NCBI GenBank assembly: GCA_026989395.1 | Contig: JALSJK010000159.1 | Span: 1-42,368, forward strand | DNA length: 42,368 nucleotides | Source of the DNA: Methylomonas sp. | GTDB taxonomy: Bacteria; Pseudomonadota; Gammaproteobacteria; Methylococcales; Methylomonadaceae | Reading direction: 5' to 3' | Shown: in pieces, positions 1 to 42,368 of the stretch | How positions within the stretch are numbered: the first letter of the stretch is position 1 | How the letters are laid out: each line of letters begins with the position of its first letter | Notes under the pieces: model-generated | Database searches by the model: none | What the model was told of the DNA's origin: nothing | The model's input: only the letters and a program-made list of their open reading frames with translations | Program-made: the position numbers and the translations under genes

Positions 1-54
1 ATGCAACACTTCAAGGTGTTTAATCTCGTCGTCTGATAGGTGGTAATCATTCAT
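1..54 (-). CDS. Partial transposase N-terminus (IS630-like), cut by window edge
   Basis: An open frame starts with ATG at 54-52 and runs off the left edge, giving MNDYHLSDDEIKHLEVLH. This resembles the short N-terminal helix before the helix-turn-helix of IS630-family transposases, but 18 residues are not enough for a firm call. Support comes from context: the sequence just upstream of the start (about 94-125) matches the terminal repeat of two TA-flanked MITE-like elements elsewhere in the window. It could instead be the start of an unrelated DNA-binding protein. Confidence 0.35.
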   Translation of the reverse strand, partial: MNDYHLSDDEIKHLEVLH

Positions 55-125
55 GTCGCTATTATATTCGCAATCAATGTAATGCGCCAGCTAGTTAATG
101 TGCATTCTTAATCGCGAATAGTATA
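1..125 (-). mobile_element. End of an IS630/Tc1-like insertion element (truncated by window)
   Basis: Read inward from the right end, the sequence begins TATACTATTCGCGATTAAGA and continues ATGCAC. The ends of the two MITE-like repeats at 20644-20747 and 32984-33087 begin TATACTGTTTACG and continue through AAAAATGCAC. Most of the first 26 positions agree, and both end in TA, the usual IS630/Tc1 target duplication. The partial reading frame at 1-54 lies where the transposase start would be. The element stops 15 bp short of the queA stop codon, so it inserted just behind queA. The other end lies outside the window. Confidence 0.4.
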
Positions 126-140
126 TAATTCAAAATCCGG

Positions 141-1190
141 CTATTTTCCCATATTGTCAGGTGAATCTGTACCGGTTAACAACATGGCATCTCCATAACT
201 GAAAAACCGGTACTGTTTGTCAATCGCATGCTGATAAGCCTGCATGATTCGATCATACCCGGCAAAAGCTGAAACCAGCATCAGTAGTGTTGATTCTGGA
301 AGATGAAAATTGGTTAACAAGGCATCAACCGATTTAAACTGATAACCAGGGGTAATGAACAAATCGGTGTCCCCAAAACCGGGTTTCAATACCCCCGAAA
401 CTGAAGCAGATTCCAATGCCCGAACAGATGTCGTACCGATTGCAATGACTCGCCCTCCATTTTGTCTGGTTTGTTGTATATGCGAGACTACTTCATCATT
501 AACCTGGAAATATTCCTTGTGCATAACATGCTCCTCCAGATTATCCACCCGAACTGGCTGAAAAGTTCCGCTGCCTACATGAAGCGTAACAAATACACGC
601 TTGACGCCTTTATCGGTAATTTGTTTTAAAATTTCCTTACTGAAATGCAATCCAGCAGTTGGGGCAGCAACAGCACCGGCTTGATCAGCAAACACAGTTT
701 GATAGCGTTCCCGGTCGTATAAATCATCTTCCCTTTCGATATAGGACGGCAGCGGAATATGTCCAATACGCTGTAAAATGTCATGAATTTTATTATTTCC
801 TGAAAATTCCAGTTCAAATAAGTCATCAACTCTACCAAGCACCTTGCAGCTAAAATCTTCGTCTAAATGAATAACTGTCCCAGCTTTTGGGGACTTACTG
901 GCTTTGGTATGTGCAACAGCAACAAAGTCATCAATGACGCGCTCGATCAGGATTTCAACTTTGCCACCCGTTTGCTTGTGGCCAAATAATCGGGCCGGAA
1001 TGACTTTGGTATTATTAAAAACCAGCAAATCATTTTCGTTGATATGATCGACAAAATCAGAAAACCTTCTGTCTCTAAGCTTGTTTTCGACGCAATCAAC
1101 CACCAGCATTCGACTACCATCCCTTTTGTCCAATGGCTTCTGCGCAATTAAAGATTCAGGCAAATCGTAGTGGAAGTCACTTTTGTTCAT
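141..1190 (-). CDS. queA: S-adenosylmethionine:tRNA ribosyltransferase-isomerase QueA
   Basis: QueA transfers and isomerises the ribosyl part of SAM onto 7-aminomethyl-7-deazaguanine at the wobble position of GUN-anticodon tRNAs, giving epoxyqueuosine. At 349 residues it has the usual family length. Recognisable family stretches are the start FHYDLPESLIAQ, LLVFNNTKVIPARL, the AGAVAAPTAGLHFS block and VGSGTFQPV, ending with LLTNFHLPESTLLMLVSAFAG. I chose ATG at 1190 (MNKSDFHYDLP) over a GTG two codons upstream because family members begin close to FxYxLP. It is cytoplasmic and transcribed divergently from the tRNA-Leu gene. The usual partner tgt is not in the window. The gene is followed within 15 bp by an insertion-element end. 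Confidence 0.96.
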   Translation of the reverse strand: MNKSDFHYDLPESLIAQKPLDKRDGSRMLVVDCVENKLRDRRFSDFVDHINENDLLVFNNTKVIPARLFGHKQTGGKVEILIERVIDDFVAVAHTKASKSPKAGTVIHLDEDFSCKVLGRVDDLFELEFSGNNKIHDILQRIGHIPLPSYIEREDDLYDRERYQTVFADQAGAVAAPTAGLHFSKEILKQITDKGVKRVFVTLHVGSGTFQPVRVDNLEEHVMHKEYFQVNDEVVSHIQQTRQNGGRVIAIGTTSVRALESASVSGVLKPGFGDTDLFITPGYQFKSVDALLTNFHLPESTLLMLVSAFAGYDRIMQAYQHAIDKQYRFFSYGDAMLLTGTDSPDNMGK

Positions 1191-1242
1191 CGTCACAAAT
1201 AAAAACAGGACCGGTTTAAGGCAAAAATAAACCCAAAATGGG

Positions 1243-1272
1243 TTGGCAATAAAATAGGAATTTAATTATACT
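1243..1272 (+). promoter_or_regulatory. Predicted sigma-70 promoter of tRNA-Leu
   Basis: TTGGCA (1243-1248), an 18-bp spacer and TATACT (1267-1272) form a good housekeeping promoter ending 11 bp before the mature tRNA 5' end. This is a visual match only. Confidence 0.6.
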
Positions 1273-1283
1273 ATACGGCTATT

Positions 1284-1370
1284 GCCGGGGTGGCGAAACT
1301 GGTAGACGCGCTGGATTCAAAATCCAGTGGTGGCAACACCGTGTCGGTTCGATTCCGACCCTCGGTACCA
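1284..1370 (+). tRNA. tRNA-Leu (anticodon CAA)
   Basis: An 87-nt class II tRNA with a long variable arm. The anticodon arm is CTGGA-TTCAAAA-TCCAG, giving CAA, which reads UUG leucine codons. The D-arm contains GGTAGAC, the T-arm has GGTTCGATTCC, and the acceptor stem GCCGGGG pairs with CCTCGGT (two G-U pairs), followed by an encoded ACCA end. A promoter precedes it and a strong terminator follows, so it is a single-gene unit. Confidence 0.95.
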
Positions 1371-1401
1371 TGAATTCTTACGGAGAAATCCGAAAAAGAT
1401 T

Positions 1402-1434
1402 AAAAGCCCATATAAGATCTATATGGGCTTTTTT
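1402..1434 (+). terminator. Rho-independent terminator after tRNA-Leu
   Basis: AAAAGCCCATATA (1402-1414), loop AGATC, and TATATGGGCTTTT, followed by more T. This is a 13-bp perfect stem with a T tract, 32 bp after the tRNA 3' end. Confidence 0.88.
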
Positions 1435-2068
1435 ATATCCGACATTATAGAGTACGGCCACACCATCAAAACACCGACTAAAAATTTTGCTTTCAGCAAC
1501 GATTGATTCAGTCTTGCTTGTTTAATGTGTTCAACCCCCAAAAAACCCTAATAAACATTTCACACTGTTAAACAAAATCTTCAGTATCTAAAACCCGGTT
1601 GTCGATAACATTTCATGGCTACCATTTCCTGAAGCACACTTTTTCGGATAACAATGCATCACTAGCAAACGATCGTTAGGAGAACTTGAGTACCTCCCGA
1701 AGTGAGTTAACAATACAATTTCTGCCAACAAATTACAATTTTCCAACAAACGGGCTTACCGTGTTACAAGCATCCATTGAAATATCTATTTAAGTAAATA
1801 CCAAGAAAAAAGCCGGTAAAAAATTACAAATAAATATGTTTATCCACATTGACATTTAAAAAAACACCCTAACTTCCTAACCGGTAAACTATTTTTTAAA
1901 ACTTCCTAACAGACACATAACCAATTGATTTAAAATAGTTTATAAAAAAAGTGTGAAATATTACCGTTTTAAGACAACACTCGAAATAACTAGCCTTCAG
2001 CCTGTTTTTTTCAAGTTACCCACAGGATTATCCACAGGAATTGTGGACAAATAAAATCTCGAACGAAG
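1435..2068. other. Gene-free AT-rich region with a cluster of DnaA-box-like motifs
   Basis: There is no plausible gene in about 630 bp. TTATCCACA, the consensus 9-mer DnaA box, occurs at 1840-1848 and 2028-2036. A one-mismatch copy, TTACCCACA, is at 2016-2024, and a reverse-strand copy (TTGTCCACA) is at 2042-2050. Three of the four lie within 35 bp. The AT-rich part between them (about 1780-2000) carries a short direct repeat AACTTCCTAAC (two copies near 1870 and 1899) and two similar CCGGTAAA segments. This architecture fits an origin, a DnaA-titration or reactivation site, or a DnaA-regulated promoter for the gene starting at 2078. The flanking genes are not ones normally next to a gammaproteobacterial oriC, so function is left open. 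Confidence 0.5.
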
Positions 2069-2077
2069 TTGACAACC

Positions 2078-2506
2078 ATGCACAAAAAAGTGAGTATTTT
2101 TCTTGATTATTTTGCGTCCAGTAAAAAATGCGCTGCTGCAATTAATCTGGTCATTGCTGCCATTGTCATCACACCACTTTGTGGACTGCTATTCCAATGT
2201 GGATGTAATTGGCCCTGGAATGGCTTAAATGATTTCTGTAATTACTATCATCCCGAAGCAATTCATAAATGCCCCTGGTGCTCATCACTGGTGAGTGGAT
2301 TATTTTCATGCAGCATCAGTATTCTGGCGGGTATTTGGGTATCCATTTCAGATTTTCCAAGTACTACTGGAAAAACATTGATATCCCGATTATTTTCTGG
2401 GTTTTTCGCATTTTTAATAATGGCTGCCCTTACCGCCATCATTGCCGCTTATTTACAAGACTACCCCGAAGGAATTGGCGGGTTAGTAGTAAACAATTTG
2501 GCATGA
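2078..2506 (+). CDS. Small membrane protein of unknown function, Cys-rich loop
   Basis: I do not recognise this 142-residue protein. Hydrophobic segments at roughly residues 20-40, 72-90 and 108-130 suggest three membrane spans. Between the first two lies a loop with five cysteines: CGCNWPW, DFCNYY and HKCPWCSS. The CPWC pair could be redox active or bind metal, but nothing proves it. I chose ATG 2078 with GAAG nine bases upstream; a TTG at 2069 would add three residues. The gene is alone on its strand, convergent with the sterol operon, and three DnaA-box-like sequences lie 28-62 bp before its start, so DnaA could influence its transcription (inference). Confidence 0.7.
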   Translation: MHKKVSIFLDYFASSKKCAAAINLVIAAIVITPLCGLLFQCGCNWPWNGLNDFCNYYHPEAIHKCPWCSSLVSGLFSCSISILAGIWVSISDFPSTTGKTLISRLFSGFFAFLIMAALTAIIAAYLQDYPEGIGGLVVNNLA

Positions 2507-2526
2507 TTTCTGATTTATTCAGAAAT
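2506..2526. terminator. Hairpin between convergent genes
   Basis: ATTTCTGA (2506-2513), loop TTTAT, TCAGAAAT (2519-2526): a perfect 8-bp, AT-rich stem starting at the stop codon of the upstream gene. There is no T tract, so termination is likely weak. Confidence 0.35.
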
Positions 2527-2580
2527 AATCCTTATAAAAAAGAGCTAATACTGTTTATCAATACGGCTAAACTAACCTTA

Positions 2581-4083
2581 TTATGTTCTCGCCGCTCTCG
2601 AAACTTTATCGAAAGGTTCGGGAAATGCCATAACGGCATTGGTTTCTTGCCGTAACTTGTCCAGCAAAGTGTGATCAAACATTTGCCTAAGCTCTTCTCT
2701 GGTCTGATAGGTATCGGCATACAGTGCCTGAAAACCACCTAAATCCCTGACAAATTTTTCCAGCTTCCTTGTCGTGGTTTTTGCCTGATAATTCTCTACC
2801 CTCGGTTCGCCATAAATACCAATATCAACAAACATTTGCTCATCTTTTGTTGGATTGACCATGCCCCGGACGGGCGTTTCAAAAACTTTCATCGGACAAA
2901 GCCATAAGGGATAATAATCAACATCTTTGTGGAAAGTTTCTAAAGATTGACCCAGACTACTGATTGGCACCAGAAAATCCTGGTCCATGTGGTAAGTGTC
3001 ATAAAGCTCATGGATTGCTTCGGTTTCTGAAAGCTTGAGCAGAGAAATATCCGGCGGCGACATCCAGCCCAACAAATACCGAAACCAGGGCTGATTGCCA
3101 AATGGAATAATCTGTTCCATTTCCCAGAAAAAAGAACGGGTATGACGATGATAATAATGACGCAACGGTATCCATTCTTCATCTGGTACATTTTTTACAA
3201 GAAACGATCTGACATGTTCATAAAACCAAGGTTTCCAGAAATGATTAATGGCATTTTCATGTTTCCAAGCTGATACGGAGTCAGAAAAATGCCCCAACAT
3301 CAAAACCCCTTCCTGTTCGGAAAACAATAACCCTTCAACAAAATCATAAGCCCTTCTGAAAGGTTTGTTGGTTTCATCAGTAAAACGCTGGATAAATTCA
3401 TCTCTTGATTTGAATGGCAAATAAGTCAAATGTACATATTTATTAGCAGGAATAATAGCCAGTTCTGCACAAACCAAAAACCCCAGAGAACCATAAGACC
3501 AGGGAATGGCATAAAAAATTTCTGCATTTTCATCTGGCGAACATTTCACTAATTCACCATCCGCAGTAACAATTTCAAAGCTTTTACAGATATGCTGAAA
3601 TAAGCCATATTTATGAGAACTTGATTCGATGCCAAAACCATTCACCAGACCACCAACAGTCAGCGCATCCAGTTCCGGTACCACGGCCAGCGTCCAACCC
3701 AAAGGATTCAATGCGGCAGTAATCTGTCCCATATTGACCATCGGCTCAACGCGAACGGTGCGTTTGTCTTTATCAATTTCTAAAATATCCTGCAAATTGG
3801 TGTTGATTTGGTAATGTGTTTTTTTATAGTTTCCCTGCTTTAAAGACATTGCCTGCCAACCCGGTCTTGCCGTACACATCGGTACTTTTCCGCCGGTTTC
3901 TGTCATCCAGGCTTTAACTTGCTCCTGCACCTTGGCTACTTTTTCAGGATGCTTATCCGGTGCACTGTTTAACCAGAACACCAGACGATTTCTGGCACTC
4001 ATCCAGGCTTTGAAAATTAAAGATGCGGGTAAAATAAATACAACAACGAAAATTCCGCGGTATTTAATCAAAAAATCAAGCAT
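2581..4083 (-). CDS. Delta(24)-sterol reductase, DHCR24/seladin-1 family
   Basis: This FAD-dependent oxidoreductase is predicted to reduce the C-24 double bond of the sterol side chain. It has 500 residues; human DHCR24 has 516. The match to the animal enzyme (from memory) covers the whole length: an N-terminal membrane anchor (residues 10-25), the FAD-binding part with VRVEPMVNMGQITA, LTVGGLVNGFGIESSSHK and YGLFQHIC, then PLRHYYHRHTRSFFWE, PFGNQPWFRYLLGWM and the C-terminal YGEPRVENY and LYADTYQTREE. The ATG at 4083 is preceded by GGGAGA at good spacing. It is the last gene of the lysS-CYP51-NTF2-DHCR24 run, 12 bp after its neighbour. Type I methanotroph sterols have saturated side chains, which fits this role. 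Such high similarity to the eukaryotic enzyme is unusual for a bacterium. A general FAD-linked oxidase is the alternative, but the sequence is far too specific for that. Confidence 0.92.
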   Translation of the reverse strand: MLDFLIKYRGIFVVVFILPASLIFKAWMSARNRLVFWLNSAPDKHPEKVAKVQEQVKAWMTETGGKVPMCTARPGWQAMSLKQGNYKKTHYQINTNLQDILEIDKDKRTVRVEPMVNMGQITAALNPLGWTLAVVPELDALTVGGLVNGFGIESSSHKYGLFQHICKSFEIVTADGELVKCSPDENAEIFYAIPWSYGSLGFLVCAELAIIPANKYVHLTYLPFKSRDEFIQRFTDETNKPFRRAYDFVEGLLFSEQEGVLMLGHFSDSVSAWKHENAINHFWKPWFYEHVRSFLVKNVPDEEWIPLRHYYHRHTRSFFWEMEQIIPFGNQPWFRYLLGWMSPPDISLLKLSETEAIHELYDTYHMDQDFLVPISSLGQSLETFHKDVDYYPLWLCPMKVFETPVRGMVNPTKDEQMFVDIGIYGEPRVENYQAKTTTRKLEKFVRDLGGFQALYADTYQTREELRQMFDHTLLDKLRQETNAVMAFPEPFDKVSRAART

Positions 4084-4095
4084 CGGTTCTCCCTA

Positions 4096-4698
4096 TTATC
4101 GTCCTAACAGTGCGATGCGTACCATTGACAAGCCCCCTTTAATCCTTTTTAACAATCCTGGGTTTTCCCGAAGCCGTTCATGTCCCGGTAACAATTGACC
4201 TTTAGCCAAACGACTGATTTTCTTTTTCACTGCCGGATCCAGCTTGCCATCTGCCGCCAACTCAAACAACAGGGCTTTGACATTACCTAAATCAAAAAAA
4301 TCACGCTGCCAGTTCCATTTAAAATCACCAGCATAGCGGAACCAGGAACCGCCAATACCTTCCACTTCGTAATTGGTGCCATCTTCACGTTTTGCAGGAG
4401 CAACTTGTTTCCAAAAACCAATCACCTCGCCTTGCTTTTCGTCAATCAAAATCCGATGATAGGGGTAGCGCCACTCTTCAAAGCCTTCCATTTGCACACC
4501 TAATGCCCACTCTTCAATCTGCTTTCTGCCGCGAGCGACAAATTCTTCATTCGGCCCCATATTCCAGCGATATTCTGCATCATCGGTGTACATGGCACCC
4601 AGATATTTTGGCCAGTTGCCTTCTTTTTCAGCATTACGATTAGCGGCAAGCCAACGCTCTACCATTTCTTCCAGTTCGGCCCTCGGGTACTGTGCCAT
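4096..4698 (-). CDS. NTF2/SnoaL-fold protein in sterol cluster, function unknown
   Basis: A 200-residue protein. Residues 1-140 look like an NTF2/SnoaL-type alpha+beta cone: an N-terminal helix (ELEEMVERWLAANRNAEKEG), then MYTDDAEYRWNMGPNEEFVARG, a central VIGFWKQVAPA strand and the aromatic GGSWFRYAGDFKWNWQRDFFD strand. The last 60 residues form a basic, amphipathic extension (VKKKISRLAKG, LLKRIKGGLSMVRIALLGR) that could bind membrane. The fold includes ketosteroid isomerases, dehydratases and cyclases, but I cannot assign a catalytic set. It lies between CYP51 and DHCR24 with 12-bp gaps on both sides, so it is very likely a sterol-pathway component: isomerase, carrier or assembly factor (inference). 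GAGAG precedes the ATG. Confidence 0.8.
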   Translation of the reverse strand: MAQYPRAELEEMVERWLAANRNAEKEGNWPKYLGAMYTDDAEYRWNMGPNEEFVARGRKQIEEWALGVQMEGFEEWRYPYHRILIDEKQGEVIGFWKQVAPAKREDGTNYEVEGIGGSWFRYAGDFKWNWQRDFFDLGNVKALLFELAADGKLDPAVKKKISRLAKGQLLPGHERLRENPGLLKRIKGGLSMVRIALLGR

Positions 4699-4710
4699 AA
4701 GTCTCTCTTA

Positions 4711-6318
4711 TTATTTAGTTTCTATTTTTATTGCTTTTGTTGGACAGTATTTTTCTGCCATTTTTGCTTTTTGTAACAGCTCTTGTGGTGGATTTTCCTG
4801 TAACACTGTTAAAATCCCTTTATCATCCACCTGGAAAATTTCCGGCGCTTCAGTCATGCAGGTTGCATGCCCCTGACACAAGTCGTAATCCACTCTTACC
4901 TGAAAAGACTTAATTGTTTGTTCCGAAACTGGTTGCGTTTTTGCTTCTGACTGCTGGCTTGCTACTTTTTCAGCAGTAGCTTCTCTCTTCCGATACCGGA
5001 CCAAACACGGCTCTTTAGGTTGCACCACCATTTGCTCAAAATCATCCTGGTAAACCTCGGGTTGACTTACCAGTTCAAACGTATAATTTCTTAGCAAGAA
5101 ACTGAAAATAGCCTTGATTTGCAACATGGCAAAGGCATTACCGCTGCATTTATGACGGCCACCACCAAAAGCAATCCAGCTAAATGGAATCTTGTCCTCC
5201 TGGCGATCTGGATTGTAACGGTCTGGATCAAAAACTTCCGGATTTGGAAAAATTTCAGGAATTCGATGCGATACGCGTGGCGAGGTACAAACATATTTAC
5301 CCGCTTTAATCGTATAATCTTTAAACTTCAGATCTTTCATCACCTTTCTGATCAAAAATATCAGTGGTGGATGCAAACGCAGGGTTTCCTTGATGACATT
5401 TTCCAGTTTATTGGCTTGTCTGAGATCCTGAAACGTCACCTCACCATCTGCTCCAAACAAATCTTCCAGTTCTTCAATAACTGATTTTAATATATCTGGC
5501 CGCTTTGATAACTCGATCAGCACCCAAGAAGCCGTTCCGGCCGTGGTGTGATGACCGGCAAAAATTGCGCCGACCAACATGCCAGTAATTTCATGCGCAG
5601 AAAGACTGCTTCCGTCATCATAGCGCGCATCAATCAGCATCTGAAAAGCATCTTCACTTTTTTCAGATTTGTTGGCCCGCTTGGCAATAATTTCAGTGAC
5701 CAGTTCTTCAATCCTGACTCTGGCCCTATCTCTGCGGCGAAAAACCGGCAAAGGTAAGTACGGGAAAACAAATGCCAGTGGATTGATGCCTTTTTCCAGA
5801 TCATGATAAATTCTGGAAAACTCCTCGTTTAATTCATAGCGAAATTCATGCCCCAATAAACAGTGGCTGGAGGTATAAATCGTCAGCTGTTTCATAAACT
5901 CCAACAGATCAATCTCACCCACCTCGCCCCAATCTTTGGTCATTTCCTCAACTTCACCGGCAATCACTTGTGCATAGGTGCGCATCGGCTTGTCCCGCAA
6001 CACCGGCATCAACATTTTTAATTGCTGATCCTTTTTATGTTGCGGCGCATCAAAAACCACACCCTTGCCAAAAATTGGCGTCATGATTTTATAGGCTGCG
6101 CTTTGGTCTAATTGCTCATCCGGAGCACGAAAAAAAGCCTCATTGGCTTCAGGCCCGGTCATTAACACCATTTCCTGATGGAACATGCGAAACTCACCAA
6201 TTTCACCCAGTTTTTCACGAAGTTTCATCATATATTGAAATGGGTTTTTTCCGAATTGCAGCATATGGCCAAGCAATGGCAAAGCGCCAGGCATTTTAGG
6301 CGGGACTTTTTCTGTCAT
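4711..6318 (-). CDS. Sterol 14alpha-demethylase-ferredoxin fusion (CYP51FX type)
   Basis: CYP51 removes the 14alpha-methyl group of lanosterol-type sterols by three oxidations. This 535-residue protein is a fusion. The P450 domain (about 1-446) has the I-helix motif AGHHTTAG (254-261), ExxR as ETLR (311-314) and the haem loop FGGGRHKCSG with Cys391. A Ser/Gln/Thr-rich linker (447-471) leads to a C-terminal 3Fe-4S-type ferredoxin with CQGHATC (Cys481, Cys487) and Cys525 in KYCPTKAI. The same fusion is known from Methylococcus capsulatus; it supplies the P450 with its own electron carrier. There is no membrane anchor. The gene begins only 6 bp after the lysS stop with a weak ribosome site, so it is probably cotranscribed with and possibly coupled to lysS. 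NTF2-fold and DHCR24 genes follow. Confidence 0.95.
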   Translation of the reverse strand: MTEKVPPKMPGALPLLGHMLQFGKNPFQYMMKLREKLGEIGEFRMFHQEMVLMTGPEANEAFFRAPDEQLDQSAAYKIMTPIFGKGVVFDAPQHKKDQQLKMLMPVLRDKPMRTYAQVIAGEVEEMTKDWGEVGEIDLLEFMKQLTIYTSSHCLLGHEFRYELNEEFSRIYHDLEKGINPLAFVFPYLPLPVFRRRDRARVRIEELVTEIIAKRANKSEKSEDAFQMLIDARYDDGSSLSAHEITGMLVGAIFAGHHTTAGTASWVLIELSKRPDILKSVIEELEDLFGADGEVTFQDLRQANKLENVIKETLRLHPPLIFLIRKVMKDLKFKDYTIKAGKYVCTSPRVSHRIPEIFPNPEVFDPDRYNPDRQEDKIPFSWIAFGGGRHKCSGNAFAMLQIKAIFSFLLRNYTFELVSQPEVYQDDFEQMVVQPKEPCLVRYRKREATAEKVASQQSEAKTQPVSEQTIKSFQVRVDYDLCQGHATCMTEAPEIFQVDDKGILTVLQENPPQELLQKAKMAEKYCPTKAIKIETK

Positions 6319-6324
6319 CTTGTA

Positions 6325-7830
6325 TTAATTGTTTTTGTTTTGTGGCCGCATATGAGGAAATAATAATACATCCCTGATTGAAGGCGAATCAGTAAACAGC
6401 ATAACTAAGCGGTCAATACCAATCCCTTCGCCCGCAGTTGGCGGCATCCCATGTTCCAGGGCAACGATATAATCTGCATCATAATGCATGGCCTCATCAT
6501 CACCGGCTTCTTTTTCTTCAACTTGTTTTCTGAATCGCTCTGCCTGATCTTCAGCATCATTTAACTCAGTAAAACCATTGGCAATTTCCCGGCCACCAAC
6601 AAAAAACTCAAAACGATCGGTCACGTGTGGATCCTGGTCATTTCGTCTTGCCAATGGCGACACTTCGACAGGATAAGCAGTAATAAATGTTGGATTCATC
6701 AGCCGATTTTCGACAGTTTTTTCGAAAATCTCGATTTGCACCTTGCCCAATCCATAACTTTCCTTAATTGGGATTCCCAGTTTTTCCGCTACTTTCACAG
6801 CAGCATCCCGATTGTTTATATCAGCTTCAGTTAGGTTCTGATTAAAATGCAAAATGGATTCAACAACCGTCATTCTATCGAATGGCTTACCAAAATCATA
6901 AACTTCGCCTTGATAATTTAGCATCGTTGACCCGACCACTTCTTCAGCCAGACCACGCAGCATTTGTTCAGTTAAATCCATTAAATCATGATATTCCGCA
7001 TAAGCCTGATAAAATTCCAGCATGGTGAATTCCGGATTATGTCGCGTTGACAGGCCTTCATTTCGGAAGTTTCGGTTGATCTCATATACTCTTTCAAAAC
7101 CGCCAACAACCAGCCTTTTTAAATACAATTCCGGGGCGATTCGCAAATACAACCCCATATCCAGAGCGTTATGATGAGTGGTAAAAGGTCTAGCTGTAGC
7201 ACCGCCTGGAATCACCTGCATCATGGGCGTTTCTACTTCCATAAACTGGCGCTGATCCAAAAACCGGCGAATAAAACTGACAATTTTTGAACGAATCACA
7301 AAAGTGTTTCTTGATTCGTCGCTCATAATCAAATCAAGATATCGCTGCCGATATTTGATTTCCTGATCGGCAATGCCATGAAATTTTTCCGGCAATGGCC
7401 GCAGTGCCTTAGTCAACAGGCGAATATCATCCACCTTGACACTTAACTCACCCACTTTGGTTTTAAATAAAGTCCCTTCGGCACCGATAATATCGCCAAT
7501 ATCCCATTTTTTAAATTGTTCGTTATAAAACCCTTCAGGCAAGGTATCACGTGTGACATAAAGCTGAATTTTTCCCGCCATATCCTGAATGTGACAAAAA
7601 CTGGCTTTACCCATGATTCGACGAGTCATCATGCGACCGGCAATTTTTACCCGAACTGGCTCAGCCTCTAGCTCTTCCTTGGTTTTTTCACCATATTCAG
7701 CAATCAATTCACCGGTTACCACATTGCGTCGAAAATCGGTCGGGAAAGCCACACCTTCTTCTCTCAGGTTTTTTAATTTTTCCCGTCGCTGCCTGATTTG
7801 TTCCTGTTCGTCCTGGTCAATTTCTGTCAT
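6325..7830 (-). CDS. lysS: Lysyl-tRNA synthetase, class II
   Basis: Charges tRNA-Lys in the cytoplasm. The 501 residues match the class II enzyme: an N-terminal OB-fold anticodon domain (about 60-160, with [18 protein letters not shown]), class II motif 1 around [17 protein letters not shown], motif 2 [18 protein letters not shown], and motif 3 [21 protein letters not shown] near the C-terminus. It follows prfB in the order known from E. coli but with a 256-bp gap that contains a large inverted repeat. Three sterol genes sit immediately downstream with no obvious terminator between, an unusual association. The ribosome site before ATG 7830 is weak. Confidence 0.97.
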
Positions 7831-7944
7831 GTTTTTTGTACTTTAATTTTCTATTTTGATTTTAAGTTGAGGAATGAAGAACTTTTAATTTTTTCTCCTA
7901 ATCCAACCCTCTCACTGCAATCAATTTAAGAGCATTTGTAATTT

Positions 7945-8022
7945 TGTAGGTTGGGTTAGCGGTAGCGTAACCCGACAAAATCTAAAAAATGTCGGGTTAC
8001 GCTACCGCTAACCCAACCTACA
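7945..8022. repeat. 33-bp perfect inverted repeat (REP/MITE-like)
   Basis: TGTAGGTTGGGTTAGCGGTA... (7945-7977) is repeated exactly inverted at 7990-8022, with an A-rich 12-nt loop. The sequence type (GGTTGGGTTAGCG / CGTAACCCGACA) is one I recall as a common dispersed repeat in many proteobacteria and cyanobacteria. It lies between prfB and lysS, so in RNA it would form a very stable hairpin that could terminate, attenuate or protect the transcript. Confidence 0.85.
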
Positions 8023-8086
8023 CGTTGTTTAACTTAATGGCAGTGTCCGAAATCCCCTCCGTCAAGAAAGAACTACTAGTTTTGAT

Positions 8087-9185
8087 TTATAGGCCGCTTT
8101 TTAAGCTGGCCTCAATAAACTGATCCAGATCTCCATCAAGCACTGCTTGGGTATTTCCTGTTTCAACATTGGTACGTAAGTCTTTGATCCTCGATTGATC
8201 CAAAACATAAGACCGAATCTGACTACCCCAGCCAATATCGGATTTGGTATCTTCCAAAGCCTGCTGTTCTTCATTGCGTTTTAGCAATTCCATTTCATAG
8301 AGTTTGGATTTTAATTGCTTCATTGCATTATCCTTGTTTTTGTGTTGCGAGCGATCATTTTGACACTGCACAACAATACCTGATGGATTATGGGTTATTC
8401 GCACTGCTGATTCTGTTTTATTGACGTGCTGTCCACCTGCGCCACTGGCACGATAAACATCAATACGCAAATCGGCCGGATTGATTTCAATATCAATATC
8501 ATCATCAATTTCTGGCGCAACAAACACAGAAGCGAAAGAAGTATGGCGACGATTACCGGAATCAAAAGGCGATTTTCTGACCAGACGGTGAACGCCAGTT
8601 TCGGTACGCAACCAGCCGAAAGCGTAATCGCCAGTAAATTTAATAGTCGCACTTTTAATACCAGCCACCTCTCCTTGTGATTCCTCAATCAATTCGGTTT
8701 TAAAGCCTTTGCGCTCCCCCCAACGTAAAAACATTCTTTCCAGCATTTGCGCCCAATCCTGCGCTTCTGTCCCTCCTGATCCAGCCTGAATATCCAAAAA
8801 GGCATTGTTGGCATCCATTTCCTTGGAAAACATGCGACGAAACTCCAGGTCGGCAACTTTAGCCGCATAATTATCAAGGTCAGCGACAACTGAATTAACG
8901 GTTTCCTCATCGTTTTCTGCAACCGCCATTTCCAAAATTTCAGCTGCATCCGATAAACCGTTATCCAGTTCATTAATAGTCTCAACAATGGCTTCCAATC
9001 GTCCACGTTCTTTTCCCAAGGCTTGGGCTTGCTCAGGATTATCCCAAATTTTGGGATCTTCCAGTTCTCTTAATACTTCTACTAATCGTTCACTTTTTTG
9101 ATCGAAGTCAAAGATACCTCCTAAGCTCATCGGTACGACTTTTTAAATCAGTTATTTTTTGGGTAATTGGATTTATTTCTTGCAT
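8087..9185 (-). CDS. prfB: Peptide chain release factor 2 (programmed +1 frameshift)
   Basis: RF2 recognises UAA and UGA and triggers peptide release. The gene is in two frames. ATG at 9185 opens a 25-codon frame ([14 protein letters not shown]...DELRRYL) ending at an in-frame TGA (9110-9108). A +1 slip at CTT-TGA-C continues as DFDQKSERL to the stop at 8087, giving 365 residues, the same as E. coli RF2. The main frame has the stop-codon-recognising SPF tripeptide (RKSPFDSG) and the catalytic GGQ ([13 protein letters not shown]). Low RF2 favours the slip, so the protein controls its own synthesis. Annotating from the internal ATG at 9130 would lose the true N-terminus. lysS lies downstream on the same strand. 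Confidence 0.96.
9107..9122 (-). promoter_or_regulatory. RF2 recoding site
   Basis: On the minus strand the order is AGGAGG (9122-9117), TAT, CTT, TGA, C. The internal Shine-Dalgarno-like AGGAGG three bases before CTT, followed by TGAC, is the canonical prfB +1 frameshift signal; translation continues in frame with GAC. Confidence 0.93.
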
Positions 9186-9400
9186 TAAAATTGTAATTTA
9201 CAGGATAACTAGGTTAAAAATGTTTATGATCAAGTCTTCCCAAAGCCCTTGACTATATAAACATGCAGGGCTTCATCATTTTATTTGAAGGACTAGGTCA
9301 GGTTTCCTTTTATGATACAATATTTGCCGTTTCGATGTTCAGCAAACCCACATCGGACAAAATGAAAAAATTCTAACAACACACCTTGAGGTTTAACATT

Positions 9401-9784
9401 ATGAATATTATTCAAAAACTATTTGTAGCCCTGGCGATGACTTTGGCTTTGGGTAGCATTTCTACCGTAGCTAATGCTTATGAAGAAGGACGCAAAGTTA
9501 TGGCACCTGCGGCTGCAATCGATGCTGTTTTGGCAAAAATCAAAGAAGCTGAAGATGCAATTGATTCAGGTCATGAAGGCAAAGAAATCCTTCCGATTGT
9601 CAAGCAAGCTTTAATGTACTGTAAAGAAATTAATGCCAGCGACTTAGTTTCTGCTAATGTATCACGCGGCAGATCAACTTTGAAAAAAGCTCGCAAAGAA
9701 CTTAAGAATGAAGAACAACAGGTTGCCAAGCAGCATTTGAAAAAAGCGGCTGAACAATTCAGAAAAATAAAAGGTATGCTATAA
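9401..9784 (+). CDS. Small secreted helical protein, function unknown
   Basis: I do not recognise this 127-residue protein. A clear signal peptide (MNIIQKLFVALAMTLALGSI..) ends at ANA, before YEEGRK. The mature part of about 100 residues is predicted all-helical and rich in Lys, Glu and Ala (AKIKEAEDAIDSG, RSTLKKARKELKNEEQQ, KQHLKKAAEQFRKI), so a small periplasmic helical bundle is likely. It has a single cysteine and few histidines, so it is not an obvious metal-binding SmbP type. ATG 9401 has GAGG nine bases upstream; a TTG five codons earlier is less likely. It is monocistronic, divergent from prfB, with TATGAT at 9311-9316 as a possible -10 and a hairpin after the stop. Confidence 0.75.
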   Translation: MNIIQKLFVALAMTLALGSISTVANAYEEGRKVMAPAAAIDAVLAKIKEAEDAIDSGHEGKEILPIVKQALMYCKEINASDLVSANVSRGRSTLKKARKELKNEEQQVAKQHLKKAAEQFRKIKGML

Positions 9785-9806
9785 ATTAAAGGACAACCTT
9801 TTAAGA

Positions 9807-9832
9807 CAAGGCGTTGTTATTACAACGCCTTG
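9807..9832. terminator. Bidirectional hairpin between convergent genes
   Basis: CAAGGCGTTGT (9807-9817), loop TATT, ACAACGCCTTG (9822-9832): a perfect 11-bp stem between the secreted protein and the end of the SUF-Rieske run. T tracts are short on both strands, so strength is uncertain. Confidence 0.65.
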
Positions 9833-9841
9833 ATCTGTTCA

Positions 9842-10162
9842 TTAGTCCCATCGTTGATCCCGCACCTTGACCCTGCCGTTTTCTATTTTTACCGGAAAAC
9901 AAGCGATATCTTCATAAGCAGGAGGCGATCTAAATTCTCCTGTCTTAATACAAAACCTGGCACCGTGCCTTGGACAAATAATCTCATCACCATCCAGTTC
10001 GCCACTCGCAATCTCTGCACCGTCATGGGTACATACATCTTCAATAGCATAAAACTCACCATCTAACTTAAAGATTGCAACCTCTGTACCATCGACATCA
10101 ACGATCACATGCTCACCATCTGCAAGTGCATTCTGGTCAATGACATCAACCCAATCAGACAT
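9842..10162 (-). CDS. Rieske [2Fe-2S] ferredoxin
   Basis: A 106-residue soluble Rieske ferredoxin of the dioxygenase-ferredoxin/NirD-like type. The cluster ligands are visible as CTHDG (Cys and His) and CPRHGARF (Cys and His). It would pass single electrons to an oxygenase or other partner. AAGAGA stands before the ATG. It is the last gene of the SUF run, 12 bp after rsmJ. No Rieske oxygenase or reductase is in the window, so the partner is unknown. In a sterol-making methanotroph, a C-4 demethylating Rieske oxygenase is one possible client, but this is only inference. Confidence 0.9.
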   Translation of the reverse strand: MSDWVDVIDQNALADGEHVIVDVDGTEVAIFKLDGEFYAIEDVCTHDGAEIASGELDGDEIICPRHGARFCIKTGEFRSPPAYEDIACFPVKIENGRVKVRDQRWD

Positions 10163-10174
10163 TTTTTATTCTCT

Positions 10175-10936
10175 TCATGTTTTAAAATAGACATCATAAC
10201 GAACCAATTTTCCGGCAAAACTTAGATCTGGTTTGCCGCCTAATGGCTCAGCATAATTCGGACTTTTCACAACCACCCGCTTGCCAGCAACTTGCAAAGC
10301 ACAAGCGAATAAATCTTTTTTATCTTCATCTTCACCAACAATGCCCTTTAAAACGACCAAAGGTTTTTTCGCCAATGCTGATTTTTTTCTTTTGGCAGGA
10401 AACATAGGATCAAGATAAATACAATCAGGAATATATTCTAAATTTTGTAAAATTTCTATGGCATTCCCGACAATTAATTTTGGCGATTTTAAATTCAATT
10501 GCTGTATCCAACTCTGATTTCCCAGCCTTTCAAAACCATCGCCTAATAAAGCCGCCATAATTTTAGATCGTTCAATACTTACAATTTGATAGCCCATCCG
10601 AAAAACATGAAAACTGTCCTGCCCCCAGCCGGCAGTTGCATCGACAACTGTTTTGGTTTTTTTGCCAATTGCCTGAGCTAGTGTCCCAGTTTTAGGTGCT
10701 GGCCAGGATGGTTGTTCCATACTACGGGCATCAAATTCAACACTCATCCCTTTTTTTGGCGATTTGATATCAAACAGAGCTAATTTGTTATCGCGCCAAG
10801 CAAGAAAAAAACCGTCCCTATGACTATCAATCTGCTTCTGGGTAATTAATGGTATTTCTAGTTGTTTTGACAAGCTCTCAACTTGAGGATTATTGTTTTC
10901 TAATAAAACAAAAACCTTCTGATCATTCTTTAACAC
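10175..10936 (-). CDS. rsmJ: 16S rRNA (guanine-1516-N2) methyltransferase RsmJ
   Basis: RsmJ methylates G1516 of 16S rRNA using SAM. The 253 residues match the E. coli enzyme in length and in signature blocks: VDATAGWGQDSFHVFRMGY (SAM site), LLGDGFERL, IYLDPMFPAKRKKSALAKK (the DPMF catalytic-site motif) and GKRVVVKSPNYAEPL. The start is a GTG at 10936 with a weak ribosome site; no in-frame ATG gives a full N-terminus. It lies 14 bp after sufU and 12 bp before the Rieske gene, so it is probably carried along in the SUF transcript. Confidence 0.9.
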   Translation of the reverse strand: MLKNDQKVFVLLENNNPQVESLSKQLEIPLITQKQIDSHRDGFFLAWRDNKLALFDIKSPKKGMSVEFDARSMEQPSWPAPKTGTLAQAIGKKTKTVVDATAGWGQDSFHVFRMGYQIVSIERSKIMAALLGDGFERLGNQSWIQQLNLKSPKLIVGNAIEILQNLEYIPDCIYLDPMFPAKRKKSALAKKPLVVLKGIVGEDEDKKDLFACALQVAGKRVVVKSPNYAEPLGGKPDLSFAGKLVRYDVYFKT

Positions 10937-10950
10937 AGAAAAACATTACA

Positions 10951-11403
10951 TTATTCTGTAGAAATGGATTTTTCCTTATTCTTTAACGCTGCATCCAGGG
11001 TATGCCAGGCTAAAGTTGCACATTTCACCCTGGCAGGATATTCTCGAACGCCAGCCAATACCGCTAATTTACCAATAGCATCCAGATCAATTTCCCCATC
11101 TTCACCAGTGGTCATTTTATGAAACATCTCGAATATCTCCTCTGCTTCTTCAATGGTTTTGCCTTTGATAATTTCCGTCATTAAAGAAACCGAAGCGGTA
11201 GAAATAGCACAGCCGGAACCTTGAAAACTGGCATCTTCAATCATTCCATCTTTAATCTTCAAAAACAATGTCAGCTTGTCACCGCACAAAGGGTTGAAAC
11301 CTTCAACTTCGCGATCCGGATTTTCCATCACCCGAAAATTTCGGGGATTACGATTATGATCAAAAATAACTTCCTGATACAAGTCGCGTAATTCATCAAA
11401 CAT
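10951..11403 (-). CDS. sufU: SufU/IscU-type Fe-S scaffold or sulfur acceptor
   Basis: A 150-residue IscU-fold protein that accepts sulfur from SufS and/or serves as scaffold in Fe-S assembly. The three conserved cysteines are in NPLCGD, GSGCAIS and RVKCATLAW, and the Asp of CGD is present. The insert between the second and third Cys (about residues 85-110, TTGEDGEIDLDAIGKL) is typical of SufU rather than IscU. The start overlaps the sufS stop (TAATG), indicating translational coupling. Having SufU rather than SufE beside SufS is a known variant of the pathway. Confidence 0.92.
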   Translation of the reverse strand: MFDELRDLYQEVIFDHNRNPRNFRVMENPDREVEGFNPLCGDKLTLFLKIKDGMIEDASFQGSGCAISTASVSLMTEIIKGKTIEEAEEIFEMFHKMTTGEDGEIDLDAIGKLAVLAGVREYPARVKCATLAWHTLDAALKNKEKSISTE

Positions 11404-12623
11404 TAGCCAAAAACCTCAATTAATTGGTTTATTCCTGTCATTAAAGTATCAATTTCCTGCTTGGTATTGTACATGGCAAATGATGCACGCGCGGTCGCAG
11501 GCACCTGAAAAAAATCCATCACTGGCATCGCGCAATGATGCCCTGCTCTGACCGCAATACCTAAACTATCCAGCATAGTGCCAATATCATGAGGATGAAT
11601 TTTTTCCAGAACAAAAGAAAGTATTGCACCTTTTTGAGCAGCTTCACCAATAATCTTCAAGCCTTTAATTTTCTTTGCTTTTTCAGTGGCATAACTGAGT
11701 AATTCGGCTTCATACGCAGCAATTTCAGCCATGCCAATTTCAGACAGGTAATCCAACGCTGCTCCCAAAGCGACAGTGTCCGCAATACTGGGTGTTCCAG
11801 CCTCAAATTTATAAGGCACGACATTATATTCCGTTTCTTCAAAAGTCACTTTTCTAATCATATCACCACCTCCTTGATAAGGCGGCATGGCTTCTAGCAA
11901 TTCTTGCTTGCCGTAGAGCACGCCAATTCCTGAAGGAGCATAAAGTTTATGACCTGAAAAAACGTAAAAATCACAATCAAGCTCCTGCACATTAACTTCC
12001 ATATGAGGGATAGCTTGCGCGCCATCGAGCAACACCTTAATGCCTTTCTCATGTGCTGCTGAAATAATTTCCTTGACAGGATTGACAGTCCCCAAAGCAT
12101 TAGACATATGTGCAACCGAAACCAATCGGGTTTTTTCTGTCAATAACGCCATGAATTGTTCGATAATCAGCTCACCTTGCAGATTAATAGGAGCTACTTT
12201 TAATTTTGCGCCAGTTTCTTCGCAAAGCATTTGCCAGGGAACAATATTGGAATGATGCTCCATGCCAGTAATCAGAATTTCATCACCCGCTTTCAGATTC
12301 GCTTTCCCAAAAGTTTGCGCAACTAAATTAATGCCTTCAGTTGCGCCACGAACAAAAATTATTTCTTTATGACTTTGCGCATTAATAAAAGCCTTAACTT
12401 TTTCTCTTGCTCCTTCAAAGGCTGCCGTAGCACGTTCGCTCAGCGTATGGACACCACGGTGAACATTGGCATAATCATGGCTGTACATCTTCACGATACT
12501 GTCAATAACCACCTGCGGTTTTTGACAAGTTGCTGCATTATCAAGATAAACCAAAGGCCTATTGCGAATTTCTTGCCTTAAAATTGGAAAATCAGCGCGT
12601 ATTTTTTCAACATCAAAACTCAT
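11403..12623 (-). CDS. sufS: Cysteine desulfurase SufS
   Basis: A PLP enzyme that releases sulfur from cysteine as a persulfide for Fe-S cluster assembly. It has 406 residues, the same as E. coli SufS, and follows that sequence closely: YLDNAATCQKP near the start, ATEGINLVA, MEHHSNIVPWQ, the PLP lysine in YVFSGHKLYAPSG, FEAGTPS and the active-site cysteine in RAGHHCAMP. I chose ATG 12623 because it forms an ATGA overlap with the sufD stop and has AAGGA upstream; an ATG three codons earlier is possible. It is the fourth gene of sufBCDSU. Confidence 0.96.
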   Translation of the reverse strand: MSFDVEKIRADFPILRQEIRNRPLVYLDNAATCQKPQVVIDSIVKMYSHDYANVHRGVHTLSERATAAFEGAREKVKAFINAQSHKEIIFVRGATEGINLVAQTFGKANLKAGDEILITGMEHHSNIVPWQMLCEETGAKLKVAPINLQGELIIEQFMALLTEKTRLVSVAHMSNALGTVNPVKEIISAAHEKGIKVLLDGAQAIPHMEVNVQELDCDFYVFSGHKLYAPSGIGVLYGKQELLEAMPPYQGGGDMIRKVTFEETEYNVVPYKFEAGTPSIADTVALGAALDYLSEIGMAEIAAYEAELLSYATEKAKKIKGLKIIGEAAQKGAILSFVLEKIHPHDIGTMLDSLGIAVRAGHHCAMPVMDFFQVPATARASFAMYNTKQEIDTLMTGINQLIEVFG

Positions 12624-13945
12624 AATACCCATTCCTTGCGTATTTCCATTTGTGGAAATCGAGCTAATAATTGCTCAAGCACCAAGGCACGAAAATGATT
12701 TTGTTGGATTTTTTCGATCATTTCATTTGCGAATGCAAAAGTCAGCATATTCTCTGCAGTTTCCCTATCAATACTACGTGTTTGTAAATAAAAAATTGAT
12801 GTTTCATCAAGCTGTCCCACCGTAACACCATGAGCACACTTGACATCGTCCGCATAAATTTCCAGTTGCGGCTTGGTATCTGCTTCCGCATCTTCGGACA
12901 ATAATAAATTTTTATTATTCATTTCTGAATCAGTTTTTTGCGCATCCTGATGAACAATCACCCTACCTTGAAAAATACCGCGCGCACGTTGGTCTAAAAT
13001 GCCTTTATAGGTTTCCCGGCTGATCGCGTTTGGCATACGATGATGAATGCGAGTATGGTTATCCATCACCTGCTTTTTTCTTCCCAGATAAAGCCCATTC
13101 AGACAACATTCAGCTGCATACCCCAAATCTGTATTAACTTCATTGCGCGAAGTTTGGCTGCCAAATGAGAAAACATCATGATTAAATTTGGCTTCCTGTT
13201 CCTGATTCACATAAATCCCGCTGAAATGAAACGCTTTTTCACTTTCATTTTGTAGTTTGCAAAAATAGACCTCGGCATTCTCATCAATAAAGATCTCATT
13301 TACAGCAGTCGTTAAATAAGCTCCGTCAGTTAAACTGGTATAACTTTCAAACAAGTCAACCCGGGCATTTTTGTCAATAACAATAATATTTCTGGTTGCA
13401 GCCAGCACTTCAGGGTCAGATGCAACATGAATGATATGTATTGGCTTGTCCAACCGAATATTTTCCGGCAACTTCAGAAACCAGCCATCGGCAAACCATG
13501 CACTATTAAAATGGATAAATCCGTGATCTTCAGTATCAACAGCTTTGCCAAAATATTCGGAAACTTGTTCAGGAAAATACTGCAATGCATGAACCATACT
13601 GCATAGTTGTACTCTTGATGGCAAACCTGAAATGTCAGAAAGTTGCTCTGAAAATCGGCCATTCAGAAAAACCATATTGAAACAATTTTCAATTTGATAA
13701 GGCTCGATTAATTTTTTGTCAATTTCAGGTATTGCTTCTGCTGATTTCGGCAAAAAAACTTTTTTTTCAATCGCTGAAAAATTAACATAACGCCATTCTT
13801 CATCTTTGGAAGAAGGAAAACCTTGCTTAGAGAAACTTGCCAGTGCAGCTTTTCTGAGCTGGTTCAACCAAGGCAATTGTTGTCCGGGGAAGATATCATT
13901 AAAATCCTGGTATTCAGAAACATACTGGTTAGATTGAATTCCCAT
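12620..13945 (-). CDS. sufD: SufD, Fe-S scaffold complex subunit
   Basis: SufD pairs with SufB and SufC in the SufBC2D scaffold that builds and transfers Fe-S clusters. It has 441 residues. The N-terminal part has DEEWRYVNFSAIE; the C-terminal beta-helix core shows HHRMPNAISRETYKGILDQRARGIFQGRVIV and CAHGVTVGQLDETSIFYLQTRSI, matching the SufD signature with the conserved His of CAHG. It starts by a TAATG overlap with sufC and ends by an ATGA overlap with sufS. Confidence 0.95.
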   Translation of the reverse strand: MGIQSNQYVSEYQDFNDIFPGQQLPWLNQLRKAALASFSKQGFPSSKDEEWRYVNFSAIEKKVFLPKSAEAIPEIDKKLIEPYQIENCFNMVFLNGRFSEQLSDISGLPSRVQLCSMVHALQYFPEQVSEYFGKAVDTEDHGFIHFNSAWFADGWFLKLPENIRLDKPIHIIHVASDPEVLAATRNIIVIDKNARVDLFESYTSLTDGAYLTTAVNEIFIDENAEVYFCKLQNESEKAFHFSGIYVNQEQEAKFNHDVFSFGSQTSRNEVNTDLGYAAECCLNGLYLGRKKQVMDNHTRIHHRMPNAISRETYKGILDQRARGIFQGRVIVHQDAQKTDSEMNNKNLLLSEDAEADTKPQLEIYADDVKCAHGVTVGQLDETSIFYLQTRSIDRETAENMLTFAFANEMIEKIQQNHFRALVLEQLLARFPQMEIRKEWVL

Positions 13946-14697
13946 TATGCAACCGCCTGTTCTTCCAACCAGCTATAGCCCTTTTCTTCCAATTCCAGGG
14001 CAAGCTCTGGGCCACCTGATCTGACAATTTTCCCATCCGCCAATACGTGTACATAATCAGGCTTAATATAATCCAATAATCTTTGATAGTGGGTGATCAT
14101 GACAAATGATCGTTCCGGTGAACGTAATGAATTAACGCCATTTGCAACAACTTTTAAGGCATCAATATCCAGACCCGAATCAGTTTCATCGAGAATGCAC
14201 AATTTGGGTTCTAATACCGCCATTTGCAAAATCTCATTGCGCTTTTTCTCGCCACCGGAAAAGCCTTGGTTCACAGACCGATAAAGAAATTCCTGATCCA
14301 TTTCCACCAAGGCGGTTTTTTGCTTGATAATTTTAAGGAAATCCATTGCATCCGCCTCATCCAGCCCATGGTGCTTACGGATAGCGTTTAATGCTGCCTT
14401 TAAAAGGTAAATATTGCTTACCCCAGGAATTTCTACTGGGTATTGAAATGCCAAAAACACTCCTTCCCTAGCACGAATTTCAGGATCCATTTCTAATAGA
14501 TCTTTGCCTAAATAAGTGATACTTCCTTGCGTGACAGTGTAGCCGGGCTTACCAGCTAAAATGTGTGACAAAGTACTTTTCCCTGATCCATTTGGTCCCA
14601 TAATAGCGTGTACTTCACCTGCTTTGACTTCAAGGTTAATACCTTTCAGTATTTGTTTGTCTTCAATACTGACATGAAGGTTTTCAATCGTTAACAT
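13945..14697 (-). CDS. sufC: SufC, ATPase of the Fe-S scaffold complex
   Basis: An ABC-type ATPase that drives conformational change in SufBC2D. The 250 residues contain Walker A GPNGSGKST, the ABC signature FSGGEKKRNE, Walker B LCILDETDSGLD and the switch His in ITHYQRLL. There are no membrane segments, as expected for this soluble ABC protein. It lies 50 bp after sufB and overlaps the sufD start by one base. Confidence 0.97.
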   Translation of the reverse strand: MLTIENLHVSIEDKQILKGINLEVKAGEVHAIMGPNGSGKSTLSHILAGKPGYTVTQGSITYLGKDLLEMDPEIRAREGVFLAFQYPVEIPGVSNIYLLKAALNAIRKHHGLDEADAMDFLKIIKQKTALVEMDQEFLYRSVNQGFSGGEKKRNEILQMAVLEPKLCILDETDSGLDIDALKVVANGVNSLRSPERSFVMITHYQRLLDYIKPDYVHVLADGKIVRSGGPELALELEEKGYSWLEEQAVA

Positions 14698-14747
14698 ACT
14701 TGATTTCCTGAATTTAAAATTGAATTTGGTATTTGCTTGAGCTTTTA

Positions 14748-16196
14748 TCAGCCTACTGATCCCTCAAGACTGATTCCCAGTAAGGCTTGGGCTTCAACGG
14801 CAAATTCCATCGGTAATTCCTTGAATACTTCCTTGCAAAACCCATTGACAATCATGGACACAGCATCCTCTGGAGAAAGCCCGCGTTGCTGGCAAAAGAA
14901 CAGCTGATCTTCACTGATTTTTGAGGTGGTTGCTTCATGCTCCACTTGTGCGGAAGGTTGTTTGACTTCAATATAGGGAAACGTATGAGCACCGCATTTG
15001 TCACCTACCAACAAGGAATCACATTGCGTATAATTTCTTGCATTTTTCGCTCCTTTTAAAACTTTCACCAAACCTCGATAGGTATTTTGTGCTTTTCCGG
15101 CAGAAATACCTTTTGAAATAATGGTACTACGGGTGTTTTCGCCAATATGAATCATTTTGGTGCCGGTATCAGCCTGCTGATAATTATTAGTCAAGGCAAC
15201 CGAATAAAATTCTCCTATCGAATTTTTGCCAGTCAGGATGCAACTGGGATATTTCCAGGTAATAGCGGAACCCGTTTCGACTTGTGTCCAGGATACTTTT
15301 GAATTGTCGCCTCGGCAGTCTGCCCTTTTGGTCACAAAGTTATAAATACCGCCTTTGCCATCCTTATCACCTGGGTACCAGTTTTGTACCGTTGAATATT
15401 TTATCTCCGCATTTTCCAGAGCAATCAATTCAACAACTGCGGCATGCAATTGATTTTCATCACGCATAGGCGCTGTACAACCTTCCAGGTAGCTGACGTG
15501 GCTATCTTCATCAGCGATAATTAAGGTTCGCTCAAATTGTCCAGTATTGGCGGCATTGATTCTGAAATAGGTCGATAACTCCATCGGACATCGCACACCC
15601 TTCGGGATATAAACAAAAGATCCATCAGAAAATACTGCTGCATTCAGTGCTGCAAAAAAGTTATCAGTATGCGGAACCACAGAACCTAAATATTGCTCTA
15701 CCAATTCGGGATATTCTTGCAACGCCTCAGACATTGGACAAAAAATAACGCCAGCTTCCTTGAGCTTGCCTTTAAATGTTGTCGCCACAGAAACACTGTC
15801 AAAAACCGCATCAACCGCTATCCCAGCTAAACGTTCTTGTTCGTCTAAAGGGATGCCCAGCTTTTTATAGGTTTCCAGCAACTCCGGATCTACTTCATCC
15901 AGACTTTTTGGACCATCTTCCTTTTTTTTTGGTGCGGAATAATAGCTGATTGTCTGATAATCTATGGGATTAAATTTCACAAAAGCCCACTCCGGAGTTT
16001 TCATAGTCATCCAATGCCGTAACGCCTTGAGCCGATATTCCAACATAAAGGCAGGTTCGTTTTTTATAGCAGATAATCTCCGAACCACATCTTCATTCAG
16101 CCCTGGAGCAAAACTTTCAGTTTCAAGGTCGGTTACAAAGCCTTGCTTGTATTCCTGACCAATTAGATTTTCAATTTGTTGTGCACTTGTTGACAT
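14748..16196 (-). CDS. sufB: SufB, Fe-S cluster scaffold
   Basis: The core scaffold of SufBC2D, on which the cluster is assembled. It has 482 residues from ATG 16196 ([20 protein letters not shown]), preceded by AGAG; a TTG two codons upstream is less likely. Family blocks include [38 protein letters not shown], the [19 protein letters not shown] block, [18 protein letters not shown], the Cys of [21 protein letters not shown] and [17 protein letters not shown]. It is the first structural gene after the regulator, 21 bp downstream of it. Confidence 0.97.
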
Positions 16197-16217
16197 AAAC
16201 AACTCTATTTAAATATT

Positions 16218-16661
16218 TCAATATAAACTTGCAACGGGAATACAAATTTCCTTAGGAGGCTTAACCGGTAAAATCAAATCTGCCAGAGTAACCGATTCCA
16301 GTGCATTTTGTACGGTCTTGTTAATTAAGTCCCAGTTACCCTGGATTTCGCAACCGAGAGCTTGCTCACAACTATGGTGTGAAGCACTGCATTCAGTTAA
16401 AGCGATAGGCCCCTCAAGCGCATAAATGACTGCTGCAACAGATATTTTCTCCGGTGATCGCGCTAATTTATAGCCACCTTTAGCGCCGCGAACTGAAACT
16501 AAAACCTTTGCTTTGACTAGGAGCTTAAGAATTTTGCTTACCGTAGGCAATGCTATGCCTGTTTCTTCAGCGATACCGGTTGCCGCATGGACGCCACTAT
16601 TTTTTTTGGCAATAAAACTTAATATTACCGTTGCATAGTCTGTCAATTTACTTAAACGCAT
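16218..16661 (-). CDS. Rrf2/IscR-family regulator of the SUF operon
   Basis: A 147-residue winged-helix regulator. The DNA-binding domain spans about 1-70 (LTDYATVILSFIA, TGIALPTVSKILKLLVKAKVLVSVRGAKGGYKLAR), followed by a dimerisation helix. Three cysteines at about 91, 98 and 104 (ECSASHHSC, LGCEIQ) are positioned to bind an Fe-S cluster, as in IscR and the Xanthomonas-type SUF regulators. It leads the sufBCDSU operon. The promoter upstream has a palindrome with the IscR-type core over its -10, so autorepression relieved when clusters are scarce is likely (inference). ATG 16661 is preceded by GAGGCGGA; a TTG one codon earlier is an alternative. Confidence 0.93.
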   Translation of the reverse strand: MRLSKLTDYATVILSFIAKKNSGVHAATGIAEETGIALPTVSKILKLLVKAKVLVSVRGAKGGYKLARSPEKISVAAVIYALEGPIALTECSASHHSCEQALGCEIQGNWDLINKTVQNALESVTLADLILPVKPPKEICIPVASLY

Positions 16662-16681
16662 CAATCCGCCTCTTTATAACA

Positions 16682-16716
16682 AGGACTATTTTAGTCCTAT
16701 TTAATTCCATAGTAAA
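16682..16716 (-). promoter_or_regulatory. SUF operon promoter with Rrf2/IscR-type operator
   Basis: On the minus strand, TTTACT (16716-16711), a 17-bp spacer and TAAAAT (16693-16688) form a sigma-70 promoter. The perfect palindrome AGGACTA-TTT-TAGTCCT (16682-16698) covers the -10. Its core GACTA-TTT-TAGTC fits the GACT-RWWWY-AGTC centre of IscR type 1 sites. The regulator gene starts 21 bp downstream. Confidence 0.72.
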
Positions 16717-17119
16717 GTACTTGGGAATCCATTATTCAAATAGACTAGAGAAATAACCGCTAAGGAACTCTAAAAAAAGTAATCATTTATTAAACATACA
16801 AACCAATGATTTAGTTATATTTCACATACTTAATAGTTACTTTGGTTAATATTGTACCTATGGACAATATTAACTTAGGCAAGAAAGTAATAAATTAGCC
16901 TCACACGACGAAGGGAGATTTGAAGAAATTTCAAAATGATCGTGAATGATTCACTTCGAAACGTCATCAGTATAACAACTTAATTGTTTGCTATTGGCTG
17001 AGCGGGATAACCGTTAACAACGGAGCTTTTTTATTTTATGAAATGGTGAATCACTGCTCAAGGGATAGTAGGATTTCTTTATGAGAATTTTTTTAATTGA
17101 TGCTAATTGAGGTGATGTG
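16717..17119. other. Divergent intergenic region, SUF regulator / PEP-CTERM gene
   Basis: About 400 bp with no credible gene. It contains the long dyad described at 16845-16874, a short GTGAA-TGA-TTCAC palindrome near 16942, and CCGTT-AAC-AACGG followed by AGCTTTTTT near 17010, which looks like a weak terminator or attenuator in the leader of the gene starting at 17120. I found no convincing sigma-54 site. Confidence 0.45.
16845..16874. promoter_or_regulatory. 11-bp dyad, possible operator
   Basis: GTTAATATTGT (16845-16855), 8-nt spacer, ACAATATTAAC (16864-16874): a perfect, AT-rich inverted repeat in the divergent intergenic region. It has no T tract and lies far from both genes' ends, so a regulator-binding site is more likely than a terminator. 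Confidence 0.45.
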
Positions 17120-17719
17120 ATGCTTAAAACCCAAAGACCCCTAAACCAAACTATGTATAAACAACTTTCCAAATTTGCCCTGTGCTTTTGCTTAGCTATC
17201 GGAAGTTTTAGTTTTTTCACTACTGCTTACGCAACAGATGTTGAATTTACAATCAATAACGAAAATCCGTTTACTATAGACTTTGATGCCCAAGACATTG
17301 GTGATGAATTCTATATTGATTTCACAAATAGCCTGAGCGGACCAACCTATTTAGAAAAACTGATTTTAAGATGGGATCAGGTGTCAATCGACACATCAAA
17401 TATTACTCCTTATGTTGATTACATAGCATATCCCAACGGTTCAGCAAACCTGACTTCTGAAACCGGAAATGACTATTATTTGCTTGATGTGGATTTTTCT
17501 AGCAACATTGGAAGTAAAATTGGTGCTGCGAGTGTTGGGATTGCTCTTGATTGGTATAACTTTAATCCTAATAATGATTTTACTGTAACAGTTTGCACAA
17601 ACTCTTCGACTTGTGCCGCACCTGGTACAAGCCCTGTTCCAGTTCCTGCAGCGGCATGGCTTTTCGGCACAGGCATAATGGGATTGCTAGGCTTTTCCCG
17701 CAGAAAAATTGCTGGATAA
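17120..17719 (+). CDS. Secreted protein with VP(L)PA/PEP-CTERM-type sorting tail
   Basis: A 199-residue exported protein. The N-terminal signal peptide ends near TTAYA, before TDVEF. The mature domain is acidic and beta-rich, with no recognised fold. The C-terminal tail VPVPAAAWLFGTGIMGLLGF followed by SRRKIAG has the three parts of an exosortase sorting signal: a VPxPA motif, a hydrophobic span and a basic end. Such proteins are cut by exosortase and linked to exopolysaccharide export. ATG 17120 has GAGGT six bases upstream. It stands alone; the exosortase-associated genes are about 14 kb away (31578-39276), a usual arrangement because targets are scattered. What the mature domain does is unknown. 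Confidence 0.87.
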   Translation: MLKTQRPLNQTMYKQLSKFALCFCLAIGSFSFFTTAYATDVEFTINNENPFTIDFDAQDIGDEFYIDFTNSLSGPTYLEKLILRWDQVSIDTSNITPYVDYIAYPNGSANLTSETGNDYYLLDVDFSSNIGSKIGAASVGIALDWYNFNPNNDFTVTVCTNSSTCAAPGTSPVPVPAAAWLFGTGIMGLLGFSRRKIAG

Positions 17720-17751
17720 TCATTTCGAAAACAGGCCTTCTCATTGAATAA

Positions 17752-17785
17752 AATGAGTGATTCTCAAGTGAGAATTACTCATTTT
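17752..17785. terminator. Bidirectional terminator between convergent genes
   Basis: AATGAGTGATTCTCA, loop AG, TGAGAATTACTCATT, then TT: a 15-bp stem with one G-T pair, A-rich on the left and T-rich on the right, between the PEP-CTERM gene and the response regulator. Confidence 0.8.
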
Positions 17786-17797
17786 CCATACTTCCAC

Positions 17798-18601
17798 TTA
17801 TTCTTCCAGAACTCTGAAAAGCACTTCTTTCACACCGGCAGGATCGAAAGGCTTATCGAATATAGCCGAAACTCCTGCCTGTTGAATACTATTAATTCTG
17901 GCCTCATCCCGTTCACTGGTTACCATCAAAATAGGAATAAAAGGATTATGCAATTCATTACGAATATATTCTATGAGTTCTTTCCCATCCATTTCCGGCA
18001 TATTGTAATCAGTAACAATCACATCAAATTGATCAGGCGAAGCATTAAAGACTTCGACAGCCTGTTTGCCATCATTTGCAGTAGTAATATCTTCAATACC
18101 AAGATTGTTTAGTATTCGGGTCACATGTTTTTGAGCTAACTTGCTATCATCAACGACTAATACACGTAGTGACTCTACATCATATGTGTCAAGTACAATT
18201 TCTTCAGGGTCGATAATTTCTACAGTTGCTTTCAAAGCCCTATGAAGATCACCATGGGAAAAAGGTTTTGGTAAAATTGCGACCACGCCTGCCTGACGGA
18301 TAGGATCCAGGGTATTGAAATCTGTTTCACTTGAAATCAACATAAATGGCACTCCTTCGAGTCCTTCTGCCTGTCTGATTTTTAAAATTAGTTCAGATGC
18401 TGTCATATCCGGCAAATACATGCTGCTGATAATTAAATCTGGCTTGTATTTATTCAAGACCGCCAATGCCTCTGCACCTGAAATGATCCCCTCAACATTG
18501 CCAATACCTTCTCCCTGTAAATGTTTCATTATCACTTTCAGTTGGGTAGAAGAAGGTTCGATCAACAAAATTGACAAATCAGAAATATCTATCGTAGACA
18601 T
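17798..18601 (-). CDS. Tandem-receiver response regulator, first receiver degenerate
   Basis: 267 residues made of two CheY-like receiver domains and no output domain. The second (about 145-265) is canonical: acidic pair VVDDS (Asp151-152), phosphoacceptor Asp198 in VTDYNMPEMDG and Lys250 in FDKPF. The first (about 10-125) keeps the fold and Lys (LPKPF) but has LLIEP in place of the acidic pair and Ser60 (IISSMYLPDM) where the phosphorylated Asp should be. It is therefore probably a pseudo-receiver used for binding. No histidine kinase is adjacent. It may act as a shuttle or adaptor in a multi-component phosphorelay or chemotaxis-like pathway, but no partner can be named from the sequence. 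Confidence 0.88.
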   Translation of the reverse strand: MSTIDISDLSILLIEPSSTQLKVIMKHLQGEGIGNVEGIISGAEALAVLNKYKPDLIISSMYLPDMTASELILKIRQAEGLEGVPFMLISSETDFNTLDPIRQAGVVAILPKPFSHGDLHRALKATVEIIDPEEIVLDTYDVESLRVLVVDDSKLAQKHVTRILNNLGIEDITTANDGKQAVEVFNASPDQFDVIVTDYNMPEMDGKELIEYIRNELHNPFIPILMVTSERDEARINSIQQAGVSAIFDKPFDPAGVKEVLFRVLEE

Positions 18602-18730
18602 ATCTATTCCTAGAAAAGTTAAAAACTGATTAGCTCAAAAACATGGAATAAATTCGAGCACCATCCTATTTATTTAAGAATAGAAGATCTATCCAGAAAA
18701 ACCTGAATTTTGACGACAAAAAACTCAGCT

Positions 18731-19252
18731 TTACTTTTTGAAGGTGTTGATAAAGCCGTCTCTGTTCGGCATTTCAATCTTAGACAAATTATTGTTATCT
18801 ATAATCTTATCTTCGCTAATGATACCATTGAGAGCAAGCAAGTAAGCAGTCACAGCATAAACCTCATCATTACTCAGCTTACCGGGCGCATGTAACGGCA
18901 TGGAACGACGAATGAAATCAAAAACAGTCGTTGCATAGGGCCAGTAATTGCCAACAACCTTGTCTGGCGGATCATCAGTCAGTGAATGCAGCGCCCCTGC
19001 CAATTCGTCAGCACTACCTCCAGCGCCGTCCACCCCATGACAAGACAAACACTGTTGCTGATAAATTATTTTACCTTTGTATGCACTACCTGCTCCAGTT
19101 GGCAAACCCTCCCCATTCGGAAAAATATCGCGATTCCATCTATCAACAACTGCACTGCTGACTGGTTTACCCAAATTTGGCCCCTGAATGGTTTCGGCAT
19201 GGGCATAATTCATCATGATAAAAATTAACAATGTAAAATTACGCATATACAT
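18731..19252 (-). CDS. Mono-haem cytochrome c, SoxD-like partner of the sulfite dehydrogenase
   Basis: A 174-residue periplasmic class I cytochrome c. The signal peptide ends near NYAHA, before ETIQG. Haem c binds at CLSCH (Cys68, Cys71, His72) and the axial Met is probably Met118 in RRSMPLHAPGKLSNDEVYAVTAYLLA, a pattern typical of SoxD and related sulfite dehydrogenase subunits. ATG 19252 overlaps the end of the molybdoenzyme gene and has GGGGGA at good spacing; an ATG 24 bp further upstream is less likely. It should accept electrons from the upstream enzyme and pass them to the respiratory chain. SoxD of classical Sox systems is often di-haem, so this shorter protein could equally be called SorB-like. 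Confidence 0.87.
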   Translation of the reverse strand: MYMRNFTLLIFIMMNYAHAETIQGPNLGKPVSSAVVDRWNRDIFPNGEGLPTGAGSAYKGKIIYQQQCLSCHGVDGAGGSADELAGALHSLTDDPPDKVVGNYWPYATTVFDFIRRSMPLHAPGKLSNDEVYAVTAYLLALNGIISEDKIIDNNNLSKIEMPNRDGFINTFKK

Positions 19253-20507
19253 GACTGATCCCCCCATCAGCAGCAACTTTCCAACTTACTATTGCATTAT
19301 AATGAAAATAACCATGTTTCCCACGCTGGGCTATTAACATTTTACGCGAAGGCTGTTGATATCCCGTTTCATCTACCGCACGACTCATGATAATTATATC
19401 TTTGCCTTGCCACTGCCAGGGGATGCGAAAACGGGTAAAACATTTTGATAACACTGGTTCTTGCAGCTGAGCTTCCGCCCAGGAATTGCCCCCATCAGCA
19501 GAAACTTCAACCTTGCTGATCTTTCCTCGACCGCTCCAGGCTAAACCGGTTATTTGATACAAACCTGAACCGTCCATTTTATATCCCGGTGACGGGCTGG
19601 TTATTAATGACTTGGCATCCATAAAAAAACTAAATTGCCTGGCTTTTCCCGATGGCAATAATTCAGTATATTTTGAAGTCTCGTTACGTGTCATGCTGGG
19701 TCGGGTCGTGATATGTAATCGTCGCAACCATTTTACATTCAGCACTCCTTCCCAACCGGGCACAAGTAATCTTAAAGGATAACCATTTTCGGGGCGAATA
19801 CGCTCGCCATTCTGATAAACTGCAACAATACAATCATCCAAAGCCTTTTCAAGTGGAATACTGACATTCATAGCCGCAGCATCAGCACCTTCTGCAATCA
19901 ACCATTTCCCCACCGCTTTAATTCTCGCTTCATGCAATAAAACTGATAATGGAACACCTGTCCACTCGCTGCATGAAGCCATTCCATGAAAATAACCTGC
20001 TTGCGTTTGAATTGGTTTAGATCGCCACCCCGCATTACTATTACCCCCACATTCTATAAAACAGAACAGTGAGCGCATGGGGTAGCGAAGCAAGCTGTCA
20101 ACGGAAAACATCAGCGGCTTTTCTACCAAACCATGAATTAAAAGCTGATGACGTTTAGGATCAATTTCTGGAACTCCATTATGATGACGCTCAAAATGCA
20201 ATCCATTAGGCGTTATTGTTCCTTCGAGATCATGTAGTGGTGTCCATGAAACACCATTCCCTGGAGCCATTGAATTTTCCATTTTCCAGCGAATAGTGCT
20301 TTTTTCATATGGTGAAGGTTCGCCGTAATTGGAAAAAGGCTCTCCTGGCTTCAACATCCAGGCAGGCAAATTGCTGTCGAAGGGTTTTACTTTTGCAAAA
20401 ACCTGAAGCGAAACTGCCGTCGCAGCAGAAAAAACCAGACCTCGTTTTAAAAACAATCGACGATCAAGCAAGCCACCGCCAGCAACAGGCTCTAACTGAT
20501 TTTCCAT
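19239..20507 (-). CDS. Molybdenum sulfite dehydrogenase, SoxC-like
   Basis: A 422-residue enzyme of the sulfite oxidase family, predicted to oxidise sulfite or protein-bound sulfur in the periplasm with molybdopterin. A Tat signal is visible (DRRLFLKRGLVFSAATAVSL). The Mo-ligating cysteine is Cys153 in FIECGGNSNAGW. YRxP-type SoxC blocks are EWTGVPLSVLL, AAMNVSIPLEKAL, GYPLRLLVPGWEGVLNVKWLRRL, and a C-terminal dimer domain with WSGRGKISKVEVSADGGNSW. The cytochrome gene overlaps its 3' end. There are no soxXYZAB genes nearby, so it works as a free-standing sulfite- or thiol-oxidising pair or supports a Sox system elsewhere. Its AGGAG ribosome site lies within a perfect hairpin. Confidence 0.9.
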   Translation of the reverse strand: MENQLEPVAGGGLLDRRLFLKRGLVFSAATAVSLQVFAKVKPFDSNLPAWMLKPGEPFSNYGEPSPYEKSTIRWKMENSMAPGNGVSWTPLHDLEGTITPNGLHFERHHNGVPEIDPKRHQLLIHGLVEKPLMFSVDSLLRYPMRSLFCFIECGGNSNAGWRSKPIQTQAGYFHGMASCSEWTGVPLSVLLHEARIKAVGKWLIAEGADAAAMNVSIPLEKALDDCIVAVYQNGERIRPENGYPLRLLVPGWEGVLNVKWLRRLHITTRPSMTRNETSKYTELLPSGKARQFSFFMDAKSLITSPSPGYKMDGSGLYQITGLAWSGRGKISKVEVSADGGNSWAEAQLQEPVLSKCFTRFRIPWQWQGKDIIIMSRAVDETGYQQPSRKMLIAQRGKHGYFHYNAIVSWKVAADGGISHVYA

Positions 20508-20511
20508 TTTT

Positions 20512-20533
20512 ATCTCCTGTGATTTCAGGAGAT
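20512..20533 (-). promoter_or_regulatory. Hairpin enclosing the ribosome-binding site of the soxC-like gene
   Basis: On the minus strand ATCTCCTG (20533-20526), loop AAATCA, CAGGAGAT (20519-20512), then four A and ATG at 20507. The perfect 8-bp stem buries the AGGAG ribosome site, so translation may be controlled by temperature, an RNA-binding protein or ribosome access. Confidence 0.6.
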
Positions 20534-20643
20534 TGATTGTACTAGGTTTCTTGTTTTTTGAAAAAAACCTGGAAGGTTGTTGAGTGAAACAAGATTAGTG
20601 GAATTGAGCGTGTTTTTTAATTTTTTGAGGCGGATAATGGTGC

Positions 20644-20747
20644 TATACTTTTTACGGTCAAAAATACCTCCCTGCATCCATAATAATCAATTTACATTCA
20701 GTATGTTACAGAATTCCAAAAGTGTATTTTTCAGCGTAAACAGTATA
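20644..20747. repeat. 104-bp MITE-like element, copy A
   Basis: Starts TATACTTTTTACGGTCAAAA and ends AGCGTAAACAGTATA, with imperfect terminal inverted repeats of roughly 36 bp and TA at both ends. It differs from copy B (32984-33087) at 10 of 104 positions with no gaps. It is too short to code. The ends resemble the IS630-like terminus at 1-125, its likely mobiliser. Confidence 0.82.
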
Positions 20748-20815
20748 TGTAACAAAAAAGGTGATAATTTCCCATTGCTACAGCAGTATCTTCCTTAATC
20801 CAACTGACTCCTAGT

Positions 20816-21916
20816 TTAATCAATTATTATTTCCCCTTCGATTGCCAGCTTCTCCAAAACCTCCAATACTCTCATGCTGCTTTGCTCCATCTTTGCCATG
20901 GCTTCAAGCACACCTTTGTTATCATTATTTTGTAATGCTTCTAATGCCGCAACTCCATTTTCGTGAACATTTTGATGAGGAAGTTCTAATTTTGAAAAAG
21001 TAGGCAAGCTTGAAAAAAGTCGCTTTCCCTCGCCATTGTAATACCATTTTCCCAATCGACATTGATGATGACTTGAAAAATCAGCAGCTGTTTTTTGGGA
21101 AACCCTCATAATCACTTTGTAAATTTCCATTTTGTAAATCAGGTGATCAAGTTTTACCACTTCTACAAAACTTCGTAATGCACTTCCAGAAATTACTTGT
21201 TGCGCTTTACCTGATAAATGAATCAACTCATTCATTTTCGAATTTGCTTGATTGCCAATTTCACCAAACCCAACCGAATCCTGAGCAACTCGCGCCATTT
21301 GCTGTTTAACATTAATAGTTTCATTGTGAATCGTAGAAACCAAGCCTTCGATATCTCCAGTTGCATCATTGGTTCTTTTAGCCAAGGTTCTCACCTCATC
21401 AGCAACTACGGCAAACCCTCGGCCCTTATCCCCAGCTCTTGCCGCTTCTATTGCGGCATTTAGAGCTAACAAATTGGTCTGATCAGAAATATTTTTAATT
21501 AAATTAATTATGCCTTCAATATCTTCAGCACTTTTATCCAGATCATCCACTGTTTGGGCTGTTTCCTGCACATCACCAGCCATTTCAACTAAAGATGTGG
21601 ATAGCCTTTCAACTGCTTTATGCATATCGTTCAACACGACCTGATTTTCAGTTATGTTGCTACTTTCCATTGTTATAACATTCGCTAAACTGGCTAATGA
21701 ATTCTGCATCTCCGTCATAGATGAGCCAAATTCCTGAAATAATTGAAAAATGCCAAAATTGAAAGTCTCTATTTCCTGATAATTTTGTAATTGTTGCTTT
21801 AGATCATTAACTTCACTTTGCAAAGAATCTACTTTCTGCCTTAATATCAATTTTTCTTTTTTATTTTTTTCGATCTGTTTTTCAGCATCGATAAGTTTTT
21901 GCTTGTTGGAGAACAT
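20816..21916 (-). CDS. Soluble methyl-accepting chemotaxis protein with CZB zinc domain
   Basis: A 366-residue cytoplasmic chemoreceptor with no membrane segment. Residues 1-50 form a coiled coil ([20 protein letters not shown]). The signalling domain follows, with the highly conserved hairpin tip [20 protein letters not shown] and [18 protein letters not shown]. The C-terminal part (about 250-366) is a chemoreceptor zinc-binding domain: [24 protein letters not shown] and [11 protein letters not shown] supply the expected His, Cys, His, His ligands. It probably senses zinc or zinc-bound oxidants and signals through CheA/CheW encoded elsewhere. It may alternatively regulate a diguanylate cyclase pathway. 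The gene is monocistronic. Confidence 0.92.
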
Positions 21917-22140
21917 TTTTTTCTCAAAAATCCTTGTTATTTTGATAAGTTGTCATTAAATATTTTGAATAAAAAAACATGAAAAATAGAAAACTTCGAG
22001 ATTTTATTGTTATTCTGTTATTCAACCCTTTGATATGAAAAAAGACCTCGGTGTTCATGTTTTTATGGAATGATTCTTGTAAAAGAATAGTCAAAATAAC
22101 CAAAAATTGAAGCAACCAATTTTAATACGATGAATAACTT

Positions 22141-23013
22141 ATGAAATTTCTGGTCTCCTATGTCATGCAAGGCTCCATTCAGGCTCTGAGTGTCTCAGCT
22201 CTGTTTGGATTATTATCAATACAAATTCTGCCTGCCGCTATCCTTTGTGCCGGTGTTGTTGCATTATATGTATTGAGGAAAGGTCAAAAAAAAGCCTTCA
22301 TGGTTTTTTTTATAACAATTGCTATCAGCTATCTGGCTAGCCAATTCATTCCAAGCAGACCTGGACTCGATTTTCCTATTGTGATTTTATTGTTAATCCC
22401 TGTTTGGCTCAGTGCTTTAGTTTTAAGAGCAACAGAATCCCAAGGTTTGGCTATCAGCACAGCAATTTTTTGCGCCGCAGTTTTTGCAATTTTCATCGAA
22501 TTATATTCAGGCAATGCTATTCAATGGTGGGGTGAATGGTTAAAAATAGCAGTAACCGGAATAAAAAATGCCAGTTATCAAGGATTTGTCGATAGCGGTA
22601 GTTTAAAAATCATGAATGGCTTAATGGCCTCAGTCTTGGGGTTATGTGTTGTACTCAGCCTGCTTCTGGGGCGATGGTTGCAAGCAATGATTTATCATCC
22701 AGGTGGTTTTTCCCTTGAATTCAGCAACTTAATTGTACCCAGGCGCTTACTCTATATTATAGGATTAATTTTACTTATCTGTTTTCTCATTAACAAAAAC
22801 CTATACAATGATTTGTTAATAGTTTTTTCAATTATCTATTTTTTTCAGGGACTTGCTATTTTGCACTTTTATGCTGAAAAAAATAAACTGAGTAAATCAA
22901 TGCTCGTACCCGTTTATATTTTAATTTTCTTTTTACCGCATTACGCAATTATTGGTCTGGCAAGCGCTGGCGTGATGGATACCTTCCTTAATTTTAGAAA
23001 ACAACCCAAATGA
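22141..23013 (+). CDS. DUF2232-type integral membrane protein
   Basis: A 290-residue protein with about eight hydrophobic spans. It resembles the DUF2232/YybS family of polytopic proteins common in gammaproteobacteria; their role is not known, though they often lie near envelope and ribosomal genes. It overlaps the rhomboid gene by four bases (ATGA), so the two are translationally coupled and may act together in membrane protein handling (inference). It starts 225 bp from the divergent chemoreceptor gene. Confidence 0.75.
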   Translation: MKFLVSYVMQGSIQALSVSALFGLLSIQILPAAILCAGVVALYVLRKGQKKAFMVFFITIAISYLASQFIPSRPGLDFPIVILLLIPVWLSALVLRATESQGLAISTAIFCAAVFAIFIELYSGNAIQWWGEWLKIAVTGIKNASYQGFVDSGSLKIMNGLMASVLGLCVVLSLLLGRWLQAMIYHPGGFSLEFSNLIVPRRLLYIIGLILLICFLINKNLYNDLLIVFSIIYFFQGLAILHFYAEKNKLSKSMLVPVYILIFFLPHYAIIGLASAGVMDTFLNFRKQPK

Positions 23014-23708
23014 TACCAATTCGCGATACTGCCCCTTGCCACACCACGCCCTATGTTACTTGGGGACTTATTATTCTCTGCACCAGCTTGTTCATCTTTT
23101 TGCAATTTTTACCCGAACCAGTGCAGCGCGAAATCATTTATAAATATGGCATGGTACCTATCCGTTATTCAAATCCACAGTGGGCCGCTTATTTTGGCTT
23201 GCCTCCGGATGGATACTTATCTTTTTTTACCAATTTATTCTTGCACGGCGACTGGATGCACCTACTTTTAAATATGTGGTTTCTTTGGATTTTTGCTGAC
23301 AATATTGAAGATCGAATGGGACATTTTCGATTCATTATTTTTTATTTGATTTGCGGATTTTTAGCAACTTTTTTGCAATGGTATTACAAGCCGGAACTGG
23401 TAGTTCCAGTTGTTGGTGCATCTGGTGCCATTGCCGGTATCTTGGGCGCTTATTTTTTTCTTTATCCTTACGCTCGAATTATCATATTAGTTCCCCTATT
23501 TTTCTGGCCGTTTTATTTCAATTTGCCTGCTATTGGTTTCTTAGGCGTTTGGGTGATCATACAACTGCATAATGCAACAACCCCGATGGTATTCGAACAC
23601 ATAGCTATTGATGTTGCCTGGTGGGCACATTTGGGTGGATTTATTACCGGTAGTATTATTTATCGATTCTTCCTGCTTGATGAAACTGCCGCTGAAAACC
23701 ACGAATAA
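23010..23708 (+). CDS. Rhomboid-family intramembrane serine protease
   Basis: A 232-residue protein with six or seven membrane spans. The catalytic dyad is visible: Ser138 in GASGAIAG and His207 in WWAHLGGFITG. The supporting HGDWMHLLLNMWFLWIFADNIED block, with its conserved His and Asn, is the rhomboid signature around the second span. It cleaves transmembrane substrates within the membrane; its substrate is unknown. It is coupled to the DUF2232 gene by an ATGA overlap. Confidence 0.93.
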   Translation: MIPIRDTAPCHTTPYVTWGLIILCTSLFIFLQFLPEPVQREIIYKYGMVPIRYSNPQWAAYFGLPPDGYLSFFTNLFLHGDWMHLLLNMWFLWIFADNIEDRMGHFRFIIFYLICGFLATFLQWYYKPELVVPVVGASGAIAGILGAYFFLYPYARIIILVPLFFWPFYFNLPAIGFLGVWVIIQLHNATTPMVFEHIAIDVAWWAHLGGFITGSIIYRFFLLDETAAENHE

Positions 23709-23814
23709 TTCCCGATAAATACGTGAAATTTGTGTATAATTCGAAGTTTTTAGATTTGAACCATCAGCCTGACTTGTTCAAGTTAGGTTGCCCTCCCAGG
23801 TTACAGGAAAATAA

Positions 23815-24165
23815 ATGAATAAAGTGAATATTAATGTTGCGTTAGTTAGGCTTCTGCAATTTGTCGTTTTTGTTGTTTTTACATTTATGGTAATGACTTA
23901 TTTTGGCGCCCTATTGCTAATCCCACTGGATCTCTTATACATCCTGATCAAAATATTGTCAGCGATTGGTTTTAATGGCATTCTGGCCGCTTTTGTTGCC
24001 GTCCCTGCTGTCGGATACCTGGGGTTTGTCGTCTATCAAACGCCAGAACTTGTTAAATTACTTATTGATACCGGCATTGATCTGGTCAAAACTGGAAAAC
24101 AACGTATTGAAGCTTTCAATACGATTGCTGAAGGAATGAAAGGAAATACGACGGCTAAAGCCTGA
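23815..24165 (+). CDS. Small membrane protein, function unknown
   Basis: An unrecognised 116-residue protein with two or three hydrophobic spans (about 10-32, 35-50 and 52-72) and a charged C-terminal tail (LVKTGKQRIEAFNTIAEGMKG) likely in the cytoplasm. ATG 23815 is preceded by AGGAAA. TATAAT at 23735-23740, preceded by TGTG, is a likely extended -10, so it has its own promoter separate from the rhomboid gene. A strong terminator follows. Confidence 0.75.
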   Translation: MNKVNINVALVRLLQFVVFVVFTFMVMTYFGALLLIPLDLLYILIKILSAIGFNGILAAFVAVPAVGYLGFVVYQTPELVKLLIDTGIDLVKTGKQRIEAFNTIAEGMKGNTTAKA

Positions 24166-24186
24166 TACTTTAGAAATCAAATCATC

Positions 24187-24216
24187 AAAAAAGGGCATGA
24201 AATCATGCCCTTTTTT
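24187..24216. terminator. Strong bidirectional rho-independent terminator
   Basis: AAAAAAGGGCATGA (24187-24200), loop AA, TCATGCCCTTTTTT (24203-24216): a 14-bp perfect stem serving both the small membrane protein gene and convergent uvrA. Confidence 0.93.
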
Positions 24217-24230
24217 ATTAAAGAACCTGT

Positions 24231-27044
24231 CTAAAAATATCTTTGCAAATAATGGCCAGTATGTGATTTTTCATTATTAGCAACCTGCTCCGGCGTTCCT
24301 TCTGCAACCACCATTCCGCCGCCATCTCCACCTTCCGGCCCCATATCAATAACCCAGTCAGCTGTTTTTATGACATCCAGATTATGTTCAATAATGACCA
24401 CCGTATTTCCATGATCACGTAAAGCATGCAAAACAGTTAGTAATTGTTTAATATCATGAAAGTGAAGACCCGTTGTCGGCTCATCCAAAATATAAAGGGT
24501 TTTGCCGGTATCCCGCTTGGACAACTCTTTGGCTAATTTAACACGTTGCGCTTCGCCGCCGGAAAGAGTAATTGCGTTCTGCCCCAAAGTAATATAACTC
24601 AGACCAACACTCACCAGAGTATTAAGCTTTTTAGCAAGCACCGGTATAGCACTAAAAAACTCAGCTGCATCTTCGACCGTCATATCCAGCACTTCGTTAA
24701 TAGTTTTACCTTTATAACGAATTTCCAATGTTTCCCTATTGTAGCGTTTGCCATTGCAAACATCGCAATGGACAAAAATATCAGGTAAAAAGTGCATTTC
24801 CACCTTAATGACGCCGTCACCTTTACATGCCTCACAACGCCCTCCTTTAACATTAAAGCTGAATCGGCCTGGCGTATAACCTCTGGACCTGGACTCTGGA
24901 GTAGCCGCAAAAAGCTCTCGAATCGGCGTAAACAACCCGGTATAAGTTGCAGGATTTGAGCGCGGTGTTCGCCCAATCGGACTTTGGTCAATATCAACCA
25001 CCTTATCAAAATAATCCAGCCCATCTATTCCTTCACAGGGTGCAGGCACTGAGCTGGATCGATTTATCAAACGCGCAGCATGTCGATACAAGGTATCGTT
25101 AACTAATGTCGACTTTCCGGAACCGGAAACTCCTGTAACACAAACCAGCAAACCGACTGGAATGGTGACATCAATATTTTTCAGGTTATTTCCTGAAGCC
25201 TTTCGAATTGTAAAACTATTCTTTCGATCATAAACCGTTAACCTTTTGGGGATAATGATTTGCTGTTGACCTGATAAATATTGGCCAGTCAGTGATTTCT
25301 CATTGGCCATAATGTCGCTTGCTGCTCCCTGAGCAACAATTTCACCTCCATGAATACCCGCACCCGGACCGATATCAACAATATGCTGAGCGGCTAGAAT
25401 AGCATCTTCATCATGCTCAACAACAATCACCGTATTGCCCAAATCCCGAAGCTTAAACAGAGTATTCAACAAGCGTTGATTATCTCGTTGGTGTAAACCG
25501 ATTGAAGGCTCATCTAATACATACATGACACCAACCAGGCCTGCCCCAATTTGGCTTGCCAAACGAATACGTTGGGCTTCTCCTCCGGAAAGCGAATCAG
25601 CACTACGATTCAAAGTTAAATAATCCAAACCAACATTAACTAAAAATTCCAACCTTTCCTTGATTTCCTTAACAATTTTATCGGCAACTTCACCACGTTT
25701 TCCGGGTAAATTTAACTGCTCAAAAAATTCCAGTGATTTCCTTATCGGCATGGCAGTAATCTGATGAAGCGGAAAATCTTCAATAAAAACATTCCGTGCT
25801 GCCGTGCTCAGTCTGGAGCCGCCACAGCTTTCACAAACTTTTTTTGATAAATATTTGGCCAATTCATCTCTAACCATTTGCGAATCAGTTTCTCGATAAC
25901 GTCTTTCCATATTGGCAATAATACCTTCAAAGCTATGGCGTTTTTTCTTGGTTTTTCCGGTACTGGTAAGAAACTTAAAGTCTATGGCTTTTCTGCCACT
26001 GCCATAGAGAATAATTCGCTGAATTTCTTCATCCAATTTTGAAAAAGGCTGCTCTGGATCAAAACCATAGTGCTCTGCCAGCGAACAAATAATTTGAAAA
26101 TAATAGGCATTTCGTCGATCCCAACCCCGAATAGCACCACCAGCAAGACTGATTTCAGGATTATGAATAACAAGTTCAGGATCAAAATGCTGTTTCACAC
26201 CCAATCCATCGCAACTTGGACATGCCCCTTTGGGATTATTGAAAGAAAAAATCCGTGGCTCAAGTTCGGTTAAACTATAACCACATTGAGGACAGGCATA
26301 GCGCTCTGAAAACAATAACTCGATCTTGTCATCCAAAGATGCTGCAATAGCAACACCATCAGCAATACGCAAAGCGGTTTCAAATGATTCCGCTAATCGA
26401 AGACTGATATCATCGCGAATTTTAAAGCGATCCACGATCACTTCAATAGTATGTTTTTTTCTTAAATCCAGACTCGGTGGTTCATCCAGCTCATAGACTT
26501 CGCCATCTATTCGAGCCCGAATAAACCCCTGGCTTCTCAGGTCATCCAGTAATTGCAAATGCTCGCCTTTCTTTTCGACAACTACCGGTGCTAATAACAT
26601 CCAGCGCTGACCAGATGGCTGCGACAAAACCAGGTCAACCATTTGACTTACTGTTTGTGCTTCAAGTGAGGTATGGTGCTCAGGACAACGTGGCGTTCCG
26701 GCACGGGCATACAATAACCTTAAATAATCATAAATTTCGGTTATTGTTCCAACTGTTGATCGGGGATTATGAGAGGTTGATTTTTGTTCAATGGAAATTG
26801 CTGGAGAAAGCCCCTCAATATGGTCAACATCAGGCTTTTCCATCATTGATAAAAATTGCCTGGCGTAGGCAGAAAGTGACTCTACATAGCGTCTTTGTCC
26901 TTCTGCATAAATCGTATCAAACGCTAATGAGGATTTTCCTGACCCCGATAAACCAGTAATAACGATCAACGCATCACGAGGCAAATCCAGATCAATATTT
27001 TTCAGATTATGAGTTCTAGCACCGCGAATACTGATGGTATCCAT
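24231..27044 (-). CDS. uvrA: Excinuclease ABC subunit A
   Basis: UvrA recognises DNA damage and loads UvrB in nucleotide excision repair. At 937 residues it is full length. Both ATPase modules are intact: Walker [13 protein letters not shown] and [12 protein letters not shown], signatures [12 protein letters not shown] and [12 protein letters not shown], and Walker [15 protein letters not shown] and [14 protein letters not shown]. Zinc-finger cysteines are present ([23 protein letters not shown]). The gene stands alone with its own terminator. Nothing is unusual. Confidence 0.98.
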
Positions 27045-27121
27045 TAATAATTATCCAATTGTCCAAAACAACCGGATAATATACTTCTAAAACCACATGG
27101 ATGGCTAATAAAGTTTTTAAA

Positions 27122-27724
27122 TTAATCTATGTTGGCCTTTTGATTCTTGTTTTTAAGAAACAAAAAAACTCCAACTGCAATTGCGACAAGTGCAAAAAGC
27201 ACGATATTGCCCTTTTTGACATAATCAATGACTGTATTCCCAAAATGGTAGTATAAAGAGAAAAAAACTGTTGTTGATATAGTACAGGCCAACAAATCAG
27301 CAAGCGCAAATTTTTGAAAATTCATTTTTCCCAAACCCGCAGTCAAAAACAAGCCATTGCGAACTCCAAATGGAATAAACCTGCCAAATAACAAAGTTAC
27401 TATGCCATAGCGTTCATAAAATTTATGAATTTTATCAATCCTTTCCGGCGGCACCATATTGGCAAAAAACTTGATTTCAAAAAGTTTCGGACCTAACTTC
27501 CGACCTAAGGTGTAACAAATCAAATCTGATAAATAAGCCCCCATATACACCCCAATAAACAACCGCGCCAAATAATCCGGATAATGGCTGGCCAAAACTC
27601 CAGAAATAAACAGCATACCATCTTCGGAAACGGGAATATTAAGGCCAGCTAAAAGTAATGCGCCAAAAATAATCCAGTGTGCATACTGAATATTTGCTTG
27701 TATAAACTGCAAAAGCTCTTCCAC
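27122..27724 (-). CDS. DedA/VTT-family membrane protein
   Basis: A 200-residue polytopic protein of the DedA (VTT domain) family, linked to undecaprenyl-phosphate or phospholipid recycling across the membrane. Recognisable features are the N-terminal PVSEDGMLFISGVLASHYPD, then YLSDLICYTLGRKLG, and the FERYG/RFIPFGVRNG-type core (FYERYGIVTLLFGRFIPFG) with conserved Arg and Pro. The start is a GTG with AAGG eight bases upstream. It lies 77 bp upstream of uvrA on the same strand. Confidence 0.88.
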   Translation of the reverse strand: MEELLQFIQANIQYAHWIIFGALLLAGLNIPVSEDGMLFISGVLASHYPDYLARLFIGVYMGAYLSDLICYTLGRKLGPKLFEIKFFANMVPPERIDKIHKFYERYGIVTLLFGRFIPFGVRNGLFLTAGLGKMNFQKFALADLLACTISTTVFFSLYYHFGNTVIDYVKKGNIVLFALVAIAVGVFLFLKNKNQKANID

Positions 27725-27872
27725 AACTAAACCTTTTTCTTGGATAAATTAATTTGGTTTAAGTATACCCGAAGTGCTTTTTTTTAGCTCTCGGTTTGTT
27801 ATTTGGAAAATTCGCTAAGAAATGTAAATCTGGAAAAAAGATATATTAAATTGATTAACCCGCGCGAAGTAT

Positions 27873-27901
27873 AACAGCCGCTTGAAAATGAAACGGCTGT
27901 T
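27873..27901 (-). terminator. Hairpin after rpoS
   Basis: On the minus strand AACAGCCG, 13-nt loop, CGGCTGTT, 15 bp after the rpoS stop. There is no T tract, so it may end or stabilise the mRNA only partly. Confidence 0.5.
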
Positions 27902-27915
27902 AGATTTAAAGATGC

Positions 27916-28884
27916 TTAATGGAAAATTGATTCAAATGAAAACCCGTTAAATTCGATAATTTCCTTCAATCTTTTCAGGGCATCCATTTGAATTTGTCTA
28001 ATTCTCTCACGAGTAACACCCAACTCAGTTGCCACCTGCTCCAGTGTTGAATGCTCATATCCGCACAACCCATAACGTCGACAAATAACTTCACGCTGTT
28101 TTTCTGACAACTGATATAACCAATCAGTTATATTGTTTTTCATGCCTTCTTCCTGAAGTTTCTCAACTGGGGTACTGTCAGCCTCATCAGAAATTGATTC
28201 CAGCAAAGGTTTGTCGAAATCTTTACCTCCTGGAATATCAACAGACGTCACACGTTCATTTAATTTAAGCATTTTCTCAACTGTCTTGAGAGGCTTATCA
28301 AGATATTGAGCGATGTCTTCTGCAGTCGGATCATGATCCATCGTTTGGGCCAAATGCTTTTGAGCTTTTAAATAGACGTTCATTTCTTTAACAATATGAA
28401 TCGGCAACCGAATGGTCCGGGTTTGATTCATAATTGCTCTTTCAATCGTCTGCCTGATCCACCATGTGGCATAAGTTGAAAACCTGAAACCTCGCTCAGG
28501 GTCGAATTTTTCCACGGCACGAATCAAACCCAAATTACCTTCTTCAATCAAATCAAGTAAAGGAAGTCCTCGGTTTAAATAACGTCGTGAAATCTTTACA
28601 ACTAATCGCAAATTGCTTTCAATCATGATTCTTCGTGCTTCATCATCGCCTTTAAGCGCGCGAGAACCATAGGTTTTTTCCTGGTCAGCCGTTAGCAGTT
28701 TAGATTTTCCTAATTCATTTAGATAAATTCGTGTAGCATCAAAATGATTTTCGCCTTGAGTTTCGCTGGTTGGTTCAGGGGTGATTTTTTCTTCTACCAA
28801 TTCTACTGGATCAGCAGCTATGACGATTTCATCAGATAAAAGAGCAACATCATTCTCAACAGTTTCAATTACGTCCACTTTCAT
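27916..28884 (-). CDS. rpoS: Stationary-phase sigma factor RpoS
   Basis: The alternative sigma factor for general stress and stationary phase. It has 322 residues from ATG 28884, preceded by GAGG; an upstream TTG is rejected. It carries region 1.2 ([21 protein letters not shown]), region 2 ([58 protein letters not shown]), region 3 and region 4 ([20 protein letters not shown]). The short N-terminus lacks the long region 1.1 of RpoD, and the position directly after nlpD supports rpoS over rpoD or rpoH. Confidence 0.95.
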
Positions 28885-28935
28885 TACACACCTCAAAAAA
28901 TAAGCCGGTTTAGAACCGACAAAAATTCATCTAAA

Positions 28936-29712
28936 CTAAGGTAAATAATTGAGCGGATTTACAGATTTTCCATTCTTGCGAATTTCAAAGTGTAAAGTCG
29001 CTTGCTTACCTTTCCCTAGTCCCATTTCAGCAATGACTTGGCCTTTCTTGATATCCTGACCTTCTTTGACCAAAAGGCGGCGATTATTAGCATAAGCACT
29101 TAAGTACAAATAATTATGCTTAATAATTAATAGATTACCGTAACCAACCAATCCATTACCGCTATAGACCACTTTCCCAGCCTCGGCTGCCTTAATTGGC
29201 TGTCCAATTTTTCCACCAATATCGATTCCTTTATTGCCAGTTTGAGAAAAGGTTTTGACTAGCTTTCCCCGTATCGGCCATTGCCAGTGAAACTTTAACA
29301 GCTTTTTTTTAGCCTTTGATACTGTTGGTTTTTTTTGTGACGTATTTCTCGGTTTTTTTGTCTGTTTATGTGACGCAGGTCTCCTTTTTAAGGGTTTTTT
29401 AAGGTTATTTGATGATTTTTTAGGACTGCTCTTTGCTCCGAACAACTTGATTTTTTGTCCAACATATATGTTATGGGGTGCAGAAATATTATTCCATTTG
29501 GCTAGCTGTAAATAACTATAACCATATCGAAAACCAATGGAATACAACGTGTCACCTTTTTTCACAGTGTAATATTTAGCCTTTGCCCGCCCTGATACAA
29601 CAGAATATTTTGTTCTTTTAACGGGTGCATAATTCGGCTTATAGGAACAGCCGACGCTGACCAGTGAGATCAGTAATATAATAGCGCCTAGATAGAATGC
29701 CTTGTTGTCCAT
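28936..29712 (-). CDS. nlpD: NlpD-like lipoprotein: LysM plus degenerate LytM/M23 domain
   Basis: Predicted to activate a periplasmic N-acetylmuramoyl-L-alanine amidase during cell separation. A lipoprotein signal with lipobox SVGC ends near residue 23. LysM spans about 47-92 (YYTVKKGDTLYSIGFRYGYS, NNISAPHNIYVGQKIKL). A Lys/Ser-rich linker follows, then the LytM domain (about 150-258). Two zinc-site histidines are missing: NKGIDIG has Asn where active enzymes have His, and SAYANN lacks the usual YAH. HFEIR remains. This is the pattern of E. coli NlpD, a non-enzymatic activator. ATG 29712 overlaps the previous stop (TGATG). rpoS follows, the conserved order. Confidence 0.92.
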   Translation of the reverse strand: MDNKAFYLGAIILLISLVSVGCSYKPNYAPVKRTKYSVVSGRAKAKYYTVKKGDTLYSIGFRYGYSYLQLAKWNNISAPHNIYVGQKIKLFGAKSSPKKSSNNLKKPLKRRPASHKQTKKPRNTSQKKPTVSKAKKKLLKFHWQWPIRGKLVKTFSQTGNKGIDIGGKIGQPIKAAEAGKVVYSGNGLVGYGNLLIIKHNYLYLSAYANNRRLLVKEGQDIKKGQVIAEMGLGKGKQATLHFEIRKNGKSVNPLNYLP

Positions 29713-30212
29713 CAATCCAGAGAATTTAAAATTATTTTTTTGGCCAAGTTTATCTTAGTGGCAAGATAATCATTTCCACCTCGGTCAGGATGGATTTTTT
29801 GTATCAGTTTTCGATGCGCAGAAATGACTTGCTGCTTCGTTGCTCCTGGGGCTAAGCCAAGTATATTATATGCTTCCTCCAAAGCCATTTTCGCCCCTGC
29901 ATGAGGTCTGGAATTTGTTTGCTGATTGGTGGTCTGCTTAACCCCTCGCATCATCAGCCACAATCGATGTAAGCTTGGGGCCAATCGCAAAGCAACAGGA
30001 AGCATTCTGATTAAAAAGGCAAAAGCAATGCCATTAGCGGCAAAAACCCAGTTCAACCTTCCTGTTACCCCCAAAAATATCAACGCCACTGCAATTAATA
30101 AAATAGCTAATGATCTGACATATCTAGCTACTTTATCAGGCGGCGCTTTCTGAAACCAACGCACACCAAAAAATAAAGCGATAATAAAAACAATGAGTAA
30201 TAGTCTAGTCAA
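29712..30212 (-). CDS. Membrane-anchored J-domain protein
   Basis: A 166-residue protein with an N-terminal membrane anchor (about 3-17) and two further hydrophobic spans (34-50, 57-76), then a cytoplasmic J domain at about 108-166: YNILGLAPGATKQQVISAHRKLIQKIHPDRGG contains the HPD motif needed to stimulate DnaK. Topology resembles Tim14/DjlA-type co-chaperones. The start is TTG at 30212 with AGGA six bases upstream. It is coupled to nlpD by a TGATG overlap, so it may assist envelope assembly or division (inference). Confidence 0.85.
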   Translation of the reverse strand: MTRLLLIVFIIALFFGVRWFQKAPPDKVARYVRSLAILLIAVALIFLGVTGRLNWVFAANGIAFAFLIRMLPVALRLAPSLHRLWLMMRGVKQTTNQQTNSRPHAGAKMALEEAYNILGLAPGATKQQVISAHRKLIQKIHPDRGGNDYLATKINLAKKIILNSLD

Positions 30213-30296
30213 AATTTTTCCTGCTATTATTTTTCAACACAATCATTTTAAGCATCATAAAATATAAAAATCATTTTTAACATCTATCTAGATTTC

Positions 30297-30830
30297 ATGC
30301 TCAACACATCAATTCCCGTTCTTGGATTTGCCGCATTTAGTGGGGCAGGAAAAACCACCTTATTGACAAAAATCATCCCTATTCTGGTTAACAACAATCT
30401 TCGCCCGGGGTTAATCAAACACAGTCATCATAATTTTGACATTGATAAACCGGGCAAAGACAGCTACAAACTAAGAAATGCCGGTGCTTCACCAGTACTA
30501 TTGGTGTCAAAGTATCGTCGAGCAATTATCACCGATTTTATTGAACCGCAAGAACCGCGTTTATCAGACCAGCTAAAAATGATAGACCAAACTCAACTTG
30601 ATTTGATCCTGGTTGAAGGATTTAAGGCGGAAAACTTTCCCAAGATTGAAGTTTTTCGTCCCGAATTAAAAAAACCCATGCTCTTTCCTGACGACCCGAG
30701 CATTTTCGCAATTGCATCCAATGTTAAATTAAAGACTCCCCAGCATATTCAGTTTCTTGATCTGAACACACCCGAAGTAATCGCGTCATTTATAATGACT
30801 GAATTTATGAAAAAAACCGGGAACAATTAG
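30297..30830 (+). CDS. mobB: Molybdopterin-guanine dinucleotide biosynthesis adaptor MobB
   Basis: A GTP-binding P-loop protein that helps convert molybdopterin to MGD. 177 residues; the P-loop is GFAAFSGAGKTTLLTKII, followed by GLIKHSHHNFDIDKPGKDSYKLRNAGA and LILVEGFKAENFPKIEVFRP, all standard for MobB. Its product serves DMSO-reductase-type enzymes such as formate dehydrogenase rather than the SoxC-like enzyme here, which uses unmodified cofactor. Its stop overlaps the convergent DUF2231 gene by four bases. mobA is not in the window. Confidence 0.93.
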   Translation: MLNTSIPVLGFAAFSGAGKTTLLTKIIPILVNNNLRPGLIKHSHHNFDIDKPGKDSYKLRNAGASPVLLVSKYRRAIITDFIEPQEPRLSDQLKMIDQTQLDLILVEGFKAENFPKIEVFRPELKKPMLFPDDPSIFAIASNVKLKTPQHIQFLDLNTPEVIASFIMTEFMKKTGNN

Positions 30831-31462
30831 TGCTGATGGCCTTGAGAAGCATCGTGATCATGTTGAAAACTAGTATTCATCATAGGTTTTACACCCGCCC
30901 CATGGCCATAGACCATAAGCCCCCCTAAATCGGCGCCAAGTGACATAATCAATACGATCAGGCCGGCAATAAACAAATGAATGAAACTAGCGATACCCTT
31001 CAAGTTTGATTTAGAAAAAAACCGCCAGACTGCCAAAAAGGCCGTTAAAAAAGCAACCGTTAATCCATAGTGCTCATGCCTTTCCATGATTTCATGAATA
31101 TCGCCTCCATGAGGTAAAGTCTCAGCGGCTTGAAAACCAGCTAAAACGGCCGCAACAACCCCAATTAACCCCAAATATAGCAAGGCACTCGCAGCATTTC
31201 GCCAATTTTCATTTTTTGTGACTGAAGCGACCAGGTCCAGAATAAAAAAAGCACTTAAAAAAGCAATGGGAAAATGCACGATTAAAGGATGAATATTTGG
31301 CATGACCGCCAAACCCGGAAAAAACTCTGGCATCAAAACCGCAGGTCCATTTGCCACAACATTATCAATAATTGATAAAAATTTTTCTATATATGCCGCA
31401 GCGCCATCATTATGATCCGTTGCATTTCCGTGAATTAAAAAGCTAAAAGAATTATCGAACAT
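30827..31462 (-). CDS. DUF2231-type membrane protein with His-rich tail
   Basis: A 211-residue membrane protein. The DUF2231 signature is visible in NIHPLIVHFPIAFLSAFFILDL and four hydrophobic spans follow. His residues in the loops (HGGDIHEIMERHEHYG) and the C-terminal HDHDASQGHQH suggest metal binding. Function is unknown; relatives are often found with copper or haem genes. The N-terminal 50 residues are poorly conserved in my recollection, so a later start is possible. Confidence 0.8.
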   Translation of the reverse strand: MFDNSFSFLIHGNATDHNDGAAAYIEKFLSIIDNVVANGPAVLMPEFFPGLAVMPNIHPLIVHFPIAFLSAFFILDLVASVTKNENWRNAASALLYLGLIGVVAAVLAGFQAAETLPHGGDIHEIMERHEHYGLTVAFLTAFLAVWRFFSKSNLKGIASFIHLFIAGLIVLIMSLGADLGGLMVYGHGAGVKPMMNTSFQHDHDASQGHQH

Positions 31463-31577
31463 TTTAGAATAATCGAAGAGTTATGGATATTGCGCCAATG
31501 TGACACAAATATTCAATTCATTCAATATACGGGAAAAAATAAACAGGGGTGTTGATACAATTTTTCAATAAAAGCAG

Positions 31578-32966
31578 CTATCTAGCGCCTTTGCCCCAAA
31601 GTACAACCTCTATGGTATGAAGCATAATATTCAAATCCAAAAATAAACTGTAATTTTTGACGTAATACAAGTCATATTGCAATTTCTGAATGGTGTCATA
31701 TTCATCTGCGCCATAGGGATAACAAAGTTGCGCCCATCCAGTTATACCCGGTTTTACACGATGTCTTTCGCGATAATATGGGATTCGTTTCTCGAATCCT
31801 TCGACAAACTCAGGACGCTCGGGGCGCGGACCAACAAAACTCATTTGCCCGCCCAGGACATTAAAAATCTGCGGCAATTCATCAATCCGGCACATTCGAA
31901 TGAATTTACCTACCCGGGTAATTCGATTATCGTGTTTTTGCGCCCACTGCGCGCCATTTTTTTCGGCATCAGGAATCATGCTTCTGAATTTGATGACATT
32001 AAAATTCTTGTTGTTTTCACCGACCCTGACTTGTTTATAAAAAATGGGCGCCTTCCTGCCGCTTTCCAAAATAATTGCAATTGCCGTCAACAACATAACC
32101 GGCCAAGTCACCAGTAATAAGAACGAACTCGCTACAATATCAAAAAATCTTTTCCCGATGGTTCTCAAGCCACTTTGCGCGAAACCGTCAGAAAAAACCA
32201 GCCAACTGGGATAAAGATTCTCAAGATAAATAAGCCCTTGTTCACGCTCATAAAAACTCATTAAATCCATAATCTGGATACCGGACATTTTACAATCCAG
32301 CAATTCATCAGTCGGCATGGATTTTCGTCTGTCATCCAAAGCAACAACAATTTCATCAATATTAAGTTGATCGGCAGTTTCATTGATTTTCTGGTTATCA
32401 TTGATGATAAATTTCGCATCAACTTTGCATTTTTCATCTTGAATCGGCACAAAACCTGCGATCGTAAAGCCCCTGACTAGATAACTGTCATTTAAATCAA
32501 CAAGTTTACTGGCCTTTTCTCCACAACCGACAACCAGAACCCTTCTTTGGATACGCTCGAGATTAACATATTTATAAAACAAATAGCGAGACAACATAAT
32601 CCCGATAAATGCCAGTATCAAAGCAACGCCCAAAACACTCCGCGCCATTTGGAATTCGGGAAAGATATAATAAATAGAAACCAGAATAAAAATTGCCGCA
32701 GAAAAACTGATACAAACCCTTGGCAGCAATTCATAATCATCCCAGGCCAAACTTCTGCGATACAAGCCGAGACCAGCACAGCTAAGGATCAGTACTGTTG
32801 AAAAAATAATACTGGCCAAATAGATTTCTTCATCCGTATACCAGGACGGATCCCATAAAAACCGAATCTCACTGCCAAAATACATGGCGCTGTAGAACAG
32901 GCAAAATTCGACAATCATCAGCCACATGTAGGCGCTGGATAAATAATGACGAAAAATTCTTATCAC
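31578..32966 (-). CDS. Exopolysaccharide sugar transferase (EpsB/WcaJ type, PEP-CTERM associated)
   Basis: A 462-residue membrane enzyme that transfers a sugar phosphate to undecaprenyl phosphate to begin EPS synthesis. Four N-terminal spans (about 10-125), a CoA-binding-like domain with VLVVGCGEKASKLV, a fifth span (about 270-295) and the catalytic domain: KRFFDIVASSFLLL, PIFYKQVRVGENNKNFNVIKFRSM, RVGKFIRMCRIDELPQIFNVL, SFVGPRPERPEFV and KPGITGWAQLCYPYG. It fits the TIGR03013-type transferase found with exosortase A loci. It starts with GTG preceded by AGGGA. A MITE lies just upstream. Confidence 0.93.
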   Translation of the reverse strand: MIRIFRHYLSSAYMWLMIVEFCLFYSAMYFGSEIRFLWDPSWYTDEEIYLASIIFSTVLILSCAGLGLYRRSLAWDDYELLPRVCISFSAAIFILVSIYYIFPEFQMARSVLGVALILAFIGIMLSRYLFYKYVNLERIQRRVLVVGCGEKASKLVDLNDSYLVRGFTIAGFVPIQDEKCKVDAKFIINDNQKINETADQLNIDEIVVALDDRRKSMPTDELLDCKMSGIQIMDLMSFYEREQGLIYLENLYPSWLVFSDGFAQSGLRTIGKRFFDIVASSFLLLVTWPVMLLTAIAIILESGRKAPIFYKQVRVGENNKNFNVIKFRSMIPDAEKNGAQWAQKHDNRITRVGKFIRMCRIDELPQIFNVLGGQMSFVGPRPERPEFVEGFEKRIPYYRERHRVKPGITGWAQLCYPYGADEYDTIQKLQYDLYYVKNYSLFLDLNIMLHTIEVVLWGKGAR

Positions 32967-32983
32967 TTGTTTCCCTGAATATT

Positions 32984-33087
32984 TATACTGTTTACGGTCA
33001 AAAATACCTCACTACATTCATAATAATTGATTTTCATTCAGTATGTTACAGAATGTCAAAAGTGCATTTTTCAGCGTAAACAGTATA
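32984..33087. repeat. 104-bp MITE-like element, copy B
   Basis: Starts TATACTGTTTACGGTCAAAA and ends AGCGTAAACAGTATA. Its outer 13 bases are perfect inverted repeats (TATACTGTTTACG) and similarity continues inward to about 36 bp. It lies 18 bp upstream of the sugar transferase start, so it probably sits in that gene's promoter or leader. Confidence 0.85.
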
Positions 33088-33196
33088 TTAAGTTTTGTAA
33101 TCTAATTTATAGTTAAACCTGTTACCCGCATTAAAATCACAGATTCAGGTTAAAGCCTGTGGCATTAGTATAGACTATCTAAGGTCTGCCATAAAA

Positions 33197-33976
33197 TCAC
33201 TGCCAAGCTTTTTCCAATAATAATTTTTTAACATATTGAATTGGAATAGCATAAGTTATACCACTTGGATTAGACAAAACGGCTTCTTTACTTTCCTTAA
33301 TGAAAACTTTGTTGATTACACCAATTACCCTGCCATTTTCTGCATCATAAAGCGGACTGCCACTGTTTCCCGGATAAGCTGTCGCATCAAGTTGGAAAAC
33401 ATCGTAGGGTTGTCGTAAACGCCTCATCAACTTTGCATTTAATTGGCGGGCTTTCAACATTGGGATCGCCATAGGGGTAATAGCCGAAACAATGCCTCGA
33501 TGGGTTACAGGGTAAAGACCAAGGATCATTCCGATTGGATAGCCGGTAAAAGCAACTGACTGGCCTTCTCGAACCTGTTCAGGATCTCCTAAAGTCAGTG
33601 ATGGTAGCCTGCCTTTTATCAACTTAAGAATAGCAATATCATGCTGGATATCAACAGCAACCTTTTTAACGACGGCCATTTTGCTCTGCTTATCCTTTCT
33701 GAAAAAAACCGCTAATTTTTCCAGCTTTTCATGATTTAATTTTTCCGGAAGCACATGCGCATTGGTAATTATCAAACTGCCATCATCAACCACAAATCCC
33801 GTTCCTCTAAATAGAGCGCGTGGACTGCGGGTTGGCATATAAGTCCCGACAGCAACAATACTGGGCTTGAGCTTTTCAATCGTATCCGGCAATTGCAGGT
33901 CTTTAGCTGGCGCTAACGAAACCCAAAAACTGCCCAATAACCATGCAAACAAAATGTAAAAGTTGATAATCTTCAC
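33197..33976 (-). CDS. Secreted trypsin-like serine protease
   Basis: A 259-residue exported protease of the trypsin/DegP fold without a PDZ domain. A signal peptide spans about 1-24. The catalytic triad is complete: His in ITNAHVLP, Asp in QHDIAILKL and Ser in YPGNSGSPLY. The GTG start overlaps the heparinase stop (TAGTG), so it is translationally coupled to that gene. Its place in an exosortase/EPS locus suggests processing of secreted or matrix proteins (inference). Confidence 0.92.
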   Translation of the reverse strand: MKIINFYILFAWLLGSFWVSLAPAKDLQLPDTIEKLKPSIVAVGTYMPTRSPRALFRGTGFVVDDGSLIITNAHVLPEKLNHEKLEKLAVFFRKDKQSKMAVVKKVAVDIQHDIAILKLIKGRLPSLTLGDPEQVREGQSVAFTGYPIGMILGLYPVTHRGIVSAITPMAIPMLKARQLNAKLMRRLRQPYDVFQLDATAYPGNSGSPLYDAENGRVIGVINKVFIKESKEAVLSNPSGITYAIPIQYVKKLLLEKAWQ

Positions 33977-36306
33977 TAATTTAATGTTAATTTAAATTTT
34001 CCGGCCAATTTGTTATCCAGAGACAAGTTAGCAACTCCATTTTCAGATAAATCTGTCCAGGATTTGGAATTATGAAACAGCTCTACTTCGCATTTATTTT
34101 TTAAACCGAAAACCATGACCTGATTGATTGGATCATGAATAGAGAATGCGACTTCTTGCGCCTCTGGATTGCGCACAAAAAGCATTAACTTTTGTTCGAT
34201 AACCAACCCAGTGACACTTTTGGAGCCCGTGCTTACTTTTTTTATTAACGCCTGGGAGGGTAAATCTGTGGAAACAGATAAAACCACTAAAAATTCGTCT
34301 TCAAGTGATGGAATAGATGGCTGTATTTCCAGCCGCCAACGTCCATTATCAAACCAAGGCCTGGTGAAACCACCTTGTTCAAAATTACTACCATCTAAAT
34401 CACTATCATCGCCGTCATTCTCTACATAATACCGGTAATCTCTGCCGCCAACCATACGAATTACGGATCTCTCTGGCAAAATTCGTGTAACTTTCAAATA
34501 ACTTTGCTGGTTTTGAATTATTGCTGTTGACTGTTTGCTTTCCAAAATACCGTTGATCTGACTGCCTTTCAATATCTTTAAGCCTTTGACTTGAGGTCGA
34601 TTAACCGAATGCAGCAACCATTTTTTAGTGAACTTCGGGTTGGTTGAGATAACTTGGTCATAAACGATAATTTGATCACTCTTGGGAAAATAAACAAACT
34701 GTCTTGTTATCTTCTTTACTTTCCCACCTTGCCGATTATCATCAAAAACAGTATTGTTATAAGCGCCCGTTAAATCAGTAGAAATATAATGATACTCAGA
34801 TTTCTTGACAGCGTAATTTTGTAATAACGCTCCTTCAAAGTGTAAACCAGAGTTAAAACTTCTAAACCAATGGTCAAGATTGATAATACTGCTACCAGTT
34901 GGCTGAATCACTCTTTGTCCGCCATCCGCCACATTGTTAAGAAAAAACCAATTTGGCTGGACTGTCTCTCCGGGTCTTAACACCAGCAAACTGTTTTTTG
35001 CCACGGTTCGAATCGAATAATTTAATCGATTTTCAGAGTAATATTGGTTATAAACGCTACTATTTATAGCCAGAGGCGACTTTTTAAAAACAGTAAAATG
35101 GCCTGCATCGTAATGACCGTGATGGGCAAATGAATGACCGGCCTTGAAACTGATAAACGTATCTTTTTTCCCCCAGCCAGACCGAAAATAGGCATAATTA
35201 GTAGAATTTTTTCCAAAAAGCCTGGCATTATCCAAAAAAGGCGCTAACGAAACCAAACTGCCATCGCCCACAGATTTAACCGTCGGATCAAAAAACAGCA
35301 GCAGCCCCCATTGATAGCCGTGGTAATAACTCGATAAGCCATGCAATTTTTGTAAATAATTGGCGTAACCGGCCAGTACTGGATTTCTGCTCAGACTGAC
35401 AATCAAATCAATGACCCTTTTGGTCTCATCTTTTAAATCAACTCGGGAACCTTCATCGCCGAAACCTTCAATGCGAGCATCGGGACGAGTTGCATAGACA
35501 TGCCAAAAACCAACAGTTCTCATTAATTCAAGAATTTTTTGGCTGTTTCTGGCTCCTTCAAGACCATTCACATAAGCATTTGCTGCCAATGCAAACGGAA
35601 ATGCCCGATTTTGTATCCAGTAGTTATATCCTTCCGGCCAGATTTCTGTGTGTGCTAACGCTTCAATGGCCTCAAGAAAATATCCTTGAGCACGCTTTCT
35701 TAATTGCTGAATTCCCGGAAAATCAGCAGGCAAAACAATGGCACAAATCCAGGCCATCGCAGCATGACTCGAACGACCATGCCATAATGAAGCTGAATCT
35801 CCATCCAGAATATTTAGAATTTTGATTAACCCAATAGCAATTTTTTTTTCAATTTCCTGCCTTTGTTTATCTTTTTGAAGCAAATAGGAATAGAAAAGGT
35901 CATAAGCCAGGGCCAATTCCCAGGCATTGCTGTCGATATCATCTGCTTCAGGCGAGACCAAATTAAAATCTGACATAGAATCCAACAGCTTTCTTGCCGC
36001 CTTATCATCATTCGTTGCCAACCAACAAGAAACAAGAAAAAGCATTTGTTTCGATTCACAATGAGATTCAAATGAGTAATTTAATTCAGAAAACCAAGCA
36101 ATCCTTTGTTTCATGATCGGCGCTACCCCTTGACCATCCCATGGTTTCAGCCCGGGCAAAATAATTCTGGGGTGTTTATTGATAACCTTGCCGTCCAGAG
36201 AATCCTCAAGGTGACGTGGGTTTTCTGAAAAATCCTTAAAAAAAACAACACCCAAAATGAAAATAACTACAAAACAAAACAATAATTTAAATGAAAAATA
36301 ATTCAT
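33976..36306 (-). CDS. Heparinase II/III-like polysaccharide lyase family protein
   Basis: A 776-residue exported or membrane-anchored protein. An N-terminal span (FKLLFCFVVIFILGVVFF) is followed by a helical toroid domain (about 60-350; WICAIVLPADFPG, EGYNYWIQNRAFPFALAA) and a beta domain with the characteristic FAHHGHYDAGHFTVFKKSPLA, holding the His residues of the heparinase II/III active site. It probably cuts uronate-containing exopolysaccharide during export or turnover. ATG 36306 is preferred; a GTG at 36327 would add seven residues. It is divergent from the acyl-CoA ligase gene and coupled to the protease gene. Confidence 0.88.
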   Translation of the reverse strand: MNYFSFKLLFCFVVIFILGVVFFKDFSENPRHLEDSLDGKVINKHPRIILPGLKPWDGQGVAPIMKQRIAWFSELNYSFESHCESKQMLFLVSCWLATNDDKAARKLLDSMSDFNLVSPEADDIDSNAWELALAYDLFYSYLLQKDKQRQEIEKKIAIGLIKILNILDGDSASLWHGRSSHAAMAWICAIVLPADFPGIQQLRKRAQGYFLEAIEALAHTEIWPEGYNYWIQNRAFPFALAANAYVNGLEGARNSQKILELMRTVGFWHVYATRPDARIEGFGDEGSRVDLKDETKRVIDLIVSLSRNPVLAGYANYLQKLHGLSSYYHGYQWGLLLFFDPTVKSVGDGSLVSLAPFLDNARLFGKNSTNYAYFRSGWGKKDTFISFKAGHSFAHHGHYDAGHFTVFKKSPLAINSSVYNQYYSENRLNYSIRTVAKNSLLVLRPGETVQPNWFFLNNVADGGQRVIQPTGSSIINLDHWFRSFNSGLHFEGALLQNYAVKKSEYHYISTDLTGAYNNTVFDDNRQGGKVKKITRQFVYFPKSDQIIVYDQVISTNPKFTKKWLLHSVNRPQVKGLKILKGSQINGILESKQSTAIIQNQQSYLKVTRILPERSVIRMVGGRDYRYYVENDGDDSDLDGSNFEQGGFTRPWFDNGRWRLEIQPSIPSLEDEFLVVLSVSTDLPSQALIKKVSTGSKSVTGLVIEQKLMLFVRNPEAQEVAFSIHDPINQVMVFGLKNKCEVELFHNSKSWTDLSENGVANLSLDNKLAGKFKLTLN

Positions 36307-36455
36307 AAATTCAGAATCTGCACGCACAAAATGAGTAAGCTTTTGTATGTTTTGGGCATTTCATAATAAATTTTGCCTGGCATTCGTTCCAGTTTTCCCA
36401 ATAATCCAAGCTATAATATTGGCATTAATATTTTTTCAGACACACAAACAAGGAC

Positions 36456-38039
36456 ATGACAACGTTATTTCACCAATTATTTCTGGAGACAGTTGAAAAA
36501 AATCCCGATGCACCTGCTTTAATTCACAAAAAACAACAGTGGAATTATAACCAGTTCAACCAACTTGTTGTTAAGCAAGCCCATGCCTTAGCCGGATTAA
36601 ACTTAAAACCGCAACAACGCGTTGCAGTTTTTTTGCCTAAACAGATTGAAACTGTAACCAGCTTTTTTGCAACAACGATGGCAGGCGGTGTTTTTGTTCC
36701 TGTCAATCCGGTTCTAAAAGCCCCACAAGTGATCCACATTCTACAAGACTGCAATGTGCAAATTCTCGTTACTTCAAAAAGTCGTTTGCAAGGTCTTGCT
36801 GACTATTTGCCTGATTGTCCTGATTTACACAGCATCATACTGGTTGATGATCATGTCCCTTCAGAACCGGCATTGGAAACAGTCCAGATTATCAGTTGGC
36901 AAGATTATTTAGCCCATGCAAATCAAATTGAAAAATTGCCGGTTATCATCGATGCCGACATGGCCGCCATTCTTTATACCTCTGGCAGCACTGGCAAGCC
37001 TAAAGGTGTGGTATTGTCTCACCAAAACATTGTCTTGGGAGCCAAAAGTGTTTCAGAATATTTGAGTATTTCGGACAATGACCGATTACTGGCAGTTTTA
37101 CCCTTTAGTTTTGATTATGGATTGAATCAGCTAACCAGTTCCTTGCTGCAAGGCGCCTGCTGCGTGCTTCTTGATTATTTATTACCCAGGGATGTCATTA
37201 AAGCCCTCGTCAATCAGAAAATTACTGGTCTTGCAGCCGTTCCACCGCTCTGGGCGCAGCTTGCACAGCTTGACTGGCCTGAGTCCCTCAATGAGCACCT
37301 TCGATACATGACCAACTCCGGCGGTAAAATGCCGCTAACCATCCTGGAAAAAATTCGCCAGAATGCTTCAAATGCAGAGTTCTTTTTAATGTATGGCTTG
37401 ACAGAAGCTTTCCGTTCAACTTATCTGCCACCCGATCAATTGGAACAACGTCCAAATTCAATGGGTAAAGCGATACCCAATGCCGAAATCATGGTGGTTC
37501 GTGAAGATGGATCAGCTTGCGCACCACACGAGCCTGGTGAACTGGTTCACCGCGGCTCATTAGTCGCCTTGGGATACTGGAATGACCCGGAAAAAACTGC
37601 CGAACGTTTCAAACCCACACCCGGTCAACTTCAAGGTTTACCAATACCTGAAATTGCGGTTTGGTCCGGTGATACTGTGACTGTTGATGAAGACGGCTAT
37701 TTTTATTTTGTTGGCCGAAAAGACGATATGATAAAAACTTCCGGTTATCGAGTCAGCCAGACCGAAATTGAAGAAGTCATTTATGCTTCCGGCCTGGTAA
37801 AAGAAGTCGTGGCATTAGGTATTGAACATGAAACATTGGGTCAAGCCATTTTGCTGGTTGTCAGTAGCGAGTTGGATTCAGAATTTGATACTCAAGAACT
37901 GATCAATCTTTGCAAAAACAAACTGCCTAATTATATGGTGCCAGCTAAAATAGAAGTATTATCTGATCTCCCCAAAAATCCTAATGGAAAAATTGATCGT
38001 AGCTTGCTAACCAAACAATTTGCAGACATATTCAAATAA
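36456..38039 (+). CDS. Acyl-CoA ligase (AMP-forming), exosortase A system-associated
   Basis: A 527-residue ANL-superfamily adenylating enzyme that activates a carboxylic acid. Core motifs: ILYTSGSTGKPKGVVLSH (AMP binding), MYGLTEAFRST, VWSGDTVTVDEDGYFYFVGRKDDMIKTSGYRVS and the C-terminal lysine in PKNPNGKIDRSLL. This subtype is typical of exosortase A/PEP-CTERM loci, where it is paired with the PLP decarboxylase found immediately downstream (one-base gap). The substrate is not known; it may modify the EPS or a carrier. AAGGA lies very close to the ATG. Confidence 0.92.
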   Translation: MTTLFHQLFLETVEKNPDAPALIHKKQQWNYNQFNQLVVKQAHALAGLNLKPQQRVAVFLPKQIETVTSFFATTMAGGVFVPVNPVLKAPQVIHILQDCNVQILVTSKSRLQGLADYLPDCPDLHSIILVDDHVPSEPALETVQIISWQDYLAHANQIEKLPVIIDADMAAILYTSGSTGKPKGVVLSHQNIVLGAKSVSEYLSISDNDRLLAVLPFSFDYGLNQLTSSLLQGACCVLLDYLLPRDVIKALVNQKITGLAAVPPLWAQLAQLDWPESLNEHLRYMTNSGGKMPLTILEKIRQNASNAEFFLMYGLTEAFRSTYLPPDQLEQRPNSMGKAIPNAEIMVVREDGSACAPHEPGELVHRGSLVALGYWNDPEKTAERFKPTPGQLQGLPIPEIAVWSGDTVTVDEDGYFYFVGRKDDMIKTSGYRVSQTEIEEVIYASGLVKEVVALGIEHETLGQAILLVVSSELDSEFDTQELINLCKNKLPNYMVPAKIEVLSDLPKNPNGKIDRSLLTKQFADIFK

Positions 38040-38040
38040 T

Positions 38041-39276
38041 ATGAAAAAAACAATCCCACAACATACGCCCATGGATCAGTTTGCAGTGCGCAACAACAAC
38101 TTGGTTATTGGCAATACTGAACTGACACAAGTTGCTGAACGCGCCGGGCAAACTCCTATCTATGCTTATGACCGCCAATTACTGACCAAAAGAGTCGCTG
38201 ATCTTCGAAAAGCAATGCCGGAAGACCTGAAAATCCACTACGCCATGAAGGCCAACCCGATGCCTGCTATCGTTCAGCACATGGCCAATATTACGGACGG
38301 ACTTGATGTCGCCTCGGCAGGTGAAATGAAAGTTGCCCTCGATACAACCATGCCTGCAAAAAACATCAGTATGGCGGGCCCCGGAAAAAGACCTGAAGAA
38401 CTCAGACAAGCCGTTGCTGCAGGCATTACCATTAATGTCGAATCATTTAATGAACTTGAAATACTGGCAACCCAATCTGAACAACTTGGCATTGTCGCCA
38501 ATGTAGCTGTTCGCATCAACCCTGCTTTTGAATTGAAAGCTTCAGGAATGAAAATGGGCGGCGGCCCGAAGCAATTTGGTATTGATGAAGAGCAGGTTCC
38601 TGATACCTTAAAACGTATCAAAGCATTAAACTTGCATTTCAAAGGCTTCCATATTTTTAGCGGCTCACAAAACCTGAAATCAGAATCTATCATTGAGGCC
38701 CAACAAAAAAGCATCGCTCTAGCCATTCGCCTGGCCGATGACTGCCCATCTCCAATAGAAAAATTAAATATCGGCGGAGGCTATGGTATTCCGTATTTCC
38801 CAGGCGACACACGACTTGATACGGTTGCAGTTGGCGAAGCTTTAGAAAAAAGCATGCAAAACGCCCGTAACCAGATCCCATCAGCTGAAGTCATTATTGA
38901 ATTGGGCCGTTATCTGGTTGGAGAAGCCGGCATCTACGTTTGCCGAATCATCGATAAAAAAATATCACGCGGCCAGATTTTTTTGGTTTGTGATGGCGGC
39001 TTACACCATCATCTAGCTGCTTCAGGTAATTTTGGCCAGGTCATCAGAAAAAATTACCCTACCGCAATCGGTAATAAAATGGAGGCTGATATTAAAGAAA
39101 CAGTTAATATTGTCGGCCCACTTTGTACACCACTGGACATTCTTGCCGATAAAATCGAGTTGCCCAAGGCAGAAATTGGTGATTTAGTAGTCATTTTTCA
39201 ATCTGGCGCTTATGGAATAACGGCTAGCCCCATTAATTTTCTAACCCAACCAGGCGCTATCGAAATTCTTGTTTAA
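38041..39276 (+). CDS. PLP-dependent decarboxylase, exosortase A system-associated
   Basis: A 411-residue group III (alanine-racemase fold) decarboxylase related to diaminopimelate decarboxylase. The PLP lysine is in IHYAMKANPMPAIV; other sites are GGPKQFGIDEEQVPDTL, FHIFSGSQ, NIGGGYGIPYFPGD, CDGGLHHHLAASGNF, GPLCTPLDIL and the C-terminal FQSGAYGITASPI. It is the standard partner of the preceding acyl-CoA ligase in exosortase loci; the amino acid used is not established. ATG 38041 directly follows the ligase stop; an upstream TTG would overlap it. Exosortase itself is not in the window. Confidence 0.92.
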   Translation: MKKTIPQHTPMDQFAVRNNNLVIGNTELTQVAERAGQTPIYAYDRQLLTKRVADLRKAMPEDLKIHYAMKANPMPAIVQHMANITDGLDVASAGEMKVALDTTMPAKNISMAGPGKRPEELRQAVAAGITINVESFNELEILATQSEQLGIVANVAVRINPAFELKASGMKMGGGPKQFGIDEEQVPDTLKRIKALNLHFKGFHIFSGSQNLKSESIIEAQQKSIALAIRLADDCPSPIEKLNIGGGYGIPYFPGDTRLDTVAVGEALEKSMQNARNQIPSAEVIIELGRYLVGEAGIYVCRIIDKKISRGQIFLVCDGGLHHHLAASGNFGQVIRKNYPTAIGNKMEADIKETVNIVGPLCTPLDILADKIELPKAEIGDLVVIFQSGAYGITASPINFLTQPGAIEILV

Positions 39277-39376
39277 TTATTTTCAAGATTTTTAATTCGC
39301 CGATAACCACAAAAAAAATCGAAACTTCGCGGAGGCTATCGAACCAAGGAAGCTTCCGGTCAAACATTCACGCCTC

Positions 39377-39414
39377 ATTAGGTCAATTAATTCATTGCTG
39401 AAAATTGACCTAAT
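39377..39414 (+). terminator. Hairpin after the decarboxylase gene
   Basis: ATTAGGTCAATT (39377-39388), 14-nt loop, AATTGACCTAAT (39403-39414): a perfect 12-bp stem in the gap before mtdB. There is no T tract; it could end the exosortase transcript or act in the mtdB leader. Confidence 0.55.
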
Positions 39415-39476
39415 CATTGTTCTTAAGCTGCTATTTCTTTATACTTAGCGGTTTTTAACCCTATATGAGATTGACC

Positions 39477-40388
39477 ATGGAAAAACCATTCGTTTTGCAC
39501 ATGCTGACCACTGCAAAAAATTTAAGCCCATTTGATGTCAATATGGCAATCGATGCTGGATGGATAGCCCCGATACCCTATTCTTATGTTGAAGCCAGCG
39601 AAGTTCGAGGATTAGTGCAGGATGTTATCTTTTCTCGAAGTGCCAAAGGCTTAAAAAGCACCGGTATTTTTATCGGTGGCCGTGACACGAAGGAAGCAAT
39701 GGACATGTTGAAAACGGCAAAAAATTCCATGGTCCCACCTTTTGAGGTTTCCGTTTTTGCAGATCCCAGTGGTGCTTTTACAACGGCTGCTGGAATGGTT
39801 GCCGTTGCTGAACGGGAAATTATTAATAAATTTAATCTCCCTTCTTTAAAAAGTCTTAATGTTTTGATTCTTGGTGGAACCGGTCCAGTCGGTCAAGTCG
39901 CCGCCGTCATCGCTGCTCAAGCTGGAGCCAATGTGAAATTAGTCGGTCGTCAACTGGAAAAAGCACAACGCATTGCTGATTTATGCAATCAGGAATTTGG
40001 CAAAGGTGAAATCAATATTGAAGCCGGTGTCGATGCTGAAAAAGGCGAATATATCAAAACCACCGATATTGTTTTCGCGACAGGAGCAGCAGGTATTGAA
40101 TTATTAAGCGCAGAACTGATTGCGTCTGCTCCCCAATTAAAAGTAGCCGCCGATGTCAATGCCGTTCCTCCTGCTGGAATTGCCAATCTTGACCCTTTTC
40201 ATGATGGCACACCGATCGAGGGTTCTAAAAGTGGTGCAGTCGGCATCGGTGCATTGGCAATTGGTAATGTTAAATACCAAGCTCAAAATCGTTTACTGAA
40301 AAAAATGATTGAAACTGATGAAGCTATTTACTTAAATTTTGAAGATGCGTTCGAATTGGCCAGAGAATACGTTAAATCTAAAAACTAA
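39477..40388 (+). CDS. mtdB: Methylene-tetrahydromethanopterin dehydrogenase (MtdB/MtdC family), paralog 1
   Basis: Oxidises methylene-H4MPT to methenyl-H4MPT in formaldehyde oxidation, reducing NAD(P). A 303-residue protein. The N-terminal pterin part includes SPFDVNMAIDAGW, FIGGRDTKEAMDML and the FADPSGAFTTAAGMVA block. The Rossmann site is LILGGTGPVGQVAAVIAA, and the second strand ends VKLVGRQLEKAQ; the Arg suggests NADP is accepted. It ends with AVGIGALAIGNVKYQAQ. ATG 39477 has GAGA at correct spacing; the ATG at 39465 does not. A second, diverged copy lies 133 bp downstream. MtdB versus MtdC cannot be separated by eye, so the symbol is provisional. Confidence 0.85.
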   Translation: MEKPFVLHMLTTAKNLSPFDVNMAIDAGWIAPIPYSYVEASEVRGLVQDVIFSRSAKGLKSTGIFIGGRDTKEAMDMLKTAKNSMVPPFEVSVFADPSGAFTTAAGMVAVAEREIINKFNLPSLKSLNVLILGGTGPVGQVAAVIAAQAGANVKLVGRQLEKAQRIADLCNQEFGKGEINIEAGVDAEKGEYIKTTDIVFATGAAGIELLSAELIASAPQLKVAADVNAVPPAGIANLDPFHDGTPIEGSKSGAVGIGALAIGNVKYQAQNRLLKKMIETDEAIYLNFEDAFELAREYVKSKN

Positions 40389-40391
40389 GCA

Positions 40392-40460
40392 ATCTGGAGA
40401 TAACTAGCATCTTGTTTTTGCAACGGTGATACATGAAAACTTGTAGTTATCCTCCCAGAT
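40392..40460 (+). repeat. Long imperfect hairpin between the two dehydrogenase genes
   Basis: ATCTGGAGATAACTA (40392-40406) pairs with TAGTTATCCTCCCAGAT (40444-40460), with two bulged G, around a 37-nt loop. It starts 4 bp after the mtdB stop. It may be an mRNA-processing or attenuation element, or a small inverted-repeat element of 69 bp. No copy of it was seen elsewhere in the window. Confidence 0.6.
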
Positions 40461-40521
40461 ATTCTAACCTGGCGTTACACTTCTTCCAATAACACACAAC
40501 TATAATCAAAGAGAATTTCAA

Positions 40522-41439
40522 ATGGCGAAAAGAAGCATTCTCCACATGTTTGACCCTATGCCTCAAAACAGCCCCTTCGATGTTAACATGGCCCTGGATG
40601 CTGGTTTTGATATGTTGGTGCCATACAATAATGTCAGGTTAGACAGCATTCACCGCCTGGTTCAGGATGCTATTTTTTCAAGGGGGCCGTCAGGAGTCAG
40701 AAAAACTGCCATTTTCATTGGCGGCAGAGATCTCAATCTGGCCATGAACATGTTAAACACCAGTAAATTGGCAATGGTTCCCCCATTTGAAATTTCGGTT
40801 TTTGCCGATCCCAGTGGCGCATTCACCACAGCCGCCGCTTTGGTTGCCTTAGTGGAAAAACAACTCCAGGAAAAGCACAGTAAACAACTAAAAGATTGTA
40901 AAGCAGTTGTTTTTGGTGGTACTGGGCCAGTTGGCGTTGCAACTGGGGTCATCGCCTCTCTTGCCGGCGCTGACACTGTTATTGTTGACCATCTGTCTCT
41001 GGGAGCAGCTACTGATCTGGCTGATGAATTCAATCGTTTATGCGGCTCGTCTTTAACTGGCGCAGTTGCCAGTTCGGATCAACAAAAAACTGATTTAATC
41101 AGCGATGCGGATATTATTTTTTGTACTGCAAAAGCAGGCATCCAGGTGCTTAGTCCTGATGTTTTAAAAACCGCAAAACAACTTAAAGTAGCAGGTGATG
41201 TCAATGCTGTGCCACCACCAGGGATTGCAGGTATCAAGGCTAAAGATCAGGGTGAACCACTCATTCATGCTGCTGATTCATCCAGTGCTGTGGGCGTTGG
41301 CCCCCTGGCTGTGGGAAACATCAAATATCAATTACAACATGGATTATTAAAATCTCTGCTGGAAAGAAAAAGCGAACAAGATAAACCTGTCTATCTGGAT
41401 TTTCGAGAAGCCTATTCTTTTGCCCGTAAAATAGTGTAA
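40522..41439 (+). CDS. Methylene-tetrahydromethanopterin dehydrogenase family, paralog 2
   Basis: A 305-residue paralog of the upstream gene, sharing SPFDVNMALDAGF, VQDAIFSRGPSGVRKTAIFIGGRD, PPFEISVFADPSGAFTTAAA, GGTGPVGVATGV and AGDVNAVPPPGIAG. It differs at the cofactor site: the second Rossmann strand ends TVIVDHLSLGAA, with Asp where paralog 1 has Arg, which usually favours NAD over NADP. AGAGA precedes the ATG at good spacing. The PfkB kinase gene starts 13 bp downstream. It may be the NAD-linked partner of an NADP-linked paralog 1, or have taken a related pterin role. Confidence 0.83.
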   Translation: MAKRSILHMFDPMPQNSPFDVNMALDAGFDMLVPYNNVRLDSIHRLVQDAIFSRGPSGVRKTAIFIGGRDLNLAMNMLNTSKLAMVPPFEISVFADPSGAFTTAAALVALVEKQLQEKHSKQLKDCKAVVFGGTGPVGVATGVIASLAGADTVIVDHLSLGAATDLADEFNRLCGSSLTGAVASSDQQKTDLISDADIIFCTAKAGIQVLSPDVLKTAKQLKVAGDVNAVPPPGIAGIKAKDQGEPLIHAADSSSAVGVGPLAVGNIKYQLQHGLLKSLLERKSEQDKPVYLDFREAYSFARKIV

Positions 41440-41452
41440 TTGACAAAGTTTT

Positions 41453-42271
41453 ATGACGAGCCATGCCATTATTGATGTTTTATGCGTTGGCCATGCCTCC
41501 TATGATTTAATTTTCTCTGTACCCTATCATCCCGCAGCCGATGAAAAAATTGTTGCGGACAATTTTACCGGATGCGGCGGCGGTCCTGCTGCCAATGCTG
41601 CCGTTTGTATTTCCCGGCTAGGTTTAAAAGCTGCTTTTGCGGGATTTTTGGGAAACGATCTGTACGGAGAAAAACATCTGTCCGAACTAAGTCAAGAAAA
41701 AGTTAATACCCGTTTTGTTGTTCGCGGATCATCACCGACTCCTTTATCGGTTATCCTGGTCAAACCTGATGGCAAACGGGCGCTCATCAATTACAAAGGT
41801 ACAACCAAAACAATACCTGCAAATTCTCTTGATTTTTCAGGCACTCTACCGAAAGTTATTTTATTTGACGGTCATCAACCCGAGCTATCAGTTTCCTTGC
41901 TCGAAATTGTAAGCGAACTGTCAATTCCAACTGTTCTTGATGCTGGCTCCTTACACGCCGGCACGGAAAAACTGATGGATAAAGTGGATTATCTGGTTTG
42001 TTCTGAGAAATTCGCCCAACAAATTGCCGGTGACGAACAAACCGCATTAGCTCAATTAGCTGATAAAGCGCCCTGTGTTGTCATCACCTTAGGCGATAAA
42101 GGACTGATCTGGAAATCTGGAAACACAACCGGCAGTTTCCCTGCTTTTCCGGTTCAAGCTGTTGATACCACCGGTGCTGGCGATGCATTCCACGGAGCTT
42201 TTGCTACGGCACTTGCCCGGCAATCTGACTGGCAAGAAACACTAAGAGCCTGTTCAAGATCTATTCAGTAA
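41453..42271 (+). CDS. PfkB-family carbohydrate kinase, short C-terminus
   Basis: A ribokinase/PfkB-fold kinase of 272 residues. N-terminal part: VLCVGHASYDLIF and the substrate/glycine region FTGCGGGPAANAAVCISRLGL, then FAGFLGNDLYGE. The C-terminal signature DTTGAGDAFHGAFATALA contains the anion hole and catalytic Asp. The protein stops about 25-30 residues after this motif's helix begins, without the usual following AAALKC-GxRxGIP part. The closing residues RACSRSIQ do not resemble the family, so a frameshift or premature stop near 42255-42271 is likely. Substrate unknown; it follows the methylene-H4MPT genes by 13 bp, so a role in the C1 pathway or cofactor supply is possible. Confidence 0.75.
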   Translation: MTSHAIIDVLCVGHASYDLIFSVPYHPAADEKIVADNFTGCGGGPAANAAVCISRLGLKAAFAGFLGNDLYGEKHLSELSQEKVNTRFVVRGSSPTPLSVILVKPDGKRALINYKGTTKTIPANSLDFSGTLPKVILFDGHQPELSVSLLEIVSELSIPTVLDAGSLHAGTEKLMDKVDYLVCSEKFAQQIAGDEQTALAQLADKAPCVVITLGDKGLIWKSGNTTGSFPAFPVQAVDTTGAGDAFHGAFATALARQSDWQETLRACSRSIQ

Positions 42272-42368
42272 AATTCTAATAAATGCGAGTACGACCATGT
42301 GTAAACTTGAATTCAAGAGCCTTTCACAGTTCTTCCAGAGTCGACGGCATTTCTCTATCCATGCAAAA

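Follow-up and report, generated by a model that had tools for sequence, protein, structure and literature searches.

Homologues of DHCR24, the delta-24 sterol reductase, were listed for the methanotrophs Methylococcus, Methylobacter and Methylomicrobium in 2016, and among these Methylococcales the presence of the gene matches C-24-saturated sterols (Wei et al., PMC4919349). Methylobacter luteus has DHCR24 and only C-24-saturated sterols, while Methylosarcina lacus lacks the gene and has C-24-unsaturated sterols only (PMC4919349). A DHCR24 has also been annotated in Methyloprofundus (PMC8788690). Among myxobacteria, Enhygromyxa salina carries a canonical C-24 reductase, and others reduce C-24 with Bsr, a different enzyme of the geranylgeranyl reductase (GGR) family (PMC12004948). 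Further, a methanotroph protein of the NTF2 superfamily, often adjoining the CYP51-ferredoxin (CYP51-Fdx) gene, was described in 2026 as 8,14-Bsr, which converts 4,4-dimethylcholesta-8,14,24-trienol into the 8(14),24-dienol (PMC13277303). Bacterial sterol biosynthesis bears on the reading of steranes in old rocks and on the source of the eukaryotic pathway. As bacterial DHCR24 was reported in 2016, the gene described here adds a member to an established family, in gene surroundings of a familiar kind. What goes beyond the literature we found is one point, a second methanotroph DHCR24 lineage and its history of displacement; among the papers open to our search, which lacked many subscription titles, none treats methanotroph DHCR24 as two lineages.

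The window, a stretch of 42,368 nucleotides deposited as Methylomonas sp. (contig JALSJK010000159.1), carries on its minus strand an open reading frame at 2581–4083 with an ATG start and 500 codons' worth of protein (500 aa). The reading frame, a FAD_binding_4 domain, homology, trees and the AlphaFold fold together make it very probably the gene of a membrane-anchored, FAD-dependent DHCR24 (delta-24 sterol reductase) from a Methyloprofundus-related type I methanotroph, belonging to a second lineage common to Methylothermaceae and missing from its nearest sterol-making kin. A plus-strand reading of the same interval was ruled out by 16 stops. The gene is single copy in the source genome (3.27 Mb, 182 contigs). 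Its base composition resembles that of the neighbouring genes and thus gives no sign of a recent event.

The first-pass annotation had described a full-length match to animal DHCR24 with two motif blocks and an N-terminal anchor, and these features were all recovered. BLASTP against human DHCR24, a provisional 516-aa reference written out, rather than taken from a database, after the window protein had been seen, gave 53% identity over 496 residues, which is essentially the whole length and far beyond chance; against Arabidopsis DWF1, also in a provisional version, identity was 39%. The blocks GIESSSHKYGLFQHIC and PLRHYYHRHTRS are both present. With the two provisional eukaryotic sequences the window protein shares full-length homology, the N-terminal anchor, the FAD domain and a YYHRHTR block, whereas the first ~20–25 residues of the human protein are missing from it. 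The membrane-anchor helix is predicted at residues 9–39 (3967–4059, minus strand) from the AlphaFold model and from hydropathy, which averages 2.1 across residues 10–28. The FAD-binding (PCMH-type) domain occupies residues 72–182 (3538–3870, minus strand; Pfam PF01565, E 6e-17). Human DHCR24 positions that we take, in a provisional numbering, to be altered in desmosterolosis are R94, R103, E191, N294, K306, Y471 and E480. Of these, R94, E191, N294, Y471 and E480 are conserved in the window protein; R103 is replaced by K and K306 by E, both at sites that vary among homologues, and Y507 is replaced by F. Conservation of R94, E191, N294 and Y471 speaks for the DHCR24 assignment, and the three replacements speak against it.

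Domain searches name the protein less specifically. Pfam found FAD_binding_4 alone and NCBIfam only FAD oxidases, all of the latter below cut-off, with DprE1, GlcD and lactone oxidase among the sub-threshold matches; no DHCR24-specific model was among the Pfam and NCBIfam matches. Such results would also suit a general FAD-linked oxidase (VAO/PCMH) that resembles GlcD, DprE1 or lactone oxidases and whose substrate is no sterol but, for example, a polyprenyl or sugar compound. The same can be said of the nearest solved structures, since an AlphaFold model built with 39 homologues (pLDDT 88.7, pTM 0.88) was closest in the PDB to cytokinin oxidase and DprE1 (Foldseek E about 1e-18; TM 0.50–0.61 by query length). 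However, these structural matches share only 13–17% identity with the window protein, which in the tree falls within a single DHCR24 group (100/100 against the nearest FAD-oxidase family) across a branch of ~5 changes per site. The nearest oxidase family lacks the HRHTRS block, and among relatives the homologues of the window protein are limited to genomes with an oxidosqualene cyclase (OSC). A general oxidase is therefore very improbable. The first-pass annotation had named placement among general FAD-linked oxidases as the refuting outcome; the phylogeny was run and did not give it, so that membership of the family of the cholesterol-synthesis enzyme holds. The predicted fold is that of a VAO-type flavoenzyme plus an added N-terminal anchor helix; a sequence search of the PDB found no solved DHCR24 structure. 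No GGR domain was found in profile searches, in which all matches were of the VAO/PCMH type. The window protein thus differs in family from the Bsr of Myxococcota and Cyanobacteriota, a flavoprotein of the geranylgeranyl reductase family (PMC12004948), and its likeness to Bsr, as a flavoprotein with the same reaction, is a predicted one.

The gene is the last of four that run along the minus strand in the order lysS, CYP51-ferredoxin, a 200-aa protein and DHCR24, with gaps of 6, 12 and 12 bp. The first, lysS (lysine--tRNA ligase, 6325–7830; TIGR00499 above cut-off), lies 6 bp upstream of CYP51 and opens what is apparently an operon and is itself no sterol gene; the same order of genes is seen in another locus (L064). 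The second (4711–6318, minus strand, 535 aa) encodes a fusion of the sterol 14-alpha-demethylase CYP51 with a ferredoxin (Pfam p450, E 3e-82, with Fer4_15/Fer4_13), and its C-terminal ferredoxin domain spans residues 474–532 (4723–4899, minus strand; Pfam PF13459, E 2e-11). It is 62–80% identical to the copies in other methanotroph sterol clusters. The earlier claim of linkage to a CYP51-ferredoxin gene is borne out by the P450 and Fer4 domains and by the tight 12-bp spacing. The earlier reading of bacterial C-24 sterol reduction is supported, as a prediction, by the DHCR24 clade, by the company of CYP51 and 8,14-Bsr, and by the confinement of relatives' DHCR24 copies to OSC genomes. Promoter-like matches around the operon were no commoner than in shuffled sequence, and terminator-like matches marked no clear operon boundary.

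The 200-aa protein encoded between CYP51 and DHCR24 (4096–4698, minus strand), on which the first-pass annotation is silent, has SnoaL_2 as its only Pfam match, below cut-off, in keeping with an NTF2/SnoaL fold, and its gene is separated by 12 bp from the fused CYP51-ferredoxin. Six pocket residues of 8,14-Bsr have been probed; D133 and Y43 proved important, and so did an aromatic side chain in place of Y37 and Y78 (PMC13277303). All six of the M. capsulatus enzyme (Y37, Y43, Y78, Y80, D133 and D136) occur at identical positions in the window protein, and on this ground we assign it, with high confidence, as a putative 8,14-Bsr, the sterol 8,14-reductase/isomerase. It resembles the M. capsulatus enzyme (PMC13277303) in these residues and in its place beside CYP51-Fdx, with no notable difference, and is 67–68% identical to homologues of the second methanotroph family, the one holding M. 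capsulatus.

Genes for the earlier steps lie elsewhere in the genome. A cyclase on contig C18 (19126–21051) has the oxidosqualene-cyclase motif WPVADCTAE. The valine in this motif, placed by eye, corresponds to position 453 of the human enzyme, where valine marks a lanosterol synthase by the criterion quoted in PMC4919349. A squalene epoxidase (SE) gene is directly downstream of the cyclase gene; a second cyclase in the genome has the length of a hopene cyclase. Because a V453-type OSC and SE are both present, lanosterol is expected to be made and modified, and the organism should make sterols de novo. We infer the activity of the reductase, its cofactors and the order of the steps from the gene set, as follows. 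Squalene epoxidase and the OSC would yield lanosterol, which CYP51-ferredoxin would demethylate at C-14 to 4,4-dimethylcholesta-8,14,24-trienol. 8,14-Bsr would turn the trienol into 4,4-dimethylcholesta-8(14),24-dienol, and DHCR24, with NADPH via FAD, would then saturate the side chain to give 4,4-dimethylcholest-8(14)-en-3-ol or C-4-demethylated products. The most likely role of the window DHCR24 is thus to reduce the C-24 double bond of sterols with the help of NADPH and FAD, leading to C-24-saturated 8(14)-sterols. No Rieske or SDR genes, which would be leads to SdmA/B, were found next to the M. capsulatus DHCR24.

The gene co-occurs with the cyclase. Among 61 genomes, the source genome and its relatives, DHCR24 was found in 15, an OSC-type cyclase in 20 and 8,14-Bsr in 18. 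An OSC was recognized by its motif at loci whose sequence was retrieved, and in six genomes from where the match lay or from the neighbouring genes. All DHCR24-positive relatives have OSC (15/15) and no OSC-negative genome has DHCR24 (0/41); 8,14-Bsr is likewise confined to OSC-positive relatives. Fisher tests against OSC, with shared ancestry ignored, gave p of 2e-10 for DHCR24 and 1e-13 for 8,14-Bsr. In other lineages a triterpene cyclase, mostly with the OSC motif, accompanies DHCR24 in 11 of 12 positive genomes. The exception is a Parachlamydiaceae MAG (G433, L113:8001-9479) with a DHCR24 homologue and no squalene/oxidosqualene cyclase match; its enzyme could act on host sterols, or the gene could be a binning artefact.

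We scanned 84,980 genomes of bacteria and archaea and found 75 DHCR24-homologous loci; none was found in 2.9 million viral contigs. The copies of Methyloprofundus MAGs, mussel gill symbionts and Methylothermaceae are 72–84% identical to the window copy. Those of most other Methylococcales reach 46–53%, those of Bacteroidota, one Competibacteraceae and one Parachlamydiaceae MAG 47–51%, and a Streptosporangium homologue 37%. The annotated Methyloprofundus DHCR24 (PMC8788690) belongs to the window lineage (74–77% identity) but stands alone, apart from CYP51 and 8,14-Bsr. The DHCR24s of Methylococcus capsulatus (MCA1404) and Methylobacter luteus (MetluDRAFT_1263) resemble the window gene in family, order, length and company (OSC, CYP51-Fdx and 8,14-Bsr), yet they differ in sequence, at 48–50% identity, and belong to a separate 100/100 clade.

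Our careful DHCR24 tree was rooted on the nearest FAD-oxidase family, with eukaryotes represented by two provisional sequences and no myxobacterial DHCR24s. Two methanotroph clades came out of it, each at 100/100: the window lineage, whose stem measures 0.59 changes per site, and the common type. A single clade of all methanotroph DHCR24s was rejected by the AU test (p 0.0006, 56 rows), and again with fewer rows and also without the provisional sequences (p 0.02); the rejection rests partly on the common methanotroph type grouping with Bacteroidota. The order in which the window clade, the common methanotroph type, Bacteroidota and the eukaryote-like group branch depends on a deciding branch with support of 31–36. 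A quick tree that joined the window clade to eukaryotes at 100 was set aside, as removal of the longest branches made this support disappear.

The window type may have come from a eukaryote, for example via marine hosts, before it moved from one to the other of Methyloprofundus and Methylothermaceae. The window protein is as close to the provisional human sequence (53%) as to any other bacterial type, mussel gill symbionts are among its relatives, and the AU test did not reject a grouping of the window clade with human (p 0.36–0.55), the tree joining it to human and the Parachlamydiaceae being retained at p 0.545. Grouping with other bacteria was not rejected either, the deciding deep branch is the weakly supported one above, the window clade sits on a stem of its own, and the eukaryotic sampling is two provisional sequences. 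We consider a eukaryotic source unlikely, at perhaps the weight of a secondary hypothesis.

Comparison of pathway genes bears on the same history independently of any eukaryotic sequence. Against Methylobacter-type clusters, the window genome shows identities of 75–77% for CYP51, 82–85% for 8,14-Bsr, 67–68% for OSC and 62–64% for SE, but only 48–50% for DHCR24, the range also found against other methanotroph DHCR24s. Against Methylothermaceae the relation crosses over, with OSC at 52–53%, SE at 46% and DHCR24 at 72%. In the OSC tree the window genome falls among the members of its own family (support 99). As OSC follows the family tree and DHCR24 does not, DHCR24 would have been replaced or regained by transfer, and the cross-over is best explained if DHCR24 moved between the Methyloprofundus lineage and Methylothermaceae or if both received it from one donor. 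Ancient paralogy, in which one duplication followed by differential loss left the two methanotroph types without any transfer, would account for both types occurring within one order. Against it, no examined genome holds both types and each DHCR24-positive relative gives one match; the same genomes share CYP51, 8,14-Bsr and OSC at 62–85% within the window's family, and the window type is 72% identical between two families whose OSCs are 53% identical. We judge paralogy improbable.

On balance we favour, with some reserve, two independently acquired methanotroph DHCR24 lineages. A transfer of its own, possibly from a eukaryote, would have brought the window's lineage into Methyloprofundus and Methylothermaceae, where it would have replaced the ancestral methanotroph enzyme of an otherwise vertically inherited pathway; in mussel symbionts it would now be in the course of loss. 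The second lineage probably replaced, or re-supplied, the type found in other sterol-making Methylococcales. Exchange of a terminal enzyme in a pathway otherwise left in place would mean that bacterial sterol pathways are assembled piecewise, and that the phylogeny of one gene, such as OSC, does not tell the history of the others. Two genomes of the window genome's family (G020 and G021) lack DHCR24 and have an OSC near to the one in the window genus, a pattern consistent with loss of DHCR24 before the window lineage regained the gene.

DHCR24 is intact in the Methyloprofundus MAGs examined. In the gill symbiont of Bathymodiolus japonicus (L134:8001-11041) it is broken after residue ~452 by ~1.5 kb with a DDE transposase, and in that of B. 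platifrons (L074:3229-4728) it is frameshifted; draft assembly error is possible in both. Such disruption would be in keeping with a sharing of the work between symbiont and mussel, the animal finishing the sterol.

Elsewhere, the Methylothermaceae genome G047 (L073:5041-17396) has its DHCR24-OSC-SE set inside an apparent biotin operon (bioB, bioF, bioH ... bioC). Its OSC motif carries an isoleucine at position 453, and no match to CYP51-Fdx or 8,14-Bsr was found in that genome, which may make C-14-methylated, C-24-reduced sterols. In Methylocaldum sp. 14B (L078:9766-10509), a phage-type integrase gene adjoins a compact SE-OSC-8,14-Bsr-CYP51-DHCR24 cluster, which suggests a mobile sterol island.
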